Shown one piece after another: positions 1-64,000 of a DNA stretch of 64,000 bases. The DNA is from Thermodesulforhabdaceae bacterium (lineage in GTDB: Bacteria; Desulfobacterota; Syntrophobacteria; Syntrophobacterales; Thermodesulforhabdaceae). Position numbers and translations under genes: made by a program. Every line of letters starts with the position of its first letter. The first letter of the stretch is position 1. Below the pieces are notes generated by a model that saw only the letters and a list, made by a program, of their open reading frames with translations, searched no databases and had not been told where the DNA came from. The stretch is taken from assembly GCA_037482015.1 (NCBI GenBank), contig JBBFKT010000001.1, positions 525,854 through 589,853 on the forward strand. Reading direction: 5' to 3'.

Positions 1-25
1 GGCTGATGAAGGTTGGAGGTGATTT

Positions 26-475
26 ATGGCTTTCAAGTTCCGATACGATGGTTTGCTAGAATATCGAGAGAAGCTTCTTGAACGGGAGCAGTATGAACTG
101 GCAAAGATTGCTCAGGAGGCAAGCTCGATCGAAAAAGAATGTCTTAGGCTCGAGATGGAACGATTCAAATGGTCGGAAATTTTTTCAGCTAAGCAAAGTG
201 AAGGGATTTCTCCTGAAGAATGTCGTTTGTTTTCGGAAAATCTCGAGGCTTTGGAACGTCGTTTGCTTGCCGAACAGGCTAAGTTGCGAGATGTTATGAA
301 AAGGCTTGAACAGCAACGTGAGAAACTTATTGAGATGAAGAAAAAAGTTGAGATGTTAAAAGCGTTGAAAGAACAGGAAGAGGAACGATACAGGAAGGAA
401 GAGACAAAACTTGCTCAAAAGGCAAGTGATGAAATGGTAGTCCTTAATTGGGGAAAGGATTCCAATGATGTCTAA
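26..475 (+). CDS. fliJ: Flagellar export protein FliJ
   Basis: FliJ is the small coiled-coil stalk and chaperone of the flagellar type III export ATPase, acting in the cytoplasm between the FliI ring and the export gate. The 149-residue product opens with the family-like MAFKFRYDGLLEYREKLLE and is otherwise almost entirely charged helix (heptads from about residue 15 to 130) with no membrane segment. Length matches the family (about 145-150). A GGAGG stands 7 nt before the ATG. The gene overlaps the following motE-like gene by 11 bp, so the two are co-translated. Whatever precedes it (normally fliI) lies outside the window. The call rests on N-terminal pattern, coiled coil and neighbour. Confidence 0.82.
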   Translation: MAFKFRYDGLLEYREKLLEREQYELAKIAQEASSIEKECLRLEMERFKWSEIFSAKQSEGISPEECRLFSENLEALERRLLAEQAKLRDVMKRLEQQREKLIEMKKKVEMLKALKEQEEERYRKEETKLAQKASDEMVVLNWGKDSNDV

Positions 476-1223
476 ATTTTTCAGGCTCGTTCTAATTATG
501 AGCATTGTATTGTCAACTGTGGGATTTGTATTTCGCCTTAGCCCTTTGATAAAGAGTCTGCCCTTTTTGTCTAAAAACGAAAATCCTGCGAAATCTCAAT
601 TTTCACAGACAAAAGATGGTAATGTTAACGATAGAGAAAATTCTCAACTGTCCGTGACTGAAGCTTACGCACAGTCAACGAAGACTTTGAAAAAAGGTGC
701 ATCATCTCAGAATCTCACTACCATGAAAGATTCTTCGGGAGCGTCCAAGGAAGAAGCGGCTGGTGAAACCAAAATGGATGGTGGGGGATCAGTCTCAGGA
801 GGAGTATCTTCCACGAGAGGAGCACCACCTGAATGCACTGGTTTTATCGAGAAAAGAGAACGAGAACTTAGCGAGAAAGAGAGAGCCTTAGCTGAAAAGG
901 AAGCTCTATTAAAGTCTCTTCAGAAAGATATTGAGGGAAAACTCGCAAGACTTGAAGAAATTCAAAGGAATATTGAAGCCTTCCGAAAAGAACAGGAACG
1001 CCTCAAAAATGAAAAGATAGATTCGCTGGTAAAAATTTATGGAACCATGAAGCCCAAGGAAGCGTCAAAGCTACTTGAAAAGCTCGATGATGATCTTGTG
1101 GTGAATATCATATCTAGAATGACCACGGAACAAGCGGCAAAAATTATAGCCAACATGGATGTCAAAAAAGCAGCGGAGATTTCCCAAAAACTATCTAAGG
1201 TTAAAAACTCTGGGGCCCAGTAA
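465..1223 (+). CDS. MotE-like flagellar motor protein (MgtE_N-like C-terminus)
   Basis: The 252-residue protein has one N-terminal membrane segment (about residues 5-25), a low-complexity Ser/Gly/Lys periplasmic linker (about 40-120), a coiled coil (about 125-190) and a C-terminal helical module starting at VKIYGTMKPKEASKLLEKLD. That module resembles the MgtE intracellular N-domain and FliG middle-domain repeats. This layout is that of MotE (COG3334), a periplasmic chaperone or stabiliser of the MotB stator unit usually encoded beside fliJ. Two in-frame ATGs (465 and 468) are equally possible starts, both overlapping fliJ. A degenerate mobile repeat follows directly after the stop. Family assignment is by architecture and context, not by a search. 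Confidence 0.72.
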   Translation: MMSKFFRLVLIMSIVLSTVGFVFRLSPLIKSLPFLSKNENPAKSQFSQTKDGNVNDRENSQLSVTEAYAQSTKTLKKGASSQNLTTMKDSSGASKEEAAGETKMDGGGSVSGGVSSTRGAPPECTGFIEKRERELSEKERALAEKEALLKSLQKDIEGKLARLEEIQRNIEAFRKEQERLKNEKIDSLVKIYGTMKPKEASKLLEKLDDDLVVNIISRMTTEQAAKIIANMDVKKAAEISQKLSKVKNSGAQ

Positions 1224-1235
1224 TGGCAAAACCAG

Positions 1236-1339
1236 GGTCGTTCGCAAAAGATCGCGCTGATAACCCTCAAGGTTGTCATATAGTAGGGGCACGGCATGCT
1301 GTTCCCTACCTGGCCAAATAAGCGAGATTTTTCAAACAC
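1236..1339. repeat. MITE-like element, copy A (degenerate)
   Basis: This lies between the convergent motE-like and M48 genes. It carries a left end GGTCGTTCGCAAAAGATCGC, a short hairpin GATAACC-CTCAA-GGTTGTC, an imperfect palindrome opening GTAGGGGCACGGCATG (1283-1309), the string CCAAATAAGCGA, and a right end TTTTTCAAACAC. The same parts in the same order occur at 30.6 kb and, inverted, at 53.3 kb. The palindrome arms have decayed (right arm TTCCCTAC), so this looks like an old copy. Borders are approximate. Confidence 0.6.
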
Positions 1340-1380
1340 TATATAAAAATACCTTGTAACACGTTTCTGCTTTTGTATTA

Positions 1381-3198
1381 TCAAGAACTTTTCTTTATCA
1401 GCCGCCTTTGGATTTTTTCTCTTTGTTTCAGGTAATAGTCTTTTGGTGGAGAATTCAGATCAATGGCTTTATTTATGGCTTCCAGAGCTTTTTCGTAGGA
1501 ACCATAGGAGTAGTATGCTTCGGCTAAAGTGTCCCATATATGGGCGCTTTCTGGGCTTAGTTTTGTTGCCTTTTCAGCAAGTTCAACAGCTCTAGCAGGG
1601 TTTCTAAGTGGAGGGGGAGCAGTTGCATAAAGCCATGCTAGAGTATTCAAAATTTCTGGATCATCTTTGAAAAGTAAAAGTCCTCTGGTAAGAACTTTCT
1701 CGGCGTATTCGTAAGATCCCTTTTCTATTAGATACCCGCCATAAGCGGCATAGAAACGGGGATCCCAGAATGATTGGTTGACAGCAGTGGCTACAACCTT
1801 AAGATTTGTGTCCAACATGGCACGCTCAAACCACGAACTTTTTTTGATTGCTAAGCCACAAATTACCAGAAGCACCACCACTAAGAACCAGATTTTCATT
1901 TTGGTAGCGAGTTTTTTGTTGTGAGCTTCCCCTACAGAAGGATTATAGCCTGCTTCCTGAATAAACTCTATGCGCTCTATTATACTGTAATGATGCCAGT
2001 TACGTTTGTTACCCACGTTTCCACTAAGAACCGCTATTTTCCTCAGGGAGTTTGTAAGAGGAAGAGGAGTGCCCAGTAACTCTAGAGTGTAGAGGTCAGC
2101 TTGCCGCTCACAGTTTCTGGAAAAGTATCCAAAAATGAAGCGGAAATAGACAAGTAGGAAAATCAAGAAAGGGATGGTAGTGAGCAAAGCTAGAACAGTT
2201 ACAGAAAAGAAATCGGATGTAGCTGCAAGCGATATCAACTTTTCTCGACTGAGCACCCATAAAATTACGAAATCACTAAAGGCATAAACTATCAGGATAT
2301 ATCCAGTGAAAAAGGCCAAGTAAAAGGGCATATGGAATTTCCTGATATGTCCCATTTCGTGGGCGATTACAGAAAGAAGTTCTTCATCACTTAAGACTTC
2401 CAGCAAAGCGGGAGTTATTAGAATATAACGAAAGCGGGGAAGAAAACCCATGATCCCGGCTGTTAGGTCTCTTTCGGAGGCAAGAGGTGTCCACAAAAGA
2501 ATATCCCTTACTGAGAACTGGTGAGCCTTAAGGAAGCGTTCAATTAGATCCCTTTTAGGTCCTCGTGGTAGGGGCTTGCATTGCCACGTCTTGACTATAA
2601 AGCCTACGCCGAAAAAGGAAAAAATTACAAAGCCGAGAATAGTCGATATAAGATGACCACCTTCGGTTTTGAAAAATTTCCACGGGAGAGCATAATTCAC
2701 AATGTCGGAAAAGAAGGATAAAACCAACCAGGGAATTACAAAACCAGAATAAAACCGAATTTGGTTCCTGAGGTGATTCCTAATCGAAACGTTTGTATGG
2801 AAGGCTTTGCAGAAAAATTCGTATCCACTAAACCAGATCAGGCATAGATAAGTAAAATATAGTAGGAAAGCAAAGGCATTAGATATTGTCATTGAGGCTT
2901 TGAAGCCCGGAATAAAGGATAGAAAATACTTGATGTCAATCCCATAAGTAACAAAAGCAAAGAAGGGTATGGAAATGATGCCCAGGAGAACTTCAGTTCT
3001 AAAATAATCTTCAACCGAAGGTGATATAGTTCTTCTTGTGTGTCTGACAAAGACTACTTTGCAAAGCAAATAAAACAATCCGAATTGAAGTGAAAAAAGC
3101 AATACACTCAGCCATGGATTCATGAAAGGCTTAGTATCAGCTGGCTTAACTACGTACAGGAAAACCACGATTATAAAGCGAATTATTTGCCCATACAT
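1381..3198 (-). CDS. M48-family membrane metallopeptidase with C-terminal TPR repeats
   Basis: A 605-residue integral membrane protease. Hydrophobic segments lie near residues 29-50, 70-88, 108-128, 150-170, 185-202, 292-315 and 330-358. The zinc site is HEMGH at 280-284, and a second acidic box NCERQADLY near 362-370 supplies the third ligand (E364) and D368, as in HtpX/Ste24 enzymes. The last 110 residues form TPR-like helices (about 495-590), a fusion more typical of BepA-like quality-control peptidases than of HtpX. Family knowledge suggests turnover of misfolded membrane or envelope proteins, but the substrate is unknown. An alternative start at Met26 is possible because the first ATG has a weak ribosome site. 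Confidence 0.8.
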   Translation of the reverse strand: MYGQIIRFIIVVFLYVVKPADTKPFMNPWLSVLLFSLQFGLFYLLCKVVFVRHTRRTISPSVEDYFRTEVLLGIISIPFFAFVTYGIDIKYFLSFIPGFKASMTISNAFAFLLYFTYLCLIWFSGYEFFCKAFHTNVSIRNHLRNQIRFYSGFVIPWLVLSFFSDIVNYALPWKFFKTEGGHLISTILGFVIFSFFGVGFIVKTWQCKPLPRGPKRDLIERFLKAHQFSVRDILLWTPLASERDLTAGIMGFLPRFRYILITPALLEVLSDEELLSVIAHEMGHIRKFHMPFYLAFFTGYILIVYAFSDFVILWVLSREKLISLAATSDFFSVTVLALLTTIPFLIFLLVYFRFIFGYFSRNCERQADLYTLELLGTPLPLTNSLRKIAVLSGNVGNKRNWHHYSIIERIEFIQEAGYNPSVGEAHNKKLATKMKIWFLVVVLLVICGLAIKKSSWFERAMLDTNLKVVATAVNQSFWDPRFYAAYGGYLIEKGSYEYAEKVLTRGLLLFKDDPEILNTLAWLYATAPPPLRNPARAVELAEKATKLSPESAHIWDTLAEAYYSYGSYEKALEAINKAIDLNSPPKDYYLKQREKIQRRLIKKSS

Positions 3199-3256
3199 GA
3201 GCTTTCTCTTTAAGGAACTTTTCGGAAAATGTCTTTAGGAGTCCGTCCGTGTATCG

Positions 3257-4297
3257 CTAGAGATGCGAATCCGCTCCATTAGTCATTTTAAACTCTATTT
3301 TACCTTTTCCGAGCAAGTCGTGAAGATGAATGATGCCTCGCACCGTTCCTTTATAATCCACAATTGGCAGGACAGTTATAAGGTGGCGTTCCATCATTTC
3401 CAGAGCATCTGAAACAAAACGGTCCAACGCAATCGTTTTAGGGCGGGGGGTCATCACCTCTCTGACCGTGCGTTCGTATAAAGCTGCTCCCCAACGAACA
3501 AAGGCTCGCCGAAGATCTCCATCAGTAAATATCCCACATAAGCGAGGTTCAACTTTTTCGCCAGAATCATCTGATTCCGCTACAAGTGTAGCTCCCAGCC
3601 CTTTTTCGTTCATCTCCTGGATGGCTTTCTCAATCGAATCATCGGATCTGACCCAGGGAATTTCATCTCCTTCTCGCATGATTTGAATAAGCGGAACTCG
3701 AAGTCTTTCACCAAGGTGTCCACCGGGGTGAAGACGTCGAAAATCCTTTGGATTAAAATTCCTGAGCTTTGCAAGAACCACGGCGATAGCATCTCCTACA
3801 GCCAGAGAAGCAGTAGTGCTTGTTGTAGGAGCAAGGCCCAGTGGGCAGGCTTCCTTTGGAACCGACACATCGATAACAACGTCACTAAGTAGAGCTATTC
3901 TTGATAAAGGGTTGCCTGTAAGAGCGATAATTTTAACCTCGATTAGTTTTAATGCTTTGATGATCTGGTAAATTTCGTCTGTTTCACCGCTGTTAGATAT
4001 TACAATCAAAACATCTTTGGAGCGAACCATGCCGAGATCCCCATGAAGAGCTTCCGACGGATGCAAGAAAAAAGCTGGAGTGCCAGTGCTGCTAAGAGTT
4101 GCCGCAACTTTACGAGCCACAATGCCGGACTTCCCGATACCGACCGTGATTACACGCCCTCGGCACTTTTCAATGAGTTCAATAGCATGAACAAATTCAA
4201 TACCCAGTCTTTCTCTTACAGCTAAAATTCCTTCAATCTCGGTAGATAAAACCTCTTTTGCCCATTCAACTATTTTAACGTCTTCGTGATCTACCAT
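3257..4297 (-). CDS. kdsD: D-arabinose 5-phosphate isomerase (KpsF/GutQ family)
   Basis: Interconverts D-ribulose 5-phosphate and D-arabinose 5-phosphate, the first step of Kdo synthesis for lipopolysaccharide, in the cytoplasm. The 346 residues show an N-terminal SIS sugar-isomerase domain (about 45-180) with TVGIGKSGIVARK at 51-63, SNSGETDE at 101-108 and the active-site histidine strings LHGDLG (84-89) and RRLHPGGHLGE (187-197). Two CBS domains follow (about 203-265 and 280-335). Length and order match E. coli KdsD. It lies 22 bp after purF and may belong to the same minus-strand transcript. Together with LpxK at 20-21.8 kb it indicates a lipid A-Kdo outer membrane. Confidence 0.93.
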   Translation of the reverse strand: MVDHEDVKIVEWAKEVLSTEIEGILAVRERLGIEFVHAIELIEKCRGRVITVGIGKSGIVARKVAATLSSTGTPAFFLHPSEALHGDLGMVRSKDVLIVISNSGETDEIYQIIKALKLIEVKIIALTGNPLSRIALLSDVVIDVSVPKEACPLGLAPTTSTTASLAVGDAIAVVLAKLRNFNPKDFRRLHPGGHLGERLRVPLIQIMREGDEIPWVRSDDSIEKAIQEMNEKGLGATLVAESDDSGEKVEPRLCGIFTDGDLRRAFVRWGAALYERTVREVMTPRPKTIALDRFVSDALEMMERHLITVLPIVDYKGTVRGIIHLHDLLGKGKIEFKMTNGADSHL

Positions 4298-4319
4298 GAC
4301 TTTCCTTCACCGTGCCTTC

Positions 4320-5750
4320 TTATCTTTCAAAACAATCTTTTTGAAGCTCTCTCTCGTATGGCACAGCATATTCTCCAGTGAAACAGGCTATGCAGAAGGG
4401 ATGATCATCAAGCCCGTAACCAGTTGCTTCCAATAGACCTTTCAGACTGAGATAATTCAAAGCATCCAGTCCTATGAATTGTCGAATCTCTTCCAAACTG
4501 TGAGATGCGGCTATGAGTTCCCCTTTGGTTGAGAAATCGATACCGTATGGACATGGGAAACGGTGAGGCGGACAGCTCACAAGCATGCTGAGTTCTTTAG
4601 CGCCAGCCTGCCTGAGTGCGTTAATTCTGGTTCTTGTGGTAGTCCCGCGAATGATGGAATCTTCAATTAAGATGATTCGTTTTCCTTTGATGAGTTCCTT
4701 TACTGGGTTGAGCTTTACTCTGACGGCGAAGGTTCTCATGCTCTGACTTGGTTGGATAAAGGTTCTACCTACGTAATGGTTTCTTATGATGCCCATCTCG
4801 AAAGGAATACCAGATACTTCAGAAAAACCAAGCGCAGCGTAATTGCCCGAATCGGGAAAGGGCATGACCATATCACCCGTTATGGCATTTTCTCTGGCGA
4901 GAGTATGACCAAGTTTTTTTCTTACCATATAGACATTTTGACCAAAAATGGAGCTATCAGGGCGAGCAAAGTATATGAACTCGAAGATGCAGTATCTTGA
5001 TTGCTCCACCTTAAACGGTTTAATAGATCGACAACCGTTGTGATTTATAAACAGAATTTCGCCGGGCTCAATGTCTCTCAGATATTTGGCTTCAATAAGA
5101 TCGAACGCACAGGTTTCAGATGCCACAACATAGGTATCGCTGTTGATCTGTCCAAGGCATAGAGGGCGGAATCCTCGAGGATCTCTCACAGCGATGAGAT
5201 TATCACGAGTGCAAAGCACCAGAGAATAGGCGCCTTTAACTCGTTCTAGAGCTCTAATCAGAGCTTCCTCAAGCCCGTATTTGAGGTTTCTCGCCACCAG
5301 GTGCATGATGACTTCTGTGTCCATAGTCGTCCTGAAGATAGCACCTTCGGCTTCCAGTTCCTGACGGAGTTCGTAGGCATTAACCAGGTTCCCGTTGTGG
5401 GCGATGGCATAGTATTCGTGACCGTGAAACATAGTGAAGGGCTGAGCATTAGTGAGAAGAGATGATCCGGTGGTGGAATAACGCACGTGACCGATTGCAA
5501 GATACCCCTGAAGATGCCGAAGCGTTTCTTCTTTGAATACTTCCGATACAAGTCCCATGTGGCGATAATCCCTTAGACAACCACCATCAGACACGGCAAT
5601 ACCAGCACTTTCCTGTCCCCGATGTTGAAGGGCGTAGAGTCCAAAGTAGGTAAGTTTCGCCGCATCTTCGTGTCCATAAACGCCAAATATTCCGCATTCT
5701 TCTCGCTTCGAAGGAATAAATTTTTCAAGCAAAGGGAGTGATTTTTTCAT
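4320..5750 (-). CDS. purF: Amidophosphoribosyltransferase
   Basis: Catalyses the first committed step of purine synthesis, PRPP plus glutamine to phosphoribosylamine. The catalytic N-terminal cysteine is Cys19 in KREECGIFGVYG, so residues 1-18 form a propeptide removed during maturation, as in the Bacillus type. The Ntn glutaminase domain (about 19-240) is followed by a phosphoribosyltransferase domain with the PRPP loop IILIEDSIIRGTTTR. Cysteines in YCIFEF, PCPYGID and FCIACF fit the [4Fe-4S]-cluster class. It sits 23 bp downstream of carB on the same strand, so purine and pyrimidine entry genes appear to share one transcript with kdsD. Confidence 0.96.
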   Translation of the reverse strand: MKKSLPLLEKFIPSKREECGIFGVYGHEDAAKLTYFGLYALQHRGQESAGIAVSDGGCLRDYRHMGLVSEVFKEETLRHLQGYLAIGHVRYSTTGSSLLTNAQPFTMFHGHEYYAIAHNGNLVNAYELRQELEAEGAIFRTTMDTEVIMHLVARNLKYGLEEALIRALERVKGAYSLVLCTRDNLIAVRDPRGFRPLCLGQINSDTYVVASETCAFDLIEAKYLRDIEPGEILFINHNGCRSIKPFKVEQSRYCIFEFIYFARPDSSIFGQNVYMVRKKLGHTLARENAITGDMVMPFPDSGNYAALGFSEVSGIPFEMGIIRNHYVGRTFIQPSQSMRTFAVRVKLNPVKELIKGKRIILIEDSIIRGTTTRTRINALRQAGAKELSMLVSCPPHRFPCPYGIDFSTKGELIAASHSLEEIRQFIGLDALNYLSLKGLLEATGYGLDDHPFCIACFTGEYAVPYERELQKDCFER

Positions 5751-5773
5751 GATGTTAGCTTAACCTCTTAACC

Positions 5774-8700
5774 TTAATGCCGTTCCGAAACATGTGTGTA
5801 GGTTGGCAATTCCGCCTTACCCATGCTAACTTTGTCAATTAATGAATGATACTCCTGAAGAGAATTTACCGTCCAGTCACCTTGCTGAAGAGCCGATACA
5901 GCTTCAGCCATGGCAAGCGATCCGGCAATAGTTGTAGCGTAAGGGATATTGTAAAGCAGAGTTGTGCGGCGAATTTCGTAAGAATCCGAATAGGTCTTCT
6001 TTCCAAGACTTGTGTTGATGACAAGGTGAACTGCGCCGTTTTTTATGTAATCGACCACATGGGGTCTTCCTTCTCTGATCTTAAAAACTCTTTCGGCAGG
6101 TATGCCATGATCTCGCAAGTAGTCCGCTGTCCCCTGTGTGGCGATAATTTTAAATCCCAACTCGCTAAATCTCTTGGCAACTTCCACCACTTTTGGTTTG
6201 TCTCTGTCGTGAACGCTGATAAACACTGTCCCTTTCAAAGGCAAAGTAAATCCCCCCGCCATTTGGGACTTGGCGAAAGCCAGCCCAAAAGATCTGTCAA
6301 TTCCCATAACCTCTCCTGTGGATTTCATCTCCGGACCAAGCAAAATATCAACTCCCGGGAAGCGACTGAACGGGAAAACCGATTCTTTAACGGAAATGTG
6401 AGATGGACGGACTTCACTGGTAAATCCAAGCTCTTTGAGAGTTTTCCCCAGCATGATTTTTGTTGCCAGTTTTGCTAATGGCACACCAATGGCTTTGCTC
6501 ACAAATGGGACCGTTCTTGATGCTCTCGGGTTTACCTCCAGAATGTAGATGGTTCCTTTTTGAATAGCAAACTGAATGTTCATCAAACCGATTACGCCCA
6601 ATTCTGCGGCTATAAGTTTTGTCTGGCGCATGATCTCCTGCTGGAGATCCTCAGGAATGGTGATGGGAGGTAACACACAGGCACTGTCTCCAGAATGGAC
6701 TCCTGCTGCTTCGATGTGTTCCATAATACCGCCGACAACAGTTATTTGCCCGTCGCTTATGGCATCAACATCTACTTCAGTGGCATCCTCGAGAAATTTA
6801 TCAATAAGAATTGGATGTCCCGGACTTACATGTATCGCCTGTTGCATAAATTCCCGGAGAGACTCATCGTCATAAATTATTTCCATTGCTCTTCCACCAA
6901 GGACATAGGACGGGCGAACCACTACCGGATAACCTATAGCATGGGCTGCATCCAGAGCTTCTTCAATGCTCATAGCCGTTGCATTTTCCGGTTGTTTAAG
7001 TCCCAATTTCTGAAGTAGTTCTTGAAATCTTTTTCTGTCTTCTGCTCTGTCGATAGCATCTGAAGATGTGCCTAGGATTTGAACACCTGCGCGTTCCAGG
7101 GGCACTGCGAGATTAAGGGGAGTTTGTCCGCCGAATTGAACAATAAGCCCTTTAAGGAGTGGAACACCACCGTCGAGAATACGACTTTCTTCCTCAACAA
7201 TGCTCAGCACGTCTTCTCTGGTGAGTGGTTCAAAGTAGAGCTTATCTGATGTGTCATAGTCTGTTGAAACGGTTTCCGGATTGGAATTAACCATGATCGC
7301 TTCTACGCCTTCTTCCTTTAAGGCGAAGGATGCGTGAACACAGCAGTAATCGAATTCTATTCCCTGACCAATACGATTAGGTCCACCACCAATAATAATG
7401 ACCTTTTCACGGTTTGAAACTCGGGCTTCATCTTCGTCTTCATAGGTTGAGTAAAAATAGGGAGTGTAAGCTTCAAACTCAGCGGCACAGGTATCGACCA
7501 GTTTGTAAGCAGGGCGCACCCCCAAAGCGAGCCTCTTCTGGCGTATTGTTTCCTCATCGGTTCCTGTGAGTTGAGACAGGCGAATGTCGGAAAATCCCCA
7601 GGATTTTGCTAATTTCATGTTTTCGGGATCATCAAGGAAAGAGGGATTTTTTCTGATGTAGTCTTCCAGTTCCACAATCTCACGAATATGATGCAGGAAC
7701 CATCGATCGATTTTGGTTCGTTCGTATATTTCATCGATAGAAACACCTAGCTTCATGGCTTCAGCGATCTGGAAAAGACGCTTGGAATTGGGACGGTTGA
7801 GTTGTTCTTTAAGGTGTTCAAGGTATTCTGCTGTTACATCTGGTGGAGGATCTGGAAAGCCGTAACGACCTATTTCTAATGAACGTATAGCCTTTTGAAG
7901 AGCCTCCTTAAAGGTTCTACCTATCGCCATCGTTTCCCCGACAGATTTCATAGATGTTGTGAGAAAATCGGGAGTGCGGGGGAATTTTTCGAAGGTAAAT
8001 CGCGGAATTTTAACAACACAGTAATCGATGGTCGGTTCAAAGGAGGCTTTGGTTTCTTTGGTTATATCGTTGGGAAGTTCATCCAGAGTGTATCCTACAG
8101 CCAGTTTTGCCGCAATTTTTGCAATGGGGAAGCCGGTTGCTTTGGAAGCAAGAGCTGATGAACGTGAGACTCGGGGATTCATCTCAATCACAACCATGTC
8201 CCCATTTTCAGGATTGATTGCGAACTGGACATTAGAACCGCCTGTTTCCACTCCTATTTCTCGCATGATGGCGATTGCGGCATCTCGCATGCGTTGATAT
8301 TCCTGATCGGTAAGTGTCTGAGCCGGTGCTACGGTGATGGAATCGCCGGTGTGGACTCCCATGGGGTCAACATTTTCGATGGAGCAAATAATAACCACGT
8401 TGTCCATTCGATCACGCATAACTTCAAGTTCGAATTCTTTCCATCCGAGCACCGATTCTTCTAACATGACAGTATTTATAAGACTTGCGTCCAGTCCGCG
8501 CTGAACGATTTCAAGCAATTCTTCGCGGTTATAAGCCACACCTCCGCCTGTTCCACCAAGAGTGAATGAAGGACGAATGATAATCGGAAAACCTATCGAA
8601 GCGGCGATAGCTTCGGCTTCTTCCAGAGAATGAGCTATGCCGCTTTTAGGCACTCTCAAGCCAATCCGCTCCATGGCTTCTCGAAACAGCTTGCGATCTT

Positions 8701-9079
8701 CCGCCTTGCGGATTACATCAGGTCTTGCACCGATCATCTCCACTCCGTAACGATCCAGAATGCCTTCATCATAAAGTCGGATTGCGGTGTTAAGACCGGT
8801 TTGCCCGCCAAGGGTAGGCAGTAAAGCGTCTGGACGCTCTCGTTCGATAATTTTAGCTACAGCTTCCACCGTTATGGGTTCAATATAAGTGCGATCCGCC
8901 ATTCCCGGATCGGTCATGATGGTAGCGGGATTACTGTTTACAAGCACTATTTCATAGCCTTCTTCACGAAGTGCTTTACAGGCTTGAGTGCCGGAATAAT
9001 CAAATTCGCAAGCTTGCCCAATAACAATAGGCCCAGAACCAATGATCAGAATCTTTCTAATGTCGGTCCGTTTTGGCAT
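5774..9079 (-). CDS. carB: Carbamoyl-phosphate synthase large subunit
   Basis: The large synthetase subunit makes carbamoyl phosphate from bicarbonate, two ATP and ammonia delivered from CarA, feeding pyrimidine and arginine synthesis. The 1101-residue protein has the expected duplicated ATP-grasp halves: the first opens at residue 1 with [20 protein letters not shown], the second near 560 with [19 protein letters not shown]. An oligomerisation region lies between them, and a C-terminal MGS-like allosteric domain covers about the last 150 residues ([14 protein letters not shown] onward). It is slightly longer than the E. coli protein (1073). Only 1 nt separates its start from the carA stop, indicating tight coupling. 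Confidence 0.97.
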
Positions 9080-9080
9080 C

Positions 9081-10244
9081 TTACGTAGTCCTCTTTCTGA
9101 ATTTTTTAATTGAATCTATGAACCGCTCAAACAAGTAGGTAGCATCATGGGGTCCCGGGGACGCTTCAGGATGATACTGGACACAGAAAACCGGAATATC
9201 TCGGTGTTCAAGTCCTTCTAGAGTTTCGTCGTTAAGATTGATGTGAGTAAGCCTTACAGGAGCGTGGGAAAGGGAGTCGAGATCAACACAGAAGCCATGG
9301 TTTTGGCTTGTTATTTCCACTTTGCCTGTAGTGAGATCTTTTACGGGTTGATTAACTCCTCGATGTCCGAACTTTAGCTTGAATGTGCGACCTCCAAGAG
9401 CAAGCCCTATGAGTTGATGTCCAAGGCATATACCGAACATGGGTCGGGACCCGAGAAGTGCTCTCGTTGTCTCTATGGCGTATGTTACCGCTGAAGGGTC
9501 TCCAGGGCCGTTTGAAAGAAATATTCCATCGGGATCGTAGGACATAATTTCGTCGGCTGTTGTGGTTGCAGGGAAAACAAGGATCTGACATCCTTGACGT
9601 TCAAGGTTACGAAGAATGTTGTATTTAATGCCAAAATCTAGAGCCGCAATTCGAAATCCCGGGTGGTCTTTAAGCCAGTGTCTTATGCCAGGGTGAGGTC
9701 TGTTGTTGATCCAGAGATAGGGTTCGCTACAGGTAACTCGCTGAACCATGTCTATTCCCACCAGACCCGGGAATGCTAGCACTTCTTCCAGGAGTTCGCG
9801 GCGCACTTCGGGAGTATCTTCCACATCCGTGGCGATGACTCCACGCATAGCCCCAGCTAACCTTATGTGGCGAGTAATAGCTCTTGTATCAACCCCTTCA
9901 ATACCTATCTTGCCGTGTTCTTCGAGAAATTCAGCAAGACTTTTTTCGCTTCTCCAGTTGCTTGGAAAATCCTGATATTCTTTGACTATGAAAGCTTCAA
10001 CCTGGATGTTTGCCGATTCCATGTCTTCCGAGTTGATTCCGTAGTTACCGGTGAGCGGATAGGTCATCACAACCATTTGACCCTTATAGGATGGATCTGT
10101 GAGGATTTCCTGGTATCCAGCCATGCCGGTGTTAAAAACCACTTCCCCAAAGGCTTTACCTCTTCCTGCGAAGGCTCGTCCCTTAAATACTGTGCCGTCT
10201 TCGAGCACAAGGAGAGCGCGAGGTCGTTTCCATGGAAAGCTCAT
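9081..10244 (-). CDS. carA: Carbamoyl-phosphate synthase small subunit (glutaminase)
   Basis: Hydrolyses glutamine and channels ammonia to CarB. The N-terminal small domain begins with [17 protein letters not shown]. The class I glutamine amidotransferase domain shows [10 protein letters not shown], the nucleophile cysteine in [10 protein letters not shown] and the His/Glu pair in [10 protein letters not shown]. The open frame extends upstream to 10334, but I chose the ATG at 10244 ([12 protein letters not shown]). It gives a normal 387-residue protein, follows an AAGGAG at 10261-10256, and leaves the palindromic stretch 10271-10327 as untranslated leader. An ATG at 10265 is a weaker alternative. 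It is first gene of carA-carB-purF-kdsD. Confidence 0.94.
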
Positions 10245-10255
10245 AAAGGTTTTTT

Positions 10256-10327
10256 CTCCTTTCATCTTAAGGAGCTTATAGCTCCATGCTACCGTGTGTG
10301 TATGGGCGGGTTTAATACAAACCCGCC
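10256..10327 (-). promoter_or_regulatory. carA leader with alternative hairpins
   Basis: Read on the minus strand, the leader has a perfect hairpin GGCGGGTTT-GTATT-AAACCCGCC (10326-10304), then GGAGC-TATAA-GCTCC (10285-10271). The CTCCTT of that second hairpin (10274-10269) can instead pair with the carA Shine-Dalgarno AAGGAG (10261-10256). These pairings exclude each other. There is no T-run, so it is not a simple terminator. The pairings are seen in the sequence; a regulatory role is inferred. Confidence 0.4.
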
Positions 10328-10788
10328 TTGCCACTTAAACAGTAAAGAAACGGTATTATCATTTCTTGTCTGATTGTGCGCATGTATTTTAGTCATTGAT
10401 CAGGAAGAGGCAATAGTTTTTGGAATTCGAGAAACTTTCCCAGACCTTATATTGGGATAGGGATGGTCAGTTTGATCGCTCTCTTCCCACACCACCCGGC
10501 ATGCGAGTCCACACCGGGTGGTTCGAGAAGTGTAGGGGCGACCTATTGTGGTTGCCTCTGCAAGCATCTACTACGGCATCTGCTGACTTCTCGCTCCGGT
10601 TCACCACTGTCACCCTTTCAGACGCATGTAGGGGCACGGCATGCCGTGCCCCTACAAATCTTGCTTGCCCTTGCTTGGGAACAAAACCTACTGCTGAACG
10701 GTAGGGACATTTTGAAGCTGTCCCTACCCAGATAGATTAAAACAGTATATAGCTCAATCTTTTTGAGGAGTTAGCTCTGTTTTTACTG
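10328..10788. repeat. Gene-free patch with three unrelated palindromes
   Basis: No convincing gene lies here; two short overlapping plus-strand ORFs have no ribosome site and no protein-like composition. It holds a hairpin with arms ACCACCCGG and CCGGGTGGT (10491-10522), a perfect 28-bp palindrome beginning GTAGGGGCACGGCA (10628-10655), and a perfect 10-bp-arm inverted repeat GGTAGGGACA...TGTCCCTACC (10700-10728). The middle one is the same module found inside the MITE-like elements of this window. The patch looks like accumulated debris of mobile palindromic elements upstream of the car operon. Confidence 0.6.
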
Positions 10789-11565
10789 CTAGAAGCCTTT
10801 CCATTGGGGTTTTCTCTTTTCCAAGAAGGCACTTACACCTTCCTTTGCATCCTCGGAAGTGCAGAGACGGGCAAAGACTTCGGAGCTGTAAGCAAATCGC
10901 TGACTGAATGGCATATCGATCATCTTGTAGTAGAATTGCTTTCCAAGAGCGATAGCCAAAGGACTCTTGGCTATCAGTTTATTTGCGAATACTCGGGTTT
11001 CTTCTTCAAGTTTATCTGCAGGAACGACCTTGTTTACAATGCCGAGCCTTTCTGCTTCGCGGGCATCTATCATATCGCCGGATAGAAGCATTTCGAGAGA
11101 TTTATGCTTTCCGAGTTTATAGCTTACAGGGATGATGGGACCTGTACAGAGAAGTCCCACATTGATCGCTGTTGTGCCGATTTTTGTCCCTTCAGCTACG
11201 ATGGAAAAATCTGCGGCAAACATAAGTCCTGCACCATTTGCAACTGCATAACCATGCACCATAGCTATAACCGGTTTCTTCATGGATGCGATTGTAAAGT
11301 GCATTTCGTCCATAAGGCTTATCCAGGCATGGTATTCTATTGCTGATTTGCCGTGAAATTCTTTTATGTCGATACCAGTAGAGAAGGCTTTCCCTTCTCC
11401 TTTTACTATGACAACCCTAATTTCATCATCTTTGTCGAAGTTTTTAAGCGCTTCGTTGAGTTCTCGAGCAAGGGTTGAGCTGAAGGTGTTAAACTGTTCT
11501 GGCCTGTTGAGGCTGATCCAACCAATAGATCCTTCTTTGGTTACAATAAGAGTTTCGTAAGCCAT
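10789..11565 (-). CDS. Crotonase-fold (enoyl-CoA hydratase/isomerase family) protein lacking the hydratase glutamates
   Basis: A 258-residue single-domain crotonase. The oxyanion-hole strings KAFSTGIDIKEF (59-70) and MVHGYAVANGAGL (102-114) place it in the family, and the length is typical. Aligned by eye with classical enoyl-CoA hydratases, the two catalytic glutamates (in GGGCEL and QPEILLG of the rat enzyme) correspond to Gly113 and Ala133 here, so ordinary water addition is unlikely. Isomerase, thioesterase or decarboxylase-type chemistry on an acyl-CoA is possible. It is a monocistronic minus-strand gene diverging from the TonB receptor operon. The specific reaction cannot be assigned. 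Confidence 0.82.
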   Translation of the reverse strand: MAYETLIVTKEGSIGWISLNRPEQFNTFSSTLARELNEALKNFDKDDEIRVVIVKGEGKAFSTGIDIKEFHGKSAIEYHAWISLMDEMHFTIASMKKPVIAMVHGYAVANGAGLMFAADFSIVAEGTKIGTTAINVGLLCTGPIIPVSYKLGKHKSLEMLLSGDMIDAREAERLGIVNKVVPADKLEEETRVFANKLIAKSPLAIALGKQFYYKMIDMPFSQRFAYSSEVFARLCTSEDAKEGVSAFLEKRKPQWKGF

Positions 11566-11713
11566 GCTGGTTCCCTCCTCGGTTCTGATGGTTAAGGTTT
11601 CTAATTGTAAGGTTTTTATGCCACTTAATCGGTTGTTTGTCTAATAAAAAATTTGGCAAATTCAAACTATGTTGGCACAGGTTTTACGCAATGGTTTATG
11701 ATGATATTTTCAC

Positions 11714-11742
11714 TTGACTTGAGAAGTTATTTTTCATATAGC
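11714..11742 (+). promoter_or_regulatory. Putative sigma-70 promoter of the TonB receptor operon
   Basis: TTGACT (11714-11719), a 17-nt spacer and TATAGC (11737-11742) form a good housekeeping promoter about 160 nt upstream of the receptor start. The distance implies a long leader. No other strong promoter was seen in the 337-bp gap 11566-11902. Confidence 0.5.
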
Positions 11743-11789
11743 CTTGCAAAATATTTGTAAGTTGAGTGATACTTCACGAGGCAAGAAGC

Positions 11790-11854
11790 CTTTAGAAATT
11801 ATTTTATTCTAAAGAAATTCAGTCCAAGAAGGACCACCGTTTATCTGAAGATAA
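11790..11854 (+). promoter_or_regulatory. Structured leader upstream of the TonB receptor gene
   Basis: Three inverted repeats follow one another in the presumed leader: CTTTAGAA-N9-TTCTAAAG (11790-11814), GTCC-AAGAA-GGAC (11822-11834) and TTATCT-GA-AGATAA (11841-11854). The first could be an operator or an RNA hairpin. I do not recognise a known riboswitch class. A metal- or cofactor-responsive control is conceivable given the operon but is inference. Confidence 0.35.
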
Positions 11855-11902
11855 CTGGCTTTTTCATCGTCAGAAAATTCAAGAATGAGGAGGGATAGGG
11901 CG

Positions 11903-14143
11903 ATGAGGTATTGTGCTATCTTGTTCTGCTTTTTCGTGCTCTTTGCCGGCTTGGGCTGGGCGGAAGATGGAAATGTTCAGACTCAGCAGCAGGAGCAGCA
12001 GCTAGAAGAAATCGTTGTTAAAGGAGTTAGAATTGTTACTCCGACAAAACAGCCTGGCGAAACAGTTTATACCGGAACGGAAGTAACCAGAAAGGGCCTC
12101 GATATTCAGGGTGAGAAGGCAAAGACCAACGTTTATGAAGCGATAAGCATAGTGCCTGGAATAGTGTTTGAAGGTGTTGATCCTTATAATCTCGCTTCTG
12201 AGCAGATTAACGTCAGAATTAGAGGCGTCCGAGGCTATCTCGGGGCTATGACTGTTGAAGGTGTGCCGAATTACGGTGGTAATCCAATGGGTCCTCGAGC
12301 CTACATCTATGACATGGAAAACTTTGATAGTGTAGCCATCTATAAAGGGGCAGTTCCGGGAGATTTAGGATCCGGGGTTGGTAATAGGGGTGGAGCAATT
12401 GAACTTCGTCCCAGATGGGCTCAAGAAAAAACATCAGTTGAATTTGCCCAATCTTTTGGATCTTATAATTATATCAGGTCCTTTGTTAGAGGTGATTCGG
12501 GAAAAATTGGACCGATGGATGCCAGGCTGTCCCTTTCTTATTCCTACACGCAATCCGATAAGTGGAAAGGTCCTGGTGACATAGGTCCAAGACACAATTT
12601 CAACAGCACTATCGTTCAGCCTCTGGGAGACAACCTTGAAATCAAGCTTTTTGCAAACTGGAATGAGGTTCAAAACGATAAGTATAGATCTCTAACTTAT
12701 GATCAGAGTCGAAATCTGGATCTTTACAGAAAGTTAGATTTTAACGATGAACTTACCGGGAACCCTGCCAACGACCAATATTACTATAAATATAACCGGG
12801 AATGGCATAGAAACAGGGATCTTATGGTTCCCATCGATGTTAAGCTTCTGGACCAATTCAAGCTTTCTCTAAAACCCTACATTTCTGATGAAGATGCCGA
12901 TATTCGAGATGGTGTTTCAGGCGGGGCAACCGGAGCAAGAATGCAAAAACGAATCCGTGATATTGAGAGAAAAGGAGTAATTTCAGAAGCTTCCTTTGAT
13001 AGCTTCTGGGTCAAAACAACTGTCGGTTACCATTTTGAAGCCGCAGAAATGGATATAAGCTCTCGCAATTATGGTATCACCCCCACCGGGACCCTGGTCT
13101 ATCAAGGTATGGGTGTTACGGGCACAACAGGAACAACCTATGTCAACAGCCCCTATGCAAAACTCGCTGGTTCGATTGATAAGTTCAAATGGCAGGTTGG
13201 AGCAAAGTATTTTCGCTTTGAAGACGCAGATAGTGATGGTTATGTAAGCGATTCAAAGGATCCGTGGAAACTTGTGCGGGCGCCTGATCTGGATCGCCAA
13301 GGGCGCACTTACGACATCTGGCTTCCTACGGCTGGTGTCTCTTACGAGCTTTTTGAAGGGCTCGAAGCCTACGCAAGTTATGGTAAGAATTTTATTCGCC
13401 CCTACGCTTACATGCCTCTGGTGACGCTTTACAGTAATAACCGATCAAAGTTCCAAGCTGCTGGCGTAACTCTTAACGATCTTTTCAAAGGATACGACAT
13501 AGAAGAATCGGACAATGTGGATGTGGGTCTTCGACTTCGAAAGGAATTTTTCGAGATTACCCCTACATTTTTCTATTCTAAGCACGACAAGCTTCTCACG
13601 ACCGTTTACGATCCCCGAGTTCAGCTCAACTATCAGCAGAACATAGGAAAAGCTACGGGTTATGGAGTAGAAGTAGGCACAAGCGTTTATGTGTCTGACT
13701 GGCTTACTGTCTTTGTAAATCCAACCTATAATCATCTAACCTATGATGAGGATATCACCTATAAAGGAGCAACTCTTTCCACGGACGGAAAGCAGGTGGT
13801 TGACACACCAAGATGGATTGTTGTGTCAGGTGTTATCGCCAAGTGGAACGACTTCGAAATCTCTCCAAGAATGCGCTACATAGGTAAACGCTACGGCGAT
13901 GCCGAACACAAAGAAGAAGTGTCATCTTATACGGTGTTTGACCTGAAGATAAGTTACACGAAGGAGAACATCTCTTTTCTCCCTGGAATGAAAAATCTTG
14001 GTGTAAGCCTTGAATTTGACAACATTTTCAACAAGAAATACGTTTCTCTTATCAACGCCATGGATGATGCTGTAACTGGAGCAACGACCTATTTCGTGGG
14101 TGCGCCTTTCACTGTTAAGGCTTCTGTATCATTAGCTTTTTAA
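11903..14143 (+). CDS. TonB-dependent outer-membrane receptor
   Basis: A 746-residue outer-membrane transporter energised by TonB. It has a signal peptide (residues 1-20, cleavage after GLGWA), a TonB-box-like LEEIVVKG (34-41), a plug domain (about 60-165, with INVRIRGVRGYLG and GGAIELRP) and a long beta-barrel ending in the expected terminal phenylalanine (VKASVSLAF). The frame is open from 11885, but the ATG at 11903 is preferred because AGGAGG lies 10 nt upstream and it yields a clean signal sequence. It is followed 27 bp later by the FmdE-like lipoprotein gene, so the pair is an operon. No siderophore or cobalamin genes are adjacent; the ligand is unknown and the FmdE partner makes a metal or metal-cofactor ligand plausible. 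Confidence 0.92.
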   Translation: MRYCAILFCFFVLFAGLGWAEDGNVQTQQQEQQLEEIVVKGVRIVTPTKQPGETVYTGTEVTRKGLDIQGEKAKTNVYEAISIVPGIVFEGVDPYNLASEQINVRIRGVRGYLGAMTVEGVPNYGGNPMGPRAYIYDMENFDSVAIYKGAVPGDLGSGVGNRGGAIELRPRWAQEKTSVEFAQSFGSYNYIRSFVRGDSGKIGPMDARLSLSYSYTQSDKWKGPGDIGPRHNFNSTIVQPLGDNLEIKLFANWNEVQNDKYRSLTYDQSRNLDLYRKLDFNDELTGNPANDQYYYKYNREWHRNRDLMVPIDVKLLDQFKLSLKPYISDEDADIRDGVSGGATGARMQKRIRDIERKGVISEASFDSFWVKTTVGYHFEAAEMDISSRNYGITPTGTLVYQGMGVTGTTGTTYVNSPYAKLAGSIDKFKWQVGAKYFRFEDADSDGYVSDSKDPWKLVRAPDLDRQGRTYDIWLPTAGVSYELFEGLEAYASYGKNFIRPYAYMPLVTLYSNNRSKFQAAGVTLNDLFKGYDIEESDNVDVGLRLRKEFFEITPTFFYSKHDKLLTTVYDPRVQLNYQQNIGKATGYGVEVGTSVYVSDWLTVFVNPTYNHLTYDEDITYKGATLSTDGKQVVDTPRWIVVSGVIAKWNDFEISPRMRYIGKRYGDAEHKEEVSSYTVFDLKISYTKENISFLPGMKNLGVSLEFDNIFNKKYVSLINAMDDAVTGATTYFVGAPFTVKASVSLAF

Positions 14144-14170
14144 CTTTTTAGGATGATGGAGGATGTGACC

Positions 14171-15271
14171 ATGAAAAAAATAAGGGGGTTTCTCATACTT
14201 TGTGGAGTGTTTTTCGTCCTTTCTTGTAACTTGCAGATGTTGAATAAATCTGGGGATGCGATCGCTTCTAGCTACGACAATTGGGCTATTCTTGGACATA
14301 AAGCATCGTCTTATGCTCAAAAAGCTCTTGGTAAGTCATATGGGCTTATCGTCTTGACCAATGCTGGTCATGCTGAAGTAAATGGTCAATCCACTCTAGC
14401 TGTTGTTGACGGTATAACCAGATCAACACCGGTAAGTATCGGAGATAAAACTTTGCTTATCGTTCACAGTAGCGTCTTTTCTCCTCTGTGGTTTGCTTTT
14501 TACGATCCTTCATCCGGTAAATGTGCTTATCTAGAATTGATAGGCGATGCTATTAAAGGAAAAAGCGATTTTTCAAGTCTTCCACTTTCGGTTTTCAAAG
14601 GTCCTGCGGTGGAACGCATTGATGCTCAGTATGTGATAGCTCATGAATCTGAATTTGATCAGAAGGTTTCCCAAAAAGTTTTTGGAGGAAATGAATTTCG
14701 CATTGTTACCATTGCAAACGCTGCAGCCATGAATGTGCCTGATTATGTTATCAATTCTGTTCTTTTTCATGACCACTACTGCCCTGGGGTGACTTCAGGA
14801 ATTCTCATAGCTAATTGGGCTAAAAAGAATTTTGCTCCTTTGTCTGGCGGGGGATATTTTGTTCAGGGTATTGATCCATGGTGTAAAGAGGATGCTCTTC
14901 AAATAATGCTTAATGCTACTCCGGGCAAGAAAGGCTATGCAGTAAGCTACGCATCCTCTGATAATAAGGCTAAGTGGAAAGATGAGTTTAAAAATGCTTC
15001 TACCATCTTATATCGAGAAAATCCATCAACCAAGCAGTGGGAAGGAGTGGTTCTTGGGTTTAGTTTCGGCCAGAATACCGGTTGTGAGTCTATAAAATCC
15101 CCCACGGTTTTAAGACTTTGCCAGGATATCTGGTATTTGAAATATCTTGATGCTCCAGAACAGTTTGTTTCCAAACTTTATTCCTTTACTCTTCCTTCTG
15201 GGAAAACCCCCCAGGATCTCGCTCGCCCCGGCGTAGATCCTATGAAAGAGCTGGGACTCACTAATCCTTAG
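14171..15271 (+). CDS. FmdE-family lipoprotein
   Basis: The 366-residue product starts with a lipoprotein signal (lipobox VLSC, lipidated Cys19). The downstream domain carries the FmdE-like cluster FHDHYCPGVTSGILIANW with H200, H202 and C204, plus further cysteines at IDPWCKED (C238) and NTGCESIK, suggesting a bound metal. FmdE proteins were first noted in formylmethanofuran dehydrogenase operons of molybdenum or tungsten enzymes and their function is uncertain. Here the protein is predicted to face the periplasm. The chosen ATG is preceded by GGAGG at 14158-14162; an upstream ATG at 14153 is less likely. It pairs with the TonB receptor and is closed by a strong terminator. A periplasmic metal-handling partner of the receptor is an inference. 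Confidence 0.78.
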   Translation: MKKIRGFLILCGVFFVLSCNLQMLNKSGDAIASSYDNWAILGHKASSYAQKALGKSYGLIVLTNAGHAEVNGQSTLAVVDGITRSTPVSIGDKTLLIVHSSVFSPLWFAFYDPSSGKCAYLELIGDAIKGKSDFSSLPLSVFKGPAVERIDAQYVIAHESEFDQKVSQKVFGGNEFRIVTIANAAAMNVPDYVINSVLFHDHYCPGVTSGILIANWAKKNFAPLSGGGYFVQGIDPWCKEDALQIMLNATPGKKGYAVSYASSDNKAKWKDEFKNASTILYRENPSTKQWEGVVLGFSFGQNTGCESIKSPTVLRLCQDIWYLKYLDAPEQFVSKLYSFTLPSGKTPQDLARPGVDPMKELGLTNP

Positions 15272-15300
15272 GAAACACCAACACCCCAGCTTTGATCAAA

Positions 15301-15345
15301 GTAGCTCGGCATTTCTCCAAAAAGGTGCCGAGCTACTCGTTTTTT
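15301..15345. terminator. Bidirectional rho-independent terminator
   Basis: The perfect 11-bp arms GTAGCTCGGCA (15301-15311) and TGCCGAGCTAC (15326-15336) are followed by TCGTTTTTT on the plus strand and by a short T-run on the minus strand. It lies between the convergent FmdE-like and CDF genes and should end both transcripts. Confidence 0.88.
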
Positions 15346-16324
15346 ACTGGTTCGGAGGAGTTCTGGATAAGGTTTCGCAGTCCCAAAGCAGTTCCATCGA
15401 CTGAGGTGATCTTCGGTATTCACAGTCGTATTTTCTACATATAGGACAGTGAGGAACTTCGCAGGGATCCAGATAAACCAGAACATCAACGGGTTGAGAA
15501 AAGCTCTTCTGCAAAAGATGTTCTATTTCTTTAGCCTCTAAATGAGCCTGCCACAGGTGAAAATTTCTTGGAAGGATCAAATGTAGGTCAATAAATATGC
15601 GATTTCCCTGTCGTCTTGACCTTAGTTGGTGAATGTCTATCCAGTATTCACGACGGTGTTCGCAAAGAATTTTTGTTATCTTATCGAGCAAATCCTGGTC
15701 GGACTTGTCCATAAGCCCTTCAAAGGCTTCTTTTACAAGTTTTATTCCAGATGCAAGAATAAAAAGCCCTATGAGTATAGCAGTGATAGTGTCTGCGTGA
15801 GGATAGCCCGTAAGCGCAACAATCGCAAGCCCTAGGAGAACTGCGGCTGTGGAAAGCACGTCTGAAAATATATGATAGCCTTCTGCTTTCAAGGTAGGCG
15901 ATTGAGTCTTACGAGCCGTTATGAGAAGTCCTAAGACGGCAATGAGCTGAATTGCAGCCCCGGTAACAACAAGCAAAATGCCTTGTCCAAGCCTGGATAC
16001 CTCAACAGGATGCATAAGCCTTGATATAGATTCCCAAAAAATTCCTCCTGCAGCAACCACGATAAGAGCACCTTCAAAGCCTACAGCGAAATATTCCATT
16101 TTCCCGTGTCCGTAGGGATGACTCAAATCGGGAGGTCGAGATGCTATCCAGAGACTTATAGAAGCAAAAATACTTGTGAGAAGATTGACGATACCTTCGA
16201 GAGCATCAGAAAGGATGGCTGCTGAATTAGTAGTATGCCAGGCCAGGATTTTTATTGCGAGCACCAGGCAGTGTATGAGAAGAACAACTGCCATAACTTG
16301 CCGGATGGCTTTAGAGTTTTGCAT
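15344..16324 (-). CDS. Cation diffusion facilitator (CDF) family transporter with Cys-rich tail
   Basis: A 326-residue divalent-metal/proton antiporter of the inner membrane. Six hydrophobic segments occupy residues 8-210, with the CDF signature LSDALEGIVNLLTS in TM2 and the metal-site histidine and aspartate in YHIFSD of TM5. A cytoplasmic ferredoxin-like domain follows (about 215-295). Unusual is the extra tail DPCEVPHCPICRKYDCEYRR, holding four cysteines and a histidine that could bind soft metal. The second aspartate of the classical zinc site in TM2 is Gly here. The gene lies 12 bp after the M24 peptidase gene on the same strand. Metal specificity cannot be deduced; the convergent FmdE/TonB operon may be functionally related. 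Confidence 0.86.
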   Translation of the reverse strand: MQNSKAIRQVMAVVLLIHCLVLAIKILAWHTTNSAAILSDALEGIVNLLTSIFASISLWIASRPPDLSHPYGHGKMEYFAVGFEGALIVVAAGGIFWESISRLMHPVEVSRLGQGILLVVTGAAIQLIAVLGLLITARKTQSPTLKAEGYHIFSDVLSTAAVLLGLAIVALTGYPHADTITAILIGLFILASGIKLVKEAFEGLMDKSDQDLLDKITKILCEHRREYWIDIHQLRSRRQGNRIFIDLHLILPRNFHLWQAHLEAKEIEHLLQKSFSQPVDVLVYLDPCEVPHCPICRKYDCEYRRSPQSMELLWDCETLSRTPPNQ

Positions 16325-16336
16325 TTTTCCGGTCGT

Positions 16337-17461
16337 TTATTTTTTTACTGGAAAGTTAACTGGTAGGCGGTTAAGCAGTTCAACCCCATTTTCTTTCATT
16401 ATCGCCATGTTTTCTAAACGTATGCCGGCTTCTCCAGGGAGATATATTCCAGGTTCTATAGTAAAAATCATGCCCGGTTCCAAAACCATACTTCCCGTTT
16501 TACGAATGCTCGGCAGTTCATGGATGGCAATTCCAACACCGTGCCCAAGACCGTGCCCGAAGTAAGCTCCGTAACCTGCCTGTTCTATGAATTGCCTTGC
16601 TACACCATCGAGATCTTCAGCCTTCATGCCAGGTTTAGCTGCTTCGAAAGCGAGATGCTGGGCTTTTTCAACAATTTCATAGATTCGACCCCACAGGTCA
16701 GGAACATACCCCAGAAAGATCGTTCTGGTTATATCCGAACAGTAGCCTTCCAGTCGTGCTCCCATGTCAATGATAATGGGTTCTCCTTCCTTAAGGGGGG
16801 TGTCTGTGGGAATGGCGTGAGGAAGAGCCGCTCTTTTGCCTCCAGCAACAATAGGCGGAAAAGAAACACTTTCCGCCCCCTTTTCTTTGACTCTCTTCTC
16901 AATGAACCAGGCGACTTCCCGTTCAGTAACGCCAGGCTTCAAGAAATCGTAGGCTTCCTCCATTACCTCTTCGGCGATTCTTAAAGACGCCATTATTAGA
17001 TCCACTTCTTCTGGATCTTTGACAGCTCTAATACGTTCTACAAAGTTGTCTGCTGGAACCAGTCTTGTGGAAGCTTCCTCTTTCCGAAGACCTTCGTTGA
17101 GCTTGATAAATTTTGCCAGCGAAAGAAATTCCGATTCAACACCAAGGTTTTTGATATTTTTATTACGGCATATTTTTACTACTAGCCGTTCGAGAGAATT
17201 AGATTGATCGTATTCGAGAACCTCAAAGTCAGGAGCTTCTTCCCTAGCGGCTTCGGTATATCGCGAGTCCGTAATCAGTGCCAGATAGTCCCTGGAAACA
17301 AAAAGCACACCGGATGACTCATTTAAGGCTACATCGTCAGCTCTAAAGCCACTGAGGTAAAAACGATTGTAAGGGGAAGAGATAATGACGGCGTCTATTT
17401 CCTGCCGATCCATCTCAGCTAGAAGCCTGTCAATTCTTGGCTTTTTGGAAGACTGGCTCAT
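16337..17461 (-). CDS. Xaa-Pro aminopeptidase (M24B)
   Basis: A cytoplasmic metallopeptidase that removes residues next to proline. The 374-residue protein has a creatinase-type N-terminal domain (about 1-140) and the pita-bread catalytic domain, with metal ligands in IIDMGARLEGYCSDITR (two Asp), HGLGHGVGIAIHE (His), FTIEPGIYLPG (Glu) and IRLENM (Glu). Length fits PepQ/PepP-like enzymes. It is upstream of the CDF transporter in a two-gene minus-strand unit, probably by chance of housekeeping order. The annotated ATG (MSQSSKKPRID) gives a natural N-terminus. Confidence 0.92.
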   Translation of the reverse strand: MSQSSKKPRIDRLLAEMDRQEIDAVIISSPYNRFYLSGFRADDVALNESSGVLFVSRDYLALITDSRYTEAAREEAPDFEVLEYDQSNSLERLVVKICRNKNIKNLGVESEFLSLAKFIKLNEGLRKEEASTRLVPADNFVERIRAVKDPEEVDLIMASLRIAEEVMEEAYDFLKPGVTEREVAWFIEKRVKEKGAESVSFPPIVAGGKRAALPHAIPTDTPLKEGEPIIIDMGARLEGYCSDITRTIFLGYVPDLWGRIYEIVEKAQHLAFEAAKPGMKAEDLDGVARQFIEQAGYGAYFGHGLGHGVGIAIHELPSIRKTGSMVLEPGMIFTIEPGIYLPGEAGIRLENMAIMKENGVELLNRLPVNFPVKK

Positions 17462-17693
17462 TTTTCTAATCTTTCTTTGTTGCTATTTTGCACGACAATC
17501 CAGAATGGGGCGTTCCGGGAATACGCCCACACCGCAAATTAGCACCGGTTAATATGCCAAATCAGTTAATCACTAGCAACGATAATTTAGGCTATGGATT
17601 TGCAGAACTCAGATTCGGCCAAAATGAAAGTGTTCTAAAAATTATGCGTTACCCATATTGTTTGCGGTAGGTTACGAACAATCTCGGATAAAA

Positions 17694-17723
17694 TTGACAA
17701 TGGTCTTTGTCTATCGTTATGCT
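17694..17723 (+). promoter_or_regulatory. Putative promoter for the DUF6178-like gene
   Basis: TTGACA at 17694-17699 is followed after 18 nt by TATGCT (17718-17723), about 33 nt before the start codon. The rest of the 294-bp gap 17462-17755 shows only a small inverted repeat (GGGCGT...ACGCCC, 17508-17528) and a GTGTTCTAAAAA string like the MITE ends. Confidence 0.4.
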
Positions 17724-17755
17724 TTAATTTGAAAAGTTGTTTAAGGAGGAAATCT

Positions 17756-19486
17756 ATGGAAGATGATCGAGATATTATCGTTTCTGGACAGGACGAACTG
17801 CAAGAGGGGGGTTCTACGCAAACTTCCATTGATTTTTACCATCTTATGACTCTTCCTGCAAAAGCAAGGATGGAAGCGATATTAGATCGTCCTGATGCGG
17901 CACAAATAGTTCAGGCTATGAATCCACAGGATCTCTATCTAACCGTCATGGAAATAGGACCGGAAGATGCTCTACCGCTTCTAAGCCTCGCTTCCACATC
18001 TCAATGGATGCATTTTTTCGACATGGAATGCTGGCATAAGGATCGCCTTGTGTCAGCTCAGGGTATTGAATGGCTTGATCGGCTTTCTCGCACAAATTAC
18101 GATGTTCTCGTTAAGTGGCTCTATGATGCTGATTTTTCTTTTCTGATAGCCCTGTTGAAGAAGTGCCTAAGGGTAGCGGTCAAGCCCGACAGTGTGGATC
18201 TTACGGAAGCTCTTGATTATCTCCCGCCAAACACCATTGATGACCAATATTTCTGGGAATGTCGATATCCCGACTATGATGGTTTAATCCGTTATATTCT
18301 CAGCGTGTTATTTGAGACAAACTATACCTTTTACCGCGAAATTATGGATTATATTCTCTACACTTTAGACAGTGAAATGGAAGAAGAAGCCTACCGTTTT
18401 AGAAAGGGCAGAATAGAAGATTTGGCGGTGCCGGATTATTACGATGCTATAGCTATTTACGCTCCTATGGAGATTTCAGAACTTTCTTTTGAAAAGGATA
18501 AAGTTGCCGGGGGCGAACCAGTTATGGAGCAGCCTCCGAGCTTTGCTCTGGCTTTGATTGGAGATCGACAGGATCTTTTTTCGCAAGCTTTGGCAACAAT
18601 AGATGATTCTCACCTCAAGGATTATCTGAGGTTGGAACTGGCTTTAATCGCTAATAAGGTTCTTGTTGCCGATGAAGTGCCGGTAGAAGATAGGGAAAAA
18701 GTCGAGGAAACAATAGATAAAGTTTCGGCGATGGTGAATCTTGGGCTTAATCTCGTGTCTAGAGGCGTTCTTTCTAATGCGAGTCTTTTGCTCAGGAAAT
18801 CATTTCTCGAGCATCTTTTCAGAGTGGGATATACGGCCGTGAGAAAACTTCATTTGAGAGCAAAACGTTTGGTAAAACAGGGCTGGATTTCTCAATGCCC
18901 CACGGGCATGGATATTCTCGAAGGTGAATGGTATGAGACTCTGGATCTTCTTCTGCAACCCTCGCCCAAACTCCTTCGCTCCAGACCCAAGATGGCCCCT
19001 ATTCCTGACTTTTTCCGCACATCTGAAGATGTTCAAATCGTTAGAGATCGTTTAGATACAATACTTTGTATGGGATATCTCGTGGATATGCTCAGAGTTT
19101 CTTGGGAAGATCTGGAAGGAAAATTGTGGCCAGGTGGAGCCTTTACGGGAATACGTGATATTGGTATTCCTCAGCTTCTTTTTACCGCTGTGGCACACAT
19201 TCTAAGCGGTAAACGACTTCCGGCTTTTTTAGAGCCTATCAGCTTGAACCTCTGGGAAAGCCTTTTCCCGCGTCTCCACCCCGATGCCGTAAGGCGATGT
19301 GTTACAACCCTTCTTGATGTTCGTTTTCCTGCAACAACCCCCGATAAAAACAACGCCCGTAAGGCTCTCGATCGTTACATCAATCCGCTTCTTGAAGACT
19401 ACCGCCAGGAAATGCTGCCTTTCTTTGAACGATCGGAGATTCCAGACCCTCGCTTCAATCGGTTTTTCTTATTCAAAGAGGATTAA
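17756..19486 (+). CDS. Conserved protein of unknown function (DUF6178-like)
   Basis: A 576-residue soluble, mostly helical, acidic protein with no signal peptide or membrane segment. N-terminal phrases such as LMTLPAKARMEAILD and DLYLTVMEIGPEDALPLL resemble a family I know from deltaproteobacterial genomes as DUF6178; this is recalled, not searched. No catalytic motif is visible. The ATG at 17756 follows AAGGAGG by 6 nt, so the 27-nt upstream extension of the frame is not used. It converges on the LOG gene with a 12-bp gap. Function unknown. Confidence 0.62.
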   Translation: MEDDRDIIVSGQDELQEGGSTQTSIDFYHLMTLPAKARMEAILDRPDAAQIVQAMNPQDLYLTVMEIGPEDALPLLSLASTSQWMHFFDMECWHKDRLVSAQGIEWLDRLSRTNYDVLVKWLYDADFSFLIALLKKCLRVAVKPDSVDLTEALDYLPPNTIDDQYFWECRYPDYDGLIRYILSVLFETNYTFYREIMDYILYTLDSEMEEEAYRFRKGRIEDLAVPDYYDAIAIYAPMEISELSFEKDKVAGGEPVMEQPPSFALALIGDRQDLFSQALATIDDSHLKDYLRLELALIANKVLVADEVPVEDREKVEETIDKVSAMVNLGLNLVSRGVLSNASLLLRKSFLEHLFRVGYTAVRKLHLRAKRLVKQGWISQCPTGMDILEGEWYETLDLLLQPSPKLLRSRPKMAPIPDFFRTSEDVQIVRDRLDTILCMGYLVDMLRVSWEDLEGKLWPGGAFTGIRDIGIPQLLFTAVAHILSGKRLPAFLEPISLNLWESLFPRLHPDAVRRCVTTLLDVRFPATTPDKNNARKALDRYINPLLEDYRQEMLPFFERSEIPDPRFNRFFLFKED

Positions 19487-19498
19487 CTTCAAAAAGCT

Positions 19499-20164
19499 TT
19501 ATGGAATAACTATTCGTTTGATGGTGCGCACGACTTCCATGGGATCGTCCATCACCATGAAAATGTCCATGTCCTCAGGAGATATGTAACCACGAGCAAG
19601 AAGGATGTCTCGCATCCATCCAATAAGTCCGTTCCAGTAATCGCTTCCCACCAGTATTATGGGAAAGGATTTAAGGCGCTTGGTCTGGATTAAAGTTAGG
19701 GCTTCGAAGATTTCATCTAGAGTTCCAAATCCTCCGGGCATGCCAATATAGGCTTGAGCGTATTTTACAAACATGACTTTACGCACAAAGAAGTATCTAA
19801 AGTGGAGACTTACGTTGGCATAGGGATTTAGTTTTTGTTCAAAAGGGAGATCAATGTTTAGTCCTACCGATTTGGCTCCCCCTTCAATAGCTCCTTTATT
19901 TCCAGCTTCCATTATACCAGGTCCTCCACCGGTGACGATGTTAAAACCGGCTTTGGCGAGTTCTCTCGCTATGATCACAGTTTTCTCGTAAACTTCGTCA
20001 CCTGGCTTAACTCTGGCAGAACCAAATATGGAAACAGCCGGATAAATGTCGCTTAAAACTTCAAAGCCATCCACGAATTCCGAAAGAATTCTGAAAAGTC
20101 TCCAAGAATCCTGAACAGTCATTACATCTATGACATACTGCCTATCTTTGAGTTTCGTTGCCAT
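19499..20164 (-). CDS. LOG-family protein (TIGR00730-type Rossmann fold)
   Basis: A 221-residue Rossmann-fold protein with the LOG signatures FNIVTGGGPGIMEAGNKGA and IGMPGGFGTLDEIFEALTL (PGGxGTxxE). Characterised members cleave nucleoside 5'-monophosphates to free base and ribose 5-phosphate (cytokinin-activating phosphoribohydrolases); older databases call them lysine decarboxylases without support. Its start overlaps the end of the CDP-alcohol phosphatidyltransferase-LpxK fusion gene by 23 bp, so it is the last gene of a three-gene minus-strand operon. The link to lipid A or phospholipid synthesis is positional only. Confidence 0.85.
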   Translation of the reverse strand: MATKLKDRQYVIDVMTVQDSWRLFRILSEFVDGFEVLSDIYPAVSIFGSARVKPGDEVYEKTVIIARELAKAGFNIVTGGGPGIMEAGNKGAIEGGAKSVGLNIDLPFEQKLNPYANVSLHFRYFFVRKVMFVKYAQAYIGMPGGFGTLDEIFEALTLIQTKRLKSFPIILVGSDYWNGLIGWMRDILLARGYISPEDMDIFMVMDDPMEVVRTIKRIVIP

Positions 20165-21800
20165 TGTTCCTTTCTCCTTTTTCCCTGTTTCCTTTGAGCC
20201 GGTTATCTATCAAGCGCCCCAGAGTTTCAAAAGCATCTTTACCGACAATTGATAGCCTTGAATATGCAACTAATTTTTTAGCCCAGTCTGGTAGTTTCAG
20301 AAAATCCTTTTCAGTGGTTACTACAAGTTGAACCGATAAGGATCCAGCGAGACGCATTATATCAACTATGTCCTCATTCAGGTAAAAATAGTGGTCTGGG
20401 AAAGGTATGCGGTGAACAACGACGATGCCTTGTCTTTCGATGTCTTTGAAGAACCCATCCGGGTAAGCTATTCCGGCAAAAGCAAGACACCGTAGTCCTT
20501 TTAAGAGATCGATCGAAAAAGGCTGTCCAGATATTACAATTTCTTCAATCTTTCGCTGGCAATAAAGGATTTCGACATCCTTCCTGAGCCATTTTCTTAT
20601 GTTATTCAGGCATCTTGATGAAGACTCTTGGGTTCCAACCATAACGACCACATCGGCGCGCTTTAGGCAAGATAGAGGTTCTCTGAGAGGACCAAGTGGC
20701 AGAGTGTAACCGTTTCCCACGCATAGGTCTGCATCAAAAAGAACAACGTCCAGATTTCTTTCAAGTCGCCAGTGCTGATATGCATCGTCAACAATGATAA
20801 CATCGGGTTGTTCTTCTAGATAAGCAGCCTGCGCTGTGTCGCTTTTAGATCTTCCGACCCAAACGGAAGGAAGATGTGATGCGGTAAGTGTCGGTTCATC
20901 TCCGTAACGATGAGCCTTAAGAAAGTCTGACATATTTCCAATATGGATTCTTTCAGGTGTCGTGAGTTGCACTTTTCCAAGGCTTCTTCCCACTACGGTT
21001 ACGCGATGCCCACGATGCAATAAATTTTCTGCTAACTGTATGGTAAACGGTGTTTTTCCCGTTCCACCCACCGTTAGATTTCCGACAGAGATGGTAAAGC
21101 TACGAAGAGCTATCCTTTGCGATAGTGATATGCTTCTTTGAACTTTTAATGCAAAAAGGTATGGAACGGTAAATAAAACGGCAAGAAAGTCGAAAAACCC
21201 TCCTTTTTTGCGACCATACCATATTGGAAGAAGCTTCTTGGAAAAGCGATGAATCAGGCGATTTCCACCGCTATGCGTTTCCCACAGTATCATCCATCGT
21301 CTGGTATACTGCCATCCACTTGCTCCGGTTACCAGGGCAGATATGAGAAAAAGAGTCCACACAATGTATGAATGTAGTTTTATGTGAGGCAAAGAAAGAA
21401 CTATAAAAACGGTAATAAGCTGAAATAGCGTAGTGATTTTACCGATAATAGATGGTCTTACTTCGAAGGGGACATCGGCTATGACTAAAAGGGAAGCTCC
21501 AAAGATGATGGCGAGGTCTCGAGTGATAACAACTCCCGTTAGCCAGTAAGGGATCATGCCAAGCCAGGCGAGAGCGACAAAGGCGGTTACCAGGAGAGCC
21601 TTGTCGGCGATAGGATCCAGAAAAGCGCCTAAAAGAGATTTTTGGTGAAAAGTCCTGGCAATGAACCCGTCAAGTCCATCCGTCAGTCCTGCGATGAAAA
21701 ACACGAGTAAAGCTCCGGTTAAATGATGATTGAGCAAAAGAAGGAGAAATAGCGGTGTAAGGAATATCCGAAAAAGAGTTAGAATGTTAGGGATAGTCAT
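20142..21800 (-). CDS. Fusion of CDP-alcohol phosphatidyltransferase (PgsA-like) and tetraacyldisaccharide 4'-kinase (LpxK)
   Basis: One 552-residue frame joins two enzymes normally separate. Residues 1 to about 180 are a multi-spanning CDP-alcohol phosphatidyltransferase with the complete motif DGLDGFIAR...G...D...D (D41, D44, G45, A48, R49, G58, D62, D66), PgsA-like in opening MTIPNILTLFRIFLTPLF. From about 185 the sequence is LpxK: membrane-proximal helix, then the Walker loop SVGNLTVGGTGKTPF (238-252), VIIVDDAYQHWRLER and a C-terminal VVTTEKDFLKL. LpxK phosphorylates the 4' position of the lipid A precursor at the inner membrane. No stop or restart lies at the junction (near 21.2-21.3 kb), so the fusion is real in this sequence. 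A phospholipid head-group step and a lipid A step would thus be made as one protein. Confidence 0.88.
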   Translation of the reverse strand: MTIPNILTLFRIFLTPLFLLLLLNHHLTGALLVFFIAGLTDGLDGFIARTFHQKSLLGAFLDPIADKALLVTAFVALAWLGMIPYWLTGVVITRDLAIIFGASLLVIADVPFEVRPSIIGKITTLFQLITVFIVLSLPHIKLHSYIVWTLFLISALVTGASGWQYTRRWMILWETHSGGNRLIHRFSKKLLPIWYGRKKGGFFDFLAVLFTVPYLFALKVQRSISLSQRIALRSFTISVGNLTVGGTGKTPFTIQLAENLLHRGHRVTVVGRSLGKVQLTTPERIHIGNMSDFLKAHRYGDEPTLTASHLPSVWVGRSKSDTAQAAYLEEQPDVIIVDDAYQHWRLERNLDVVLFDADLCVGNGYTLPLGPLREPLSCLKRADVVVMVGTQESSSRCLNNIRKWLRKDVEILYCQRKIEEIVISGQPFSIDLLKGLRCLAFAGIAYPDGFFKDIERQGIVVVHRIPFPDHYFYLNEDIVDIMRLAGSLSVQLVVTTEKDFLKLPDWAKKLVAYSRLSIVGKDAFETLGRLIDNRLKGNREKGERNNGNETQR

Positions 21801-21806
21801 AGCAAC

Positions 21807-23072
21807 TCACTGCTGCACATTTTGTGAGCGTATTACAATACGATGTGCATTAGAATCGACCGATTCCACCTTCAACCTGGTGTTCTCTCCTGCAGATATT
21901 GTTTCAATTAAACTGGTAATGTTTTCGGGAACTTTAGGGGTTTCTATGGTGAAAGTATCTGGCGATATAAGAATTCTGGACACTTCTATGTTTGCTCCGG
22001 ATTCTTTTAACTTGCGAATGATTTTTTCCCAGTATAGCCCTCCATGAGGATCTTTTATGATGATTTGCCACAATGGTAATGACTGAGAACTTTTAAGTTC
22101 TTCCGATGTTGTTTTAGATGATGAAGTAGTTTCATCTGATCCTGATGTGCTTTCCTGATTTTCTTTCTGCTGCCCGAGACTTTCACCGGGTTTGGTAATC
22201 GTTTGAGTCAGGTGATTTGCCGATATTTCTGCAAGCGTCATAATAGCGTCCATTATCGGCGTTTCCTCATCCAGTGGAACATCATCATCGATGTGATCTG
22301 TCTGATCGCCTTGAACTAGCTCTATACGAATGCTGACTTTATTGGTGAAACAAAAAAAATTCCCCCGCAAGGTAACAGCTTTACTTCCTTCCTGGGGAGA
22401 AGTTTCATCCACCGTTGCAACAGTAAAGCCCATTTCTGACAATTTTGCTGTAAAAATTTCGGAAAAAAAGTCGCCAGCATTCTGTCCTTCTACTTGTTCA
22501 TCACAGGATCTATCGAAATTCCAGATGATTATAGGAAGCGAAGGAGCGGTTTTTTGGGGATATTCTTCAGTTTCTTGAGAAGCTTTTGATGATGATTCCT
22601 GGACTTTCTCAGGTGGTCGTTTTCCTTCAGTGGCTGTGGAAGGTTCTGATGGTTTGGCAGCACTAAACTTAAGATTTAAAGAAGCAATATCTTTTTTTAA
22701 TGAATCTAGCCTTATGGTTGCTTCGCCCTTTACATGATATATTCCCTCCTGAGAATCTTCTCCTACTACCTTGTAAGTTTTCAGGTAACGGTCAGCTCGC
22801 TCAATAATAGCTTTTTTTAATTTCTCTCTGTTTTGATTGAACTGATCTTCTCCCAACAGATTAATAACGGCATTGATAACTGCCTGTTTCTCAAAGTCCT
22901 GGAGAGCCTTTTCTCGAGCTGAGACTTGATTTTTGTCAACTATTTGTGCTGTTCCTTCAGCTTCCACTGTTAATTCGGTGGATGAGTAAACCAAATGGGG
23001 TTTTATGAAGAGGACCAGAACCACAACGCAAGCAAAAAAGACTACCGCGAAGCTCTTTTTATCTAGCTTCAT
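21807..23072 (-). CDS. Exported protein of unknown function, FlgT/DUF2066-like N-terminus
   Basis: A 421-residue protein with an N-terminal signal or anchor (about residues 8-28). Residues 33-130 (ELTVEAEGTAQIVDKNQVSA onward) resemble the N-terminal domain of FlgT-like and DUF2066 exported proteins. A Ser/Glu/Pro-rich linker follows (about 135-170), then an alpha/beta domain (about 175-290), a second low-complexity linker (about 295-330), and a C-terminal domain near 335-421. The start is 6 nt upstream-adjacent to the PgsA-LpxK fusion gene, so the two are co-transcribed. Family similarity is judged by eye; the function is unknown, perhaps envelope-related. Confidence 0.6.
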   Translation of the reverse strand: MKLDKKSFAVVFFACVVVLVLFIKPHLVYSSTELTVEAEGTAQIVDKNQVSAREKALQDFEKQAVINAVINLLGEDQFNQNREKLKKAIIERADRYLKTYKVVGEDSQEGIYHVKGEATIRLDSLKKDIASLNLKFSAAKPSEPSTATEGKRPPEKVQESSSKASQETEEYPQKTAPSLPIIIWNFDRSCDEQVEGQNAGDFFSEIFTAKLSEMGFTVATVDETSPQEGSKAVTLRGNFFCFTNKVSIRIELVQGDQTDHIDDDVPLDEETPIMDAIMTLAEISANHLTQTITKPGESLGQQKENQESTSGSDETTSSSKTTSEELKSSQSLPLWQIIIKDPHGGLYWEKIIRKLKESGANIEVSRILISPDTFTIETPKVPENITSLIETISAGENTRLKVESVDSNAHRIVIRSQNVQQ

Positions 23073-23171
23073 TATTTGTTATTGTGCTCCTTGCCTAGAT
23101 AGAAATTTTTTGTTTTTTTGCCAGTGGTGCCATTTGTGATAGCATATAGACCATGAAAGGTGGAAGAAAAA

Positions 23172-23423
23172 ATGTGGGACAGATCGGTCGAGAGATATTA
23201 CCGTGTTCATCCAGAAGATATTTGCTATTTGACCTTTACTCTCGAGGCATACGAAGGTCTTGCAGTTGTGACGACGGTGGATAAGGATGCCTGCATTGTT
23301 CGCATTCATATCGCACCGGGCTGGGAAGATGACTTCGATGCCATTATTAAAGCCGAAACTCAGCTTAGAATACAACCCGTTATGGCTGAGTATTTTGAGT
23401 TCGAGGAGTATAAGACATCATGA
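23172..23423 (+). CDS. Small conserved protein (DUF4911-like)
   Basis: An 83-residue soluble protein. Phrases such as HPEDICYLTFTLEAYEGLAV and VRIHIAPGWEDDF resemble the DUF4911 family, which I recall as a small beta-rich domain in Desulfobacterota, often near miaB. I chose ATG 23172 (MWDRSVERYY) because an AGGTGG lies about 8 nt upstream; a GTG at 23160 would add four residues. Its stop codon overlaps the miaB start (ATGA), so the two are translationally coupled. No catalytic residues are evident. Confidence 0.65.
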   Translation: MWDRSVERYYRVHPEDICYLTFTLEAYEGLAVVTTVDKDACIVRIHIAPGWEDDFDAIIKAETQLRIQPVMAEYFEFEEYKTS

Positions 23424-24814
23424 AAAACCTGTGCGCAATTGATGCTCGTAAAAGGATATTTGTCCATACTTTTGGGTGTCAGATGAATGAATATGATTCG
23501 CTACGCCTTGTTCGAGCACTGCTTATTCGAGGCTATGAAGTAACGTCAAAACCTGATGATGCCGATGTGATTTTTGTTAACACCTGTTCTGTGAGGGCTA
23601 AGGCTGAGCAAAAACTCTATTCCTTTCTTGGCAGATTGAAGCGCTTCAAAAATCGAAATCCTCGGTTGGTTATGGCTGTTGGAGGCTGTGTCGCACAACA
23701 ACTTAAAGACGAAATTCTTGCTCGATTCCCCTTTGTAGATATTGTTGTTGGAACATCAGGGATTTCGAAGCTTCCGGATCTCATAGAGCAAGCTTTGAAA
23801 GATAGTTTTCGGGGTGGTTTCTTCCCGGACGAAGAACCATCCTTTGGTATGCACTGGCTCGATACGTCTTGTTCTCAATGGTCTGCCGCTGTCGTCGAAT
23901 ATGTAACAATTATGCAAGGCTGTGACAATTTCTGTTCTTACTGTATTGTGCCCTATGTAAGAGGTCGTGAGAGAAGCCGCCAACCAGATGAAATTATAGA
24001 AGAAATTAAATTGCTCAGCGCAAAGGGAGCTCGAGAAATCGTTCTGTTGGGGCAGAATGTAAACTCCTACGGTAAAAATCTTTCCCCGCCTGTTCGCTTT
24101 TCCCAACTTATTGAACGCATCGCATTGGAAACAGATATAATTCGTTTGAGATTTACTACATCTCATCCTAAAGATCTTACCGAAGATCTTATGGTTTGCT
24201 TTAGAGATGTGCCTATCATGTGTCCACACCTTCACCTTCCATTCCAGGCGGGGTCTGACAGGATTCTTGCTTTGATGAACCGTGGTTACACTCAAGCGGA
24301 CTATCTCAAAAAGGTGGAAATGCTAAGGCGCTATCGCCAGGATATAGCTCTTACTGCCGATGTGATGGTTGGATTCCCCACCGAGACCGAAGAAGATTTT
24401 AATGAGACTCTTAAGCTTATCAAAACTGTTGAATTTGATGGGCTTTTTTCCTTTAGGTATTCGGATCGTCCTTTTACTTCGGCTTCTTCCATGAAACCCA
24501 AGGTGGACGAAGAAACCAAAGCTAGAAGGTTAATTGAGCTTCAGGAACTTCAGAAAGCTATAACCATCCGTAAACATAAAGCAGAAGAAGATCTTACGCA
24601 TATGGTGCTTGTTGAGGGTGAGAGTAAGCTCGGGAGTAGCCAATTAACCGGCAGGACGCCTCATAACAGGATTGTTAATTTTGAAGGATCTAAAGAATTA
24701 ATTGGCAAAGAAGTTGCCGTAAGGATTGTAGAAGGTTATGCTCATTCATTGAAAGGTGAATTGGTAGTTCGTCAACCCCAAGGTTGGAGGACTTTAAATG
24801 AACACAATGGTTGA
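23420..24814 (+). CDS. miaB: tRNA-2-methylthio-N6-dimethylallyladenosine synthase
   Basis: A radical SAM methylthiotransferase that converts i6A37 to ms2i6A37 in tRNAs reading U-starting codons. The 464-residue protein has the N-terminal UPF0004 domain with cluster cysteines in FGCQMNEYDS, NTCSVRAKAE and VGGCVAQQL. The radical SAM core has C168-x3-C172-x2-C175 in GCDNFCSYCIVPYVRGRE, and a C-terminal TRAM domain lies at about 395-460. All hallmark residues are present. It overlaps its upstream neighbour by 4 bp and the following bifunctional nuclease gene by 17 bp. Confidence 0.96.
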   Translation: MKNLCAIDARKRIFVHTFGCQMNEYDSLRLVRALLIRGYEVTSKPDDADVIFVNTCSVRAKAEQKLYSFLGRLKRFKNRNPRLVMAVGGCVAQQLKDEILARFPFVDIVVGTSGISKLPDLIEQALKDSFRGGFFPDEEPSFGMHWLDTSCSQWSAAVVEYVTIMQGCDNFCSYCIVPYVRGRERSRQPDEIIEEIKLLSAKGAREIVLLGQNVNSYGKNLSPPVRFSQLIERIALETDIIRLRFTTSHPKDLTEDLMVCFRDVPIMCPHLHLPFQAGSDRILALMNRGYTQADYLKKVEMLRRYRQDIALTADVMVGFPTETEEDFNETLKLIKTVEFDGLFSFRYSDRPFTSASSMKPKVDEETKARRLIELQELQKAITIRKHKAEEDLTHMVLVEGESKLGSSQLTGRTPHNRIVNFEGSKELIGKEVAVRIVEGYAHSLKGELVVRQPQGWRTLNEHNG

Positions 24815-25301
24815 AATGACCGTTTCAGAACTTATTGTGGACACTCAAAGCAACACCCCCATTGTGGTGCTGAGAGAAAAAGGGGGTAATAGAATACTTC
24901 CTATTTGGATCGGTATTATGGAGGCAACAGCAATAGCGATGGAGCTTGAACAGGTCCGGTTTCCTAGACCTATGACCCACGATCTTATGAAGAATTTACT
25001 TGATCATCTTAATGTGGCGGTGGATCGAATCGAAGTATGCGATCTAAGAGAAAATACTTATTATGCTTTGATACATCTTAGCGTCGGAAACAGGAAAAGC
25101 GCTGTGGACGCAAGACCGAGCGATGCCATTGCTCTTGCGCTACGCACTAAATCCCCTATTTATGTTGCTGATAAAGTGCTGAAAAAATCGGTTCAGCCTG
25201 ATGGGATGAGAACTGTGATCCTGGATCCAGAGGACAAAGAAAGGCTTGCTGAACTGTTAGAGGAATTATCTCCAGAAGACTTTGGTAAATACAAAATGTA
25301 A
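24798..25301 (+). CDS. Bifunctional nuclease family protein (DUF151)
   Basis: A 167-residue protein of the BFN/DUF151 family. The signature runs NTPIVVLREKGGNRILPIWI (18-37), then IMEATAIAMELEQV, RPMTHDLMKNLL and the highly conserved VDARPSDAIALALRTKSPIY near 98-117. Plant and Thermotoga relatives have been described with nuclease activity, but the role in bacteria is uncertain. GGAGG stands 7 nt before the ATG inside the end of miaB. Its repeated placement next to miaB hints at RNA-related work, which is an inference. Confidence 0.85.
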   Translation: MNTMVEMTVSELIVDTQSNTPIVVLREKGGNRILPIWIGIMEATAIAMELEQVRFPRPMTHDLMKNLLDHLNVAVDRIEVCDLRENTYYALIHLSVGNRKSAVDARPSDAIALALRTKSPIYVADKVLKKSVQPDGMRTVILDPEDKERLAELLEELSPEDFGKYKM

Positions 25302-25373
25302 ATTCCACCTTTATAGAATTCATTCGAATCAGTTCATGTTGCTTAGTTATGGAGAAGGAGAGTTAGCTGGCTG

Positions 25374-27593
25374 ATGAAAATTAGTGTGGCTATTGGGGGG
25401 ATGAGTTGTGCCGCCTGTGTGCGAAGAGTTGAACGGTCGCTCACAGGTGTTGAAGGCGTGAGTTCAGCTTCTGTAAATCTTGCAACTGGCAAAGCGACTC
25501 TGGATGTAACAGACTCCTTTAAGGAAGAAAAAGCCCGCGCTGCAATAGAGGAAAGCGGATATCAATGGTTGGGAATTGTGGATGAAGATGAAGGTCTTAG
25601 GTCCGCAATTGAGGAACTTCAGGCTCGTGATAAAAAGCGACTTCTTATAAAGCTTGTCGTAGGCTCTGTGTTTACCATTGCTATTCATGTTGCAATGTGG
25701 GGATCCCTTGATCCCAAAATATCTGAAATTATTCAATTTATATTTGCTTTTCCCGTTGTTTTCTGGGTGGGTAGCCCTTTTTTGATAGGCGCAATTAAAG
25801 CGGTTCGCAAAGGGACATCCGATATGAATACTCTCGTTTCTCTTGGTTCTCTTACTGCTTTTGTCTATTCGGCATCCCTGACTTTTTTCCCGCATTGGTT
25901 TCCCCATAATATGTCAGGTCATGGCGTCTATTACGATGGAGCCGCTATGATTGTTACGCTGGTTCTGCTGGGACGATTCTTGGAAGCAAGAACACGGGAG
26001 CGGGCTTCTCAAGCTATTAGAAAACTCCTTCAGCTTAAGCCCAACATGGCTAATATTGTGCTAGCTGACGGGAATACCCAGGAAGTTCCCGCAGATCGCA
26101 TTTCTGTGGGTGATCACTTTATGGTGAAGCCTGGCGAAAGATGCCCTGTGGATGGTGTGGTTGTGGAAGGGAGTTCATCAGTAGATGAATCTATGCTAAC
26201 CGGTGAGAGTGTTCCGGTTCATAAAAAAATAGGCGATCCCATCTATGCCGGAACTGTTAACATTGATGGAAGAATTATCTGTAGAGCGATCGCTCCGGTC
26301 GGACAAACTTTTTTAGATCAAATTGTCAGGCTCGTCGAAGAAGCTCAGGGCAGAAAGGCTGCTATTCAGAACTTTGCCGACAGGGTGGCCTCCGTTTTTG
26401 TGCCTATTGTTATAGCTATTGCCGTTGTGACCTTTCTTGTCTGGTGGCGTTTTTCTCCTGATATTTCTCGACCTCTTATGATGTGTGCTTCCGTTCTTGT
26501 TATTGCCTGCCCCTGCGCTCTGGGACTTGCAACTCCAACAGCAATTATGGTGGCAACAGGTATAGGAGCTGAAGAAGGTATTCTTTTCAAAGGTGGCGAC
26601 GTTCTTGAATTGATGGGAAGGGTGCAAACGGTCATTTTTGATAAAACGGGTACTCTTACTGAAGGTAAGCCAATGGTTACAGATTTGATCCCTGCTAACG
26701 GTATGGCTCCTGATGAACTTCTTAGAATTGCTGGGGCAGTGGAAGAAGGATCCAACCATCCTCTGGCAGATGCTATTGTTAGAAAGGCAAAAGAACAGGG
26801 TGTGGAATTTGGAAAAGTGAAGGATGTAGTGGTAAAGCCTGGCTACGGCTCTATGGGCTGGTTGGAAAATCGCAGGATTTTTGTGGGTAGTGAGTTATTT
26901 GTTCGGGAGCAGGGCATATTTACCGACGATTGGTATTCGGTTTCGAACGTCCTTGCTCGGGAAGGCAAAACAGTTGTTTGGGTTGCTGTAGATGATTTCA
27001 TAGCCGGTTTAATAGGTTGTTCTGACCGTCCCAAACCTGATGCTCCTGATGCTGTGAAAGAGTTAAGGTCTATGGGAGTCAGAGTAGTTATGTTGACCGG
27101 CGATAGACCTGAAGCTGCCCATTTTGTTGCGAAGCAGATTGGAATTGAAGACATATTAGCTGGAGTGCTACCAGATGAAAAAGCCAGGGTTGTTGAACGA
27201 ATTCGGCGAGAAAGTCAGGCTCCGGTTGCTATGGTTGGTGACGGTATAAACGATGCTCCAGCTCTTGTCTCGGCTGATGTGGGGATTGCCATCGGTGCAG
27301 GGACTGACATAGCCGTAGAAGCTGGAGATGTGACTCTTATAGGTGAACGACTCTTAGGGGTAGTGTCTGCCTTTGTGCTGTCACGACATGCTTTGCGAGT
27401 GATCAAGCAGAACCTTTTCTGGGCTTTTTTTTACAATGTTTTAGGAATTCCATTGGCTGCTGGTGTATTTTACCCCCTTTTCGGGATTTCGCTTACCCCA
27501 ACATGGGCGGCAGCAGCTATGGCAGCAAGTTCCGTTTCGGTTGTAAGTAATGCTCTAAGGCTTAGATGGATTTGGAAAAAATGGAGAATGTGA
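25374..27593 (+). CDS. copA: Copper-translocating P1B-type ATPase
   Basis: An inner-membrane pump exporting monovalent copper using ATP. In order: one N-terminal heavy-metal-associated domain with [12 protein letters not shown] (metal cysteines near 12 and 15), eight predicted membrane helices, the actuator loop with MLTGESVPV, the CPC metal motif C379-P380-C381 in [15 protein letters not shown], the phosphorylation site D423 in DKTGTLTEG, the HP motif SNHPLADAI and the hinge [10 protein letters not shown]. Its 739 residues are typical for a single-HMA CopA. No CopZ chaperone or CueR/CsoR-type regulator is adjacent, and the ribosome site (GGAG about 11 nt upstream) is loosely spaced. Confidence 0.94.
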
Positions 27594-27670
27594 AGATTGA
27601 GAACAAAGTCAAAACATGCTAAAAAGTTTTTCGATGTTCGATTCGATTTATCTCCGGGGAGCAGGTTTTC

Positions 27671-27955
27671 ATGGATGATGGAAATCATAAGGTGGAAAAA
27701 GAATTTCTTGTAATGAATAGGCAGGGAATTCACGCTCGAGTCGCAGCACAAATTGTGGATCTTGTGCAAAGGTTTAATGCAGAAGTTTGGCTTGCGAAAG
27801 GAAGTCGTCGAGCAAGTGCGAAGAATATTTTGGATGTTCTTACACTTGCCTGTGGCTACGGTTCAAAAGTCTTGGTAACGGCTGAAGGTCCAGACGCCCA
27901 GGAAGCGGTGGAGGCGCTGGGAGTCCTATTCAGAAAAAGGTTTGGCGAAGTATAG
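27671..27955 (+). CDS. HPr family phosphocarrier protein
   Basis: A 94-residue HPr-like protein with the phosphorylatable His21 in RQGIHARVAAQIVD. The second conserved region reads SAKNILDVLTLACGYGS, where the regulatory serine of Gram-positive HPr (KSIMG) is replaced by asparagine, so control by HPr kinase at that site is not expected. It is immediately upstream of enzyme I but no sugar-specific EII component is in the window. Such partial PTS chains in Desulfobacterota often serve regulation or act with genes elsewhere. GGGGAG lies about 9 nt before the ATG. Confidence 0.88.
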   Translation: MDDGNHKVEKEFLVMNRQGIHARVAAQIVDLVQRFNAEVWLAKGSRRASAKNILDVLTLACGYGSKVLVTAEGPDAQEAVEALGVLFRKRFGEV

Positions 27956-27959
27956 CTCG

Positions 27960-29741
27960 ATGGGGGAAAGTTCTCGCAAAATTAAGGGTGTTGGCGTATC
28001 TCAAGGGATTGCTATTGGTAAAGCCTTCGTAGTTCGAAGAGGACCAGTTTCAATTCCTTATTATACTCTTTGGAGCGATGAAGCCATTGATGAAGAATGC
28101 AAAAGATTTGAAGAAGCTGTGAGACTTGTTGATGAAGATCTTTCCGGCATAAAGAAAAGCCTCAGGAATGATCTGCGAGAATATGCTTCTTTACTTGATG
28201 CCTATAGGCTTATGCTTCGAGATAAGATTATTTATGATGGCACTTTGGAGCTTATTCGTGAAAAACAACTGAATGCGCTCTGGGCTTTATCGCTTACTTT
28301 TGAAAAATTCCGAAAAATATTCGATGACAGTGAAAGTGCCAACGTTGCTGATCGTGTTTACGATGTTGGATCGGTCGTTGACCGCCTTATGAGAAGGCTT
28401 TCTGGGAGTCAGGATGATATTTTCTCTCCCATTAAAGAGCGATCTATTCTGGTGACCTATGACCTTTCTCCGTCTGATGCGGCGCAGCTTCCTCTAGAAA
28501 AGGTTATGGCTTTTGTGCTTGATATAGGAGGCAAAACATCCCACACAGCCATTATTGCACGATCTCTCAATATCCCCGCTGTTATGGCGACAGGACAAGC
28601 ATCGAAAAAGATACAAACGGGAGATTTGCTCATCGTTGACGGAACTTCAGGGGAAGTTTTGGTAAATCCATCCGAAGATGAAATTCAACATTATGTCGAG
28701 CTTCAGCTTAGTTTAGATACCTATCTTCGTGATATTGCTAGAAAATCTTCTCTTCCTGCTATTACTCGTGATGGAATCCGGGTCGTTGTCGAAGCTAATA
28801 TTGAACTCTTAGAAGAAATCGTTGCAGCAAAAGATAGTGGTGCTGAAGGAATAGGGCTTTTTAGAACAGAGTTTGGATTTATGAATCGGGATGAACTGCC
28901 CACAGAAGAGGAACTTTTTCATGAATATCGTCAACTTGCCGAATTGATGGCTCCAGGTGAGGTTATTATAAGGACTCTTGACGTTGGCTCTGATAAACTC
29001 AGTGCTTGGTTCCCTTTGCTCTATGAACCAAACCCGGCTCTGGGATTGAGATCGATAAGGTTTTGCCTGAAGCATCCAGAAATTTTCAAGATGCAGATGA
29101 AAGCAATTTTGAGAGCTGGGTCTGTGGCGAAAAATGTGAGAATGATGTTCCCGCTTGTTTCTGGAGTTGGCGAGTTGCGAGCGGTAAAGGCTATACTAAG
29201 AGAAGTTAAAGAAGAACTCCAGCGTGCTCGAATTCCTTTTGATGAAGGGATGCTCATAGGAATCATGATTGAAGTGCCCTCTGCGGTAGCTATCGCTGAT
29301 TTGCTTGCTGGAGAAGTTGATTTCTTTAGTGTTGGAACCAACGACCTCATCCAATACGCTCTTGCCATAGATAGACAGAATGAACATGTAGCTCACCTTT
29401 TTGATGCTCTCCACCCGGGTATTTTGAGGATGCTTCATGTTACGGTAAGGGAAGGGCATAGAGCTGGTATTCCCGTTAGTGTATGTGGTGAGATGGCGGG
29501 GGAGCCTTTTTATGTGCCTATTTTGCTTGGGCTTGGTTTTGACAAACTGAGCATGAATCCGCAGTCTATTCCAAGAGTGAAAAATCTAATCAGCCGTTCG
29601 TTCAAAAAGCAATGCGAGTCCTTTGTTCAAGAAATCCTTAATAAGGATACTCCTGAGGATATTCATGAGTTGCTCATGGAAACCATTGCGAAGCAGTTCC
29701 CCGAAGAGTATCATTTCTTCCACAGCGGGTTTCTTGTTTAG
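27960..29741 (+). CDS. ptsI: PTS enzyme I (phosphoenolpyruvate-protein phosphotransferase)
   Basis: Transfers phosphate from PEP to HPr. The 593-residue protein has the HPr-binding N-domain (about 1-150), the phosphohistidine loop [18 protein letters not shown] with H195, and the PEP-binding barrel with [34 protein letters not shown] and the late cysteine in [10 protein letters not shown] use ATG 27960 ([10 protein letters not shown]), 5 nt after the HPr stop. The frame is open to a TTG at 27942 that would overlap HPr. Together with HPr it forms the start of a phosphorelay whose acceptors are not in this window. Confidence 0.93.
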
Positions 29742-29767
29742 CATCTTTTGTGAAAGGGTGTTTTGTA

Positions 29768-30244
29768 ATGAAAAGCAATAAAGAAGAAGGTATTAAAATA
29801 GTTTGCCAGAATAGAAAGGCTTTCCACGATTTCGATATCGTGGAAACAATAGAAGCAGGAATTGCTCTGACTGGAACGGAGGTTAAGGCTCTAAGGGAAG
29901 GAAGAGCTAATCTCAAGGACAGCTATGCGAAAGTTAAAAGAGGGGAAATATTCCTTTATGGTATGCATATAAGCCCATACAGTCACGGAGGATTTAGCAA
30001 TCATGATCCCGAACGTCCTCGAAAACTTCTTCTTCATAAAAGAGAGATTTTGAGATTTGGTGGAAAGGTTCAGGAAAAGGGCTTTTCCATCGTTCCAACT
30101 AAAGTATATTTTCGCAAGGGGAAAGCGAAGGTTGAATTAGCTCTAGTGCGTGGTAAAAAGCTTCATGATAAGCGAGATGCCATAAAGAAAAGAGAAGAAG
30201 CTAGAGAAATGGATCGCCTTAGGAAGAAATACAAAATCAGTTGA
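29768..30244 (+). CDS. smpB: SsrA-binding protein SmpB
   Basis: Binds tmRNA and delivers it to stalled ribosomes in trans-translation. The 158-residue sequence shows the family pattern [49 protein letters not shown] and a basic C-terminal tail ending [11 protein letters not shown] prefer ATG 29768 over 29750, since AAAGGGTG lies at a suitable distance before it and SmpB proteins usually start close to this point. It follows ptsI in the same plus-strand run. The tmRNA gene itself is not in the window. Confidence 0.95.
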
Positions 30245-30275
30245 TAATCATTCTGAAGAGTAATGAGAGGTTGCC

Positions 30276-30470
30276 ATGGGACTGAGGATGGAATGCATGT
30301 GTCTTCAGTGTGGGATTTCTCATTATATTCCCCTGGAAGATATTTCAATGGAAGTTGCCGCTGGTTTTGACTATCCCATAGTGGCCAACATATTTTGTAG
30401 TCAGTGTGGGGGAATTCTTTTCGTAGTTGGTAAAGAAGGAGAACAACCGCGTTACATAACTGGGCAGTAG
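30276..30470 (+). CDS. Small zinc-ribbon protein of unknown function
   Basis: A 64-residue protein with two CxxC pairs, MCLQCGIS (near 8-15) and FCSQCGGIL (near 41-49), spaced as in a zinc ribbon. A GAGAGG lies 5 nt before the ATG, and it follows smpB by 31 bp, so it is probably expressed with it. Small size, cysteines and context support a real gene. I do not recognise a specific family and no function can be given. Confidence 0.55.
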   Translation: MGLRMECMCLQCGISHYIPLEDISMEVAAGFDYPIVANIFCSQCGGILFVVGKEGEQPRYITGQ

Positions 30471-30583
30471 AAATTGCTGAAACATTTCGATTGTATGTAA
30501 GTTGGGGTTGTTTAACAGCTAATGTGATGGTGTTTTGAAAGATCAAAGTATAGGTGGAAAATTTTTCATTCCTTCACAGCCTC

Positions 30584-30764
30584 TGAGGGTGTTCGAAAAA
30601 ATAGCGACGATAACCCGAGGTTGCCGTATCGTAGGGGCATGGCATGCCATGCCCCTACATATGATGCACTATTCCAACCAACGATCTTATTCCAGCGTGA
30701 TCAAAACGTAAGAACTTAAAAAGATTCCAAATAAAGGATAATTTCCGAACCCCTTCACAGCCTC
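30584..30764. repeat. MITE-like element, copy C, upstream of tRNA-Val
   Basis: This fills much of the 348-bp gene-free gap 30471-30818. The left end reads TGAGGGTGTTCGAAAAAATA. Inside are GATAACC-CGA-GGTTGCC and a perfect 28-bp palindrome starting GTAGGGGCATGGCA (30631-30658), then ATGATGCACT, CCAAATAAAGGAT and a right end TTTCCGAACCCCTTCA. The 14-mer CCTTCACAGCCTCT occurs on both sides (30571-30584 and 30752-30765), suggesting a target duplication. The right border touches the -35 box of the tRNA promoter. Confidence 0.65.
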
Positions 30765-30794
30765 TTGACAAGACTTGATAATTTCGTGTATTAA
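30765..30794 (+). promoter_or_regulatory. Promoter of tRNA-Val
   Basis: TTGACA (30765-30770), an 18-nt spacer and TATTAA (30789-30794) lie about 25 nt before the mature 5' end of the tRNA. The -35 box abuts the repeat element on its upstream side. Confidence 0.6.
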
Positions 30795-30818
30795 TTCAAC
30801 GTCAATTTTGGTGGTCGT

Positions 30819-30893
30819 AGGCACGTAGCTCAGGGGGAGAGCGCTACCTTGACGCGGTAGAGGCCGACGGTTCGAAACCGTCCGTGCCTACCA
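30819..30893 (+). tRNA. tRNA-Val (GAC)
   Basis: A complete cloverleaf can be drawn: acceptor AGGCACG/CGTGCCT, D-stem GCTC/GAGC, anticodon stem CTACC/GGTAG around loop TTGACGC (anticodon GAC, reading GUC), T-arm GACGG-TTCGAAA-CCGTC, and an encoded CCA end. Confidence 0.95.
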
Positions 30894-30910
30894 TTTAGAC
30901 TTGGAAACGC

Positions 30911-30954
30911 AACACGCAGGGATGCTCAAGGAAGAGTTCCCTGCGTGTTTTTTT
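30911..30954 (+). terminator. Rho-independent terminator after tRNA-Val
   Basis: Perfect 12-bp arms AACACGCAGGGA (30911-30922) and TCCCTGCGTGTT (30938-30949) run into a T-run (30948-30954). It ends the tRNA transcript and may also serve the convergent U32 gene. Confidence 0.9.
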
Positions 30955-30969
30955 ATGGGGTTGGTGAGA

Positions 30970-32013
30970 TTATAGCTCCAAACCTTTGATGTTTTGGTGT
31001 AGCTCTCTTGTTTTTTCCATTCGCACTCGATCCCGATCTTTGGCCAGTTCATCTAATTCTTGTTGGAGAGGAACAAGATGGGGAGCATCGTGAGGAACTC
31101 CCTGAGCGTGAGCGTCTATAAAAGTTCGATAAAGTTTTATCATCCGAGCGATAAGCCACACAGGATATTCACGCCCCTGGACTTTAAGCGTAGCCAGACC
31201 AATGTCCATGTAGTCCCAGAGTTCCTTTCCGTTTATGGCAAAGGCAACGTTGGGATGCTTTCTGATACGTTCGTTGATAGCTTCAATTTCTGTTTCTGAC
31301 CTGCCGCGCTTAGATAGCACCTTATGCCGTTGTTCGTCCGTTAAAAGACAAAGCCGAAAACAGCTTCCACTTCGATCTGGCCAGCCTTCATATTCAACGA
31401 TTTCATTACCTTCTTCGTCGTAATAGATCTTTTTGATGTAACAATCGCTTATGAGTTCGTGAAAAGCGCAGTTTCCGACGCCACCAACACATCGATTTCC
31501 ATGTATAAGCACTTCCGTGGCAACTCCAAATTGGTCTGCCGCTTCCTTAAAGGCTCTGAGTTTTTCAACCGTGTTAATCTCAGTGCTGGCTACGATCTGG
31601 GATACGCCGTATGACTTGTATTCAGCAATTTGCTTTGGGGTCTGGATGTTGCAACCCACGCTTGCATGAATAACCAGTTGTGGAAAGTTATCTCGAACCA
31701 TTTGCATAACTGCTGGAGTCTTAACTATTACGCCTTCTGCTCCCCATGAGGCGTATTTTGCAACTTTGCGCATAACCAGCATGAATTTGTCTTGAGGAAT
31801 TTCAGCGTTTATGGCCACACGGATTTTCTTGTTTCCATAGCTTCTTGCCAATTCAATAGCTTCCCTTATTTGGGAGTCTTCCATCTCCCAGGCACACTTC
31901 CTCCTGCTAAATCCCTTTGATCCTACATAAACGGCATCTGCCCCGCTCTGGATAACTGCTTCGACCATTTCCAGGTTTCCACCTGGCGCTAAAAGTTCAT
32001 TAATCGGTGCCAT
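30970..32013 (-). CDS. U32 family peptidase-like protein
   Basis: A 347-residue U32-family protein, opening with the typical [28 protein letters not shown]. Conserved cysteines occur in [24 protein letters not shown] and SGSCFRLC, matching the iron-sulfur-binding pattern of this family. Despite the name, characterised members act in tRNA or 23S rRNA hydroxylation (TrhP, RlhA) or oxygen-independent ubiquinone hydroxylation (UbiU/UbiV) rather than as general peptidases. Which branch this belongs to cannot be told by eye. It follows the amidase gene on the same strand after 32 bp. Confidence 0.82.
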
Positions 32014-32045
32014 AGTAAAAAACCTCCTTAAGGATAAGGACGAAT

Positions 32046-32897
32046 TTATGAAGATCTAAGAGCCAAACGCACGGTTGTCCACGGAAAAAGGCGTCCTGGA
32101 CAATCTGTGTTGGCTCCAGGAACATCTCTGTGTCCCATCATATTTGATGAAGGAATGCGGTAATAGTTCATGAGAGCTTTAACAAGCACTATGAGTGAAT
32201 TAATTTGGGCTTGAGTAGGAGTTGTTTCGTTAAAATTTCCCACTAGAGCAATTCCAATGCCTACGGAATTCATACCACCCGCTTTGCAGTGGGCTCCATC
32301 CTCCTGCTTTATCCATCTTGGGGATATTTCAATTTGCCCATCCCCTTTTCCTAAAGTGCCGTTATCGATCAAAAAGTGATACCCCAGTCCATTTACAAAT
32401 CCTCGCATCTGATGGCTTTCGTGAATGGTGAAAGCCTTGCCAATTTCCGTTGCCGTATGGTGTATTATAATATAACGCCATTTTGTTGAAGGATAAAGAG
32501 ATATGATGTTTCTAAAGTAAGCGGCATTGGGAATTACTAATTTTTGCCCCACCTCTAGAGTATCAGATTTTAGGTTATTAGCCTTGCGAATAGCTTCTAT
32601 AGAAACACCATACATTTTGGCTATGCGCCATAGAGTTTCAAGCGGCGCTACTTCATGAACTACTGTTGTTTGGGAACCTCTGGGTATCCACAAAGTCTTT
32701 TCTATCACCTGAGTCTTTGAAGGTGTGGATGGAGCGGATGGCGATAAAACGGGAGGTTGAGGATGGTAATATCCAGGATAAGGCGTGGCAACGGGCGATC
32801 TGGAGCAACCTCCACACCATAAGCTGGGAATGGTTAATATTATAACCAGCAGAATTTTTAAGAAAAGTTGAGTTCGCACCATTCGGATCTTAAGCAA
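32046..32897 (-). CDS. LysM and N-acetylmuramoyl-L-alanine amidase (Amidase_2) lipoprotein
   Basis: A 283-residue cell-wall hydrolase. It has an N-terminal signal with lipobox-like GGCSRS (about 28-33), a Pro-rich linker, one LysM peptidoglycan-binding motif (about 80-122, [20 protein letters not shown]), then an Amidase_2/PGRP domain with zinc ligands in [10 protein letters not shown] and [16 protein letters not shown]. It would cleave the amide bond between MurNAc and the stem peptide, or act in muropeptide recycling at the periplasmic face. Its start lies 40 bp inside the upstream UDP-glucuronate decarboxylase gene; an in-frame ATG five codons later is an alternative. Confidence 0.85.
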
Positions 32898-33835
32898 TCG
32901 TCAAAATAATCAATGGTTCTCTTTAATCCTTCCCTTAGCGGGGTTTTTGGTTCCCATTGGAGCACTGTCTTTGCTAAAGTAATATCAGGACATCGCCGTT
33001 TTGGATCGTCTTCAGGAAGTGGAAGAAAAACCAATTCTGACCTGGATCCGATAAGTTCTATGATTGTTTCCGCTAATTCCAATATGGTGACTTCCTCGGG
33101 ATTTCCAAGATTGACGGGACCAGTAAAAGAATCAGGAGTATTGTTCATAAGCCTCACTAATCCTTCAATCATATCGTCAACATAACAAAAAGATCGTGTT
33201 TGAGAACCATCACCGTAAATGGTTATTGGTCTGTTGCGAAGAGCCTGTAAGATGAAATTAGACACTACTCGACCGTCGTTTGGATGCATTCTCGGACCGT
33301 AAGTGTTAAAAATTCGTGCTACCTTTATTTTTACGCCATGCTGTCTGTGGTAGTCGAAAAATAAAGTTTCCGCACAGCGTTTTCCTTCATCATAGCAGGC
33401 TCTCGGCCCCAGAGGATTAACATTGCCTCGGTAATCTTCTCTTTGAGGATGGACTTCGGGATCACCATAAACTTCTGAAGTAGAAGCTTGTAGTATCTTC
33501 GCTTTTGTTCTTTTTGCAAGCCCCAGCATATTGATAGAGCCGTGCACATTAACTTTTGTGGTTTGGACAGGGTCAAACTGATAGTGAATCGGCGATGCAG
33601 GACAGGCTAAATTGTAAATTTCGTCAATTTCTAGATAAAGAGGGAAAGTAATATCATGTCGCATAAGTTCAAAGTAAGGATTTCCTATTAGGTGCTCAAT
33701 ATTTACTTTGGATCCTGTGTAGAAATTATCGACGCAAATAACATCAGCATGTTCCTTAAGTAATCGTTCACAGAGATGAGAACCAAGAAAGCCAGCTCCA
33801 CCAGTTACGAGAACCTTTTTTCTCCAACCTTTCAT
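32858..33835 (-). CDS. UDP-glucuronic acid decarboxylase (UDP-xylose synthase type SDR)
   Basis: An NAD-dependent extended SDR of 325 residues. It has the nucleotide-binding [16 protein letters not shown] (11-26), catalytic Tyr/Lys in [12 protein letters not shown], the decarboxylase-like strings [17 protein letters not shown] and [14 protein letters not shown], and [17 protein letters not shown]. These are characteristic of enzymes turning UDP-glucuronate to UDP-xylose (or the 4-keto intermediate) for surface polysaccharides. GGGAGG stands 7 nt before the ATG. No glycosyltransferases are adjacent. The call is firm to subfamily but the final product is not certain. Confidence 0.88.
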
Positions 33836-33887
33836 TTAACTACCTCCCAAAAGGGTTATAGGTCTTTTTAACTTCCCGAATTATAGA

Positions 33888-33916
33888 TCGTCAAATACCT
33901 TACTTCAAGGTATAAT
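33888..33916 (+). promoter_or_regulatory. Putative promoter/operator of the two-component operon
   Basis: TCGTCA (33888-33893), a 17-nt spacer and a perfect TATAAT (33911-33916) precede the kinase gene by about 118 nt. A perfect inverted repeat ATACCTT-ACTTC-AAGGTAT (33895-33913) occupies the spacer and part of the -10 box, a good place for a repressor or regulator. Confidence 0.45.
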
Positions 33917-34033
33917 GAACAAGAAAAGATTTTGTATGGCCTAAAAGTATAGTAATAAAAGAATTCTACAGAGATGTACGGTTGAGGGATCTACTTAATC
34001 TTCAGTTAATGAAATAAAAAATAGGATAACAAA

Positions 34034-35527
34034 ATGAAGATTGGACTTAGGGGGCGCATTCTTTGCCTGGTTTTGGGACTTCTTGGAATTAACATTGTGG
34101 GAGCCTTACTTACAATTCTTTATGCTCACACCGTTTATCACATATATTCGGAAACCATTATGCGTTCTGTGAATATGCTTGTTCTGGCTGAAAAAATGGA
34201 GACAGCCCTTGTGATGCAAAAAGGTTACGTCACCTATTTCTTTCTTAGTGGCGATGATCAATGGCTGGAGCGACTGGAGAAATTTCACAGAGATTTTACC
34301 AAATCTTTAGAAGAATCGCTAAAAATGTCTGCTGATCAAGAGTCTTCCGGGATTCTTAATGAGATTAAGAGAGCTTATGAGGATTTTGCCCAGGGGAGAG
34401 ACAAGGTCATTAACATGTATAGAGACGGTAGAGTTGCAGAGGCTGTAGAACTTCATTGGAGTGTGCGAGATAAATTCCATCAGATCTATGATCTTACTGA
34501 AAAATTTAAGCTGGTTTTCGAAAGCAAAATTACAGAGGCAAATGAATCTTACAAAGGAGAAACCAGATTTGTTACTATATCAGCAATGGTTGCTATCCCT
34601 TTCTCTCTTGTTATCGCTCTGTTTCTTGGATGGATCCTAATAAAGCAAGTGTTGAACCCTGTTAGATTTCTAGCTCATACACTTGGTAGAGGTGATTTTA
34701 TGCAGGAGGAATTTGTCCCTTCACCGGATGAAATTACAGAATTGAGGCGCAGAGTCGAGAGACTACTTGAAGTGGTTGATACCGCTGAAAATGCTCTCAG
34801 AGAAAGCAGAGAACATCTAATTCAGTCGGAAAAAATGGCTCTTGTTGGACGACTTGCTGCGGGAGTTGCCCACAGCGTTCTTAACCCTCTCACTTCTGTC
34901 AAAATGAGGCTATATTCTCTCGATCGAACTCTTCAGCTTACACCTACTCAACGGGAGGATTTTGAAGTTGTGTCAGAAGAAATCCGCCATATAGAAACCA
35001 TACTGAGAAACTTTCTTGAATTTTCTAGACCCCCGAAACCAGTTCTTCAGACCCTTAGTCTTTCTGATGTGGTGGACATGGCACTTCAACTTCTTCGGCA
35101 CAGGCTTGAATCTTACAATGTTAATATTGTCATCAAGCGGGACGGAAGACTTCCCCCTATTCAGGGAGATCCAGATCAACTTAAAGAAGTTTTGGTTAAT
35201 TTGATTCTTAATGCCTGTGAAGCTATGGGAGAGGGGGGAACGATAGAGATTGAAGAAACTGAAGGAGTGATGGAACCAGAAGGTCGAATTATTATAGTTA
35301 AGGTAAAAGATACAGGACCAGGTATCCCACCGGAAATTGTTAGTAAAATATTTGAGCCTTTTTTTACCACCAAGGAGGATGGCTCAGGGCTTGGACTCAG
35401 TATAGCAAAGCGTATTGTTGAAGACCACGGCGGTTGGATTCACTGCACATCTCACGAAGGACAGGGTGCTGTTTTCATAATTGCTTTGCCCTGTAAGGAG
35501 AAGGAAAAGTGGCTAAGATCCTGGTAG
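34034..35527 (+). CDS. Membrane sensor histidine kinase (NtrB-like)
   Basis: A 497-residue kinase with two membrane helices (about 10-32 and 183-207) enclosing a helical periplasmic sensor of four-helix-bundle type. A HAMP-like and coiled-coil linker follows (about 208-265), then a HisKA dimerisation domain with phospho-acceptor H280 in GRLAAGVAHSVLNPLTSVK and a HATPase domain with NLILNACEAMGEGG, DTGPGIPPE and GSGLGLSIAK. The residue after the histidine is serine rather than the usual Glu/Asp. It overlaps the sigma-54 response regulator gene by 19 bp, so it is its cognate kinase. The signal is unknown. Confidence 0.9.
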   Translation: MKIGLRGRILCLVLGLLGINIVGALLTILYAHTVYHIYSETIMRSVNMLVLAEKMETALVMQKGYVTYFFLSGDDQWLERLEKFHRDFTKSLEESLKMSADQESSGILNEIKRAYEDFAQGRDKVINMYRDGRVAEAVELHWSVRDKFHQIYDLTEKFKLVFESKITEANESYKGETRFVTISAMVAIPFSLVIALFLGWILIKQVLNPVRFLAHTLGRGDFMQEEFVPSPDEITELRRRVERLLEVVDTAENALRESREHLIQSEKMALVGRLAAGVAHSVLNPLTSVKMRLYSLDRTLQLTPTQREDFEVVSEEIRHIETILRNFLEFSRPPKPVLQTLSLSDVVDMALQLLRHRLESYNVNIVIKRDGRLPPIQGDPDQLKEVLVNLILNACEAMGEGGTIEIEETEGVMEPEGRIIIVKVKDTGPGIPPEIVSKIFEPFFTTKEDGSGLGLSIAKRIVEDHGGWIHCTSHEGQGAVFIIALPCKEKEKWLRSW

Positions 35528-36948
35528 TTGATGATGATCCACAGCTTCGTAAAAGCTTTGAACGTATACTCACGCCACAGGGATATGTGGTTAAAAGTGC
35601 TCCTACAGCCGAGGCGGCTATAGAGATTGTTCGCGATAGTGTTCCTGATCTTGTAGTTATGGACGTAAGACTTCCCGGAATGAGCGGACTTGAAGGATTT
35701 GAGGAGATAAAAAAAATTGAACCAAGACTTCCTGTGATAATCATGACAGCCTATGGGACAACTGAGACGGCTATAGAAGCGACAAAACGAGGTGCCTTCG
35801 ACTACATTCTTAAGCCCTTTGATATTCCTGAAATGCTCAAAATGATTGAACAGGCTCTTAAAGCCGGAAAGTTCATGCGATCCAGAGTAACGGTAGATGC
35901 AGAGCCTGGGAAGGATTACTCATCTGACGCCCTTATTGGTCGTAGCCAAGCTATGCAGGAAATCTTCAAGGCCATTGGGAGGGTAGCTCCCACCGACGCA
36001 ACTGTTCTAATTCGGGGAGAATCGGGAACGGGGAAAGAATTGGTAGCCCGCGCTATTTATCAACACAGCGCCAGAGCTGATAAACCCTTCCTTGTAATCA
36101 ACTGCGTTGCCATCCCGGAAACTCTGCTTGAGAGCGAACTTTTTGGTTACGAAAAGGGAGCATTTACGGGTGCTCACAGTCGCCGTATAGGAAAAATTGA
36201 ACAGGCTCACGGAGGAACTATCTTTCTGGACGAAATAGGGGATATGCCTCTCTCTATTCAGGCAAAGCTCCTTCGACTTCTTCAAGAAAGGAGTATAGAA
36301 AGGCTTGGAGGAAGAAACCCAATCCCTGTTGATGTTAGAATTATAGCAGCTACAAATCGTGATCTGGAATCAGCTGTGGCGGAAGGACGCTTCCGTTCAG
36401 ATCTTTATTACCGCCTTAAGGTGGTAGCGCTTGAGTTACCACCTCTAAAGGAGCGCCGTGAGGATATTGGTATTTTAACTGATTATTTTCTTGCCAGATA
36501 CTCTGCCGAAATGGGCATACCTAATCCGGGGATAACCCCTGATGCGAAGGCTTTTATGGAAGCCCTTGACTGGCCGGGCAATGTGCGAGAACTCGCAAAC
36601 ACAATAAAAAAGGTGCTCATATTCAACCGTGGGATGCCTGTTACAAGAGAAGAAATTGCGGAAGCAGTGGGACATAGCGTAACTAAAAGCAGGGGAGGCG
36701 ATGTTAGCCAAGTAAGGGATCTTCTTAGTCAATGGGTTCGGCAGGAACTCCTTAACCGTCAAAGTGATCATATTTTTGATGATTTAGTTGCAGAAGTGGA
36801 GGCGGAAATTATCCGACAAGGGCTGGAAATAGTCAGTGGAAATAGGTCTAAGGCGGCAAAACTTCTTGGACTCTCCCGTCCCACTCTTATTGCCCGCATA
36901 GAAAAGCACGGGATTAAAATCCAGACCCAAGTTTCGTCTGATGACTGA
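35509..36948 (+). CDS. NtrC-family sigma-54-dependent response regulator
   Basis: A 479-residue activator: receiver domain (1-120, phospho-acceptor D52 in LVVMDVRLPG), AAA+ sigma-54 interaction domain (about 145-385) with Walker A GESGTGKE and the RpoN-contacting GAFTGA at 217-222, and a C-terminal Fis-type helix-turn-helix (SKAAKLLGLSRPTLIARIEK). The start is a GTG inside the 3' end of the kinase gene, after an AAGGAGAAGG. No sigma-54 promoter was recognised next to it, so its targets lie elsewhere. Length and order are those of NtrC/ZraR proteins. Confidence 0.93.
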   Translation: MAKILVVDDDPQLRKSFERILTPQGYVVKSAPTAEAAIEIVRDSVPDLVVMDVRLPGMSGLEGFEEIKKIEPRLPVIIMTAYGTTETAIEATKRGAFDYILKPFDIPEMLKMIEQALKAGKFMRSRVTVDAEPGKDYSSDALIGRSQAMQEIFKAIGRVAPTDATVLIRGESGTGKELVARAIYQHSARADKPFLVINCVAIPETLLESELFGYEKGAFTGAHSRRIGKIEQAHGGTIFLDEIGDMPLSIQAKLLRLLQERSIERLGGRNPIPVDVRIIAATNRDLESAVAEGRFRSDLYYRLKVVALELPPLKERREDIGILTDYFLARYSAEMGIPNPGITPDAKAFMEALDWPGNVRELANTIKKVLIFNRGMPVTREEIAEAVGHSVTKSRGGDVSQVRDLLSQWVRQELLNRQSDHIFDDLVAEVEAEIIRQGLEIVSGNRSKAAKLLGLSRPTLIARIEKHGIKIQTQVSSDD

Positions 36949-36964
36949 ATCCAAAATTCTTGGC

Positions 36965-37011
36965 TTGACAAGAATGATGTTTCTTGGATCAATTTGATCG
37001 TTTGATTGATC
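36965..37011 (+). promoter_or_regulatory. Promoter and candidate TetR operator
   Basis: TTGACA (36965-36970) with a 17-nt spacer and a weak -10 ATCAAT (36988-36993) is overlapped by a perfect inverted repeat GATCAAT-N11-ATTGATC (36987-37011). Placement directly before a tetR-type gene suggests autorepression. This is inferred. Confidence 0.45.
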
Positions 37012-37039
37012 AATCTTAATAGTAAAGGTGAGTTAAAAA

Positions 37040-37675
37040 ATGGAAGATGTAACAAAGGAAAGAATTTTATCCGCTGCAGAAAGACTCTTTGCAAGCAAAG
37101 GTTATGATGCGGTTACGATCCGCGAGATTACTTCAAAAGCTCGGTGCAATCTTTCTTTGGTTTATTACTACTTTGGAAGCAAGAAAAATCTCTATCTTGA
37201 GGTTTTCAAAAACCGATGGGCTCAACGAGCTAGAGAATTACACGAGACTTTCTTTGGAGCTATCGAAAAGCGAAAGCCTCAAACGCTTGAAGAAATTGTA
37301 AGAATTCTTACGGAAATCTATCTCGAGAGAAAAATGGATGCCGAAAATATCCAGGTTCATCTTCAGCTTATAGCTCGTGAACTCCAGAAACCCACTGAAG
37401 CGCTAGATTTTATTTTCCATGAGGTAATGAAGCCGTTTTTTACGAGGCTTGAAGAATTAGTCCGTCCTTTCATGAATCCTGCTGTGCTCCATGAGGATGT
37501 TGTGCTTTCACTCTTCAGCATTTTTGCTCAGATTATACATTTTATTCACTCTCGCCACGTGCTTCCCAAAATTATGGAACGCCCTTTTGACGCTGCGATG
37601 AAAGAATTATTGGTTAAGCACATAACGAATCTTTCCCTCCATGGCATGAATTCTTTAATGGTCAAGCAACACTAG
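37040..37675 (+). CDS. TetR-family transcriptional regulator
   Basis: A 211-residue one-component repressor. The N-terminal helix-turn-helix (about 8-55) reads RILSAAERLFASKGYDAVTI and then CNLSLVYYYFGSKKNLYLEV, the standard TetR pattern; the rest is an all-helical ligand and dimerisation domain resembling the CecR/AcrR-like C-terminal type. AAGGTGAG lies just before the ATG. The neighbouring methyltransferase gene begins 39 bp after its stop, so it may be a target and co-transcribed. The ligand is unknown. Confidence 0.9.
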   Translation: MEDVTKERILSAAERLFASKGYDAVTIREITSKARCNLSLVYYYFGSKKNLYLEVFKNRWAQRARELHETFFGAIEKRKPQTLEEIVRILTEIYLERKMDAENIQVHLQLIARELQKPTEALDFIFHEVMKPFFTRLEELVRPFMNPAVLHEDVVLSLFSIFAQIIHFIHSRHVLPKIMERPFDAAMKELLVKHITNLSLHGMNSLMVKQH

Positions 37676-37714
37676 GGGTTCTGTCGATTGAACTAACAAA
37701 AGGGAGAAAATGAT

Positions 37715-38719
37715 ATGCCGGATCAAGAAGAAAACAAAGCTCTACAAGTTCTTGATGGACTTAGAAGCTTTATGGAAAGCCGGGTGGTGTTTACGGCTGT
37801 AGAGCTTGGAATTTTCGATTTGATTGAGCGAAGTTCTTCAGCGCCTATGGCTCAAAATATCGCTAGCGAACTTCACACAGATTTGCGAGCCACTATGCGC
37901 CTTCTGGACTGTCTTGTAGCTCTCGGGTTTCTTAACAAGACAGACAAAGGCGAATACCAACTCAATGAAAGGGGATCCTACCTTACATCTTCTCATCCTT
38001 ATTCCGTGCTCCCAATGGTTCAACATCAGTCTTTTCTCTGGAAAAATTGGTCACACCTTACAGATGCTGTTCGCCACGGGTTTAATCCTTATCGCGAAGG
38101 GGTGATGAGTTCGCCGGAATCAAAGCGGGCTTTCATTCAGGCTATGCATGTAATTGCCAGAACACTGGCTAAGGATATTGTAGCAGGTTATGATGCATCT
38201 TGGGCGAAGAAGCTTCTCGATATTGGTTGCGCCTCCGGAACTTATGCCGTAGCTTTTCTTTCTGTTTATCCCACAATGAAAGCCGTCCTGTTTGATTTGC
38301 CTGATGTTATTCCCTTTGCCGAAGAACGCATTGAAAAGGCGGGACTTTCCGATAGGGTTTCTTTCATTGCCGGAGATTTCTACACCGACGAACTACCTGA
38401 AGGATGTGATCTGGTTTTTTTGTCTGCCATAATCCATCAAAATAGTCCCCAGGAAAACATTGATCTTTTCAAGAAAGTTTTTAGAGCTCTGGAGCCAGGG
38501 GGCAGAATTTTGATTAGAGATCATGTTATGAGTGAAGACAGAATCTGGCCCCCTGCTGGAACTCTTTTCGCTCTCAATATGCTTGTGGTAACTCCCGCAG
38601 GAGATACCTACACTTTTTCGGAGCTTTCCGAATTTTTAAAAGAAGCTGGTTTTGAAAACGTCCGACTTGTAAGATCCGGTCATAAGATGGATTGTCTGGT
38701 GGAAGCTCACAAGCTCTAA
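37715..38719 (+). CDS. SAM-dependent methyltransferase (O-methyltransferase type with N-terminal winged helix)
   Basis: A 334-residue enzyme of the plant-COMT/hydroxyneurosporene-methyltransferase type. The N-terminal dimerisation winged helix spans about 10-95 (RVVFTAVELGIFDLIERS), and the SAM-binding Rossmann domain is marked by KKLLDIGCASGTYAVAFL (near 164-181) and later LEPGGRILIRDH. It lies directly behind the TetR gene and ends in a 4-bp overlap with the convergent flavin oxidoreductase. The substrate, probably a small hydroxylated compound, is not identifiable from sequence. No biosynthetic cluster surrounds it. Confidence 0.83.
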   Translation: MPDQEENKALQVLDGLRSFMESRVVFTAVELGIFDLIERSSSAPMAQNIASELHTDLRATMRLLDCLVALGFLNKTDKGEYQLNERGSYLTSSHPYSVLPMVQHQSFLWKNWSHLTDAVRHGFNPYREGVMSSPESKRAFIQAMHVIARTLAKDIVAGYDASWAKKLLDIGCASGTYAVAFLSVYPTMKAVLFDLPDVIPFAEERIEKAGLSDRVSFIAGDFYTDELPEGCDLVFLSAIIHQNSPQENIDLFKKVFRALEPGGRILIRDHVMSEDRIWPPAGTLFALNMLVVTPAGDTYTFSELSEFLKEAGFENVRLVRSGHKMDCLVEAHKL

Positions 38720-39819
38720 GCGTTTTTCTCACTTTCTTTTTTATCTCTTACGCAGTATATGCCTTCGCCTTTTCTGGCGGGACCAAAACAGAGATTATCG
38801 GATACGCATAGAGCCGGTCGAATGTCTCCCTGTTGCCAGTGTTTTACGAGAAAAGGCTCACGGATAAGAGGGCGACTCATTGCAACAAAATCGGCGATCC
38901 CTTCGCGAATAATTTGTTCCGCCGTATCGTAAGATCGGATTCCTCCAACCAAAATAAGGGGAATTTTTACTGTGTTTTTAAGCCTTTTAGCAGCTTCTGC
39001 ATAATAAGGCGGAACCTTGTCTTTGCTTCTTTTGTGAATTCTTACAGGGATCAGATCGTTTGATATTATAGTTCCGCCACTTAACTCAATAGCATCGATG
39101 CCCTCCGATTCTAAAATACGCGCTGTCTCAACCATATCGTCCACTGATAAACCGCCTTCTAAGAAATCTTCTGAGTTCATTTTTATTAACACGGGAAAAG
39201 ATTCTCCCACTTCTTTTCTTATTGATCGTAGGACCTCAATAACTATTTGGGCTCTTCTTTTTACATCACCACCGTATGAGTCCGATCGCTTATTAAAATA
39301 TGGGGAGAGAAATTGACTCAAAAGATATCCGTGAGCGGCGTGAATCTGAACACCATCAAATCCAGCATCTTTGGCTCTTTTAGCAGCTTCCCCGAAACAG
39401 TTGACAATTCTGACAATATCTTCCTGTGACATCTCTCTCGCTTTTTTGAAAGCGCTTGGTGCTAAAGGGGTTAGGTCTTTTTTTTCCGAAATCCCAATAG
39501 CAAATGCCCCGGCGTGAGCAAGTTGAAGAACAATTTTTCCAGCTTTTTCATGGACTGCCGTTGTCATCTTTTTAAGACCATCTACAACTGAATCGTTATG
39601 GGCACCGAGTTGCCACGGACTTGCTTTGCCATCTTCCGATACGAAAGCATGACCTGTTATGATGAGTCCCACACCACCTTGAGCCAACTCAATCATCTTA
39701 TCTATAAGCTTTTCGGTTACTCTTCCATCTTCTTCTGTTGCAAGCCCTTCCCAGGTTGCAGATCTGACAAATCGGTTTTTGAGAGTCATAGATCCAATAT
39801 GTGCTTGCTCAAAAAGCAT
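38716..39819 (-). CDS. Old yellow enzyme family NADH:flavin oxidoreductase
   Basis: A 367-residue single-domain FMN TIM barrel without the C-terminal Fe-S/FAD module of 2,4-dienoyl-CoA reductases. Typical strings are MTLKNRFVRSATWEGLA, LQLAHAGAFA, GFDGVQIHAAHGYLLSQFLS, NKRSDSYGGD, LVGGIRSYDTAE and ADFVAMSRPLIREP. These enzymes reduce activated C=C bonds. The last residues contain CVSDNLCFGPARKGEGIYC, a small cysteine patch that may be a remnant cluster site. It is separated by 2 bp from the upstream HDOD gene on the same strand. The physiological substrate is unknown. Confidence 0.88.
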   Translation of the reverse strand: MLFEQAHIGSMTLKNRFVRSATWEGLATEEDGRVTEKLIDKMIELAQGGVGLIITGHAFVSEDGKASPWQLGAHNDSVVDGLKKMTTAVHEKAGKIVLQLAHAGAFAIGISEKKDLTPLAPSAFKKAREMSQEDIVRIVNCFGEAAKRAKDAGFDGVQIHAAHGYLLSQFLSPYFNKRSDSYGGDVKRRAQIVIEVLRSIRKEVGESFPVLIKMNSEDFLEGGLSVDDMVETARILESEGIDAIELSGGTIISNDLIPVRIHKRSKDKVPPYYAEAAKRLKNTVKIPLILVGGIRSYDTAEQIIREGIADFVAMSRPLIREPFLVKHWQQGDIRPALCVSDNLCFGPARKGEGIYCVRDKKESEKNA

Positions 39820-39821
39820 TT

Positions 39822-41333
39822 TTATCCTCCAGTTTTTTGAAGTGTGAACATTGTCAGACCAATACTGGTGAGCCGCGATACTATCCCAAAGCCCGTGAAA
39901 TGTTCTTCTGTTATTTCTTCTAAGCTGTTTCTGCTATCGGCGTATAGAAAACCTATGGTTTGTTTTTTAACGTTAATAGGTGCAACGCAACAGGGTATAT
40001 TAACAAACGATGAAATCAGGGGATGTTTGATAAGTTCAGCTATGTCGTTAGGGATTGCTTTGTTAATCCATATTGGGTCAGTGGTATTCATGAGGTGCGA
40101 AAATAGATGAGGTTTTGGTTCGTTTAGCGGAATTTTTTCCGGGAGAAGAAGAGCCCTTACGCCGGGGCGAATAAAGCTATGCCTTACAAAACAGGATTTT
40201 TTATCCGGGGTTAATAAGAGAAGGAGCACAACATCCATGTTTAAGCCTTTGTATATTAATTCCATAGCTAGCGAAAAAAAAGCATTAAGATCCTTAAACC
40301 CACTATGTATAAGCGACACTATGTCATTAGAGATATTTACGAACAAACGAAAGTCTATTTCGGACCTTTTCTCATCTAAAAGGATATCCTGTTCCTCAGT
40401 TTCATCTGTTTTGCTAGTATCAAGAATTGTTTCAGATGTGGGAATTGATTCTGAGTCGTATTCATGGGTAACCAAGACAGGGAGAAAATGGGCAAGCATG
40501 TTTTGAACTTCTCGAACACTTTCCTTGGTGATTTCCTTCAATTTTTCTTGCTTTAGTCTCAGGCTTTTTTCAAATTGTGTAAATTCCTTTTCAAAAGCAT
40601 TCAGAATATCGTTTATATGTTCCTCGGATTTGGAGGTTAGAATCTCTTTTTTAAAAAAATGCTTCTTTGTAAGTTCACACGCTACCTTTACACATAGAAT
40701 TTCAGGTGAAGAAACGTCTCCTGCGAAAAACCTTTCTAATATACTGGAGAGCTTCCATTTTGAAGTTATTTCCCTTGATAGATCTTTTACCGAAAAACCA
40801 AGTTCTTCTTTTTGAACTATTTCTAAATTTTGACCATTGCGTTTTGCCTTTTCTTCAATTTCTTCCAGCACATCAGGATCTATCAGCAGTTCTAAAGCCA
40901 ATTCTCCTATATCGTAAAGCAAACCGGAGATGTATATTTCCTCAGGATAGGGACAACGAATGGCGCTTCCCAGATTTCTTGCCATGATTGCTCTAGCAAG
41001 GCTACGGACGAACAGTTCAGATATTCTCTTTCTTCTTCCTTTTTTGATGAGATCATCCAGGAGAGCTAATCCCAGAGCAATACCTTTAACATTCTGCAAC
41101 CCTAGCAACATGATAGCTCGAGTAACTGTTTTTACGCGATCACCAGGGTTGAAAAAGGGACTATTGGCTATCTGGATTAGTTTTATAGCCATTCCTGGAT
41201 CACCGAGAATTTTTTCTGCAAGCTTTGGAACGGGTTCTTGTGAGTTTTCAAGAGAACTTATGAATTCCAGAGTTCTCCTAAATACCGGAAAACCTTCTTC
41301 CTCAATTTTTTGAAGGCATTGTGTGATGTCCAT
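39822..41333 (-). CDS. HDOD-domain protein with C-terminal GAF-like region
   Basis: A 503-residue cytoplasmic signalling protein. Residues about 15-210 form an HDOD domain (VFRRTLEFISSLENSQEPVP, LGDPGMAIKLIQIANSPFF, AIMLLGLQNVKGIALG), a degenerate HD fold common in chemotaxis and motility regulators. A coiled stretch follows (about 235-300), and the C-terminal third (about 330-500) resembles a GAF sensor (CVAPINVKKQTIGFLYADS). No output enzyme domain is present. It shares the strand with the flavin oxidoreductase downstream. Role unknown, with motility or surface behaviour plausible from the family. Confidence 0.72.
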   Translation of the reverse strand: MDITQCLQKIEEEGFPVFRRTLEFISSLENSQEPVPKLAEKILGDPGMAIKLIQIANSPFFNPGDRVKTVTRAIMLLGLQNVKGIALGLALLDDLIKKGRRKRISELFVRSLARAIMARNLGSAIRCPYPEEIYISGLLYDIGELALELLIDPDVLEEIEEKAKRNGQNLEIVQKEELGFSVKDLSREITSKWKLSSILERFFAGDVSSPEILCVKVACELTKKHFFKKEILTSKSEEHINDILNAFEKEFTQFEKSLRLKQEKLKEITKESVREVQNMLAHFLPVLVTHEYDSESIPTSETILDTSKTDETEEQDILLDEKRSEIDFRLFVNISNDIVSLIHSGFKDLNAFFSLAMELIYKGLNMDVVLLLLLTPDKKSCFVRHSFIRPGVRALLLPEKIPLNEPKPHLFSHLMNTTDPIWINKAIPNDIAELIKHPLISSFVNIPCCVAPINVKKQTIGFLYADSRNSLEEITEEHFTGFGIVSRLTSIGLTMFTLQKTGG

Positions 41334-41375
41334 AACCCCCTAAACTTGGTTTAATAAACGTCAGGATAGAGTAAA

Positions 41376-41407
41376 TTCCCTGCTCGGATCTGAGCACGAG
41401 CAGGGAA
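41376..41407. terminator. Hairpin terminating the chaperone operon
   Basis: Perfect arms TTCCCTGCTCG (41376-41386) and CGAGCAGGGAA (41397-41407), extendable by AT pairs, lie 46 bp after the clpB stop on the minus strand. T-runs are short, so termination strength is uncertain. Confidence 0.65.
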
Positions 41408-41452
41408 CAATTTACAGCGTCTCATTGATGAGATGTAATGTTAAAAGCCCCT

Positions 41453-44092
41453 TTACAAAGCGACGGCTTCAGAATTTGTTTGAGCATATTCTGGCACAAC
41501 AGTCAAAGCGCCATTTTCTAATTTAACATGAACAGTGGCTCCTTCTCTTATTTCCCCAGATATTATCGCTCGAGCAAGCATCGTTTCAAGATTCCTCTGA
41601 ATGTATCGTCTCAAAGGTCTCGCACCGTAAACAGGATCGTAGCCAGATCGAGCTATAAACTCACGTGCCTCATCAGAGAGCACAAGCTTAATGTGCCTGT
41701 CTTTTAATCGTTTTGCAACATCTTCTATCATGAGATCAACTATTCGTTTGATCTCTTCAAGTTTAAGCGTTTTGAATAGAATCACATCATCGACTCGGTT
41801 GAGAAACTCTGGCCTGAAATGACGTCTAAGTTCCGCCATAACGCTATTTCTGACCGACTCGGGAATTTCTCCGTTCGGTGTTAGTCCTTCGGTCAAATAA
41901 TGTGAGCCGATATTACTGGTCATAATGATGATGGTGTTTTTGAAGTCCACCGTTCGCCCATGACCATCCGTAAGTCGTCCATCGTCAAGAATCTGAAGAA
42001 GCAGGTTGAATACATCCGGGTGAGCCTTTTCAATTTCATCAAATAGGATAACCGAGTAGGGCTTTCTTCTTACGGCTTCGGTCAATTGTCCTCCTTCTTC
42101 ATATCCGACATATCCCGGAGGAGCTCCAATGAGCCGTGAAACTGTGTGTTTCTCCATGTATTCGCTCATATCAATGCGAATCATGTTTTCTTCCGTGTCA
42201 AAAAGAGCTTCTGCTAGAGTTTTGGCGAGCTCGGTTTTACCCACGCCAGTAGGTCCCAGGAAAATGAACGATCCTATGGGTCTTCTAGGATCTTTGATGC
42301 CCGATCGAGCGCGAAGCACAGCATCTGCTACCAATTGTACAGCTTCATCCTGACCAACTACTCGTCTATGGAGCACTTCGTCAAGCTTTAACAGTTTGTC
42401 TCGCTCGGTTTCGATTAGCTTTGATACGGGAATGCCAGTCCACCTCGACACAATTTCAGCAATTTCTTCTTCGGTAACTTCTTCTCGTAGTAGCCTTTTG
42501 CCTTTCTGAATTTTAGCCAGTTCTTCCTCTTTCTGAACCAGTTTAGCTCTTAGTTCAGGAAGTCGTCCATGCTTAAGTTCTGCGACTTTGTTCAGATCAT
42601 ACTGCCTTTCCGCAATCTCTATCTCTCGATTGACTCTCTCAATTTCTTCTCTAAGCGCCTGCACTTCCTTGATTGCGTTCTTTTCAGATTCCCATTGAGA
42701 TTTCATCACATCAGCTTTTGCTCGCAGTTCGGCAAGCTCTTTCTGCACATTCTCGAGCCTTTCTTTGCTTGCTCGATCAGATTCTTTTTTGAGCGCTGTT
42801 TCTTCGATTTCAAGTTGCATGATTCGTCGCATAACTTCATCGAGTTCCGAAGGCATTGAATCTATTTCTGTGCGGATCATAGCGCAAGCTTCATCCACAA
42901 GGTCTATTGCCTTGTCCGGTAAGAAGCGGTCGGTAATGTATCTGTGAGAAAGAACCGCTGCTGCAACAAGAGCGCTGTCATGGATCTTAACGCCGTGGTG
43001 GACCTCATATCTTTCTTTAAGGCCTCGAAGTATTGAAATTGTATCTTCAACCGAAGGTTCTTCAACAAGAACAGGCTGGAAGCGTCTTTCTAAAGCGGGA
43101 TCCTTTTCAATGTATTTTCTATACTCATCCAGTGTAGTGGCTCCGATGCAGTGGAGTTCTCCTCTGGCAAGCATTGGTTTTAGCATGTTTCCAGCGTCTA
43201 TTGCGCCTTCAGCCTTTCCGGCTCCAACGATTGTGTGCAATTCGTCGATAAATAGGATGATTCTGCCTTCCGATTGCTTAATTTCCTGGAGAACGGCTTT
43301 GAGTCGCTCTTCGAATTCTCCTCTGTATTTGGCACCGGCTATTAGAGCGCCCATGTCGAGAGCAAAAATGTTTTTATCTTTTAGCCCTTCAGGGACGTCG
43401 CCCCGGACAATTCGGTGAGCAAGCCCTTCAACAATTGCCGTTTTACCGACCCCCGGTTCACCAATTAGCACGGGATTATTTTTGGTTTTTCGGCTGAGTA
43501 TGCGAATAACACGCCGTATTTCGGCATCACGACCTATTACGGGATCAAGCTTACCACTACGAGCTTCCTGAACAAGATCACGTCCATACTTCTGAAGAGC
43601 TTCGTAAGTAACTTCAGGCGTTGCGCTCGTCACTCTCTGGTGACCTCTTACGGCGGTGAGAGCCTTTAGGATCGCATCTTTAGTGACCCCGAACTCCTGA
43701 AGGATACGCCCTAGAGACGTAGTATTTCCTTCATCTGCGATAGCCATCAGGATGTGTTCTACCGAAATATATTCATCTTTTAACCTTTTGGCTTCTTCTT
43801 CGGCTTTTACCAGAAGTTTTCCAAGCCGATGAGTAAGATAGACTTTCCCCGGTTCAATACCAGGTCCGCTTACTCGCGGCTTCTTTTCCAGTTCTTTCTC
43901 TACTCTAGTTTTCAAAGCTTCAATCGGGACACCCATAATTTGCATAAATCTGGGAACAAGACCGTCTGTCTGCTCAAGCAGAGCCATAAACAGATGTTCG
44001 GCATCCACTTCCTGGTGCCCATAGCGAATGGCTTTGGTTTGAGCCTGTTGTATGGCTTCTTGGGATTTTATAGTAAATTTACTGATATCCAT
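41453..44092 (-). CDS. clpB: ATP-dependent disaggregase ClpB
   Basis: A Hsp100 disaggregase that extracts polypeptides from aggregates with DnaK. The 879 residues run: N-domain (1-145), first AAA+ module with GEPGVGKT, a long coiled-coil middle domain (about 400-530) typical of ClpB rather than ClpA/ClpC, second AAA+ module with [16 protein letters not shown], and a C-terminal small domain ([19 protein letters not shown]). There is no IGL/F tripeptide for ClpP. It is last in dnaK-cbpA-cbpM-clpB, a coherent heat-shock unit, and is preceded by a strong palindrome that may set its expression level. Confidence 0.96.
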
Positions 44093-44141
44093 TGTGAAAG
44101 TCCTCCTTACAGTCGTTTTTTAGGTAAAATTAAGATTGCAA

Positions 44142-44163
44142 ATTATCCCCGCAAGGGGATAAT
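44142..44163. promoter_or_regulatory. Perfect palindrome before clpB
   Basis: ATTATCCCC-GCAA-GGGGATAAT (44142-44163) lies 50 nt upstream of the clpB start. It has no T-run, so an operator, a processing hairpin or an RNA stability element is more likely than a terminator. Confidence 0.5.
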
Positions 44164-44236
44164 GCCCTTTTTAGTTAAGATTAGGTTTTAATTGATATTT
44201 TTTGGGAACTGGGAAGCTGCTTGGATTTATAAAGGG

Positions 44237-44579
44237 TTATAACACCGAACCTAGTTCATCAATCAATCGAGTAATCCGTTCTTCGAGAATTCTTACTCTT
44301 TCTTCCAATGCTTCAAGTCGGCTAAGAAGATCCAGAACAACACCAATTCCTGCGTAGTTGATGCCCAGTTCATTTCTTAAGCACGATTTTTCTCACTATA
44401 GGGACAGCAGATTCATCAAAAAGCCATGCCCCATCTGCAGGATCTTTTTCTACAGGATCTATAAGACCTAAACAGACAAATCGCTCGATAAGTTCTGGAT
44501 GTAAATCACACTGGGCAGCTATTTCTTCAATCTTCAGGTATGAACCTGACTTTGCGGACTTTACAAGATACGGTGTCAT
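44237..44579 (-). pseudogene. cbpM: Chaperone modulator CbpM, interrupted by a +1 frameshift
   Basis: CbpM binds the J-domain of CbpA and modulates it. The first frame (44579-44370) encodes 69 residues with the MerR-like start YLKIEEIAAQCDLHPELIER and ends at a TGA. Skipping one base near 44381 (codons GTG-C-TTA-AGA) continues as LRNELGINYAGIGVVLDLLS and then a coiled coil to a stop at 44237, giving the complete family layout and length of about 113 residues. The two halves are therefore one gene broken by one extra base. Pseudogenisation, assembly error, or programmed slippage at CTTA are all open. It sits between cbpA and clpB. Confidence 0.72.
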
Positions 44580-44664
44580 GATAGCATTACCTCCCGCTCC
44601 GGGATTCTTAAGTATTTAGTGCCGGCGTAGTGGCATACCGATGCCATTTTCTTTGGAGTAAGAC

Positions 44665-45609
44665 CTATCGAGGATTAAAAGTAGATACATCTTTTAACCT
44701 TTCGAATAACTCTCGTTCTTCTCGAGAAAGATGTTTAGGAACCATAATCTGCACGACAGCGTATAAATCACCCGGAGCACCCTTTGGGTTTGGCATTCCC
44801 TTGCCTCGAAGCCTCAACTTTTGCCCGCTTTGAGTTCCGGGAGGAATGCGAATTGTTACAGATCCTGCGATAGTTCCAACCGTTACGTCTCCACCGAGAG
44901 CTGCTTCCCAGGGAGTAATTGGAAGATTCATATACAAATCACGTCCTTCAAGTCGATATACAGGATGGGGCTCTATTTCCACCTTCAGATAAAGATCGCC
45001 ACTTCGGCCTCCTCCAATGCCCGGTTCTCCTTGACCGGCAAGACGAATCTTTTGCCCGGGCAGTATGCCAGCAGGGATTTTCACTTCGTAGGTTTTATTA
45101 CTGTTTGGCAAAGTGATAATCTTTTCAGCACCGTAATAGGCATCTTCGAGAGAAATTCTAATCGTCGCTTCCTGGTCTGCTCCATCACGGACTCTTGTAA
45201 ATCCGGATGTTCCGGTTCCGGCCTGACCTCTTCTCATGCCCCCAAAAAGCATTTCGAAGAAGTCGCTGAAGCCTGTTGAACCGCTTCCTTCAAAACCGAA
45301 TATATCTTCGAAAATCTTCCCTGTGCCCGGCCCAAATCCGAAGTGCACTTCCCAGCCTGGTGGTGGAGTAAAGTCCTGTCCGGCTTTCCAATTAGTTCCC
45401 AGTTGATCGTATCTTTTGCGCTTTTCTGGATCCTTGAGCACCTCGTAGGCTTCGTTGATTTCTTTAAACTTCTCTTCTGCTCCGGGTTCTTTGTTAACGT
45501 CCGGATGATATTTCCGCGCAAGCTTCCGGTATGCTCGCTGAATTTCCTCCTGAGTAGCCGTGCGAGGAACGCCAAGAATTTCGTAGTAATCTTTATATTT
45601 CACCGCCAT
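44665..45609 (-). CDS. cbpA: Type II DnaJ-like co-chaperone CbpA
   Basis: A 314-residue J-protein without a zinc-finger domain. The J-domain (5-70) contains the essential HPD in [11 protein letters not shown] Gly/Phe-rich linker follows (about 75-135), then two C-terminal beta-sandwich client domains (about 150-300, [20 protein letters not shown] and [19 protein letters not shown]). Lack of the CxxCxGxG repeats distinguishes it from DnaJ. It stimulates DnaK ATPase and delivers clients. It is 64 bp downstream of dnaK, separated by a perfect hairpin, and is followed by its presumed modulator cbpM. Confidence 0.92.
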
Positions 45610-45638
45610 TTCCGATTACTCCAAGGACCTAGGAAGTA

Positions 45639-45661
45639 GGGGTGTAGCGATACTACACCCC
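45639..45661. promoter_or_regulatory. Hairpin between dnaK and cbpA
   Basis: A perfect inverted repeat GGGGTGTAG-CGATA-CTACACCCC fills the dnaK-cbpA gap. It could be an RNA processing or partial termination point that makes dnaK more abundant than the downstream genes. A similar but shorter hairpin TGGCAT-ACCG-ATGCCA (44631-44646) lies between cbpA and cbpM. Confidence 0.5.
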
Positions 45662-45673
45662 GCAATTTTGGGA

Positions 45674-47578
45674 TTATCGTTCTCTGAATTCAGCGTCTAT
45701 TACGTCGTCACTTCCAGAAGCCTTGCGCCCCCCAGCTTCGGCTCCACCGGCTCCACCGTGCTGCTGGGATGTGCTCTGCTGATATGCCGCTGCTGCGATC
45801 ATGTGGAGAGCCTGCTGGATGTCGCTGTTGAGTTGCTTGAATCGCTCAGCGCTTGTGCTTTCATCGTTAAGAGCTGCTTTAGCGTCCTCGATGAGTTTTT
45901 CACATCGGCTCTTTTCGTGAGGTGGCACTTTGTCTCCGAGTTCTTTGAGTGTCTTTTCGAGTTGATATGCGAGAGAATCCGTCTGGTTTTTCGCCTCGAC
46001 TCTTTCTTTTCGTTTACGGTCCTCTTCAGCATACTGTTCGGCTTCTCGGAGCATTCGTTCGATTTCGCCCTTATCCAGGTTCGTAGATTCCGTAATAGTC
46101 ACGGTCTGTTCTTTACCAGTTGCCATGTCCTTAGCTGTCACCTTGAGGATGCCGTTTGCGTCAGTGTCGAAGGTGACCTTAATCTGAGGCACACCTCTTG
46201 GTGCAGGCGGGATACCCTCAAGGCGGAATCTGCCGAGCACGCGGTTGTCTCGAGCCATATGACGTTCACCCTGGAGCACAACTATATCGACGGCTGTCTG
46301 ATTGTCTTCGGCGGTTGTAAAGATTTCTTCACGTCGGCAAGGTATTGTTGTGTTGCGCTCTATGAGTTTGGTCATGACGCCACCGAGAGTTTCTATACCG
46401 AGAGAAAGTGGTGTGACATCGAGGAGCACAACGTCTTTTACCTCGCCTTTAATTATTGCCGCCTGAATCGCTGCTCCAACTGCAACAACTTCGTCAGGGT
46501 TTACGCTCATGTTTGGTTCTTTGCCGCCGGTGAGTCGCTTTACCAGGGCTTGCACCGCCGGAATACGGGTCGAACCGCCCACGAGAATAACCTCATCTAT
46601 ATCCTTTTCGGTAAGGTTAGCATCAGCAAGAGCCTGTTTGACTGGTCCCATGCAGCGTTCAATAAGATCTGCAACTAGCGATTCGAATTTGGCTCGAGTA
46701 ATCTTCTTTACGAGATGCTTGGGTCCCGTTGCGTCGGCGGTGATGAACGGGAGATTGATTTCCGTCTCCATCACCGTGGAGAGTTCGCACTTTGCTTTTT
46801 CAGCTGCTTCGTATAGACGCTGTAGAGCCTGACGGTCATTTCGAAGATCTATCCCGGTGTCTTTTTTGAACTCGTCAGCTAGCCAATCGACTATTCGTTT
46901 GTCAAAGTCGTCGCCTCCCAGGTGTGTGTCACCGGCTGTTGAACGAACTTCACATACGCCGTCTCCAACATCGAGAATGGAAACGTCAAAGGTTCCACCG
47001 CCAAGGTCGAAAACAAGCACCGTTTCGTTCTTTTTCTTTTCTAGACCATAAGCGAGAGCAGCGGCCGTGGGCTCGTTGATGATTCTCAAAACCTTGAGCC
47101 CGGCTATTTCTCCCGCATTTTTGGTAGCTTGACGCTGAGCGTCATTGAAGTAAGCCGGCACAGTGATAACAGCTTCGGTTATTTTTTCGCCAAGGAACTT
47201 TGATGCATCTTCAACCAGCTTTCTTAGCACCTGAGCGGAAACTTCCTCAGGAGCTACAAGTTTTTCTCGGATGTCGAATCTAACAGCATCGTTGGGACCC
47301 TTAACAACCTTGTAAGGCACCATCTTGGATTCTTCTTCTACCTCATCCCAGCGCCTTCCTATGAAACGCTTTGCAGAATATATAGTAGCTGCCGGGTTCA
47401 GGATCGACTGTCTTTTTGCAATTTGTCCGACAAGTCTCTGACCATCTTCAGTAAATGCCACAACTGAAGGGGTTGTTCTGGATCCCTCGGCATTAGGAAT
47501 TACTGTAGCTTTGCCGTTTTCCCACACGGCAATAACAGAGTTAGTAGTTCCCAAATCAATACCTACCGCCTTTCCCAT
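45674..47578 (-). CDS. dnaK: Molecular chaperone DnaK (Hsp70)
   Basis: The cytoplasmic Hsp70. The 634-residue protein starts [20 protein letters not shown], has the ATPase signatures [14 protein letters not shown] and [14 protein letters not shown], the linker [15 protein letters not shown], a substrate-binding domain, a helical lid and a Gly/Ser-rich tail ending [10 protein letters not shown], the common DnaK C-terminus. GGAGG stands about 10 nt before the ATG. It leads the operon dnaK-cbpA-cbpM-clpB; grpE and hrcA are not here. Confidence 0.98.
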
Positions 47579-47977
47579 TATTATCCTGCCTCCTTTTTAT
47601 CCTGTTTTTTTGTCTTAAGATATTCTGGGCAACGCCCCATTGCCCTTTTTGCCTGTTTGGCTAGCTTAGAAATTAATCATGGATTTTTAAAATGCTAGTG
47701 GTTGCGAGTTAAAAAGGCAAAATTTTTGCAAGGTTATACCGCAAATTTTTAATTCGTAAGGACACTCGATTTTATTATGAACAAACCGCTATGTGTGCCA
47801 ACTTCAGGTTTTCATCTTCAATTGTGAGCCTATTCTGGGGAGATCTTTATAATACCCCGCAGCCACAAAAACTGGGCTATCTTTGAGTAGTATTGATTCT
47901 AGCTATTTTTTTTGATATCCGAAAATTAATATCATTTAGCTTTTTGCCATTAACCTAATAACATGGGGGAGATGGGT
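47579..47977. promoter_or_regulatory. Divergent intergenic region between dnaK and the cytochrome gene
   Basis: About 400 bp without a gene. The only clear structure is an inverted repeat GGGCAA-CGCCCCA-TTGCCC (47627-47645), about 50 nt upstream of dnaK. No CIRCE element and no convincing heat-shock promoter on the dnaK strand were seen. The half next to the cytochrome is A+T-rich and unstructured by eye. Confidence 0.4.
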
Positions 47978-50575
47978 ATGGCTAAAAACTTCAAGTATGC
48001 TTTTGCGCTGAAATTTTTTTTAGCTTTTTTTGTTATGACTACAGGTCTCTACGCAAGGGATTGGGTTCATTCCCCTTTCTTCCTTCGGACAGAAGATGGA
48101 CAAATAATAAATCCTCTAACAGGTGAAAATGCCAATCTGCCTTACAGTTCTCGCCAGACCTGTGGAGCTTGTCACAATTACGATGAAATAGTGAAAGGAT
48201 ATCATTTTCAGCAGGGATGGGATCGCATTAAAGACGATTTTAATCCCAAAAAACCGTGGGTTCTCTCCGACGGAATGATGGGTAAATTCTGACCTCCTTC
48301 TTTCCGCCAGTTGGCGAAAAAACATAATAAGACTCCGGATGAAATTGATCTGACAGTATTTGAATGGGTGAGCGTTGGTCCGACGGATCCCAAGCAAATA
48401 GGGCAGCCGGGTTGTGGTGGCTGTCACCCTGGTGGGGGAGGATTGGAATTTGACAGAGATGGAAAACGTTATGATAAGAGACTTAAAGAAGAGCCAAACC
48501 TGGTCAATACTCTTGATGGGGACTACTATAAAAGCAAGTGGGATAAGTCTGGTGTTGTGGAAGCGGACTGTCTCTTGTGCCATCTTCCAGGGTATAATTT
48601 TGTAGAGCGTAACAAACAACTTAAGATGTGGAATTATAAGTGGTCTTCAACTGCGTCGTCCGGCATTGGGCAAGTAAAGGGATTTGTAAGGGAGGGACAA
48701 TCTCCAACGGTTACCTATAATAAACGTCTTTTTAACGAAGATGGACAAATCGTTTTGCCCATTTCATATCCACCTCCTTCAGAGAATTGTAATTTTTGTC
48801 ATGGTATTTCTGATGCCAAGAAAAGAGGTTTTTCATGGAATGACCGAAAAAATCACGACGTCCACAATGCTAGAGGGCTTCATTGTGCTGACTGTCATCC
48901 GGCAATAGATGATCCCCAAAAAGGGGTTAAGAAGATCAATCATCAGTTTGCAAAAGGTAATGAGAATGTATCCACTGTTAGAGATGATTTTGATAATACG
49001 ATAATGACCTGCAGGGAGTGCCACCAGAAGGGATATATAGGTGCTCCACGTCCATCTCATCTTTCCATACGACCTAATCATCTGGAAAAGCTTTCCTGTG
49101 AGTTTTGTCATATTCCGGTTCTTCATATTGCGGCTGGAGAAGGATTTGATGTTACTACAGGCAATATGGTTAATTACCCCAAAATAAACTTAAAAGATCC
49201 TGCAAATTCACCCAAATCTATTGGTGAATACTTCGACTGGCATCCTCGTTACGGAAGGATAAAAAGCGGTTTGCTGGCGCCAGTGAATCCTCTACTGGGA
49301 ATTGTCTATACGAATCTTGACAGTGACGGAATCTATTATCCTCTCTTCGCCCGAGAAATTAAGAAAGCCTATGAAAAAATTAAAGACACTTTGAAACCAT
49401 CTAATCCACAACGGCCAGAATTACACACACCTGAACAAATCAAACTCATGTTGACCTCTCTTACTGAGACACTGAAAGGGAATGCTCGCTTCCATCAGAT
49501 TAGGCCCAACTACCATAAGGGTGGGAAAATTTATTATTTGAATGATCAAGGTGATGTTGTGGTTGAAGAAGATCATACCTGGGCAGCACATGCTGAAGGG
49601 TTTAATATTAACCACAATGTTGCGCCTGCTGGGATGGCTTTGGGTGCTAGAGGCTGTGCTGATTGCCATTCGAGCGAATCTCACGTTTTCAAGGGACAAG
49701 TTGTGACAGATCTTTTTGGACCGGATGGTAAGCCTGTGACAATAAATTCGGGAAGACTTATCGGATGTTCTCCCTGGGTTTTTGCTTTGAACCAATTTCA
49801 TCAACTGTATCTTACTCCTTATGTAAGTATCTTTATATTGCTCATTGTCTTTGCGTTAGTGCTTCATTACACGGGGCAGGGTCCAAAGGTTGCCGATTTC
49901 TATGATGCTCCTGCTACAATTGAGTGGTTTTCTCTTGCTGAAAGATGGACTCATCTGTTTAGGCTTGTGTCTTTCTTAATTTTAGCTTTTACTGGATACA
50001 TCTTCTTCTATAACAACGTCACCCTTCTCAGAATGTCTTTCGGAACTCCCAAAACTGCTGTAGTTGTGCACTGGGTAGCAGGGATTGTGTTTCTGATTGC
50101 TTCTGGCGTGTCTTTGAAGCTCTGGGCTTCTTATGCTCGCTTTGCTCCGTATGATAAGGAATGGCTTGAGAAAAAAGGCGGATATATTGGTGGCAAAGAG
50201 GTGGAAGTTCCTGCTGGCAGGATGAACGCCGGGCAAAAAATATTCTTCTGGTTTACGACGGTTCTCAGTGTGATTATGGGTATCACGGGTGTTCCGCTCA
50301 TATTCAAGACAAGTCTTCCATTGAGCCTGAGTTGTCTCTTATCAACGATACACGGTTTCTTTGCAGTTGTTTTCTTTGCTGGTGTTATTGCTCATGCCTA
50401 TCTTGGCACTATCGCCAATCCAGGGACCTGGCGAATACTGGTGGACGGAAAGGTTAGCAAAACCTGGATTAAAAAGCATCATTCCGTTTGGTATAAGGAG
50501 CATGTTGAAAAAGATGAATCTACGCCAAATAAAGATACCAAGGAATCCAGTAACGATAATTCAATATCTTCTTGA
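47978..50575 (+). CDS. Selenocysteine-containing multiheme cytochrome c/b fusion (CbcL-like)
   Basis: An in-frame TGA at 48290-48292 splits this frame in standard translation. Read as selenocysteine it gives 865 residues: signal peptide (1-26), eight CxxCH haem c sites starting at C62, C146, C198, C271, C303, C345, C374 and C560, Sec105 in DGMMGKF-U-PPSFRQLAK, then from about 613 a multi-helix cytochrome b domain of the FdnI/HydC type with conserved histidines. This architecture matches CbcL, the inner-membrane quinol-linked cytochrome of metal-reducing Geobacter. Haem 1 and the export signal lie before the TGA and everything else after, so neither part makes sense alone. A GU-tipped stem-loop stands where SelB expects it. 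Start ATG 47978 follows GGGGGAG by 6 nt. It is probably a periplasm-facing membrane electron-transfer protein; partner and acceptor are unknown. Confidence 0.85.
48290..48322 (+). promoter_or_regulatory. Candidate bacterial SECIS element
   Basis: Directly after the TGA, the RNA can fold CGCC-AGUU-GGCG (48305-48316). The stem extends by three U-A pairs below a C-A mismatch (48301-48303 with 48318-48320). The loop exposes a GU 18 nt after the UGA, within the 16-37 nt window known for SelB-dependent SECIS loops. It is seen by eye and not thermodynamically tested. Confidence 0.65.
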
Positions 50576-50600
50576 CAATTAGTTCGGTTTTGGCTAAACA
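50572..50600 (+). promoter_or_regulatory. Promoter of tRNA-Phe overlapping the cytochrome stop codon
   Basis: TTGACA (50572-50577), a 17-nt spacer and TAAACA (50595-50600) precede the tRNA by 12 nt. The -35 box contains the TGA stop of the cytochrome gene, so the two units are packed end to end. Confidence 0.6.
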
Positions 50601-50612
50601 GAAATCCGCCGT

Positions 50613-50688
50613 GGCGAGGTAGCTCAGACGGTAGAGCAGTGGACTGAAAATCCTCGTGTCCCCAGTTCGATTCTGGGCCTCGCCACCA
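50613..50688 (+). tRNA. tRNA-Phe (GAA)
   Basis: Acceptor GGCGAGG/CCTCGCC, D-stem GCTC/GAGC, anticodon arm GTGGA-CTGAAAA-TCCTC (anticodon GAA, with one T-T mismatch in the stem), T-arm CCCAG-TTCGATT-CTGGG and an encoded CCA. It is a full-length, apparently functional gene. Confidence 0.95.
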
Positions 50689-50758
50689 CAATTTCATGTT
50701 CAGGTTCGGTCTGATTATCCATTACAGATTGGGATAGCTCACAAGGCAATTCCCCATG

Positions 50759-50794
50759 AAGCGAAGCCCGCAACAAGCGGGTTTTGCTTTTTAT
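50759..50794 (+). terminator. Terminator after tRNA-Phe
   Basis: AAGCGAAGCCCGC (50759-50771), loop AACAA, and GCGGGTTTTGCTT (50777-50789) pair over 13 bp with two G-T pairs, followed by T-rich sequence. It separates the tRNA from the hypothetical gene at 50811. Confidence 0.8.
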
Positions 50795-50810
50795 TAGGTA
50801 GGAAAGTGTC

Positions 50811-51419
50811 ATGAAGATTAAAGAAGTTGTGCATCATTCTGAAGACGAACTGATCTCTAGGCTCAGGGAAGTTAGATTACTAAAAAAACCGGATGTTCTT
50901 ATCTACAAAAATTGCACAATATCGCTTGAACGAATTTCCACCGATTGGCTTTATCCTACCCAGCGTTACGTGCTTATACAGGAATTAGAGAAAGTTCGTA
51001 ACCTTCAATGGGCTTTGAAAGAACTTGGTTATGATATGTTCAACCTTAATGGTTTTCTGGAATTGTGGATGGAGGGAAAAGACCAGCCTGTAACTCTACT
51101 TCCTCCCGTGGTGGAAGAATCGATAGAAGCTAATGGATCCGTTGTGGTTCTCATAAATGACGGTATGCATAGACTTTATCTTGCTCGCTCTCAGTGGGTG
51201 ATTCCACAGGTCGTTTATGTTAGGGGAATTCCTAAGGAGTATCCATACTATGCCTATCCAAACCCCCGCCAGTGGGAAGGTATTGATGTTATTGATGAAC
51301 TTCCTCCAGGTTATATAAAGAAATGGCACAGGATTGCGAATTATCACAGTCTTTATAGAAATTTCAATTCAGCCTTTTCATCGGTAGGTGCACCTAGAGG
51401 AAGGTTCACCAAGGAGTGA
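50811..51419 (+). CDS. Hypothetical protein with a ParB/sulfiredoxin-like motif
   Basis: A 202-residue soluble protein I do not recognise with certainty. The stretch VVVLINDGMHRLYLARSQWV (110-129) resembles the DG-HR core of ParB/Srx-fold nucleotide-binding domains, preceded by a helical region with no membrane segment. An AGGAAAG lies before the ATG. The gene ends in a stop formed at the junction with a mobile repeat: the original frame would have ended ACC-AAG-GAG-TAG, and the insertion supplies TGA instead, leaving the protein unchanged. Neighbours (tRNA-Phe, ddl) give no hint of function. Confidence 0.6.
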   Translation: MKIKEVVHHSEDELISRLREVRLLKKPDVLIYKNCTISLERISTDWLYPTQRYVLIQELEKVRNLQWALKELGYDMFNLNGFLELWMEGKDQPVTLLPPVVEESIEANGSVVVLINDGMHRLYLARSQWVIPQVVYVRGIPKEYPYYAYPNPRQWEGIDVIDELPPGYIKKWHRIANYHSLYRNFNSAFSSVGAPRGRFTKE

Positions 51420-51605
51420 GAGTGTTCTAAAAAACTCCGTAATAGAATTGTAGGGGCGACGCATGTGTCGCCCCTACAGTTATTGGTGAATCATATATTG
51501 AGGTCGTTTTTAGCTACCTGAGTCTGGAAGGGTCTTCCAAGCTGAGCTTCGTCCCTGCCTTTTCTATGTTTCGCCACCTCATGAGGGAAGTTTTAAAACA
51601 CCCTC
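51418..51605. repeat. MITE-like element, copy D, with target-site duplication
   Basis: The ends are inverted: left GAGAGTGTTCTAAAAAAC, right (reverse complement) GAGGGTGTTTTAAAAC. Inside lies a 28-bp palindrome opening GTAGGGGCGACGCA (51450-51477). The 11-mer CACCAAGGAGT flanks it on both sides (51407-51417 and 51606-51616). This is the signature of a transposed non-autonomous element of about 188 bp with no coding capacity. Confidence 0.8.
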
Positions 51606-51621
51606 CACCAAGGAGTAGATT

Positions 51622-52563
51622 TTACTTCTTTTTTTCCATAGCAAGTTGGATCAGTTTTTCTATAAGTTCAGAGAAAGAAATTCCTGCGGCTTGAGCTGCT
51701 TGAGGGAAGAGACTTGTTGCCGTCATTCCAGGTATGGTGTTGGTTTCAAGGATGTAAAATTCCCCTTCGTGTAGAATCATGTCGGTTCGGCTGTAGTCCT
51801 CACAGTAAAGGGCTCTGTGTGCTCTGAGCGCATACTCCTGACATTTCAAGGTAAGTTTTTCGGGAAGTGGAGCAGGGCATATTTCTTCTGTGGCGCCGGG
51901 TTGATACTTAGCATTGTAATCGAAAAATTCAAAACCGGATGTAGGACGAATTTCTACAGGAGGGAGTGCCTCAGGAGGAGAATTTCCAAGGACTCCAACG
52001 GTAATCTCTCTTCCCTGGAGATATTTTTCAATCAAGCATCGTTTGTCATAGTTCCAAGCTTTCTCAAGGGCTTCTTTTAGCTCTTTGAAATCTCTTACTA
52101 TGGTTACCCCTATGCTTGAACCTTCCTGTTCTGGTTTTACCACCAGAGGAAGACCTATCCTTTCGAGTATTTTTAATTCATCGGGCATAGAATCTTTATT
52201 ACAAATCATATAGGGAGCAACAGGAAGTCCTGCCTGAATATATAGGTGTTTGCTAACAATTTTATTCATGGCGACAGCGCTTCCCAGCACTCGACTTCCC
52301 TGATAAGGGATGCCAAGCATTTCAAGGAAGCCCTGCATTGTTCCGTCTTCGCCGCCGCGACCATGGAGCATTATAATGGCTACATCGATATTTTTTGAGT
52401 CTTGAGCGAGTTTCAGAAGGTCGGTAGCTGGATCATACATGAAGGCTTCGTATTTTTCGGGGTTGAGCGCTTTTCGAACTTGATTTCCACTTGAAATGGA
52501 AACTTCTTTTTCTGCCGATGTGCCTCCAGCCAAAATGGCTACTCGAATTTTCCCTTCAGGCAT
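51622..52563 (-). CDS. ddl: D-alanine--D-alanine ligase
   Basis: Makes the D-Ala-D-Ala dipeptide for peptidoglycan in the cytoplasm. The 313-residue ATP-grasp enzyme opens IRVAILAGGTSAEKEVSISS and shows IMLHGRGGEDGTMQGFLEML, LPLVVKPEQEGSSIGV, REITVGVLGN and the substrate-binding end ILETNTIPGMTATSLFP. GGGAGG lies close before the ATG. The gene is 10 bp after the HD-domain gene on the same strand. It is isolated from the mur cluster here. Its stop now lies 16 bp from a mobile repeat that has separated it from the convergent hypothetical gene. Confidence 0.95.
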   Translation of the reverse strand: MPEGKIRVAILAGGTSAEKEVSISSGNQVRKALNPEKYEAFMYDPATDLLKLAQDSKNIDVAIIMLHGRGGEDGTMQGFLEMLGIPYQGSRVLGSAVAMNKIVSKHLYIQAGLPVAPYMICNKDSMPDELKILERIGLPLVVKPEQEGSSIGVTIVRDFKELKEALEKAWNYDKRCLIEKYLQGREITVGVLGNSPPEALPPVEIRPTSGFEFFDYNAKYQPGATEEICPAPLPEKLTLKCQEYALRAHRALYCEDYSRTDMILHEGEFYILETNTIPGMTATSLFPQAAQAAGISFSELIEKLIQLAMEKKK

Positions 52564-52573
52564 TTTTCCCTCC

Positions 52574-53146
52574 CTAAATTGTCAAAGTAGAAATATCTCT
52601 TGTAAGAATTTGACTTAGTTTTTCTTCCAGTTCTTTGTAGAGTTTCCATCGTTCTTCTAGGGATTTTTTATGTTCTGGCGTTTTACCGTAGCGATTTATA
52701 AGGTCTTCAAATCTTTTATCAAGCGACACCACCGATGTGTGAAGAACTCTTTTGTCAGCATAATTTACAAGAATCGATTCATTTGGACAGGCCAGTATGT
52801 CAGCCCTGGATATGTTAACGTGTTGCTCCACAATAGGAGCAATTTCTTTATAACCGTAGAGTCTAACCATCTCAGCTCCAACTATGGCGTGATGGCAGTT
52901 TTCTTCCAGACACCTGGCTTTTGCGATGTCGTGTAAAAGTGCTCCGGCTTCAACCTTTTCGACAGAAACAGGATAGGATTTCATCAGGCAAAGTTTTGCT
53001 AACACTAGGGCCACATCACAAACTCTGAAGCTATGTTGCATGATATGTTCCGGCATCTGAAGCTTCATCATGAGAGCGATGCATTCTTCCCGGCTGGGGA
53101 CGGTAGAATCATTTGTTGACATTGCCAGAATATTTTTTTGATTCAT
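52574..53146 (-). CDS. HD-domain phosphohydrolase
   Basis: A 190-residue HD-superfamily protein. Metal-binding residues are visible in MQHSFRVCDVALVL (His), ALLHDIAKARC (HD pair), NCHHAIVGAEMVRL and IVEQHVNI. Such small HD proteins hydrolyse phosphate esters of nucleotides or signalling molecules; the substrate cannot be assigned. I chose ATG 53146 (MNQKNILAMST) because AGAGAGG precedes it by 7 nt; a TTG at 53179 would extend it by 11 residues. It is first gene of a pair with ddl. Confidence 0.8.
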   Translation of the reverse strand: MNQKNILAMSTNDSTVPSREECIALMMKLQMPEHIMQHSFRVCDVALVLAKLCLMKSYPVSVEKVEAGALLHDIAKARCLEENCHHAIVGAEMVRLYGYKEIAPIVEQHVNISRADILACPNESILVNYADKRVLHTSVVSLDKRFEDLINRYGKTPEHKKSLEERWKLYKELEEKLSQILTRDISTLTI

Positions 53147-53244
53147 TGGTTGGCCTCTCTTAGAAAGAGATACTCTCAAAGATTAAAGTCGCTTATCTTT
53201 AACATAACTTTTTGGGAGAACTCCAGTTTTTTGGTTGATCGTTA

Positions 53245-53422
53245 TCATCCGAAAAAAGTTTAACGCAGGCTCATCCCTTATTTGGGATATTTTAATATCC
53301 TACATTTTGAGAACGTTGGAACGGGATCAAGCAGTGCATCATGAGTAGGGGCATAGCATATCATGCCCTTACGATACGGCAACCGCGATGGTTATCACCG
53401 CGATCTTTTTCGAACATCCTTC
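53245..53422. repeat. MITE-like element, copy E (inverted), upstream of serC
   Basis: This occupies most of the 376-bp gap 53147-53522. Read on the minus strand it begins GAAGGATGTTCGAAAAAGAT, continues with GATAACC...GGTTGCCGTAT and the near-palindrome GTAAGGGCAT...ATGCCCCTAC (53372-53345), then ATGATGCACT and CCAAATAAGGGAT, as in copy C. The far end near 53245 is ill-defined (CGAAAAAAG). The sharp end lies 9 nt before the -35 box of the serC promoter. Confidence 0.6.
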
Positions 53423-53430
53423 ATAAAAAA

Positions 53431-53460
53431 TTGACAAAGTTAGAATCATATCGTTAAAGT
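53431..53460 (+). promoter_or_regulatory. Putative serC promoter
   Basis: TTGACA (53431-53436) and TAAAGT (53455-53460) are 18 nt apart, about 62 nt before the serC start. The repeat element ends just upstream. Confidence 0.4.
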
Positions 53461-53522
53461 GACCTGTCACTGAAGGGGTAAATGTTAGAGAAAAATTTAT
53501 AGTTTTTGGAGGGTCTTAGGAG

Positions 53523-54605
53523 ATGGAAAAGCGAGTTTATAACTTTAACCCAGGTCCTGCTGCTCTTCCTATTCCTGTGTTGGAGCGGATTCAAAAGGAG
53601 ATGCTTAATTTTCGTGGAACAGGCATGTCTATTTTAGAAATGAGTCATCGCTCAAAGGAATTTGATGCGGTACTTAACGATGCTATTGCCAGGATAAAGC
53701 GACTTCTTAAGCTGGATGATAGATTTTATGTGCTTTTTCTTCAGGGAGGAGCAAGTCTTCAGTTTTGTATGGTGCCAATGAATCTTGAAGTTCCCGGAAA
53801 GCCTCTGGATTATATCGATACCGGAACGTGGGCATCGAAAGCGATAAAAGAAGCAGAAATTCAGAAAAAGCCGGTGAGAGTTATTGCGAGTTCTAAAGAT
53901 AAAGAATATACCTACATCCCGAAAGACTTTACCGTAAACCTTGATGCGTCCTATCTGCATATCACTTCAAATAATACTATTCGAGGCACTCAGTGGAAAT
54001 CCTTTCCTGATTCCAAGGGAGTTCCCCTTGTGGCAGATATGTCTTCGGACATTTTTAGCCGTCCCTTTGATCCAGGTCCTTTTGGACTAATTTATGCAGG
54101 TGCTCAGAAAAACGCTGGACCTGCTGGTGTTACACTGGTGATTATACGGAAGGACATGCTTGAACGTGTTCCGCAAGATCTTCCTACCATGTTGAAATAC
54201 ACAACCTTTGCTGAGAAAAACTCTCTTTATAATACACCTCCCTGTTTTTCAATTTACGCTGTTGGGCTTGTGATGGAGTGGCTTGAGGAAGAGGTTGGTG
54301 GTTTAGAGAAAATGGCTTCCATAAACGAACTCAAAGCCAAAATGTTGTATGAATGTATTGACGAGTATGAAATTTATCGAGGCACGGCTGTGCCTGAAGA
54401 TCGATCTTTTATGAATGTTACCTTCAGATTAGCTACTGAAGAACTGGAAAAGGAATTTTTAGCTAAGGCAACGGAAAAAGGTCTTGTGGGCTTAAAGGGG
54501 CACAGATCTGTAGGGGGGTGTCGTGCTTCGCTTTATAACGCTGTATCCGTGGAAGCCGTGGAAGCACTTGTTGATTTTATGAGATCTTTTGCTAAAAGCC
54601 ATTAG
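53523..54605 (+). CDS. serC: Phosphoserine aminotransferase
   Basis: A PLP enzyme converting 3-phosphohydroxypyruvate and glutamate to phosphoserine (also used in pyridoxal phosphate synthesis). The 360 residues start with the hallmark VYNFNPGPAALPIPVLERIQ and contain SILEMSHRSKEF, FLQGGASLQF, the PLP-lysine segment YAGAQKNAGPAG and GHRSVGGCRASLYNAV at the C-terminus. Length matches E. coli SerC (362). It stands alone with its own promoter; serA and serB are not adjacent. TTGGAGGGTC lies a few nt before the ATG. Confidence 0.97.
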   Translation: MEKRVYNFNPGPAALPIPVLERIQKEMLNFRGTGMSILEMSHRSKEFDAVLNDAIARIKRLLKLDDRFYVLFLQGGASLQFCMVPMNLEVPGKPLDYIDTGTWASKAIKEAEIQKKPVRVIASSKDKEYTYIPKDFTVNLDASYLHITSNNTIRGTQWKSFPDSKGVPLVADMSSDIFSRPFDPGPFGLIYAGAQKNAGPAGVTLVIIRKDMLERVPQDLPTMLKYTTFAEKNSLYNTPPCFSIYAVGLVMEWLEEEVGGLEKMASINELKAKMLYECIDEYEIYRGTAVPEDRSFMNVTFRLATEELEKEFLAKATEKGLVGLKGHRSVGGCRASLYNAVSVEAVEALVDFMRSFAKSH

Positions 54606-54618
54606 GTTTTTGTTGTTT

Positions 54619-54640
54619 GGGCGCACGGATCAGTGCGCCC
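54619..54640. terminator. Hairpin between serC and the CBS-ACT gene
   Basis: Perfect arms GGGCGCAC (54619-54626) and GTGCGCCC (54633-54640) lie between convergent genes. The T-rich stretch is better on the minus strand side, so it may serve both. Confidence 0.7.
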
Positions 54641-54650
54641 ATATTAGGTT

Positions 54651-55322
54651 CTATGGAAGGTAAGGGGTAATGTCTTTTACGTATTCTTTTAATACCTTAT
54701 AGCCGCCTTCCATAAGGACCTGGGCGGCTTTTTCAAGATCTTCCCGCCTGAATCTCAAGAGGATCTGCCACACTTTGTCGTATCTAGGTAAAGGATGAAT
54801 TAGGATACTTTTTATACTTATAGCGTTATCTTTAAGAAGAGAAGTAATGTGACTGAGAATACCTATTCGTTCTTCGGATAGTATAGTGATTCTTCCGCTA
54901 TCGTCGCTCATTCCCATCGCTGTAAGAAGGACTGACATTAGATCGGATGTGGTTATCATCCCCACAAGCTTATTACCGCTTGATACGACCGGAAGGCATC
55001 CGATTTTCTCCTGATGCATGATAAAAGCCGCTCGCTCAATGGTGGTGTCTTCAGTTATAGTGATGAGCTTTTTTTTCATAATGCTTTCCACGGTGATTTT
55101 TTGTAAAATGTATGTGAGTTCGTAAACGCTGAGAGTTGTAGCAGGAGATGCCCATGCTTCCCGGAGATCTCTGTCGGTAACAAGTCCTAATAAACGTCTC
55201 TCTTCGTCGGTTACGGGAAGATGAGATATGCGTTGTTCGTTCATAATTTCGCGCGCCTTCATGATAGGCGTATCAGGGGAGATGGTGATGAGATCCGTCA
55301 CCATGTGCCATCCGACATACAT
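54651..55322 (-). CDS. CBS-CBS-ACT domain protein (AcuB-like)
   Basis: A 223-residue cytoplasmic sensor. Two CBS motifs cover about 5-62 (DLITISPDTPIMKAREIMNE, RISHLPVTDEERRLLGLVTD) and 78-135 (KLITITEDTTIERAAFIMHQ), forming a Bateman module that binds adenosyl ligands. An ACT-like domain follows at about 142-212 (RITILSEERIGILSHITSLL). The order resembles AcuB proteins, whose role is poorly known. No enzyme domain is attached. It is monocistronic and convergent with serC. Confidence 0.82.
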   Translation of the reverse strand: MYVGWHMVTDLITISPDTPIMKAREIMNEQRISHLPVTDEERRLLGLVTDRDLREAWASPATTLSVYELTYILQKITVESIMKKKLITITEDTTIERAAFIMHQEKIGCLPVVSSGNKLVGMITTSDLMSVLLTAMGMSDDSGRITILSEERIGILSHITSLLKDNAISIKSILIHPLPRYDKVWQILLRFRREDLEKAAQVLMEGGYKVLKEYVKDITPYLP

Positions 55323-55413
55323 AAAAGGCCTCCTTGTATGAAAAAGTTTGCACTGTCTCTCTGTAACTTGTTCAGTTATTGTATGAAATAAAACCTATGG
55401 GAGCAATAGTCTT

Positions 55414-55821
55414 GTGAGCAAAGACAGACGTTTTTCAAATCAAGATTTGTTTCAGAAATTAAGAGATGAGGTGGCCTTGTGGGAGGGGTCTAAGTATTAC
55501 ATAGCAGATAAGGAGCTTTTCGATATCGAGTGTTTTTTAGACGATCATGATGCAAGCGATATCAAAAATGAATTGGAGCGCCTGTATGGATCACCTCTAA
55601 ATGAGAAATTTTGGGGTTCTTTTCTTGCTTATCACCGGCTTAAGAAAGCGCGAGAAGAGATAAAGTCTGAAGAAAGAGAGCAGGAAGAAAAAAGAAAGCG
55701 CTACCTGGAAGCCATAAAGACTTACCAGGAGGCTTGGAATGAGTGGATAGATGCTTGGGTGAGAGAAGAACGTAAAAGATGCTGGAAAGTTATCCCGGGT
55801 AAAAAGAAAGATCAGGAGTAA
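55414..55821 (+). CDS. Hypothetical charged helical protein
   Basis: A 135-residue soluble protein, very rich in Lys, Glu and Arg, with a predicted long helix at about 80-120. It has no signal, cysteine motif or recognisable domain. The start is GTG, with GGGAGC about 10 nt upstream. It is in its own unit between the divergently oriented CBS-ACT gene and the convergent mreB. Protein-like composition without stop codons supports a real gene, but I cannot assign a family. Confidence 0.5.
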   Translation: MSKDRRFSNQDLFQKLRDEVALWEGSKYYIADKELFDIECFLDDHDASDIKNELERLYGSPLNEKFWGSFLAYHRLKKAREEIKSEEREQEEKRKRYLEAIKTYQEAWNEWIDAWVREERKRCWKVIPGKKKDQE

Positions 55822-55836
55822 ATTCCCGCTTTTTAA

Positions 55837-56859
55837 TTAACTGATAAAAACAGGTTTGTAATATTCCATATCTTCAATAACCGCTCCCGCCCCTCTGACA
55901 ATAGCAGTAAGCGGATCATCAGCTACGTGAACATTAAGGGTTGTTTCTCGCCGTATCAATTCGTCAAGACCTCTTAAAAGAGATCCCCCTCCCGCAAGCC
56001 ATATTCCTCGCTCGTAAATGTCAGCGGCAAGATCTGGGGGGGTCTTTTCAAGAGCCCGTTTAACAGATTCCACGATAATATTTACCGGTTCTTGAAGAGC
56101 CTCTCTCACTTCTTCATCTGTGATAAAGAAAGTTTTGGGAATTCCCGTAAGTATTTCTTTTCCTGTTAGCTGAACTTTAACTGGTTCTCCCACAGGTATA
56201 GCAGATCCAACCTGTATTTTAATTTGCTCAGCGAGTATTTCACTGATGATCATTTGGTGTTTCCGTTGGATGTAACGTAGAATAGCTTCGTTTGCTTCAT
56301 CCCCTGCTACTCTCACAGACTCACTATAGGCGATGGCGAAAAGAGAAATGATAGCAACCTCTGTTGTTCCTCCACCAATATCGACTATCATACTTCCCAC
56401 GGGTCGATCTACAGGTAAGCCAGCTCCAATTGCAGCAGCCATAGGTTCTTCAATAAGCATAACACTGCCGGCTCCAGCCTGTTCTGCTGCCTCTATTACT
56501 GCTCGCTTTTCCACCGATGTAATACCCGTTGGAACTGCAATGACAAGCTTTGGTTTGATAAAATGCTTACGTTTTAGAACTGTGCTCAAAAAACTTTTTA
56601 TCATGATGCTGGTGACTTCAAAATCGGCAATAACGCCATCTTTGAGAGGACGAATGGTCACGATGCGCTGACCATGCTTTCCCATCATTTCCCTTGCCGC
56701 TCGACCAACGGCAACCACCTTGTAATCGTCCTGGCGAATGGCAACTACGGATGGTTCATTGAGCACTATACCATGTCCGCGAAGGTAAATAAGTGTATTA
56801 GCTGTGCCTAAATCCATTGCCAGATCTTTCGCAAAGAAACGCAACAATCGTCCGAACAT
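55837..56859 (-). CDS. mreB: Rod-shape-determining protein MreB
   Basis: An actin homologue that guides lateral wall synthesis beneath the inner membrane. The 340 residues begin MFGRLLRFFAKDLAMDLGTA, giving an amphipathic membrane-binding start, and contain the nucleotide-binding motifs DLGTANTLIYLRG, IVDIGGGTTEVAIISL and GIWLAGGGSLLRGLDELI. Length is usual. It is alone: mreC, mreD, mrdA and rodA do not follow within the window, which is unlike the common mreBCD order. Confidence 0.95.
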   Translation of the reverse strand: MFGRLLRFFAKDLAMDLGTANTLIYLRGHGIVLNEPSVVAIRQDDYKVVAVGRAAREMMGKHGQRIVTIRPLKDGVIADFEVTSIMIKSFLSTVLKRKHFIKPKLVIAVPTGITSVEKRAVIEAAEQAGAGSVMLIEEPMAAAIGAGLPVDRPVGSMIVDIGGGTTEVAIISLFAIAYSESVRVAGDEANEAILRYIQRKHQMIISEILAEQIKIQVGSAIPVGEPVKVQLTGKEILTGIPKTFFITDEEVREALQEPVNIIVESVKRALEKTPPDLAADIYERGIWLAGGGSLLRGLDELIRRETTLNVHVADDPLTAIVRGAGAVIEDMEYYKPVFIS

Positions 56860-57044
56860 AGCTTCATTCCACCTTTTGCTTTTGGTTTTCCATTGTTGAC
56901 GAGCACAAGAAAAACTTACATCTTGATCTCTTTCTTTTTAGACTTAGAGTGCTGCTGAGGTCAAATTATTTTACTGGGAGGACGGTTGTTTTTCTCCAAA
57001 ATTTAAGTCTAGGAAACGGAATTAAATCGAAGAAGGAGGAATCC

Positions 57045-57698
57045 ATGGTTGAAAACAGATTAAAGCTCGCTGCTGGATTATTTCTAGGAATTATTTCGTT
57101 GGTAATACCAGTTTTAGGAATCGCTGCTGATCTTCCTAATTCAGGGGTGGTCGTTAAGGTTATAGATGGTGACACTGTTGAACTGGAAGGGCACGTAACA
57201 GTTCGGTATTTTGGTATTGATGCCCCTGAGATTGCTCATGATGATACTCCTGCTGATTGTTTTGGAAATGATGCTAGAGATAGAAACACCAGATTAGTGC
57301 TTGGGAAAAAGGTAAGGCTTCAGTATGAAGATAAAGGCGATAAAGTTGATCATCACGGGCGAGTGCTCGCTTACGTGTTTTTAGAAGATGGCACTCTGGT
57401 TAACGAGCTTTTAGTAAGAGAGGGTTACGCCTTTTTACTTCAGGATTCGAGAGGATTTTCCAGATCCCAGCATTTTTTGAAGGCTCAGCAAGATGCGATA
57501 AAGAACAGGAGAGGCATGTGGGGGGCGTGCAAATACGATAAAGAAGCGTATTATGTTGGCAATCAGAGAAGTTTTGTATTTCACAGACCCGGATGTTCCT
57601 TTGGCAAGCAGATGTCACCTTCGAACCAGGTGAGGTTTAATAGTCGCGAAGAAGCTTTTATGGAGGGCTACCATCCATGTCGGAGATGCAAACCTTAG
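57045..57698 (+). CDS. Secreted thermonuclease (SNase) family protein with Cys-rich C-terminal motif
   Basis: A 217-residue exported nuclease-like protein: signal peptide 1-28 (cleavage near LGIAA), SNase beta-barrel (about 32-150) with VVKVIDGDTVELE, VRYFGIDAPEIAH, DHHGRVLAYVF and NRRGMWG. The C-terminal region YVGNQRSFVFHRPGCSFGKQ plus YHPCRRCKP resembles the small metal-binding Ada-like domain attached to some SNases. AAGGAGG lies 5 nt before ATG 57045, so the 32-codon upstream extension of the frame is not used. It overlaps the NUDIX gene by 22 bp. Confidence 0.85.
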   Translation: MVENRLKLAAGLFLGIISLVIPVLGIAADLPNSGVVVKVIDGDTVELEGHVTVRYFGIDAPEIAHDDTPADCFGNDARDRNTRLVLGKKVRLQYEDKGDKVDHHGRVLAYVFLEDGTLVNELLVREGYAFLLQDSRGFSRSQHFLKAQQDAIKNRRGMWGACKYDKEAYYVGNQRSFVFHRPGCSFGKQMSPSNQVRFNSREEAFMEGYHPCRRCKP

Positions 57699-58210
57699 TC
57701 TATGATCTTGACTCCCGCCTTTACCCGCCTCGACCCATTGTAGGAGTGGGAGGGTTGATATTCAATGGTGATAAAATTCTTCTAGGGCTGAGGGGGAAAG
57801 ATCCCGGTAAAGGTAAATGGTCGATCCCTGGTGGGGCAGTAGCTGTTGGGGAGACTCTGGAAGAAGCGCTGAAGAGAGAAATATACGAGGAAGTGGGCAT
57901 CCCTGTAGAAGTTAAAGATATTGTTGCCGTTCTCGACCGTATTATCAAGGACGAGAACGACAACATAGCCTATCATTACATTCTAATTGATTTTCTATGT
58001 ATTCCTGTCGATCATTCAATACCAAGACCTGGTTCAGATCTTGTTGATTGTCGATATTTTTCAATCGAAGAGATCGATCGTTACAACCTTACCCGTGGCA
58101 CTGCCTCCATAGCGAAGCAAGTTTTTAACTATCTAACCGGGAAATCATCGATAATACCCGTTTACAATCCTGATCAAGCCTCTAATGTTTTTTCTTCTCT
58201 TCGTCCATGA
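57677..58210 (+). CDS. NUDIX hydrolase
   Basis: A 177-residue pyrophosphohydrolase. The Nudix box starts at GGAVAVGETLEEAL and ends REIYEEVGI (about 55-77), with all the Glu residues for metal binding. The preceding PRPIVGVGGLIFNGDKILLG is typical of ADP-ribose or 8-oxo-dGTP type enzymes, but substrate cannot be fixed by eye. It is translated from within the end of the SNase gene and overlaps the convergent response regulator by 29 bp, so the region is very compact. Confidence 0.88.
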   Translation: MSEMQTLVYDLDSRLYPPRPIVGVGGLIFNGDKILLGLRGKDPGKGKWSIPGGAVAVGETLEEALKREIYEEVGIPVEVKDIVAVLDRIIKDENDNIAYHYILIDFLCIPVDHSIPRPGSDLVDCRYFSIEEIDRYNLTRGTASIAKQVFNYLTGKSSIIPVYNPDQASNVFSSLRP

Positions 58211-58643
58211 TTTCTTTAGCGGCTGCATACATTCCTTCTTCTGCGAAGGCGATGGCGGCTCCATGACGTTCTAGCTTAGCTTTGTAAGCATCTCTGAGCA
58301 CCTTAACGAGATGATCAATGTTTACAGGTTTTTGAAGATATTCAAATGCTCCAAGCCGCCTTGCCTCTTCTTCATCCTTTTCCGAACCGTGACCTGTTAG
58401 AATGATAACCTGGATTTCGGGATAGGCTTTTTTCACTCGACGCAGAACTTCCATACCATCTATCCCGGGCATTCTGAGGTCGAGCACCATAACATCTGGG
58501 ATTTCCTCGTCGAGGGACTGCAGAGCCTCTTCACCACTGAGAGCCACATCGGGACCCAGATCTCTCATTTTTAGTCTTTCTGCGAGAGCCTTCACAAAGT
58601 CCTCTTCATCATCTACGAGTAACACTCTAAATTGCTTTGCCAT
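58182..58643 (-). CDS. Single-domain response regulator with AFAE tail
   Basis: A 153-residue CheY-like protein: acidic pocket VDDEEDF (10-16), phospho-acceptor D55 in VMVLDLRMPG, T83 and K105 in LQKPVN. There is no DNA-binding domain. The extra C-terminal helix (about 120-150) carries AAIAFAEEG (129-137), a motif also present twice in the product of the upstream neighbour. GGAG stands 6 nt before ATG 58643. A two-gene minus-strand operon with that neighbour is likely. It probably works with a kinase encoded elsewhere. Confidence 0.87.
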   Translation of the reverse strand: MAKQFRVLLVDDEEDFVKALAERLKMRDLGPDVALSGEEALQSLDEEIPDVMVLDLRMPGIDGMEVLRRVKKAYPEIQVIILTGHGSEKDEEEARRLGAFEYLQKPVNIDHLVKVLRDAYKAKLERHGAAIAFAEEGMYAAAKEIMDEEKKKH

Positions 58644-58660
58644 TTTCAACTCCTATTCTT

Positions 58661-58957
58661 TTAAATTTTTACAGTACCGTAGTAAACGGGTGCTCCCTTG
58701 AGTCCAACGGTTTCGAGGAAAGAAAGGAGAGTGGGTTTTTGAGCTGGCTTAGCAACGGTATCGGTTGCCAAGGCGTAGGCGTAACCAAATTCTTGAGCCT
58801 CGGCAAAGGCTGTAGCTGTGCTGTAATCTTCAATTATTTGCTTCAGAGTCCGTCTAGACTCACGCACCCCAGCCATTTCCATTGCTTCCTTTTCTCTCCC
58901 CTGTTCGGCGAAAGCAACGGCTGCAAAAATTCTTTCAAGAGTGTCTTTCCATCTCAT
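58661..58957 (-). CDS. Small conserved protein with AFAE motifs
   Basis: A 98-residue soluble protein containing AAVAFAEQG (12-20) and TATAFAEAQE (47-56). The same short pattern ends the adjacent response regulator, which suggests common ancestry of a small helical module or a shared partner. I recall similar AFAE-bearing proteins in Desulfobacterota, but do not know a function. The final 25 residues (SFLETVGLKGAPVYYGTVKI) are less helical. It lies 17 bp before the regulator gene on the same strand. Confidence 0.6.
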   Translation of the reverse strand: MRWKDTLERIFAAVAFAEQGREKEAMEMAGVRESRRTLKQIIEDYSTATAFAEAQEFGYAYALATDTVAKPAQKPTLLSFLETVGLKGAPVYYGTVKI

Positions 58958-59148
58958 GGCTTTTCCTCCTTGTTTAAGTTATGTTTGTAACCCATTTCAC
59001 TTTACGTTACAAGCAAGAAACGTTCCCATGGGAAGATTTGTTTTTCTTGCGATGTTTTCGTGTCTTTTAGAAATCAAAAGAACATTTTGAATCGATATGA
59101 GACGTTAAGAAAAGATTGAGTTGTGGTTTATGGTGTCTTAACGTTTCT

Positions 59149-60441
59149 TTATGTTTCTTGATGGTTAATTGGCGGATTAAAGTATCCAAAACGGATGGTC
59201 GGTGATATTTCTCGAACACGTTCCATCCAGGTCATTATGCCAATGGGCTTCCCGGAAGGCTTAAAATTAATAGAACGCATATACCATTCAGGATCGATAT
59301 TGAAGTTTCTCATCTGGATAAGATCAATTTGAGTTGTGCGAAGAAGATCTTCAAAAGCTTTGAATTCAGCAAGGTCGTCGGTAAACCCTGGTAACATGAA
59401 ATAATTGATGGACACGAAGAGCCCAAGGTCTTTGGCTTTAGAGATGAATTTCTTTACATCGTCGAGTTTATATCCTTTGGGACGGTAGTAAGCATTATAA
59501 TATTCAGGTTGAAGGCTGTTAAGGCTTACTCTTACGCTCTGTAGCCCGGCTTTTGCGAGCTTTTCCAATACATCGGGAATACTTCCGTTTGTGTTCATAT
59601 TTATTGTCCCTGAAGTTATTTCAGATCTTATCAGACGAATTCCTGCTTCAATGGTGTTGGCTACGAGTAGTGGCTCTCCTTCACAGCCCTGTCCAAAGCT
59701 GGCTACTGGTTTTGGGGCTTTTTTAAAATGCATAACGGCAACTTCTGCAAGTTCCTCCGGGTTGGGAGTAAATTTGATGCGCTGTTGGGTAGATGGTATG
59801 GGTGAATTGGTTTGGAGACTAATGCATCCTATGCATCTGGCATTGCATCTGGGAGAAGATGGAAGGGGAGCTTCCCATCGCCTGAGGAAAAAATTGCGAG
59901 CAGCAGGACAGGCATAGGTGAGAGCACAGCGGGCAAGGTGATGAATAAGTCTATTGTGACGGTATTGCTTCATCCACAGGCGAGCGTGTTCACTAACTTT
60001 TTCAAGATCAAGGTGTTTAACGTCCTGACGTTCGTCCGGATCAACTCTCATTGCCGCCACAACAAATTGTCCCTCGTGCCATCCTACAGCAGCGTAGGAA
60101 AATAAAGGCAATACTGGAGCACTGGGTTTTGTGCGGTAAGCTGCAGAGAGAAGAGTTGTATAAGCCGGGGCTACGGATGCTGCAACAGCCTGCACGGATC
60201 CATTCTTTCCATAGGGGTTTTGCGTTAATACCGAGAATTTCTTTTTTCTCGAGTCAAATCCCACAGGGAGTCTTCCAGGAAGCACAAATAGTTCACTTCC
60301 TTCTGGAAGAGGTATCCACTCGCTTCTATTAAGACATCTCCACTGCCCGGCTTCGCTTCCCGCCATTTCAAGAAAAGGATGTTCCATAATCCTTCCAGTT
60401 TGATCAGCAAAAACAAGCAAAGGATATCTTCTGGATGCCAT
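59149..60441 (-). CDS. Radical SAM protein of unknown specificity
   Basis: A 430-residue enzyme with a long N-terminal extension (about 1-190) and a radical SAM barrel whose cluster motif is C199-x3-C203-x2-C206 in SPRCNARCIGCIS. Supporting strings are SFGQGCEGEPLLVAN, TINMNTNGSIPDVLEKLAKA and VRVSLNSLQPEYYNAYYRP, as in the MoaA/SPASM-related class. No second SPASM cluster is obvious. The product is not identifiable. It lies 6 bp downstream of a polysaccharide deacetylase-like gene, forming a pair. Confidence 0.8.
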   Translation of the reverse strand: MASRRYPLLVFADQTGRIMEHPFLEMAGSEAGQWRCLNRSEWIPLPEGSELFVLPGRLPVGFDSRKKKFSVLTQNPYGKNGSVQAVAASVAPAYTTLLSAAYRTKPSAPVLPLFSYAAVGWHEGQFVVAAMRVDPDERQDVKHLDLEKVSEHARLWMKQYRHNRLIHHLARCALTYACPAARNFFLRRWEAPLPSSPRCNARCIGCISLQTNSPIPSTQQRIKFTPNPEELAEVAVMHFKKAPKPVASFGQGCEGEPLLVANTIEAGIRLIRSEITSGTINMNTNGSIPDVLEKLAKAGLQSVRVSLNSLQPEYYNAYYRPKGYKLDDVKKFISKAKDLGLFVSINYFMLPGFTDDLAEFKAFEDLLRTTQIDLIQMRNFNIDPEWYMRSINFKPSGKPIGIMTWMERVREISPTIRFGYFNPPINHQET

Positions 60442-60447
60442 GACTTC

Positions 60448-61272
60448 CTACTTTTCTAGCATTTCCTTAAATGAGGTTATCTTTATGGAGGTGTTTTTTC
60501 GGGCAACTTCTATAAAGTTTGCGATAAAAAGAAAAGCGTTAAGATTCATCCGGTTGTGGTGAATCATAATTCCTGCAGGTTCACTTGTTGCAAATAACTG
60601 TTTACAATCTTCAATGAGGTGGTCAAAGTCAGAGCCTTTCTGGGATGCTTTTCTTGTATGTAGATCGATGTATATCCTAAAAATTCTCAGGCTACGTTGT
60701 TTGGTAACTTTCTTCTGATCTGTTGATATGGCTTTAAATCCCAGATTGTAAAGAAGTGTAAAGACTTCAGGGCTTATACGATTCCATGGAGGAGTAAATA
60801 CGGGCACAAAGGCGTTTCCAAATATTTCTTTCATCTTGTTTAGCCCTTTCCACAAATCTTGCCACTTTTGATTTTCAGTTCGGCTTGGTCCGAATTCGGC
60901 TTTTTTTCCATCCTTTTCCCAATTTGTGTGTCTCCATCCATGTTGATGCCACGACCATAGGGTTTCCGACGGCGACGCCATTTGAAACAGCTGGTCGATT
61001 CTTTTTTTGTTTATCCATGCTGGAACTACTGCAAGAGCAAGAGGAACCTCAAAATATCTGAATATCTTGCATAGGGCATTAAAGGCAACCCCAGGAATGC
61101 CTATGTCATCAGCTCTGAAGAAAATATTTACAGTTTTTGACTGCTTAGACAACATAATTTCTTCTAAACGATCCAGCCAACCTTCTGGGAAGTTTTGCCA
61201 GACAGAGCTTACTTTTTTTGCACAATACTTTTTAGGGAGTTCAGCAATATCCGTAAGTTCTGATAGATTCAT
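60448..61272 (-). CDS. Polysaccharide deacetylase family protein
   Basis: A 274-residue NodB-homology-like protein with no signal peptide. Metal-binding features of the family are visible in IFFRADDIGIPG (Asp pair near 54-55) and SWHQHGWRHTN (His-x3-His), and PVFTPPWNRIS matches the conserved proline/arginine segment. Lack of an export signal suggests a cytoplasmic deacetylase acting on a small sugar or lipid-linked substrate. The gene heads a two-gene unit with the radical SAM gene. Two TTACGTTA strings lie upstream of its start. Confidence 0.75.
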   Translation of the reverse strand: MNLSELTDIAELPKKYCAKKVSSVWQNFPEGWLDRLEEIMLSKQSKTVNIFFRADDIGIPGVAFNALCKIFRYFEVPLALAVVPAWINKKRIDQLFQMASPSETLWSWHQHGWRHTNWEKDGKKAEFGPSRTENQKWQDLWKGLNKMKEIFGNAFVPVFTPPWNRISPEVFTLLYNLGFKAISTDQKKVTKQRSLRIFRIYIDLHTRKASQKGSDFDHLIEDCKQLFATSEPAGIMIHHNRMNLNAFLFIANFIEVARKNTSIKITSFKEMLEK

Positions 61273-61429
61273 TCTATCTGTCCTTTTTTGCTAAAATCCT
61301 GCATTGATATATAGTCTGATGATGAGCTATTTTTATACACCGTTTATTCATTGTTCCCCTTACGTTACACGGATGGCGGATGTTACGTTATTTTCTTCTA
61401 AATTAGTATGACCATCTTTTTGTTGAGAA

Positions 61430-61909
61430 TCATTCTGTTTTCGATTTCTGTTTCTGGAATAGCTCTTTTAAGCTGGAGTCTATTTCGTCCTCCGAAAAGT
61501 TGTCCTCGAGCTGAAAATAAGGGGTTGACGACGAGTGGATTGACAACATATCAAAAGCTGTATTTATAGCACTCCACGCCCATGTTCGCCATGCCTGGAA
61601 TGCTTCTGGATCTCCTTGTTTAAGTTTTTCCAGGTTGATATTAGCATCTAATCCTTGCATAGAAAGTTCTTCCTTTATGGCTTGTATTAGATCGTCATCA
61701 ATTTTGGGTCTTCGCTCAGCTATACAATCCACGATTAGATTTAGGAAAAAGGAAGCAGGGTTTCCTTCTATAAGCTCCGGGTGGCAAATTAAACACATAT
61801 CCTTATCGTGAGGAATTTTTCCGTTCTCTGGAAAACGGTTTTCTCGAGCAAGCTTGATAAAATGAGTTTTTGTGTAATCTAGCATCTGACTGTATGACTT
61901 CGTATTCAT
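61430..61909 (-). CDS. Hypothetical protein with a lone CxxCH motif
   Basis: A 159-residue acidic, helical protein with no signal peptide. Near residue 39 it holds MCLICHPELIEG; without export this cannot be a normal c-type haem site and is more likely a metal or structural motif. No family is recognised. The ATG at 61909 (MNTKSYSQML) is supported by GAGGAG 7 nt upstream. A tiny broken membrane ORF lies 53 nt upstream on the same strand. Confidence 0.5.
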   Translation of the reverse strand: MNTKSYSQMLDYTKTHFIKLARENRFPENGKIPHDKDMCLICHPELIEGNPASFFLNLIVDCIAERRPKIDDDLIQAIKEELSMQGLDANINLEKLKQGDPEAFQAWRTWAWSAINTAFDMLSIHSSSTPYFQLEDNFSEDEIDSSLKELFQKQKSKTE

Positions 61910-61961
61910 GATGACACTCCTCTTTTCCACAATTCAGCGTTTTAGTTTGGGCTTTACTTAA

Positions 61962-62118
61962 TTAAAATTTCAAAAGCTTTTTCAGAAGTTCAGCAAACAC
62001 AACATGATTGATAAAGATCATAGCAACAATAGTAAGAATCACTAAAAACTTATCCGATCTTTTCTAATTCTTTAAGGATTTCCGGACTCAAATTATAAAA
62101 ATGTTTTATTTTGCTCAT
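61962..62118 (-). pseudogene. Tiny membrane protein ORF, apparently frameshifted
   Basis: This is within the 298-bp gap before nth. The minus-strand ATG at 62118 begins MSKIKHFYNLSPEILKELEK. One base later, in the +1 frame, the sequence continues SDKFLVILTIVAMIFINHVV and then FAELLKKLLKF to a TAA at 61962, giving a 51-residue protein with one membrane helix and a basic end. No strong ribosome site is seen. The two halves fit together well but could be coincidence in A+T-rich DNA. Confidence 0.3.
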
Positions 62119-62207
62119 ATCAAATTTTATCATACAATGCTCGATGAGGATGTTCAACTACACTTTTTCTCGATCCAAAAATCTGGTCGTTTTTAGGAGC
62201 ACTGCAA

Positions 62208-62861
62208 ATGGACCAAGACCGAATTGTTCAAGTTCTTACTATTTTGAGAGATCTTTATGGCACAAGACCCTGGAACTGGCACACCAGGCAAAAACCTTTT
62301 TACGTGCTCATCGCAACGATTCTTTCCCAAAGGACTCGGGACCCTCAAACCGATGCAGCAGCTAAGCGCCTGTTTGGGCAGTATCCTACACCTCAGGCTC
62401 TCGCTGAAGCTCCTCTTGAAGATATAGAGAAACTTATAAAGCCCGTAAATTTTTACAAGACCAAGGCTAAGCGAGTTAAAGAAGTAAGCCGGGTGATAGC
62501 TCAGGAGTTTGGTGGTAAAGTTCCTGAGTCGCTTGATGTTCTTATGAAACTACCAGGAGTAGGGCGAAAAACTGCTAACTGCGTTCTTCTCTACGGCTTT
62601 CATCAGACGGCTCTCCCTGTGGATACTCATGTTCATCGTATTGCTAACCGCCTTGGGTGGATTGAAACAACATCTCCTGAAGAAACGGAAATGGTGCTGA
62701 CTAACATCGTTCCTTCAGAGTGGATTCCTCTCGTGAATGATCTTTTCGTAAAGCATGGTCAGACCTTTTGTAGCCCTCAGAAGCCCAGATGCCATGATTG
62801 CCCGGTTTTTTCTCTTTGCCAACACGGGCGTGGCGTTGAAGTCAAGAGTCATACAAAGTAA
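62208..62861 (+). CDS. nth: Endonuclease III
   Basis: A DNA glycosylase/AP lyase for oxidised pyrimidines. The 217 residues show the helix-hairpin-helix MKLPGVGRKTANCVLLYGF with the catalytic lysine, then the catalytic aspartate in LPVDTHVHRIANRLGW, and the [4Fe-4S] pattern C-x6-C-x2-C-x5-C in FCSPQKPRCHDCPVFSLC. AGGAG precedes the ATG by 8 nt. A 22-bp gap leads to the glycosyltransferase-like gene on the same strand. Confidence 0.95.
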   Translation: MDQDRIVQVLTILRDLYGTRPWNWHTRQKPFYVLIATILSQRTRDPQTDAAAKRLFGQYPTPQALAEAPLEDIEKLIKPVNFYKTKAKRVKEVSRVIAQEFGGKVPESLDVLMKLPGVGRKTANCVLLYGFHQTALPVDTHVHRIANRLGWIETTSPEETEMVLTNIVPSEWIPLVNDLFVKHGQTFCSPQKPRCHDCPVFSLCQHGRGVEVKSHTK

Positions 62862-62882
62862 ATACAAAGGGGGATCTAATCT

Positions 62883-64000
62883 TTGGAAATCAAAGAGCCT
62901 GTAAGAATTCTAATGTATTCTCACGATACTTACGGACTTGGACATATTAGACGTTCTTTAGCCATTGCCCAAAGCGTCACATCTATTCCTGCCAACGTGC
63001 TAATCGTTACTGGCTCTCCTCTTGTGGGACGCTTTGTAATACCGGAGGGTATTGATTTCGTTCGGGTTCCTGGCATGATAAAGATAACCAACGAGGAATA
63101 CACGCCTCTTTCTATGAAACTACCTTCGTCGCATGTCCTTTCAATTAGAGAAAATATTATTCTTGCGACAGCCAAGTCCTTCCATCCTCATTTTTTTATC
63201 GTTGATAAGGCTCCACTTGGTCTAAAAAAAGAAGTTCAACCAACCCTTGAATGGATTCGATCAGAATATCCCGATTGTACAACCGTTCTTGGTCTAAGAG
63301 ACATTATGGACAGTAGCGAGGAAACGATCAGGGAATGGCGAGAAAAGAATATATACGAGGCTATGGAATCTCTGTATGATGAGATATGGATCTATGGAGT
63401 TCGTGAATTTTACGACCCTGTTAAGGAATACCAGATCCCTCCTTCTGTGGCCAAAAAGTTATATTTTACAGGTTATATTCCTAGGTATGTGCCTTCCTAC
63501 AGAGAGATTGAACGTGTGAAAGAGAGCGTTTTGGTTAGAAGAGCTTCTGGCTCGCGGAGCAAGGCTCACCTCCCAATTGTGCTCGTTACTGCAGGAGGTG
63601 GAGGGGATGGGTATCCCATATTTGATACCTTTCTTAGAGCATTTGAAAAAGACTCTTCCGAGAGTGCCAGGTTTTCTGCCGTTCTTGTTACCGGTCCTTT
63701 TTTGAGCGCAAAAACTTTTAAAGATATCAAAAGAAGAGCTTCACGGCTTGGATGGAAAACTATCAGGTTTTACAGGTTTATGGAGGCTCTTATTGCGGCT
63801 TCTTCATTTGTTGTCAGTATGGGAGGGTATAACACTATCTGTGAAATTTTTACCCTTAAAAAGCCGGCTCTCATTGTGCCACGCTGTGTGCCTAGAGAGG
63901 AACAACTCATTCGAGCAAAAGTTTTGTGTGAACACGGTTTTTGCGATTATATTCCACCGGAGAGTTTCTCGCCCGAGGTTTTGAAAGAAAAGATCCTGTC
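62883..64000 (+). CDS. Glycosyltransferase-like protein (COG4671 type), truncated by window end
   Basis: The frame stays open from a TTG at 62883 to the last base, at least 372 residues. It begins LEIKEPVRILMYSHDTYGLG, then HIRRSLAIAQSV, a pattern of predicted MurG-like (GT28-related) transferases, and continues with RDIMDSSEETI, LVTAGGGGDGYPIF and a C-terminal donor-binding part SMGGYNTICEIFTLKKPALI, where Gly-Gly-x-Asn-Thr and a Glu are typical. An AGGGGGA lies 8 nt before the TTG; ATG 62913 would drop ten residues. It is likely to transfer a sugar in the cytoplasm; donor and acceptor are unknown. Confidence 0.8.
   Translation, partial: MEIKEPVRILMYSHDTYGLGHIRRSLAIAQSVTSIPANVLIVTGSPLVGRFVIPEGIDFVRVPGMIKITNEEYTPLSMKLPSSHVLSIRENIILATAKSFHPHFFIVDKAPLGLKKEVQPTLEWIRSEYPDCTTVLGLRDIMDSSEETIREWREKNIYEAMESLYDEIWIYGVREFYDPVKEYQIPPSVAKKLYFTGYIPRYVPSYREIERVKESVLVRRASGSRSKAHLPIVLVTAGGGGDGYPIFDTFLRAFEKDSSESARFSAVLVTGPFLSAKTFKDIKRRASRLGWKTIRFYRFMEALIAASSFVVSMGGYNTICEIFTLKKPALIVPRCVPREEQLIRAKVLCEHGFCDYIPPESFSPEVLKEKIL

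Follow-up and report, generated by a model that had tools for sequence, protein, structure and literature searches.

Does the in-frame TGA at position 48290 of the window (the whole 64,000-nucleotide stretch of Thermodesulforhabdaceae DNA analysed here) end a gene or encode an amino acid within one, and, if the latter, what kind of enzyme does that gene specify? A mechanical open reading frame call splits the region in two (47963-48292 and 48311-50575), and direct reading places the TGA (48290-48292) at residue 105, in frame with both parts, just as the initial annotation had described when it proposed a selenocysteine there. Read through, the gene (47978-50575, + strand) would encode a selenoprotein of 865 residues, in which an octahaem cytochrome c domain continues into a cytochrome b domain, and terminates at an ordinary TGA (50573-50575). 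The TTG at 48311, mechanically the start of the second frame, is Leu112 within an RNA hairpin and is no start codon. The order of parts given earlier, with an export signal and one haem motif before the TGA and seven motifs and a membrane cytochrome b after it, proved correct, and the features are as follows.

47965 to 47971, + strand: ribosome-binding site GGGGGAG, 6 nt 5' of the ATG at 47978, read directly
47978 to 48055, + strand: predicted signal peptide, residues 1-26, from sequence features (hydrophobic segment 8-26)
48161 to 48175, + strand: haem motif 1, CGACH (62-66), invariant
48290 to 48292, + strand: UGA, predicted Sec105; UGA in orthologues, Cys in distant relatives
48302 to 48319, + strand: predicted bacterial SECIS hairpin, from folding, covariation and synonymous constraint
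48413 to 48427, + strand: haem motif 2, CGGCH (146-150), putative catalytic haem from the analogy with OTR, the Shewanella oneidensis octahaem cytochrome
48569 to 48583, + strand: haem motif 3 (198-202)
48788 to 48802, + strand: haem motif 4 (271-275)
48812 to 48823, + strand: D279 and K282, aligned by profile with OTR Asp150 and Lys153
48884 to 48898, + strand: haem motif 5 (303-307)
49010 to 49024, + strand: haem motif 6 (345-349)
49097 to 49111, + strand: haem motif 7 (374-378)
49655 to 49669, + strand: haem motif 8 (560-564)
49919 to 50509, + strand: FdnI-like dihaem cytochrome b domain (648-844) with His659, 698, 792 and 806, from TIGR01583, PF01292, 1KQF chain C and conservation

The alignment of homologues that the initial annotation had proposed as a check returned UGA or Cys at the residue-105 column. 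Scanning genome contigs gave 18 loci, and TGA stands at this codon in all 16 of the other orthologous loci that cover the site. These span Desulfobacterota, a Bacillota isolate and a metagenome-assembled genome labelled Eisenbacteria; the isolates among them are Fundidesulfovibrio agrisoli, Desulfoluna limicola and Ammonifex thiophilus (Bacillota). The TGA is the sole internal stop in the orthologues (a second stop counted for locus L029 is its terminal one, included by alignment overrun), and UGA is also present in seven further genome matches of the same subfamily, some of which duplicate the first set. Among the wider homologues, which a profile search across the phylum (395 genomes) brought in, eight distant ones have TGT or TGC at the column (L093, L094, L099, L102, L105, L106, L109 and L110), and the octahaem-only relatives L103, L104, L107 and L108 have Ser, Phe or Gln instead of Sec or Cys. 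When the three column states are mapped on a tree inferred, with the column left out, from 35 octahaem domains, four changes are required; L103 groups with the Sec form L005, suggesting a loss of the Sec/Cys site in L103.

The UGA is followed by a hairpin whose position agrees with that of the E. coli fdhF SECIS. Its core stem, CGCC paired with GGCG (48305-48308 with 48313-48316), starts 13 nt past the UGA, and its loop, AGUU (48309-48312, 17-20 nt past the UGA), contains a G, as expected of a bacterial SECIS; the hairpin is predicted in most orthologues. All four core pairs form in each of 36 distinct sequences, much more distant giant proteins included, with a loop consensus of AG(U/G/A)U. 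The next pair forms in 34 of the 36, in compensatory U-A, C-G and G-C versions (the window gene has C-A), and the outer two pairs are kept in only 24. Residues 108-114 are the least synonymously variable segment of the gene, with Gln111 (CAG), Leu112 (TTG) and Ala113 (GCG) each encoded by an invariant codon (15 of 15). Most Sec members with a two-residue insertion retain the hairpin slightly further downstream; in the Cys homologues a comparable hairpin was not found, and the codons vary there. Among known RNA families searched at the locus, only tRNA-Phe was above threshold.

The selenocysteine machinery, another check proposed at the outset, was recovered in part: selA, selB and selD are present in the host genome, and selC was found only in relatives. 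The host selD (genome G000, contig C1, 873580-874503, locus L049) itself carries an in-frame TGA, in the context KAAG-U-AAKIGPG, and is a predicted selenoprotein. In the 95%-complete host assembly, selC was not found by Rfam, by ARAGORN around selA, selB and selD, by three tRNA-like patterns or by a DNA search with the selC locus of a sister genome; a clear tRNA-SeC did turn up in every one of the four nearest relatives examined, one of which is congeneric, and an assembly gap is the simplest reason for its absence from the host assembly. The missing selC, along with the two open reading frames given by a standard gene caller, is what one would cite for a pseudogene, a sequencing error or two genes parted by a genuine stop. 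Such a reading has to contend with a TGA kept in 16 further loci, isolates included, with constraint at the RNA level and a hairpin, and with a downstream frame that, taken alone, would have no export signal, which haem c attachment requires; we reject it on the TGA conservation and the SECIS, and give it scarcely any chance. The conserved UGA, the Cys homologues and the hairpin together bear out the selenocysteine that was first proposed: from these comparisons UGA105 almost certainly encodes selenocysteine, and its decoding would be helped by the SECIS hairpin downstream.

As for the kind of enzyme, the octahaem part exceeds no curated NCBIfam cut-off, and the short Pfam Cytochrome_C7 model is the only one that it passes; against TIGR04315, the OTR model, it scores 26.9-30.3 bits, the cut-off being 375. 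An AlphaFold2 model of it, built on 35 sequences (mean pLDDT 84.6), has one clear match in the PDB, the Shewanella oneidensis octahaem cytochrome 1SP3 (Foldseek E 9e-6, Z 10.4); the remaining structural matches, to proteasomes and others, have Z of at most 4.0 and are meaningless. Comparison with a profile of the OTR alignment gave a 99.4% match and paired Asp150 and Lys153 of OTR (1SP3 residue numbers counted off the alignment) with D279 and K282, both invariant in 15 of 15 full-length orthologues. Lys153 is reportedly the distal ligand of OTR haem 2, in work by Mowat et al. from 2004 whose title speaks of 'novel heme ligation'. Sec105, usually preceded by an aromatic residue in this family, falls in the segment that separates haem motifs 1 and 2, where OTR has Cys64; hhalign in local and global modes did not fix the pairing of the two columns and the spacers to haem motif 2 differ in length, and we therefore infer the equivalence of the two sites from topology.

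The initial annotation was also right in seeing a multihaem c/b fusion, the membrane part being of the FdnI type. The C-terminal domain scores 125.8 bits against TIGR01583 (formate dehydrogenase gamma; cut-off 115.85), the only NCBIfam model over cut-off, and PF01292 matches as well; the stretch of FdnI-type cytochrome b covers the C-terminal 200 residues. Residues H659, H698, H792 and H806 align with the haem-b histidines of 1KQF chain C; H698 and H792 are conserved in 15 of 15 orthologues and H806 in 13, and the four are kept except in shorter Desulfoluna and Desulfobulbaceae proteins.

Because Sec105, like Cys64, is placed between the first two haem motifs, and because the counterpart of Lys153 is invariant, Sec105 would line the pocket of the catalytic haem, and the earlier suggestion of a selenocysteine at an active-site haem fits the evidence. 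We consider the protein likely to be a selenoprotein and a quinone-linked, one-chain octahaem oxidoreductase, with Sec in the pocket of a Lys-ligated catalytic haem and perhaps a sulfur or selenium compound as its substrate. The product would be exported and would bind eight c-haems in an OTR-type fold, while the FdnI-like dihaem cytochrome b, judging by its family, would anchor the protein and exchange electrons with the quinone pool. Electrons would then pass through the c-haems between the b domain and haem 2, and catalysis would take place at haem 2, with Sec105 joining the substrate chemistry as nucleophile or substrate ligand.

The initial annotation had called the protein CbcL-like and assigned to it the transfer of electrons toward extracellular acceptors, in which case Sec105 might ligate a haem or act as a redox gate within a pure conduit from quinol to periplasmic or extracellular acceptors. 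The layout, a multihaem c domain plus a dihaem cytochrome b, is indeed that of CbcL, and many multihaem proteins of such bacteria serve extracellular electron transfer. The likeness does not extend beyond architecture, however: CbcL has nine low-spin bis-His c-haems (PMC9129911), whereas the window protein combines eight motifs with the OTR fold and the counterparts of Asp150 and Lys153, so that a catalytic pocket is likelier than passive transfer. A strictly kept Sec with Cys substitutes likewise points to chemistry, and we regard a pure conduit as quite improbable.

The genomic neighbourhood bears on the substrate of the proposed oxidoreductase. The cytochrome gene is a lone gene, flanked by a divergent dnaK-like gene (45674-47578, - strand) and a tRNA-Phe gene (50613-50688, + strand), and has no sulfur-related or otherwise informative neighbour in the window. 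ClpB-like, DnaJ-like and DnaK-like genes, named from sequence appearance, lie in a row at 41453-47578 on the - strand, and directly after the tRNA-Phe gene a 202-residue protein with a ParB CE domain (PF24392) is encoded at 50811-51419. Elsewhere, three close orthologues have DsrE-family genes nearby, and three wider-family relatives adjoin genes for TauE-type exporters. These neighbours, and the example of TsdA, whose Cys at a c-type haem takes up thiosulfate and forms adducts with it (PMC6879331), weakly suggest a sulfur substrate. On this weak evidence the likeliest substrate is a compound of sulfur or selenium, and nitrite, hydroxylamine or selenite as substrates, like a purely electron-transferring role, are possible. 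According to the title of work by Atkinson from 2007, S. oneidensis OTR reportedly reduces nitrite and hydroxylamine, and an enzyme that reduces or oxidises such nitrogen compounds, or selenite, in place of sulfur compounds would be in keeping with this. The Geobacter cytochrome ExtKL (NF040886), multihaem, c-type and predicted to contain Sec, has moreover been linked to selenite reduction (PMC5877670). Such an enzyme is nonetheless somewhat unlikely, given that the informative neighbours are sulfur-related.

The same kind of site occurs in true OTRs. A TIGR04315 search covered 247 genomes, 42 of which have a match over the cut-off, and many of these matches carry one in-frame TGA. In the 30 OTR loci that were read, the TGA stands in for an otherwise invariant Cys (Cys64 in 1SP3, by alignment) that lies a short way upstream of haem motif 2 and belongs to the motif N[NS][FY][C/U]. 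The UGA-type true OTRs (L133, L136, L137, L141, L143, L146, L147, L149-L154, L156 and L158) have a hairpin of their own directly after the TGA, of one of two types, CUGGUGC-AGGU-GCACCAG or a GCAACGA/UCGUUGC form. A published table includes a TIGR04315 selenoprotein row, marked as GenBank annotated (PMC13188914).

Other relatives are far larger. Large octahaem proteins of ~750 to more than 1350 residues, many of 1170-1390 (L111-L116, L119, L121, L123-L127 and L130), share the W/Y-U-PPS.RQ.A site and the SECIS with the window gene and contain large insertions; in the three that were scanned, no family model was over its cut-off. The read-through frames of L117 and L118 contain 16 CxxCH motifs; behind the Sec-type octahaem domain lies another multihaem region, which matches weakly.

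An entire group of multihaem enzymes thus appears to have selenium built in. We propose tentatively, stopping short of calling it probable, that OTR-fold octahaem cytochromes (true OTRs, the cytochrome b fusion, the ~1350-residue giants and the 16-haem forms) share a Sec/Cys site beside a Lys-ligated catalytic c-haem, an active-site type so far undescribed that would pair a selenol with haem iron in respiratory chemistry. Catalytic Sec is known chiefly from thiol-redox folds, or else as a metal ligand to Mo, W or Ni; if the proposal is true, several subfamilies of respiratory cytochromes would keep a Sec close to a catalytic c-haem, and selenium chemistry would have a setting unlike those. We know of no settled physiological role for OTR, and a Sec/Cys site near its catalytic c-haem would offer a handle on that enzyme.

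The initial annotation had seen here a new place for selenium. Sec in multihaem cytochromes has precedent, both in ExtKL and in the OTR row noted above (PMC13188914, which also cites ExtKL as a Sec cytochrome); it is for the cytochrome b fusion family that no description was found. A literature search that took in few subscription journals returned no account of this family, and none of the giants or the Sec/Cys site that they have in common with it and with OTRs; a search on octaheme or CbcL with selenocysteine returned no description of the family, and NCBIfam has no model for it. Annotation pipelines truncate such genes at the UGA and may label what is left 'formate dehydrogenase gamma'; sulfate-reducing and related bacteria may therefore contain a quinone-linked enzyme that is widely overlooked.

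Among known systems, OTR (S. oneidensis, 1SP3; TIGR04315) has, like the window protein, eight CxxCH motifs in matching order, the same fold, and a Cys or UGA/Sec between haem motifs 1 and 2, from which the window protein differs in having a longer stretch from Sec to haem motif 2, a fused cytochrome b and another SECIS sequence. FdnI resembles the C-terminus, a dihaem cytochrome b with all four haem-b histidines; unlike it, the window protein is fused to an octahaem domain, and no formate dehydrogenase subunits adjoin it within the window. CbcL of Geobacter sulfurreducens has a comparable periplasmic c domain and membrane b domain, but Sec is unmentioned in PMC9129911, and membership is rejected on haem number and fold. 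ExtKL, unlike the window protein, has five haems and no cytochrome b part, and membership in its family is likewise rejected, NF040886 being absent from the matches of the window protein at E up to 1. TsdA, a thiosulfate dehydrogenase/tetrathionate reductase, is dihaem, carries Cys in place of Sec and is unrelated, so that it provides a functional analogy only.
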